22,790 nucleotides of DNA from the NCBI GenBank assembly GCA_001600495.1, contig BCKE01000020.1, positions 500,418 to 523,207 on the forward strand, in the 5' to 3' direction. Position 1 is the stretch's first letter. Each line of letters opens with the position of its first letter. The notes beneath the pieces were generated by a model. The model was not told the origin of the DNA. It did not search any database and was given only the letters and a program-made list of their open reading frames with translations. This document shows positions 1 through 22,790 of the stretch, piece after piece. Both the position numbers and the translations under genes were made by a program. This stretch comes from Pilasporangium apinafurcum. Taxonomy: Eukaryota; Oomycota; Peronosporomycetes; Pythiales; Pythiaceae.

Positions 1-62
1 GGGATTTGAACCCTCGATCTCCAACGCAAGAACGTGGCGCTTTTCCACTAAGCTATAGGAAC
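1..62 (-). tRNA. Partial tRNA gene, provisional anticodon CUU (Lys)
   Basis: Read on the minus strand from position 62, the sequence folds as a tRNA cut off at the window edge. The acceptor 5' strand is GTTCCTA (62-56), the D stem is GCTT/AAGC, and the T arm is GAGGG-TTCAAAT-CCC. About 10 nt of 3' acceptor lie outside the window. Counting from the D arm puts the anticodon loop at 32-26 with anticodon CTT (30-28). The lower anticodon stem has two mismatches (C30-U40 and G31-G39 in tRNA numbering); a one-base bulge would repair it but leaves a six-base loop. It could be a decayed copy, and the anticodon is tentative. Confidence 0.6.
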
Positions 63-195
63 GAGTTCAAATTACAGAGTTGAGAGACATATTTTTGTCT
101 GAATAGTTGATTTATATTTTCGATTGATAGTGTTATTTTTCATGAAGTTTACGCTTTTGAGCACTGAGCACGTAGTTTTCTTTCAGTGTGGCATA

Positions 196-345
196 TTTTT
201 TTTATTTTTTGAAAAGTTGGCGTATTTTTTTTATTTAATTTTAAAACTGGCTTATTATTTTTATTGTCTCTTTTTTTTATTTTTTGAAAAGTTGGCGTAT
301 TTTTTTTATTTAATTTTAAAACTGGCTTATTATTTTTATTGTCTC
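196..345. repeat. Perfect 75-bp tandem duplication, AT-rich
   Basis: Two copies, 196-270 and 271-345, are identical by eye. Each begins with eight T's, contains GAAAAGTTGGCGTA and ends TTATTGTCTC. The unit is very T-rich on the plus strand. An open frame runs through it (124-354), but its translation is a low-complexity F/L/Y string and is not a credible gene. Identity of the copies suggests a recent duplication or ongoing slippage. Confidence 0.9.
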
Positions 346-2079
346 CTTTTTTAAATATTTAGCATATGTTGAATATTTGTGAGGCGAACCAAATTTAGAT
401 GAGTCAACATCGTTAGAGGGTACATACATTTTACATTGGCATGCTTGAGCAGACGGCCATCGATATGGGAAGATGAGACGTCAAGCACACGCCTGCTTGG
501 GGTCTTACGATAGGCGCATGCCCATGTCACCTGAAGGAGCGGAGTGATTAGAAACACGCACATGCAAGAGGACTATGCGAAGCAAGCTATCTAAACGCCT
601 GCGATTAATTCGAATTTATATGGTTCTTAAACCAAGGAGATGTTGTTGGACCGCATGTGTAACAGCTGTATATATAGGTTATAATCCCCATAACGTCGTA
701 ATTCGAAAGGTCGTTAAACAAGAGCCTGGTGTGTGCATGTCGCATCGATCGCACCAAAAACATGCTGTTTAACTGCAAGTAATTTATTTTTTACTTTACG
801 CAATGGGTGGAACGTTTTGCAGGCGGTACCACATTAGTACATATATACTGTACAGTGAGGCCGTTTCGCATAAATTTCAGTTGTTCGATGCATCAGACAA
901 AATGGCGCTGGCTAGAAGTTGGCCAAAGCCAAAATGTTTCCAGATCTTTCCATCCATATCGACAGCTGCGCTCTATACAAACGCATTTCTTCGTGCATGG
1001 CAAGCTGATATATATTGTGTGTCTCTCTTGAAAGCGTCCATCACTTGGAAATTGCTTCTATATCGGCTGCGAAGATAGCATAAGTGGATTCTGAAACTAT
1101 AGTGTGGCGTATGGTTGAGTTTTAGTGTGTATACTTGGAGGGGTTTCGGTTCGTTCATTCGTTCGTTTTCGTAATCATGTTATCTTTTGAGATCGTGAGA
1201 TGAGGTACGTTGGCACTGATGGTGTGTATATCCACACATCGACACCATTCAAATGAGAGAGCTGATGTTATCAGCAACTCTATTCCTCTGCCTTTTACTC
1301 CTTCCTGATGGTTTTGTCAGTATGCTGATCTGAGTTTTCAAGTGTCCCAAATGGCTGTAGTTGGACAAAAACTAATCGTTTATGGGAATAGTTGGTGGTC
1401 CACCTGTTCATTCCTATGGAGCTTGAGCTTGTGGTATATGGTCCATCCATGGGCACGCGTACTTGAAAGCAACCCTCCATCCCGTGGTTTTCCCACCCAC
1501 ATCACAGACTGGCTACACCTCCATGCATAAATTAAGCAGCAGCCACAAACTTCAAACGCAATCGCCCACCTAATCAACAACACTTAAGCATCTGTTGAAC
1601 TGAGTGCTAGTGGAAGAAGAAGGAAGAATTAGGGGCTGAGAAAAAGACCAAAAAAGGAGTCATACTTTAGACGAACCCTAAAGCCAATGCGACAATCGGT
1701 CATTTATCTGGGTTTTTTAGTTTACATAGGATCATTACGGTTAACTTACGCGGCTCTTCGGGTTCTCATGAAATCTCTTCTATTTTGTATACTAAATGAA
1801 CCCATTTATAGACCCATGGGTTATTAAATTGGAAAAAAATAAATAACTTACTTTTCAGGTAAGATATTCTGGACTGCGGCGTGGTGTTGCGCGAACGAGA
1901 GTTGAGCGTCTCTCTCGATTCACGTGTCTCGTATTACTGCAACACGAGGGGAAACCTGATTGCCCTTCGTTCCTTCCTTCCGCCCGCCCCACTCGTCAGT
2001 CGTTAATTTGGAAAAAGACAGAGAACGAAGAGAAAGAAAGAGATATCAAGTAGGTGAATGGACCGAGTAGCAAAGTTGA
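346..2079. other. Intergenic region upstream of the phosphodiesterase
   Basis: I see no credible gene in these 1.7 kb: open frames are under 95 codons and resemble no family I know. It holds simple-sequence patches (TTCG repeats near 1150-1170, CCTT/CCGC repeats near 1968-1990) and an ATTGG element at 1828 followed by an A run. There is also a composite splice-like site, CTTTTCAG/GTAAGA, at 1851-1864, which could be the donor of a 5'UTR intron. The last 250 bp are more GC-rich and purine-rich and probably contain the promoter and leader of the next gene. Confidence 0.5.
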
Positions 2080-5000
2080 ATGGGCAATACCAGTAGCAAC
2101 AGTTCTCACCGACATACGACTAATTGTGTGAGCGAATTTACGACGAGTCACCACCCGAAAATAAATACTACCAGTCGAAGAGTAAAACAGCCGCACGCGG
2201 ATGCGGAGGAGCGAGTGACACCAGCGTGGCCATTTTCCGGAAAGAAACTACAGAAGAATCATACACTCTCGGACGAAGCACTTACGGAGAAGACATCCTC
2301 ACTCGGCAGCAATAGCAACGTCGGGTCGTCTTTTGGGGACAGTAGCAGCAGCAGTCCGGTAGGTTCACCGCCCACGATGAACGACGACCACCAGGTACAT
2401 TTGATGGACAATGTAAAAGCGAATAAGAAGTTTGAGAAGGAAAGACAGGAGCAGCAGCAGACACAAGAGCAACAACAACAACAACAACAGCAACAGTTAC
2501 ACAGCGAACAACCACGAAGACGAGCAACGACGAATGCATCCGCGTCAATGACGTCGAATTTGTACAACCAATGGACAGGTTTTCAGTGGACAAACTTTGT
2601 ACCGTTTCTTGGTGGTTCTGGGAACGACAAATCATTAGCGTTGCGGCCGGGTAAACGTGGCGAACGATCAAAAGCGGCCAATGTCGACACGTTTGATTAC
2701 CAATCTTTTGTGGAACAACAGCATCGCGCATTTTGGGAGCTCGTGCAGCGCATTTTGGATCGGAATGATGTCGTGGCGATGATTCGCATGGTCTTGGATT
2801 ACTTGGTGCATCACATGGACGCGTCCTCCTGTGCGGTCTTTCTCATCGACCAGAATTCGCATCAAATGTCACGGATCACACGCGGCCGATTAGAGTCATT
2901 GTCGGGGATTACACTCGAAAAGGGTATTGCAGGTCACACCAAGGCGACAAAAATCCCTGTCTGCAAGCAGAATTTCCAAGAAGATGAGATGTACGACGCA
3001 GAGATCGATTTGGCTCAGGAATTTTTTAACCAAAAGCTCTTATCCGTCCCACTTTGTGAGCATGGGAACGTCTATGCCGTGGTACAAGCTACCGTTAGCA
3101 AACCGACGCGCAAGGAAATGGATGAGCTGCACATGAAGCTATTGACGTGGTTGGGTCCGATCCTGAGCTCGTGTATGCGCAAATGCATCGAGTTTCGCGA
3201 TGTGTTGTTGTCGGAGCGAACGCAAAAAGCGCTGCTGCATATCATCAGCTGTTCTGATACTGAAGACACAGTATTGAACCTCGTCGACGACGTGATCGCT
3301 GGAGCGTGCCACATCACCAAGGCTGAGCAACTTTCACTCTTTATGGTCGATTGGGAAACAAAAGAACTTTGGTCATTATCTTCCTCATACCATGAAGATA
3401 CATTCCGTGTTCCACTGGATCTGAGTATCCTAGGCGTCGCAGCAAAAACCGAGAAAACGTTGAACATCTTTGACCCTGAGTCAGATCCACAACTGAGAAA
3501 CTTGATGAGCCACCGAAGAGCGAGTGATACGCGTTGTGCCCTGTACGTTCCTGTCGGCATTCAGAACGTCAAGACTGTGGGGGGAAGTCGACCGATCGCT
3601 GTACTGGAGATCATCAACAAAGTCGATGGCGACGAGTTCACGTTTGATGATGAATGTGCATTTGAAGCCTTTGCATGTGAGGTTGCTGTGATCTTGCGAC
3701 GAAGGAAAAATGAAATTGAATACATCAAGCTTCTCGCAGACACAAGAGCAGAGCAAGTACTTGCTCAGCGAGCGAAAAGCCAGGTGAATCTGTTAGAAGC
3801 ATATACTTCCTATCCATCGTCAGTCAAAGGACACCCCGCAAACTGCCTCCGCAACTCGTTTTTGAAGGGTCACTCGAAAGAATGTGTTATTTGCGCTGGC
3901 GAAGACACACAAGAAAGGCATGTGGAAACACGAAGCAATGGTGCTATTGCGCATAAAAGCTACAATTACCAGCAGCATCCAGACCTGTATGACCTGTCCG
4001 GTGTGATTACCTCAGGTTCTCGTGTGCCATCATGGGATTTCAATGTGTTTACAGCGGATATGGACTCCCTTCCACAGCTGATTGAGTATATGTACCTTGA
4101 TTTCAATATGGACGAGACGTTGGGAGTGAGTGCGAGCACATTGCGGAACTTCATTTTGGCTGTCAAGGACCATTACCACCCCAATCCATTTCACAACTTC
4201 CTGCATGCGTTTTCGGTGGTTCATGTCTCCTACATGCTGCTAAGCACTACGGCTGCGTCGAAGATGCTTCAGCCTCTGGATATTGCAGCATGTCTAATTG
4301 CTTCGCTCGGACATGACGTCGATCATCCTGGTCACACTAATGCGTTTGAAGTTCGGTCCGGTTCACAACTGGCTCTCGTATACAGCGATGAATCGGTGCT
4401 TGAGCGCCATCACGTCTACACAACCTTCCGCATCATATCCAAAACGAAAAATGCCAACATTCTCCAGAATTTATCGGCTGCGGACTATCGACACGTTCGA
4501 AAGGTGATCATCACCGCCATTTTGGGAACTGATATGGCCAACCACTTTAAGTTCTGTGAAGCACTAGAAAAGGTTGTACATCCTGCAGCCCATCATCTTC
4601 ATCACGCCAATTCGATCACGTCTGCCAAGAGGGAAAACAAAAATATGGAAAATATCCCGGTTGGTGGCGAAAAGGGGGCAGCAGCAACCGAGATTCTCAG
4701 TGTTTTGCGAGAAAGCGTATGTCAAAGCGACGGGTCTGGAGCCACAACTCCTCGAGGCTCAGGTTCCATGGGGAAGCCGCCTTTGCGACCACGCGAAGTG
4801 CACACGGGTTGGGTATTCAATGGAACGATTGATGATCGGATTTTTTTGGTGAAAACACTTGTTCATGCCAGCGATTTATCTGGTCAAACGTTCCCCAAGC
4901 CGATTGCATTGACGTGGAGTAATATGATAGCGAAAGAATTTGCGTATCAGGCATTGTTGGAGCAAGCGGAGAATATTCCCGTGTCGTATCAACATATCGA

Positions 5001-5547
5001 TGACCCCGTCCAGATGGTTGAAGGGCAACTCTTCTTTGCGCAGAAAATTGTGGCTCCGCTTTGGGATTTGATGTATGCTATGTTCCCAGAATTGGAGGAG
5101 CGTGTAACGAACTTGGCCGATAATGTCACCCATTATGAGCAAGAATTGCAGCGCTTACAACTCGCCCAAGCAGAGGAAGTGCGAGCTGTGTGTGATCCTG
5201 ATCGGCGTGAGTTAATGTTGAATCGGCGCGACTCGATTTGCTGTGATGACGAAGGGGTTGCTGTTCCCGGTTTGGCGAAATGTACACCAGCAAAATTCAA
5301 TTCGTTTCGGACAATTCTTGAAGGTGAAGTGGACGACAGACACAACGCAGAGTGTGATAAGCTATTGGCTGAGAATGACTCGTTTACAGTGAACGCAATG
5401 GCTGCAGTCATGCGCTCGAGACAGAATTCGATGGCTCGTTCTCGACTTGACTCCACCATGTCAAGATCATCATCAGATGCGGATTTGGAAGCTACTGAAG
5501 TCATTGATGTCGATGGATGTCCAGCACTTCGGCAGAAACGTCTTTAA
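2080..5547 (+). CDS. Tandem-GAF 3',5'-cyclic nucleotide phosphodiesterase
   Basis: This single-exon gene (1155 aa) encodes a class I cyclic nucleotide phosphodiesterase that hydrolyses cAMP and/or cGMP to the 5'-nucleotide. The N-terminus MGNTSS fits the N-myristoylation pattern (Gly2, Ser6), so membrane attachment is likely. Residues about 123-141 are polyglutamine, encoded by CAG/CAA repeats at 2451-2495. Two GAF domains follow (about 217-370 and 370-537). The second carries an NKxDG...F..DDE stretch from Asn513, like the ligand-linked NKFDE region of mammalian GAF-PDEs. The catalytic HD domain spans about 650-1030: HNxxH at 705-709, HDxDH at 745-749, the later metal-binding Asp932 (HASDLS) and the purine-contacting Gln983. 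An insert of roughly 80 residues (832-915) splits the domain between the HD motif and Asp932. The C-terminal 120 residues are Ser/Arg-rich. Catalytic residues look intact. The architecture resembles animal PDE2/5/6/10/11, but nucleotide preference cannot be read here. Confidence 0.93.
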   Translation: MGNTSSNSSHRHTTNCVSEFTTSHHPKINTTSRRVKQPHADAEERVTPAWPFSGKKLQKNHTLSDEALTEKTSSLGSNSNVGSSFGDSSSSSPVGSPPTMNDDHQVHLMDNVKANKKFEKERQEQQQTQEQQQQQQQQQLHSEQPRRRATTNASASMTSNLYNQWTGFQWTNFVPFLGGSGNDKSLALRPGKRGERSKAANVDTFDYQSFVEQQHRAFWELVQRILDRNDVVAMIRMVLDYLVHHMDASSCAVFLIDQNSHQMSRITRGRLESLSGITLEKGIAGHTKATKIPVCKQNFQEDEMYDAEIDLAQEFFNQKLLSVPLCEHGNVYAVVQATVSKPTRKEMDELHMKLLTWLGPILSSCMRKCIEFRDVLLSERTQKALLHIISCSDTEDTVLNLVDDVIAGACHITKAEQLSLFMVDWETKELWSLSSSYHEDTFRVPLDLSILGVAAKTEKTLNIFDPESDPQLRNLMSHRRASDTRCALYVPVGIQNVKTVGGSRPIAVLEIINKVDGDEFTFDDECAFEAFACEVAVILRRRKNEIEYIKLLADTRAEQVLAQRAKSQVNLLEAYTSYPSSVKGHPANCLRNSFLKGHSKECVICAGEDTQERHVETRSNGAIAHKSYNYQQHPDLYDLSGVITSGSRVPSWDFNVFTADMDSLPQLIEYMYLDFNMDETLGVSASTLRNFILAVKDHYHPNPFHNFLHAFSVVHVSYMLLSTTAASKMLQPLDIAACLIASLGHDVDHPGHTNAFEVRSGSQLALVYSDESVLERHHVYTTFRIISKTKNANILQNLSAADYRHVRKVIITAILGTDMANHFKFCEALEKVVHPAAHHLHHANSITSAKRENKNMENIPVGGEKGAAATEILSVLRESVCQSDGSGATTPRGSGSMGKPPLRPREVHTGWVFNGTIDDRIFLVKTLVHASDLSGQTFPKPIALTWSNMIAKEFAYQALLEQAENIPVSYQHIDDPVQMVEGQLFFAQKIVAPLWDLMYAMFPELEERVTNLADNVTHYEQELQRLQLAQAEEVRAVCDPDRRELMLNRRDSICCDDEGVAVPGLAKCTPAKFNSFRTILEGEVDDRHNAECDKLLAENDSFTVNAMAAVMRSRQNSMARSRLDSTMSRSSSDADLEATEVIDVDGCPALRQKRL

Positions 5548-6190
5548 CTGCGGAACACAGCTCGACAATGTGTCCAAGGTCTGTTCTATAGCTAGTTAGG
5601 TCGAAGAATTTTCTCATCGTCAGCTGTGTGTGGTATCCTCCATCTCAGCACTCGATGAAGAGAACGTGTACAATAGTATGTATTTTACCCAATACTGAGT
5701 GAGTGACGTTACTACGGTAACTCATGATCATTCACAGTGTTTGGAGGTAATTATGGCAGAAATGAAAAGACAATTTGAAGCTGAACAAAAGGTCAGATGT
5801 GTTGGAACGTTGCGATTTATATCATTCCTACGGATCTGAATTTGGTCCACGTAGTACTGTAGAACTAACGAGTCAACTCTACATAATCGTGAGAGGTAGC
5901 GATGGCGGCAATTTACATTCGATGTATTCATGAGTCACGCTTTCATACACATGACAATCCAAATGCGCCAACTGCATAACATTGCGATCCAGCAGATTCA
6001 GTATATTCCTCTGACATCATCTGCATTTGCTCATTTTACTTATCTTATTTTCGCAAGCTGTATGTCTGTGCGGAAAACGTATGAGATTCACTATCCATTT
6101 TATCCGTCCGACCAAACCTGTCATACTGACTAGAAAACCTGACAAACGAATTACCTCGAAATCTTATTTTCAGTATAACCAACTGCAAGT
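5548..6190. other. Downstream region of the phosphodiesterase and decayed sequence before the Fanzor piece
   Basis: No intact gene is visible. A short frame from the ATG at 5754 (28 codons) stops quickly. Other frames carry unconvincing fragments. Near 6160-6172, TCTTATTTTCAG looks like an intron acceptor, with CTGAC branch-like sites 34-50 nt before it, which could mark an upstream exon boundary of the Fanzor gene. In the reading frame offset from the Fanzor piece, a Tyr-Gly-Asp just before 6215 is reminiscent of the segment preceding the Fanzor zinc ribbon. I could not find the N-terminal half or the first RuvC motif. Confidence 0.4.
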
Positions 6191-6562
6191 GTGTCTTTGC
6201 AATCAGTATGGGGATTTTTTCTACTGGTATATCATTCAACAATTCGCCACCATGGTGTCAAAGCGCTGAAGAAAGAACTGGTAAAACGCACTACCGTTCG
6301 TTCCGTCGACGACTTTCGTACAAGCAAGGGATGTTTCCACTGTCACGGTGAACTTTCGAAGGTAGTCTTCCCGAAAATGGTCAACGGCGTTCCCGATGGC
6401 ACAATTGAATCTCGATCTGTTTTGCACTATGAATCCAGTGAATGCAAGACGTTTTGGGATCGCGACGTGAACGCTTCGCTGAATATTATGCGCGTGACGA
6501 CAGAACTTTTCAACAATCGAGCAAGACCAGAGTACTTGCAACGAGAACCAAGTGAGTCGTAG
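6191..6562 (+). pseudogene. C-terminal remnant of a Fanzor (TnpB-related RNA-guided nuclease)
   Basis: The 123-residue open frame matches the end of a Fanzor/TnpB protein. It has the lead-in VRSVDDFRTSK (residues 36-46), the first zinc-ribbon pair C48-x2-C51, the second pair region ending at Cys85, then FWDRDVNAS (88-96), the RuvC-III motif. A short Arg/Pro tail follows (RARPEYLQRE). The family is a eukaryotic relative of IS607/IS200 TnpB that cuts DNA guided by an RNA transcribed over its own 3' end. The rest of the protein (typically several hundred residues with RuvC-I and -II) is absent. The expected first Cys of the second zinc pair is Tyr80 (TAT at 6428), consistent with one G-to-A change from TGT. 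Residues before about 18 look out of frame. It is most likely a dead, 5'-truncated copy. Family confidence is high, pseudogene status is inference. Confidence 0.8.
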
Positions 6563-6629
6563 AAGCGCAAAAAAAGCGTGAGCTTGGGGTCTTTGGACTT
6601 GAACCTGCTCACACGGTACAGCCCGTATT

Positions 6630-6683
6630 CTAGGTGTAGTCAGTTGGTAGGCGCAACTCGCGAAGCGAGTTGGAGTAACCTAG
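6630..6683 (+). ncRNA. Candidate Fanzor guide-RNA scaffold (nested stem structure after the stop codon)
   Basis: Starting 68 nt after the Fanzor stop, an outer stem CTAGGT (6630-6635) pairs with ACCTAG (6678-6683). It encloses a perfect 8-bp hairpin, CAACTCGC (6654-6661) with GCGAGTTG (6665-6672), loop GAA. A competing pairing AGTTG (6642-6646) with CAACT (6654-6658) is also possible. TnpB omegaRNAs and Fanzor fRNAs are known to be made from exactly this place, the 3' end of the ORF and its flank, so a guide scaffold is the natural reading. The stretch TAGTCAGTTGGTAGGCGC also resembles a tRNA D arm, so a tRNA-derived SINE head is an alternative, but no B-box follows. No expression evidence is available. 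Confidence 0.4.
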
Positions 6684-6905
6684 TATATAATAAATGGGAT
6701 CTTGCGTTGGTGTTCGATTTGCGTGCTGTTGAAAATTTATTTTAGGCTCCGTAGCTGATGCATCTAGTAATAATGCGCCCACTAACGAAGCGCAGATAAA
6801 ATAAAGCACAGGTTCAGTAAATTCGGTACTTAAAGATTTTTATTTTAGGACTATTGCTTGTCTGTTGTGGCAGTAAGCATTGTAGGAAAAACTGTTGGCC
6901 CGTGT

Positions 6906-8397
6906 ATGCAAATGGTGAAAACAATAGTAGATGCATCACCTTTAATGTTGATGACAGCAGCGGCAGCGGTAGACGCAGGTTCAAAGACCGAGCAGACACG
7001 CATATGGAGACGCGGATCCAATATTCCTGTAGCAGTGTCGCGGCGCGCCGTAAAACTCGCAGAGCTCATCACGGAACGACCGAAATGGGCGACAATCACT
7101 TCGACATTGCGAAGCGAATTCCCAGATATGGGGCACTTGACCCCAGCAGCCGTGCAGAGCCACGTGGTTTACGTGCTGCGACGACAAAAAGAAGATTCCG
7201 AGAAACCGCTACGAAAGAGAGCATCAGAGGGAGAGACTGATGATGACGAGGATAGCAATAGAACGACGAAAGCTCCAAGATCCCATAGTGAACCGTATGA
7301 TGTGCCTGCTTCTTTGGAGAGTCACAGTAAACATGGCGACGGTGCTTCTTCGTGTAGCTGCGGATCTATAGCATGCCAACAGCTTGGTACACTAGTGGAA
7401 CGAATGGATCAAGTGGCTAAAGACGTGCTTGTGATTCATCAACAACTCTCAAGCAGTCGGTATAGTCATAATGCAGACCCAAAAACACAGTGGAGGTGTG
7501 TAACTTGACAACCTTTCATGAGAAGATATGAATTTGGCTGATAAGATGTCTGGGTTGTGGCTTGATAGTGAGCTGAATGGAGAGGCAAAAACTCCCGTTT
7601 CACGGCGTACATACTCGAATGGGCTCTCTCATCTCTCGATTAACGATGAAACAGATAAAAAGCAACCTCAAGCGCAACATACAGAAGCAGCTGCTAATGA
7701 AAGCGAGTTACAGCCAGTAGGCACAAAAAAGACCTTTCCGGATGTTTACTTTTCACAGTCATCATGGTCCACTGAGGACCCCGTGCGAAAACGCATGACC
7801 GACAAATACAATGAATTCAATGCGAGTATCATTCAAAACGAGAAAATGGTCGAAGAATCACTGCATCAAGTGCAAATGAGGACCCACGAGGACGTAGAGG
7901 TCACACAGCAGTTGCACGAGTCCATTGACAACCTGCAAATCGAGATCAAGCGGGCAATGCAGAGTCGCGACAGGGCCCTGGCGACGCTGATCGCCTATCT
8001 ATGGAGGAACAGGTGGGACGATTTAAAGGCACAAGCACAGGAATTAGCTACGCGCGATATCGCTACTATTCAACAGGAGAGCCACAAAAAGTGTGCGACG
8101 ATTGCGGAGAAACTGATGGAGACAAAACGAGATCTACTCATGTGGACCGAGAAATTGGAGGTGTTGCTTCTATCTCCACTCCAGCAAGCATATATTTTTG
8201 ATGATGATGATGATTTGGATGAAGAGAAGACCCGTGAAAACGAAGCAAGACAACTAGTCACCAGTATTTTTGCCGCGAAAACCACTCTTGTTCAGCTCGA
8301 GCGCGAACGAATAGAGGAGTGCATGACTCTTTTTCAAGCCTCGTATCCGATTCGGTTGTTCACAGCTACTCTCATGGAACAGGAGAATTCGATGTAG
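6906..8397 (+). CDS. Unknown protein with Myb/SANT-like helical block and C-terminal coiled coil (paralog 1)
   Basis: I do not recognise a named family. Exons are inferred as 6906-7495 and 7569-8397 (intron 73 nt, GTGTGT...TTGATAG), giving 472 aa. The join is supported by the downstream paralog: TPVSRRTYS after the junction aligns with TPVNRNTTS there. The ATG at 6906 gives an N-terminus equal in length to the paralog; 6912 is also possible. Residues about 34-95 hold a helical block with W-R...P-AVSRRAVKLAELITERPKW and a QSHVVYVLRR end, reminiscent of Myb/SANT-type DNA-binding folds. Residues 150-181 form a Cys-containing conserved helix (CQQLGTLVERMDQV). Residues about 267-470 are rich in E/K/Q/L heptads and probably form a coiled coil, interrupted by a Asp/Glu run near 395-405. 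Acceptor-like TTTATTTTAGG sequences at about 6737-6747 and 6839-6849 might mark 5'UTR introns. A nuclear role is a guess from the N-terminal fold. Confidence 0.72.
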
Positions 8398-8750
8398 AGA
8401 CCAACAATGAGTGCTTAATTTGCCTGAGGTTTTGCTTATGTATTTGACATTCTCGTGTATAACATTTCAACATAAATGAGTGGTTAGAAACGAAATAGTG
8501 ATGAGCAATGCTTTGAAAATACATGAATTCTCGGCAAATCTTTCATGCTTGATCCATCAAGGGTGCAAAGTACTTGCATTGTTTATAGATGGTTGACTGG
8601 TGAAATTTCCCTTAAAATTTTTACGTCAGATTGAATTTAGGAGTTTAACTAAATTGGGTAAAATAAAATTTTAAAATTGGGTGTGGTCTGGTTTTTTGGC
8701 GGTAATTTGGTCAAAGTGAGGAGAACCAGAGAAACAGTAACAAAAGAATC
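8398..8750. promoter_or_regulatory. Intergenic spacer and likely promoter of paralog 2, with CCAAT-type elements
   Basis: This AT-rich 353-bp spacer lies between the tandem paralogs and has no gene. Two ATTGG elements (inverse CCAAT) occur at 8653-8657 and 8676-8680, about 98 and 75 bp before the ATG of the second paralog. The first continues as GTAAAATAAA, matching the extended motif seen before other genes here. No initiator could be fixed. Confidence 0.4.
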
Positions 8751-10359
8751 ATGACAATCAATATACCTGCTCTTCCTACAGGCACACAAAGCGCGTCCAA
8801 CAACGGGAAGAGTGGCGACAATATGGTTTTTAAAAATAAGAACGAACTGGTGTGGAGGCCAGGGGGTCACCTTCCTTTGGCAGTTTCACGCCGCGCTGTG
8901 GAACTGGCCGAGATCATCACAGAGCGACCGAAGTGGGCTCGGCTTGCATCGCAATTGAACAAGGAATTTCCTGAAGTGGAAGTGACCGCCACAGCAATAC
9001 AGAACCATGTAGGCTATATGCAACGAAGGAAGAAAGAGGAGGCGGGTTATGGAAAATCCAATCGAAAGCGGGGTCGGCCGAAACGAGTAAACAACGACAA
9101 TGGCAATGTCGAAGCTCAGAAGTCACTTCCGCCAATCAGAACGAGAAAATCACCAAGGCTACAGCAGGAGCCTGCATCACTTGTAGAGAGTAATAGTGAT
9201 GATACTAGTAAAATCGACATGTCTTACGATTGTGCGGTTCAACCATGCAAACAGCTTGCAGTGCTCACGGATCGTATAAACCAAGTCGGAAGGGAAATTG
9301 TTGCAATCCAGCAAGAACTTGCGGATGGATGCTCTCTACAAACAGTAAAAACGGAATCTGTCTACTTGGATACTATTATGTCAAAGTAAGTGGTTCAGTA
9401 TCTAAAGTGACGGAGGAGGGGGGTTAGTTCAGGGAAGCGAATGTATCTGATTAAATTCTTTTGTCTCTATATTCAGTAGAAGCAATGCGGGCTCAATAGA
9501 AGATGAGCACACTGATGTTGCGATTATTTCCACCCCAGTTAATCGCAATACGACTTCATGCGTTGATTTGACGGAAGATGATTACAATACTGAAGACCAA
9601 GAGTGTCAGGCTGGAGCAGTAAATGACACTAATGAAATGTCTAGGAGCATCTCTTCCGTCAATGATAATGGCGAGGATCCAATCCAAACCCCAGCAATCA
9701 CATCATCCACAGAGGATGGTCAATCTGAGCCAGCCGAGTCATCAAGCTTTGATACTTTATTGAACGATCCAATCAGGATCAAATTGTTGAGGAGATATAA
9801 TCAAGTCAACAACACAATCATCGAAGACGAAAACACAATCCAAGAATCGACTCATTATATACAAGATGAGCTCGATGGAGAAGATGATCTTATACAGGAA
9901 ATAAATCAAGACATTGAAGCGCTCCGAGATGAGGTCAAGCGCAATATCGATATTCGCGATAAAGCTGTCGCAAGAGTGATTGCCTATATGTGGAAGACGA
10001 GACGAAAAGAGTTAGAGGCTCAATCGCACGAACATGACCCTGGAGAAGATGCAGCTGGCGAACGTGAGAGCCACCTAAAGTGTGCGAGTATTGCTGCGCG
10101 CCTTGAGGACATGAAGCAGATGCTGGATAAATGGAAGCGAGAGCTAGACAACCTCATTGATGGTGTAGACAATCGAAAAAAATCGGCTGATGTTTCCAAT
10201 GAACTAGTTGTCAAAATATTCCAGACTCGGGCATCGATCATCCAGCTCGAACGGGACAGAAAGAATGAATTCATCGCGCTATTTCGTTCTTGCCTTCGCA
10301 TCCGCAATTTGGCTACACAAATATTGGATCATGATTTTCCCGAAAGGGTTGAATGTTGA
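8751..10359 (+). CDS. Unknown protein with Myb/SANT-like block, AT-hook and C-terminal coiled coil (paralog 2)
   Basis: This is the tandem paralog of the gene just upstream. Exons are 8751-9385 and 9477-10359 (intron 91 nt, GTAAGT...TATATTCAG), giving 505 aa; the join restores frame exactly and gives ...TIMSN-RSNAG.... Residues 35-97 contain the shared block (LAVSRRAVELAEIITERPKW ... IQNHVGYMQRRKK), similar to paralog 1 over its whole length. Residues 105-112 read RKRGRPKR, a textbook AT-hook core (GRP flanked by basic residues), which paralog 1 lacks. Residues 161-190 match the conserved Cys-containing helix (CKQLAVLTDRINQVG). After an acidic Ser/Thr-rich linker, residues about 310-500 form a predicted coiled coil ending in IIQLERDRKNEFIALF. 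AT-hooks bind the minor groove of AT-rich DNA, so a chromatin or transcription role is likely; the specific function is unknown. Confidence 0.82.
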
Positions 10360-11372
10360 TAAAGGAGGACAAGGCTCATCGCTGGTTCTTATCCTTCTTG
10401 TTCACCCTTGATCGTGCAGACTCGCACCTACATTATTTAAGTCCACCATCCACGTCCTGATTCGAACAAACGAGCGCTTAAGAAACGTTAAGTTAGATCT
10501 GACAAAGCTTGAGGACAAGCGGCTTGGATAATTATAATCATATCTTTACAAGCCGGATCACTACGGACAGTCTTAATAGCTGAAACATGGTGGAGCAACC
10601 ATGGAACTGCTGATGCATGCCATAATGCACCCAAATCGGTATAGTGCTTCACACACTCAACTGACATATATGGAATCGAGAATGGGTGCTGAGATGGAAG
10701 AGATAAACATGATATACACGAGGTAGTATTTCCTTGTCAATATTTGATGCTAGATGGCGATATGAACGTAAAATTTTGGAACTGATGTTGGCGTTAATTG
10801 TTAAGGCATATGAGCTAGTAGCAGATTAATATAGTTGTTATGTTTGTGTGCAATTTTTCTCACATACATAATACTACTTGCGCTATGGGCAAATGCCATG
10901 GAACTCTGAGCCTCTATTCTCCATTTCTCCTACCTTTAAAATACACTTTGATGTGTGCTTTTTTAAGCAAAGGAATCTCTGTCAATAGAAGCAGAAATTT
11001 GTTTCGAATTCTCCGCAATGAGCATCATTCTTCTTTTCAAGAACGAATGTGAAGAGATTGAGTGCGTGGAAAATCAAAGCAATTGTCCAGAAAGCGTGAC
11101 ACGATAGTATCGGTGCGAAAGGAAGGCAAATATCATACTAGAAGCATCTTTCTCAAGAATGAACACCTACTCGTCTGGACTCATCGAGTCTACGTATCGG
11201 AGATGTCTACTCCGCGATTGTCTAGTCTTAGCTAGCTTTTGCTGGTTGAGTTGGACCCAAAGAAAAAACAGGAGACCCTCCCTGAGTTACCGGTATCTAT
11301 TGCTATCTCACATGATCTTTTGAAGTGAGCAATTAAAATACAATTTTGAAGCAGCTATATCACAATATGATC
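10360..11372. other. Convergent intergenic region, no gene seen
   Basis: About 1 kb separates the 3' ends of paralog 2 (+) and the TBC/ankyrin gene (-). The longest open frame (10840-11052, 70 codons) has no recognisable content. A small inverted repeat CATGGT/ACCATG lies near 10587-10604. I see no repeat array, RNA gene or transposon end. Confidence 0.5.
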
Positions 11373-14216
11373 TCACGTTGGCACTGAAGTTATAAGCGCC
11401 ATTTTTCCATCTAATTTGGTTTGCTCGGCTTTGTTGGCAAGGTAGGTTTCACAACGCAGGCATTGCTTTGTTTTCGTATGGAAATGGTCTGTACAAAAAA
11501 AGCCTTGGCAGCAACAGCATTCCAATCCGTGCGAAAAGAAAGCAAATACTGCATGGCAACCAGACGCATTGCAATACCATTCGGGACGATCAGGAAACTG
11601 GAGCGCAACTTGGAACGTCCCGAGTCTAGTACTTTGAGAATCTACATCGTCTTCGTCGTCTGGATTTTTATGGGAAATGAGATTGAAGTGATCGAAAAAA
11701 CCCGAAAAATTGCGTACTACAGCACCTCTTCCTCTTCGACTTTCATTATATACATGATAATGATGATGCTGCCGCATCTGCTGGTAGTTTGGTGAAAGAC
11801 AGATACTGGCAGGAGAATTGACGAAAACCAACGATGACGATTCCGATGCACTTCGCGTAAGACTGCTCCTTCGACTTTGATCAAGAGTGCTAATCGAGGT
11901 GCTAGAACTGCGCAGCACAGAACAACAATCGCTTTGTCGACTCCCATCGAAGTGGTTGCGCTGTCTTTGTTCTTGCTGAAATGGTGTTTCATCTTCATCC
12001 TGACTGTTTGCACCCACAGTCTTTATACCCTCTCGTTTACGAAAATCGCTCGGGCACTGGTGTTTATCAATGCACATAGCATGTGACCGCTTGCAGTATC
12101 TGTAGTTGCATCGAGGGCATGTTTCTCCTCCGATCACAAGCTTATCGAATCTCGTATTACAGAACAGACAAACTTCGCGTTCCAATACTACACGTGCTGC
12201 AGCTGTATCACAAAATTTCCAATTTTTTGCCGTATCTAATGGCGTCAAACCTTCAAAACTCCCATTCCAGCGTCCTCCGAGAATGGAATCGTCTGCTCCA
12301 TACACAAGAAGCAAGCGAACCATCTCTGGTTGATTCCGCATTACACTGAAATGCAAAGGCGTCAGACCGGTGTCGTCAGCACTGTCAACATCGGCACCGC
12401 ATCGCTCGATGGCAAAGCAGGCGAGTGTGACTTGGCCAAACCAAATCGAAAAGTGGAGAATTTCATTCGCGAGTAGAGATCGATGCGCAGGAGTTGGCCG
12501 TATCTCTATAAGCTTATTCCACAGTTGCAGTACATCCGCAAATCTTCCCATTCGTATCGCTTCCGCCAGTTCAGGTGGAAGTGTTCGATGAAGCTGGAAT
12601 GATGGTGGCGGTTGAAGATTCCCATTGGCGGTGTTGATATGCGAGCTCTGAAGAAAGTGAGCTCTGGATATGTATACAGTCGTATCTTCATTATGCATCA
12701 AAGGATTTGGAGTGAATATGAGCGATTGAAACACTGCCTGATAAGGATCGATCTGACGGACAAGGGGCTTAAACTCTCGAAGGAAATCTTCGAACGACAT
12801 GCACATTAACTTTGCTTCCAGTAGCTACAACAAAGCAAATCAATGGTTACTCAACACTGCTGTACAGAGAAAAGCGGAACACAACATGATACAACAAGCA
12901 TACCTTTAAGATTGCGAGACCCATTCGAAGAAAAATGTCTTGAACACCAACGAAGAACATGTCAAAGATAGCACACGCAAGGTCCTGTTTCGTCGACAAC
13001 GAAAACTAGCGCACAATAATGCAGAACACTGACAAATGAGATTGTGTAAGGCCGCTAATTCATGCATGATAAAAGAAAAACTTACCATTGTCGTGAACCA
13101 CTCAATTCCATACATTGGGATAGCAAACCCCTGTTTCACAAAGTGCTGATACAGATCAGGTAGCTCTTTTTGTAACATCATGTTGAAGTGGTGGAGATAA
13201 TCATCGAGAAAGGTTGAGTTATGGTGATATATCTACAACATGAAGTAATCAAAAGCATCATATGAGCTTCATATGACAGATCCGGTGAGTGCTTTAAGTG
13301 AACGTCGATCATACACACCCGTGCAAGATGTCGTTTCTTGAGTAAGTACACAAAAAGTGCGTAGGCATCAGCTTCTGCCAATCCCTCCACTAGAAATAAC
13401 GCGGCAATGAAATTCATGCCTTGGCAATATCCATCTTCAGCCTCTGCGACGGCGTTGAGAACTCGAAACAATGCCTGTTGCTGGCTAGCAATATCATGCT
13501 GTGCTAATTGACTGCGCTCGAAAATGCTGAAAGTGCGTGTTACATCTCGTCGGATCGATCCAGAGCGCTGATACTCCGCTCTTGATATCTTCAACATTCA
13601 ACGATTAAGTCATTTAGCTATTAAATCCAAAATAATGCAGAAACATAAAGAAGGCATTTACCAAAAAATAGATTTCACGATGTCGCAGAATGAACGATTG
13701 TGGTAATACTTTCATCTTCATCCACGAAATCCCATGTGTCAGAGAAAGTATCAAGTCCCGCTCACGTTCGTCTGTGAAATTAAACTGCTTGACCACGTTG
13801 CGCCAAAATAACTGCCTTTTGATATCGCAGCCATCACATATATGCTCGGTAACAGAGATCTTACTGATACCAGCCACATCCGTCTGCAGATCATGCGCCA
13901 TTTTCGCTGGTTTTGGCGTACAGCCGTTATTTTTTTCATGGAAAGTGTCAATATCCAATCCTATATCGTGTTCTCCGTCACGAATGGGATCTTCATGGCT
14001 GCTGATATGTTTGTCACCGTTTTCTCGCACTATAGCTACTTCACCACTATGCGGCATATTGCGAAAACTGCCAATAAAGAGAGCGCTTGGGAATCGTATA
14101 GAGATGCTGATGCTAGCCGTACGCAATGACGCGCACGCAGATCCGCTTCGAGTCTTCCCTTTCACGCCGTTTCCGCAACGATTGTGTTCCTTTTCATATA
14201 AAAGAGTGATAATCAT
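11373..14216 (-). CDS. TBC-domain Rab GTPase-activating protein with ankyrin repeats and two Cys-rich clusters
   Basis: Five exons are reconstructed on the minus strand: 14216-13662, 13588-13319, 13232-13086, 13005-12904 and 12824-11373 (841 aa). Introns are 73, 86, 80 and 79 nt, all phase 0. Acceptors are AAG for the first and TAG for the others. The joined sequence reads straight through a TBC domain, e.g. HLAR-IYHHNSTF and GLAILK-LLEAKL. TBC proteins stimulate GTP hydrolysis by Rabs. Both catalytic fingers are present: Arg203 in IRRDVTR (197-203) and Gln241 in GYCQG. Residues about 477-560 contain ankyrin-type repeats (GLTPLHFSVMRNQPEMVRLL). Residues 577-615 form a Cys cluster (C-x2-C ... 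C-x2-C-x4-C ... C), and a similar Cys/His cluster lies near 779-820. Both probably bind zinc, FYVE/RING-like. Between them is a Ser/Gln/His-rich linker. Translation could instead start at a later Met (MPHSGEV, residue 53), since the first 50 residues are unconserved-looking. Confidence 0.85.
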
Positions 14217-14530
14217 CAAACACGGTCGTTACATAATTTTACTTTTTACCAATAAACGTTCTTGCCACTTAACATAAATATTTCTATTGGCTAAAATAAA
14301 TTTTTGGTCCATTTTTTGACAAATCATAGCGTGAATACTATATCCAAGAGCAACAATTGGATAAAATTTTCCAAGATCTATTCTTGTACTTTTGGTTGTA
14401 CCAGACGAAAGTTAGGTAATATCCTACTTAGTGTGCTAGATGTTTATGTGGAACGATATGGATCGCGGAGAACTTTGCCCTGCGATAGAAATTCAACCAA
14501 CACTCATTCGCACCATCGGCGTGAGGGGAA
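14217..14530. promoter_or_regulatory. Bidirectional promoter between the TBC gene and Miro
   Basis: This 314-bp spacer separates two divergent start codons, so it should drive both. It contains CCAAT at 14249-14253 and ATTGG at 14286-14290 and 14356-14360, each continuing into an A-rich tail. TCATTCG at 14504-14510, 27 bp before the Miro ATG, resembles the oomycete initiator (TCATTYY-type core promoter element). The initiator call rests on consensus similarity alone. Confidence 0.5.
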
Positions 14531-16982
14531 ATGGCGGCTGAGTCCTCACTCAAAAGCGCGCGCAGCGTCGCCCATGAGGACACACTGGAAGATCCGCGTG
14601 AAAAACTGCACCTGAAGCCACAGGTCGTGCGGATCGAGGTACTTGGCGACGAGAAAGTAGGCAAGACCTCGCTGATTTGCTCTTTGGTGTCGCGCCATTT
14701 CAGCGAAAAAGTGCCGTCGGTACTGCTGAATGTGCAAATCCCTGCCGAGGAAAGCGACGAGAATGTGATCATTTCCATCACGGACACGTCCTGTATGTGC
14801 TGTTGGATGCTTTTGTGGTAAAGCATATATAGAGGGCTTGATCATGTCTTTGTATCTTGTAGCACGTGTGTCAGATCTGATGCGAGTCGCTAATGCCACG
14901 AAACGCAGCGATGCCATCCTGTTGGTGTATGATCTTACGCGTCCAGAGACCTTCCAGCGGTTGCACAGGTGGTTGGATTTCATCGCGAGACACAAAGAGA
15001 TTCCTGTGGTGTTAGTGGCGAATAAAGAAGATATTAACGGCGTCACCCCCACATCGGATAGAGCATTCACGAACCAAGTCCGCAATCTCACCAATAAATA
15101 CCCGGTACGTTGGCACAAGATGCCATTTTCACTTTGTACACTACTTCTTTAATGTTTATCGTTTCTTCTTATTGTGTTTGGACAGTTTGTGGTGTGCAAT
15201 TTCGAATGCTCGGCGAAAAATTTCACGCAGGTCGCCAAGGCTTTCTTCTATGCACAAAAGGCAGTGTTGTACCCTGTGGAACCTATCTTCAACACAAAGA
15301 AACGAGTGTGTTAACCACTACAGTGCATGATGTTGATTATCTGATTTTCTAATCTGCACTGTGTTTACCCTTACGTAGCAACTCCAACCAAAGTGTAAAA
15401 AGGCAATCAGGCGCGCCTTTCGTTTGTACAGTAGTGATCCAACGGGTTTTATCACACGAGATGAGCTGAATGAGTATCAGCATGACTGCTTTGGAATGCG
15501 CATGCTATCTGCAGAAATGGACACGATGATGGAATTCCTCGCCTCGGTGGTTCCAGAACATGTCGCTCCAAATGGCAATGGTATCAATTTTGATGGGTTC
15601 GCGTACATTTGGCAGCTATTTATCGACCGCAACCGCCCAGAATCGTGCTGGCAAGTGCTACGAAGTCTCGGTTACAACAATGACTTAGACCTCGAGATTC
15701 CACCTGAACGCATCGCGCTCCCACCCTACGAAGAGGACCAGTCTGCGCAATTGACAACTGCTGCTCTCGAGTTTCTGACCAACCTGTTTCGGCAATTTGA
15801 CGCGAACAAAGATGATAACCTTACTGACGAGGAAATCGCGGTCATCTTGTCTGTTTGTGAGGATACAGAGCCACCCTGGAAGACGTGCTCAGTGATTCTG
15901 ACGCCGTTATTGTATAAATCTACCACTGTGGATGGTGTACCAGCATTGTCATTGTCTTCCTGGTTAGCATGCTGGAGTTTCGTCGCGCAAGAAAACCCAC
16001 AGAAACTCTTGGAAACCTTATTCTATTTGGGTTATAACGACAAGCTTGCTCCCGCCGTGGAATTTGTCAAGTAAGTACCAATTTTATTTGCTGAATTGGA
16101 CTGGGAGCTTAATGTAGTAGCGAATCCCGTGTTATTTGTTCAGGAGTCGAAGTTTGACAAGACAAGTAAACAGAATCGAGCGAAATTTGGTCACTTGTTA
16201 TCTCTTTGGAGCCCCTAATTCGGGAAAAAAACATTTTGTGGATGCGTTTGTTGGCTGCAAGTCTCTGGCACCAATGGCCGTGGGTATCGACGACGAGATT
16301 GTAAAAGCTATTGGTGCCATTCAAGACAAGGACTCGACGAAATATTTGCTCGTAAGTAACATGGAAGTTGGCACTATTGTTCATACTGATGAAAATGATC
16401 TTGATTATTATGTAATGTCAATCAGATCACGACAGCACTGTCGGAAGAAGAAGTCGAGAAGAGAGCCGATGTACTATGCCTTGTCTTTAATCCAGCTGAA
16501 ACGGAGAGTTTTGATTTTGTAGAGGAGTGGGACAAGAAACTGCCCTCTTCCATCCCTCGCGTGGTGATTGCGTTGAAATTTGATGTTTCCGCCGCAAAGC
16601 CTGGTGATGAAGACTTGGCGACTGAAGCGCGATTAAAGCAGTTCTCAACTCATTACACGTGCGTCGATGATCCCGCGAGCGTCATGGATGCTGCTGCTTT
16701 GCTTGTTCGCACCGCCTTGCGTCCGTAAGTGATTTCTGAACTAAATGGACCCATACTCATTGATGTTTGTAACCATGGATTATTCATTTTGTCTTTAATA
16801 GACCACGCAATGCACGCTTAAGCACTTCAGGTGGGCTCGGTTCCATGCTGTTGAGAACGGCCGTGTTTGCTGTCTGTGTTATTGGATGTGGTGCTGCATT
16901 CGTTGCAATCAAAAAACCAGAAGTCGTAATGGACAATTTGCGTAATTGGAGCATTTCTAAACCGGGAAGCGCCACAAAGTAA
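14531..16982 (+). CDS. MIRO: Mitochondrial Rho GTPase (Miro)
   Basis: Seven exons are reconstructed: 14531-14792, 14863-15104, 15186-15305, 15379-16070, 16144-16351, 16426-16724 and 16802-16982, giving 667 aa. Introns are 70, 81, 73, 73, 74, 77 nt. Miro is an outer-mitochondrial-membrane GTPase that controls mitochondrial transport, shape and ER contacts. The order of domains is canonical. The N-terminal GTPase has P-loop GDEKVGKT (39-46), DTSS near 85-88, NKED (141-144) and SAK near 177-179. EF-hand 1 (loop 226-237) is weak (Ser at position 1, G at 6), while EF-hand 2 (349-360, DANKDDNLTDEE) is canonical except for Asp in place of Gly at position 6. The C-terminal GTPase-like domain starts at about 453 with GAPNSGKK (461-468). 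A single C-terminal membrane span (about 623-644) precedes a 23-residue tail. In the second P-loop the Ser/Thr after GK is Lys468, so Mg-GTP binding by that domain is doubtful. Length is slightly above the usual 600-650. Confidence 0.92.
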
Positions 16983-17647
16983 TGGCAAACTGAAATGAAC
17001 GACCACACAAATTGTTGTCCAATTTCTTTTTCATGCATTCATCGGATTTTTTTGTTTCCGAGACGAGACAGGAACCCGGTACACTCCAATCAATACGCGT
17101 TACTCCACAAAGGAGGTATCCATGTTTGTGGTTTCTTCTGGCACGTATTTCCTCTTGTTTATGTCTGTGTGTGTGCTTTGCCATTTCAAATCCCATTGCA
17201 TCTTTCTAGATGTCCTTCACGAGGAAATCCTTCAAGTGACAAAGTAGGGTATTTTCTTATTACATGGTTAAAACCTTTGAAAAAGTACCCGTATATGTCA
17301 CTTTGACAGAATTTTATTTTGTCGTTGCCTTTTTTTTTAAGTAACGGTTAGGGTGAGATTACGATGAGATTACAGTATCTCGGATTACGCGTCCCTTCAC
17401 CCCTAAAAATGGCTCAATGAGAGAGAAGATTATGCCAAAGCTACCAATCGGTGCAGACGCCACATCCACCTACCTCCCACCTACTTCTTACGACGCCACT
17501 GCCGTTGCTCCTCTCCTCCTCATAATTGCATTAACCGTCGCTATCCACCACCACCAAGTGTAGCAATTGATCGTCGTGTGGAAAAGTATTATATAACTAC
17601 TCCCCCTTCCTCCCTTGTTTATTTCTAACAGGTAGTGACCAAAGGAG
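16983..17647. other. Intergenic region upstream of the DGAT2-like gene
   Basis: No gene is visible in these 665 bp. GAGATTAC occurs at 17355-17362 and 17366-17373 with an 11-bp period, followed by GGATTAC at 17382. CCAAT occurs at 17444-17448, about 200 bp before the ATG. The last 150 bp are rich in C/T and CAC repeats and probably include the promoter and leader. These are candidate control sites only. Confidence 0.4.
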
Positions 17648-20032
17648 ATGGACAAAACGCCCCGAAAGCGCCACAAGGCGCACGATGTGAAGCATCTCCA
17701 TGTGGATACGTCCACGCCCAACGCCACAACCAAGGTAGATCCACACGATGACACCGTTGTGGACCATGTCGCAGTCGAGTTTATGAGTGCACGCGGGACG
17801 TTCTTGCTGATGATGGCGTTCCTCGTGTTTGCGGCGTTCGTACTTTTTGTGCTGACTGATATGACGTACCACCATCCACGGTCGTTCTTCACGGACGTCA
17901 TGCAGGAAGATGTGCAGACCGCTGCGATCTGGTTCTTGGTCGTCGCTATTCCGCTCACAAGCGCCTCGGCGTGGTTCCCCGAGTCGATCATCACGCATGA
18001 CCTCGGTCTCCACCCATCAGCAGCTGCGCCACCAATGACGCCTGTATCAACAGCTTCCACACCACGAAATCTCTCGTTCATGGGTAAAATCGCATTACGG
18101 TTCCGTCGAAACCCCAATTTCACCATTTACCAGACTGTCGGCTGGGCTTTGTATGCGCTATTTGTGACAGCGCTGCTAGTCTGTTCAAGTGAATCGCTGC
18201 CGTTTTGCCGTCTCGGATTCCGATCCAACTTGGCCGTAGCGGCATTCATGGCGGAAATGCTCATCATTTCGTCAGTTTTGGCACTCGAGCGCCGTCGTAA
18301 CCGTAATCGTAAGGCGAGACGCGATCGCTTCGTTGTCAGTCTCAATAATTTTAACAACATGTTGCTGCTTGTCGGTGCCACGATCCTCGCGGTTAGCTCG
18401 GAATACACTCGCCACCAGGGTGGTGAAGGAGCATTCCGGTACGCGTTGAGCACCGGCATTGGCTCCTTGACGCTCTTTGTCACGGCACTATTCAACACGT
18501 ATGGACTCGGCGGGCTGCTATCGACTAAAGAAGGCTGGACATTCTACCAACCGTTCACTGGCGGCGCTAAATTCATTCTCTTCCAGACAGTCTCGTGGAC
18601 GTGCTTTGGTGCGGGTGTGTTCCTGCAGGGTCTTTACCTGTTATCTATTTTAGTTGTCGAGATGGAGCTCTTCGTGGGGGCAATGGCAGTCGCTGGTGCA
18701 CTGTTCATCGTGGCTGAAATTGTGATGATGATGTCGCTTTTGGTATTCCGCAGCAGCTCGGCCAGTCCACGTTCGCGCGTCAATAATGAAGACAGCGAGC
18801 GTCCTCTATCGGTTCAAGACCAACCAGCGTCACACCCTATCGCAAGCTTCCGTGACCGCGTCCATGCATTTGCTGAGGAATGTCTTGGTGCTTTAATCAT
18901 CGGTGTGTTGGCCAATCTGCAATGGGTACCAAGCGCGCTCTTCTTCGTGTTGTATGGTATCACGACCTCATTGAGCCCTGGTGGCATCATGTTTTACTCG
19001 CTCATGACGACATTTGTCGAATTTTTGATGGTTGTCTCTCGCTCCATTGCCATTCATTTCTACTCTCAAGACACGAAGAAAGGACTCGCCGTCAGTCCCT
19101 ACCATGTCAAGTATGCGCTGCCGCGGGTGATCACAGGCATAATCCCTGGTATTATAACCTACCACCACTACATCAACAACCTCGATGGCCTGATCCCTGT
19201 GGCGGGACTCACGGTGTTTGTCTACATCTATGAGTTCACATACCGCGGCAACCCACAGCACACAGGCTGCCGAATGAAGAAACATTGGCTTACGGACAGA
19301 AGCCGCATCATAGATGTCGTGGAGAAATATTTTGATGGAAAACTGATTCGTACAGTGCCACTTGATCCAAACGAGCACTATATTATGAGTTTCCATCCAC
19401 ATGGTATCATGCCGACGTCAATCATGTGGCTGCAGTTCAATGACCAATGGAAGACACTTTTCCCGAACATTCACGCACACATCTTGACCGCGAGTGTATT
19501 GCATCAGATCCCGCTTGCTCGCGACGTGCTACAATTCTTTGGCTCGCGTGAAGTGACACGCCAGGCGTTTGTATCGACGCTGCAGGAGAAAGAAAGCGTT
19601 CTGTTGGTACCTGGAGGGCAAGCAGAAATGCTGGAGCAGCAATCAAACCAGAAAGAAGTCCGTGTGCATACGCACCATAAAGGCTTCATCCGACTGGCAA
19701 TCGAGCACGGCGTGCCACTCGTGCCGATTTTGAGCTTTAAAGAAGGCGAGACGATGGACAACATCCGTGCGCCAATGGTACAGCGTTGGTTTGTCAAAAA
19801 GCTCGCATTCCCGTTCCCGTACTTCCCCTATGGACGCTTGCTGCTACCAATTCCTCGTAAGACCAACATCACGATCGCCATTGGCGCTCCCCTAAGTGTG
19901 CAACAAATCACATCGCCGACTGCAGAAGATATCGATCGCGTGCATGCAAAATACTTTGATGCCCTGAAGGAAATGTTTGAGCAACACAAGGACGAAGCTG
20001 GTTGCGGTGACTACAAACTTGTCCTGCTATGA
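17648..20032 (+). CDS. DGAT2-type acyltransferase with large polytopic N-terminal membrane region
   Basis: This intronless 794-aa gene ends in a DAGAT-family domain (about 540-794). That family transfers acyl-CoA to diacylglycerol or related acceptors in the ER and at lipid droplets, making triacylglycerol or wax esters. Signature motifs are HPHG at 583-586 in YIMSFHPHG, LLVPGGQAE at about 652-660, and the conserved HKGF(I)RLAIEHG segment. DGAT2 enzymes are usually 330-390 aa with one or two membrane spans. Here about 490 extra residues precede the domain, with ten or more hydrophobic spans (roughly 50-72, 92-110, 163-182, 194-213, 237-251, 266-285, 308-366, 412-440, 446-470, 494-530). Two blocks inside resemble each other: FTIYQTVGW at 158 and FILFQTVSW at 309, each followed by an AVA..AE.....SL-type helix. 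The start at 17648 is the first ATG and is followed by a basic soluble segment. Acceptor specificity cannot be read from the sequence. Confidence 0.9.
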   Translation: MDKTPRKRHKAHDVKHLHVDTSTPNATTKVDPHDDTVVDHVAVEFMSARGTFLLMMAFLVFAAFVLFVLTDMTYHHPRSFFTDVMQEDVQTAAIWFLVVAIPLTSASAWFPESIITHDLGLHPSAAAPPMTPVSTASTPRNLSFMGKIALRFRRNPNFTIYQTVGWALYALFVTALLVCSSESLPFCRLGFRSNLAVAAFMAEMLIISSVLALERRRNRNRKARRDRFVVSLNNFNNMLLLVGATILAVSSEYTRHQGGEGAFRYALSTGIGSLTLFVTALFNTYGLGGLLSTKEGWTFYQPFTGGAKFILFQTVSWTCFGAGVFLQGLYLLSILVVEMELFVGAMAVAGALFIVAEIVMMMSLLVFRSSSASPRSRVNNEDSERPLSVQDQPASHPIASFRDRVHAFAEECLGALIIGVLANLQWVPSALFFVLYGITTSLSPGGIMFYSLMTTFVEFLMVVSRSIAIHFYSQDTKKGLAVSPYHVKYALPRVITGIIPGIITYHHYINNLDGLIPVAGLTVFVYIYEFTYRGNPQHTGCRMKKHWLTDRSRIIDVVEKYFDGKLIRTVPLDPNEHYIMSFHPHGIMPTSIMWLQFNDQWKTLFPNIHAHILTASVLHQIPLARDVLQFFGSREVTRQAFVSTLQEKESVLLVPGGQAEMLEQQSNQKEVRVHTHHKGFIRLAIEHGVPLVPILSFKEGETMDNIRAPMVQRWFVKKLAFPFPYFPYGRLLLPIPRKTNITIAIGAPLSVQQITSPTAEDIDRVHAKYFDALKEMFEQHKDEAGCGDYKLVLL

Positions 20033-20079
20033 GAGCAAACGTACGCACTCAAGCTCACTGCACGTATACCATTTTATAT

Positions 20080-20105
20080 AAAGGCTGTACATACAGACAG
20101 CCTTT
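20080..20105. other. 9-bp-stem hairpin between two convergent genes
   Basis: AAAGGCTGT (20080-20088) and ACAGCCTTT (20097-20105) form a perfect 9-bp stem with an 8-nt loop. It sits 48 bp after the DGAT2-like stop and 119 bp from the stop of the opposing ankyrin gene. Being an inverted repeat, it would fold in both 3'UTRs if both transcripts reach it. A role in 3'-end formation or mRNA stability is inference. Confidence 0.5.
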
Positions 20106-20223
20106 GCATTTATTGATGGCCTTTTGGTACAGTAGATGAAAACGAAACAGAAATAAACAGAGAAAAACACCATTTTCATTGACAAAACCTTCAAATTCAT
20201 CATCACCACGACATTGTTTGGTT

Positions 20224-22040
20224 TTACTTCTTAAGAATATCGCTGAGGGCTTCGAATCGGTCTCGACGTTGGGATTGGTCCGGATATCGCTTCCACACGT
20301 CTTCAATAACGGCAATCCTTTTACTGAGATCTGATGGCACAGCACGATTATATTTTTCAGCATATTGGTGCCAGATCGTAGGGGGAAAGAATGCCGTGTA
20401 TGCCAACAGGATGCAATATCTCCATTGCGCCAAGCTTCTCTCCCATGCCTCCAATAATTTCGAATTGGTTGGTGCCTCATTGAGCTGAACTGATGCCTCC
20501 TGCACTTCATCGTAGACTGTTGAAAACGCAGCTTCACAGGAAATGGCATTGTAGAAAGATGCGTCAAACGGCGGTAGTGACGCGTTCCACGCGATTAGCG
20601 GCTTCTGCAAAGCTGGTGGTAGTTCAGAAGGATCCTCTCCACCTACGACAGCAGTCTGCGCAGAGGCACTTGGGGTTAAGTTTGGCGCCACGAACTGTTG
20701 CATGAATGTGATGCATTCGTGATTGTCTGGCGAAATGCAGTCGAAAGCAGTTCTTCCAAGCTACAAGGCATACAGTCAAGCATAAATACATAGAGTATAC
20801 TCCTCAGTTCGTGAAAGCTAGGCCAGATAGCTATTTACCGAGTTGGTGATGGTGACATTGACTTTTTTGCTAGTCATCATTTCTTGCAGCATCGCGACTG
20901 AAACCTTGTAATTCTCGCACAAGTAATGCAACGGGGTGTTTCCGATCTATAATCATCGAAGTATCATAGGACACTTTAGTTAATGAAGAACAAGAGATAT
21001 CAGTATGTCCAGGCTCACATTGTTCTGAATGTTGGGATTGGCTTTATGTTGCAGAGCTGTCTTAACCATCGCCGCAGTCACAGCATTGTTTTGGCAGAGA
21101 TAGTGGAACGGAGTTGCTTGAAACTGTATAAACAAAGAGAAGAAGAGAAACAAATAAGTTATTTGGTCGTCACGAACGCATATGTGTCACAAATAAAGGC
21201 ACAAACCTGGTTTTTAATGTTTGGATTTGCATTGACGGATAAGATGGCAGTAAGCATAGGCTCTGTGAGGGAGCTATTCTCAGCCAGATAATGTAGCGGA
21301 ACATTCCCATCCTACATCCAAGTCAAAGGTTAAGATCATCATGTATAGGATATTATCACGATTCAATTAAATGCAATAACCTCATCGACAGCATTGACAT
21401 TCGCACGTGATGATAGCAATGTTTGCAAGGCACGCTCTGTGATGGTATCGTTCTCGCACAATAGATGGAGTGCGGTTTTCTTCCTGTCCTGTGTTGATAC
21501 GAAAAGCAGAGAAGTACATGCAAAAAGCATAAACCTTCAGTCCATCTCTTTCAAAAAGGATCATACATAGGAGTGATGATCATTTTCAAAATGTATACAC
21601 ACATAAACGTACAGTCGTTTGTAATCCAGCATCGGCTCTTGCGTGAAGAAGTCGGTCCAGACTGGCACTGATATCAGCTTCACCATACGCGCTGCTTTTC
21701 ATTTTGCACAGCAAATGTAGAGCACTCCAGCCATTCTGCAATACAACAGTTTATACCACCATAGCTTGAGTATAATATCAAGAAAAGAAAGAGAAATAAT
21801 ACTAAACAAAACCTCGTCGACGGCATTAACATCAATCCCAAATTGAAGCAATAGCGCGATCGCATTAGCTCGCACATCGTTTTCAACCGATCGATTTTCG
21901 CAGAGGAACTGCAACGGTGTCCAGCCGTCTAGCACAAGATTTTTCTCGTCACTGCATCCAGCGAGCGCGCTCTCAAGACGCTTGAGATCAGAGGAACCCT
22001 GCACTTCGTCCCACAGCAATGCTACCTTCTTCCCCGTCAT
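20224..22040 (-). CDS. Ankyrin-repeat protein, about one repeat per exon
   Basis: Seven exons are reconstructed on the minus strand: 22040-21813, 21735-21613, 21488-21381, 21311-21207, 21123-21019, 20946-20839 and 20760-20224 (437 aa). The introns (77, 124, 69, 83, 72, 78 nt) are all phase 0. Donors are partly weak (GTTTTG, GTTATT, GTTTGT). Exons 2-6 encode 41, 36, 35, 35 and 36 residues, each one ankyrin repeat with the core xTPLHYLCEN and ending near ANPNI or ANVNA. Exon 1 ends with the first repeat (GWTPLQFLCEN, from residue 39), and exon 7 opens with a partial one (LGRTAFDCI). The remaining C-terminal 150 residues begin with an Ala/Pro-rich linker. A Trp/Tyr-rich helical domain (AWNASLPPFDASFY ... 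EAWERSLAQWRY) follows that I do not recognise. Ankyrin repeats mediate protein binding; the partner is unknown. No signal peptide or membrane span is seen. Confidence 0.87.
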
Positions 22041-22585
22041 GATCTTATTTTCTTCCTCTTTTCAACATTCCAATATTGTAAGATCATATCTGATTGGTTA
22101 AAATTAAATACAAAAAATGCCAGTTATCTGCCACTTGCCAATTATTTCCTGTTTTTTTTACCAATCATATCACCTCACTCATTGCCTATGCTTTTTTGTT
22201 TATGACAACCAATCCGCGAGTCAACAAGGCCGATTTTCAGGGTGTAGCGTTTCTGAAGTTTCATATACGATTATTGGACAAAATTTAAATTATTAAACTT
22301 TTATTGGCTGAAATTAGGATAGCTTGGAGGACGTTGGTGAGCAGAGATTGTGACGATCGCTGGCTTTACAAGACTCTTATTAGACGAGAATCGTTTCTAG
22401 GCGTTCCGATTGGTTGAAATACGGGAACTTCGTAGGATGTTGACGGGCAGAGGTGGTAACTTGATGGCAAAATGAAAACCAAATTAGATGGAGGACTAGT
22501 TCACTAGCACTACCTCTGAGCTTCCTTTGAATACATGTTTTCCTAATCTGATTACGATCATCTTTCTACTTTCTTCCTTTACATA
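22041..22585. promoter_or_regulatory. CCAAT-rich upstream region of the ankyrin gene
   Basis: No gene is visible in these 545 bp. CCAAT occurs at 22070-22074, 22138-22142, 22161-22165 and 22209-22213, and the inverse ATTGG at 22093, 22273, 22303 and 22409. Eight copies within about 345 bp is dense. Several ATTGG copies extend as ATTGG-N2-RAAAT, as before other genes in this window. The region may serve the ankyrin gene and an unseen rightward gene. Binding by the NF-Y (HAP) complex is the usual meaning of CCAAT boxes, inferred here. Confidence 0.45.
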
Positions 22586-22790
22586 CAGTGACTCACAAAA
22601 GTGTTAAAGTGTTTTGCATTTTTGTATTTGCGAGTTCATAACTTTTTCAAATCAAGTCGAATCAATATGAAAATTGGCTCAATATTAGATGATTATCTTG
22701 TATATATGTAGCAAAAATTATAGGCTGAGACATGTAGCGGTTGATGAGATATGAAGACTAGAACATATCAGTTTCATTTTAACACTTTTG
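22586..22790. mobile_element. End of a Tc1/mariner-type element, probably a MITE truncated by the window edge
   Basis: A TA dinucleotide (22584-22585) is followed by CAGTGACTCACAAAAGTG, typical of a Tc1/mariner terminal inverted repeat with TA target. The last 12 bases of the window, TTAACACTTTTG (22779-22790), are the exact reverse complement of CAAAAGTGTTAA at 22596-22607, and the match extends inward to 15 of 16. A non-autonomous element of about 215 bp, ending some 10 bp past the window, would explain this. No transposase reading frame is present between the arms. Confidence 0.6.

Follow-up and report, generated by a model that had tools for sequence, protein, structure and literature searches.

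A probable Fanzor1-family "ghost" transposon, internally deleted and keeping a candidate guide-RNA region, in Pilasporangium apinafurcum

How did the last codons of a Fanzor protein come to stand alone in the genome of the oomycete Pilasporangium apinafurcum? The locus lies in a 22,790-nucleotide stretch of contig BCKE01000020.1 (assembly GCA_001600495.1; C20:500418-523207, hereafter the window), where the original prediction placed a Fanzor relic at 6191–6562. We consider it very probable that what lies here is a "ghost" copy from a Fanzor1 transposon family, non-autonomous and internally deleted, in which a candidate guide-RNA region has been kept. The coding remnant and the sequence to its left comprise the following features.

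6034–6255, forward strand: 5' part, corresponding to where the full-length parent has its 5' end and leader (main matches 86.8–92.7% identical, to seven parents)
6179–6559, with stop codon TAG at 6560–6562, forward strand: Fanzor/TnpB C-terminal frame of 127 aa with CFHC, HYESSEC and WDRDVNASLNI
6252–6269, forward strand: region of the old Fanzor start codon, out of frame with the zinc ribbon and reading MVSKR then a stop (open reading frame list and sequence)
6256–6268, forward strand: deletion junction at the 13-bp repeat CGTCAAAGCGCTC, whose first and last bases differ in the window copy
6257–6562, forward strand: dead remnant of the last ~100 Fanzor codons, with zinc ribbon and RuvC-III (WDRDVNA), recognised by the TNB match and by codon-position rates

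The frame at 6179–6562 matches the Pfam family Cas12f1-like_TNB above its curated cut-off (E=2.8e-8), and its closest solved structure is the Fanzor1 of Parasitella parasitica (9cf0, E=0.0019). A TnpB/OrfB-type zinc ribbon and the RuvC D...C4...RD pattern are present, with TNB found both in the window piece and in the frames of loci L036 and L037, and the GIDPG and RD motifs occur in long frames of the copies fetched from elsewhere in the genome. The zinc ribbon and RuvC-III motif that had been predicted are thus borne out by profile and structure matches to TnpB/Fanzor. The missing N-terminal half of the frame is confirmed too, and so is the replacement of a zinc-ligand cysteine by tyrosine, encoded by TAT in the window copy. 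That replacement is a minority mutation: 4 of 54 copies (L001, which is the window copy, L004, L009 and L020) have TAT at this position, and the other 50 have TGT for cysteine. The tyrosine codon arises by a G-to-A change, and G-to-A and C-to-T together account for 364 of the 616 differences among 35 short copies. In these 35 copies, G-to-A is commonest after G and C, and C-to-T before C and G, a context that could reflect deamination.

A search of the genome (36.47 Mb, 136 contigs) with a 77-aa zinc-ribbon query gave at least 150 scored matches, at least 81 of them (at least 79 places) 68–100% identical to the query and at least 69 of them 32–49% identical, so the expectation that translated and profile searches would reveal other Fanzor copies held well; the repeat is far more abundant in the genome than chance would allow, and another family has an open frame of 681 aa. 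Among the first 29 other copies fetched, 25 align to the window copy over 525–663 bp, 20 of these 25 begin within the first ~20 bp of window position 6032, and four have only the last 427–428 bp in common with it. The predicted feature was accordingly well located but too narrow in extent, the repeated unit spanning ~6032–6684. A side-by-side comparison of 54 copies, drawn from the best 57 matches of the zinc-ribbon search, separated 46 short copies from eight that contain the parent's interior (left end seen in seven of the eight, not in L062). Among the short copies, six start late (L016, L018, L020, L021, L025 and L053), a further deletion is present in three (L024, L060 and L067) and two are missing the right end (L028 and L049).

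The window copy consists of the first ~230 bp and the last ~428 bp of a ~2.58-kb parent, giving ~650 bp with ~1.93 kb missing. The sequence CGTCAAAGCGCTC lies at both parental breakpoints in L032, L033, L035 and L036; an exact-match search for it missed one or both sites in L031, L034 and L044. The resulting junction is common to 45 of the 46 short copies (allowing up to 6 mismatches in 36); only L015, which has lost more sequence at this point, departs from it. The short form is therefore the parent without the ~1.93 kb that two direct repeats of 13 bp enclose, and it occurs at dozens of sites, where its edges are for the most part identical. It has both ends in common with a longer coding element and its coding capacity is gone, which is what distinguishes a ghost. 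A second short class of ~530 bp was made by another deletion and comprises three of three copies from the group whose zinc-ribbon match starts later (L070–L072). Its join falls right on the site of the former start codon, and the breakpoints have no more than one or two bases in common. One short copy also lies close to another family: in the left flank of L006, a short family A copy (the family of the window copy) lies within ~10 bp of an apparent right end of family D (CACGGTTAGGCCGTATTCTGGTAATCGCCA).

The seven ~2.58-kb parents (L031–L036 and L044) are 93.2–95.3% alike, and their frame, for which no introns are needed, opens with an ATG ~220 bp past the left end and closes with a stop codon at ~2.46 kb. 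The proposal to align full-length copies in search of exons lost upstream of 6191 therefore led elsewhere, as the parent gene is one intron-free frame and what is missing was removed by internal deletion. In place of a relic that decayed where it stands, with frameshifts and lost upstream exons, there remains the part of that reading which assigned the locus to the Fanzor family as a C-terminal remnant without a functional protein. A single full-length gene broken up in place by point mutation, frameshift and exon loss would account for the broken frame and for tyrosine at the zinc position, but it has scarcely any probability left, being contradicted by the single junction at a 13-bp repeat that all but one of the 46 short copies share, by edges that are mostly alike among them, and by a parental frame that needs no introns. 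The window copy was, as far as its sequence tells, born short and amplified, and is not a full copy that decayed in place.

Could the retained zinc-ribbon frame nevertheless encode a functional mini-protein? In its favour is the ~530-bp class, in which an internal in-frame ATG is now first and a 61-codon frame is open in all three copies (L070–L072). Those 61 codons hold RuvC-III and the second zinc pair, but the zinc ribbon is without its CFHC half. Mismatch rates in the 650-bp class were calculated from 35 of the 54 copies, leaving out the eight parent-type copies and 11 with incomplete ends or extra deletions. The coding remnant differs from the majority sequence at 2.23% of positions, with rates of.0227,.0216 and.0227 at the three codon positions, and this equality indicates that there is no protein constraint on the remnant; the corresponding values are 3.79% for the 5' part of the element, 2.18% for its 3' leader and 3.87% for the 54 bases at its right end. 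The protein remnant is thus out of frame with the old start and decaying without codon-position constraint, which rules out an active C-terminal mini-protein in the 650-bp class and makes a functional mini-protein very unlikely overall. The last 54 bases change no more slowly than the rest, which speaks against strong selection on the right end after insertion.

It may also be asked whether the short copies descend from few short founders or arose from recurrent, independent deletions between the 13-bp repeats in separate full-length copies. Long direct repeats make repeated deletion plausible, and two left-end variants occur both among short copies and among parents. Against this, short copies outnumber parent-type copies by 46 to 8 among the 54 compared, and independent events would be expected to leave a wider range of deletions. 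We therefore regard recurrence as distinctly unlikely and the spread of a short form as the better account.

None of the seven full-length copies of family A is open throughout its Fanzor gene, some letters being masked. The longest open pieces in the parents are 516 aa (L044) and 476 aa (L036), and the longest open frame holding a match among the 81 close matches listed is also 476 aa. At E<=0.01, the L036 piece matches solved structures of Fanzor1 only (Parasitella and Spizellomyces), as does the L037 frame (Spizellomyces and Guillardia), and the N-terminal piece of L044 matches none. The L036 and L044 pieces also show weak matches to OrfB_IS605, below cut-off, and the TNB domain is found in L036. 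The family with a long open frame is family C (L037 and L075–L087), in which one locus contains the following.

L037 1473–3515 (contig C59), reverse strand: open 681-aa Fanzor1-like frame, ~40% identical to family A

The gene next to this frame looks by eye like an oomycete Crinkler-type protein, which agrees with the oomycete-like character that the original prediction gave the genome. Four family C copies in which both edges are seen (L076, L080, L082 and L085, with left ends L095–L098) are only ~250–265 bp long and keep the 3' scaffold region and right end without the zinc ribbon. Family D comprises L088–L094. Family B (L038 and L045–L048) is a second Fanzor family, with inverted ends (TTAACCTTTATTCCCCA / TGGGGAATAAAGGTTAA), and has an internal deletion of its own, shared by three of five copies.

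The edges of the element in the window are as follows.

6032–6034, forward strand: left-edge CAT, a putative target motif and candidate TAM (CAT frequency compared with flanks)
6654–6672, forward strand: right-end hairpin CAACTCGC-GAA-GCGAGTTG, 11 nt from the end and 7 nt before CTAG
6680–6684, forward strand: right edge, CTAG then T, beyond which the downstream flank would be the guide (46 of 54 copies have CTAG then T or C)

CAT was found in an 18-nt window at the left edge in 42 of 44 copies, compared with 8–22 of 44 in ten flank windows; the count covers 44 of the 54 copies, the conserved anchor not being found in the other ten. Its spacing to this anchor is 13 in 19 copies, 15 in nine, 11 in five and other values in nine, and this variation suggests that CAT belongs to the target. 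The left edges of family C, seen in four copies of two classes, have no constant CAT, which counts against a general CAT rule. On the right, the base after CTAG is T in.96 of the 46 copies (of 54) with CTAG then T or C. A right-end pattern, allowing at most 3 mismatches, occurs at 76 sites in the genome (reversed control, 0); for 75 of them a close zinc-ribbon match is no more than 500 bases away, and the remaining one (L069) is a copy of the 650-bp type in which letters are masked, so that no other element with such ends is seen. The single-stranded DNA fold of 6630–6700 has z=-3.97. A minority of right ends have TTC in place of GAA in the hairpin loop; this amounts to the 19-bp palindrome being inverted exactly, and resembles terminal-hairpin flip-flop. 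Neither terminal inverted repeats nor target duplications were seen by eye at the edges of the 54 family A copies. When the genome was searched for the empty site of the window insertion, only its own two flanks matched, and no match among the fetched loci spanned the joint of the joined flanks; the cut could thus be CA|T or CAT|. Elsewhere in the window, 196–345 holds two identical AT-rich tandem units of 75 bp, and 6849–8397 and 8706–10359 are two adjacent two-ORF units that look like tandem duplicates (AVSRRAVKLAELITERPKW / AVSRRAVELAEIITERPKW), in which Pfam detected no family above cut-off.

A hairpin followed by CTAG is also what the terminus of a Helitron might look like, and the strongest alternative is that the element is a non-autonomous rolling-circle element of Helitron type carrying Fanzor debris, for which no guide-RNA reading would be needed; it is compatible with the ghost reading, and the probabilities of the two overlap. 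Helitron1 elements insert between A and T without duplication. The edges seen here fit A/T insertion with no visible target duplication, and the 8-bp hairpin lies 11 nt from the CTAG end, in keeping with the Helitron1 pattern of CTRR after a 3' hairpin. Helitron2 elements that contain Fanzor1 and have undergone internal deletion are already described (Bao and Jurka 2013, PMC3627910). The 5' TC expected of Helitrons is nevertheless inconstant (after CA, TC in.61 and TT in.34 of 44 left ends; these were chosen by having CAT, which makes their first three columns circular and the anchor-based CAT count the fairer test), PIF1 helicase has one match in the genome, no other elements with these right ends are seen among the 76, and the scaffold stem described below recurs in families with different right ends. 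A Helitron_like_N profile search of the genome gave 0 matches, with the control silent too. On this evidence we hold Helitron-type movement to be possible, if somewhat doubtful. Two other movers were rejected: an IS200/IS605 mover, as Y1_Tnp has 0 matches in the genome (control positive in 5 of 14 genomes), and an IS607-type (Fanzor2) mover, as the one long frame of the parent is Fanzor and the element holds no serine recombinase. A serine recombinase search of the genome returned three weak resolvase matches, two with internal stops. Two of the three belong to L073 123–1637 (reverse strand) and L074 1280–3137 (forward strand), which look like remnants of IS607-type Fanzor2-like elements (the Fanzor2 label being given by eye): the resolvase match has two internal stops in L073 and none in L074, and its neighbour in each locus is a different TnpB-like frame that includes a zinc ribbon and DRDVNA, of which 504 aa are open in L073.

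Between the stop codon and the right end lies a candidate guide-RNA scaffold.

6576–6683, forward strand: candidate omegaRNA scaffold, with stem I common to three Fanzor families
6578–6583/6607–6612 (stem I), 6613–6616/6623–6626 (stem II) and 6630–6635/6678–6683 (terminal), forward strand: pairings of the scaffold

The stem region reads GTGAGC...GCTCAC-ACGG...CCGT in family A, GTGCGT...GCGCAC-ACGG in family C and GTGGAC...GTCCAC-ACGG in family D. Stem I is fully paired, at six of six positions, in nine of ten sequences from family A, 10 of 13 from family C and three of six from family D (L094 has three pairs and L090 four); 6-bp stems ending at the anchor, which was picked after looking, arise in plain shuffles at frequencies of.037,.044 and.038 per family. 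A covariation alignment of 15 sequences from families A and D, cut to begin at the stem and leaving out 13 family C rows and L034, has 89.4% of cells paired, compared with 21–52% when slid by 1–3 columns. Two stem I pairs differ on both sides (AU/GC and GC/AU), and the covariation score of.238 compares with.180 in shuffles, 2 of 500 of which score as high; the two pairs changed on both sides and the 11 pair types in this alignment do not exceed what shuffling yields (479 and 467 of 500 shuffles, respectively, have numbers at least as large). Within family A no covariation is visible, the 52-copy alignment (51 copies minus L024, L060 and L067, plus L069–L072) being too uniform. The predicted RNA fold of 6560–6683 alone is not significant (z=-0.94), and folds are similarly weak in L037 (-0.43), L076 (-0.38), L091 (-0.21) and L092 (-1.30) and better in L089 (-3.72), L090 (-2.04) and L094 (-1.99, with only 3/6 pairs in stem I). 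A search of Rfam gave a chance-level match only (E=0.89). The 3' region might be kept for transposition alone.

Elements that have lost their genes and kept their ends are familiar, and ghost and internally deleted Fanzor elements are already known in other organisms. MITE-type miniature transposons are internal-deletion derivatives amplified in trans, from which the element described here differs in having no terminal inverted repeats. The location of the scaffold fits the omegaRNA position of Spu-1 of Spizellomyces punctatus, for which the excerpts available of Saito et al. 2023 (PMC10432273) report an 88–90-nt RNA downstream of the gene that extends 14–15 nt into the flank, a TAM of CATA for SpuFz1, and 134 ghost Spu-1 loci that keep a similar 75-nt omegaRNA region with CA upstream. 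The present element resembles these ghosts in that gene-less short forms outnumber full Fanzor1 copies, that the 3' omegaRNA region (here a candidate) is kept and that CA lies just upstream of the left end (PMC10432273, same excerpts). It differs in that its short form still carries ~100 dead codons, and in showing neither the ~30-nt inverted repeats nor the putative TA duplications given for Spu-1 in the excerpted text of PMC3627910. In that same text (Bao and Jurka 2013), the Chlamydomonas elements CRe-1/2/3, which are Helitron2 elements with Fanzor1, are read as non-autonomous Helitrons and, like the element here, have intact 3' ends, internal deletions and complete ends without duplications; unlike it, they share their ends with verified Helitrons and insert after TTTT (PMC3627910). 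The present element has CAT as its motif, and the searches for Helitron machinery gave no more than the single PIF1 match. Fanzor1 is already listed for the oomycetes Albugo laibachii, Pythium and Phytophthora (PMC3627910, Table 1), and for the Albugo families the excerpts of that paper describe no short derivatives, in contrast to their abundance here. Among the titles and abstract openings listed by searches of an open-access library, none concerns short Fanzor derivatives in oomycetes.

Under the ghost reading, internal deletion at the 13-bp repeats of a parent would have produced the short form, which, since both ends are retained, may then have been copied in trans. The guide-RNA scaffold would also have been retained, so that each copy could, while Fanzor protein was available, have supplied a guide identical to the flank downstream of it, which would have been aimed at the empty site with CAT in front. 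Since no protein gene examined in family A is intact, the copies have probably lost all activity by now, unless the protein of another family accepts their RNA. A further step would be to see the short copies as guide-RNA transposons made up of ends and scaffold, with the near-constant CAT, for all its shifting spacing, resulting from selection by the Fanzor TAM and not from a transposase site, spread or retention driven in trans by an RNA-guided nuclease, and guide-only parasites arising independently in several families (the 650- and 530-bp classes of family A and the ~250–265-bp class of family C); we think this rather unlikely.

These observations bear on why transposons carry Fanzor. Several Fanzor families coexist in one genome. 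In three of them (A, B and C) there are shortened derivatives whose 3' end is preserved, one family has a protein frame that is open, and a candidate TAM (CAT) can be read from dozens of insertion edges. The genome thus offers a natural test of whether a guide RNA is worth keeping without its protein, and of whether the protein of one family may serve the RNAs of another.
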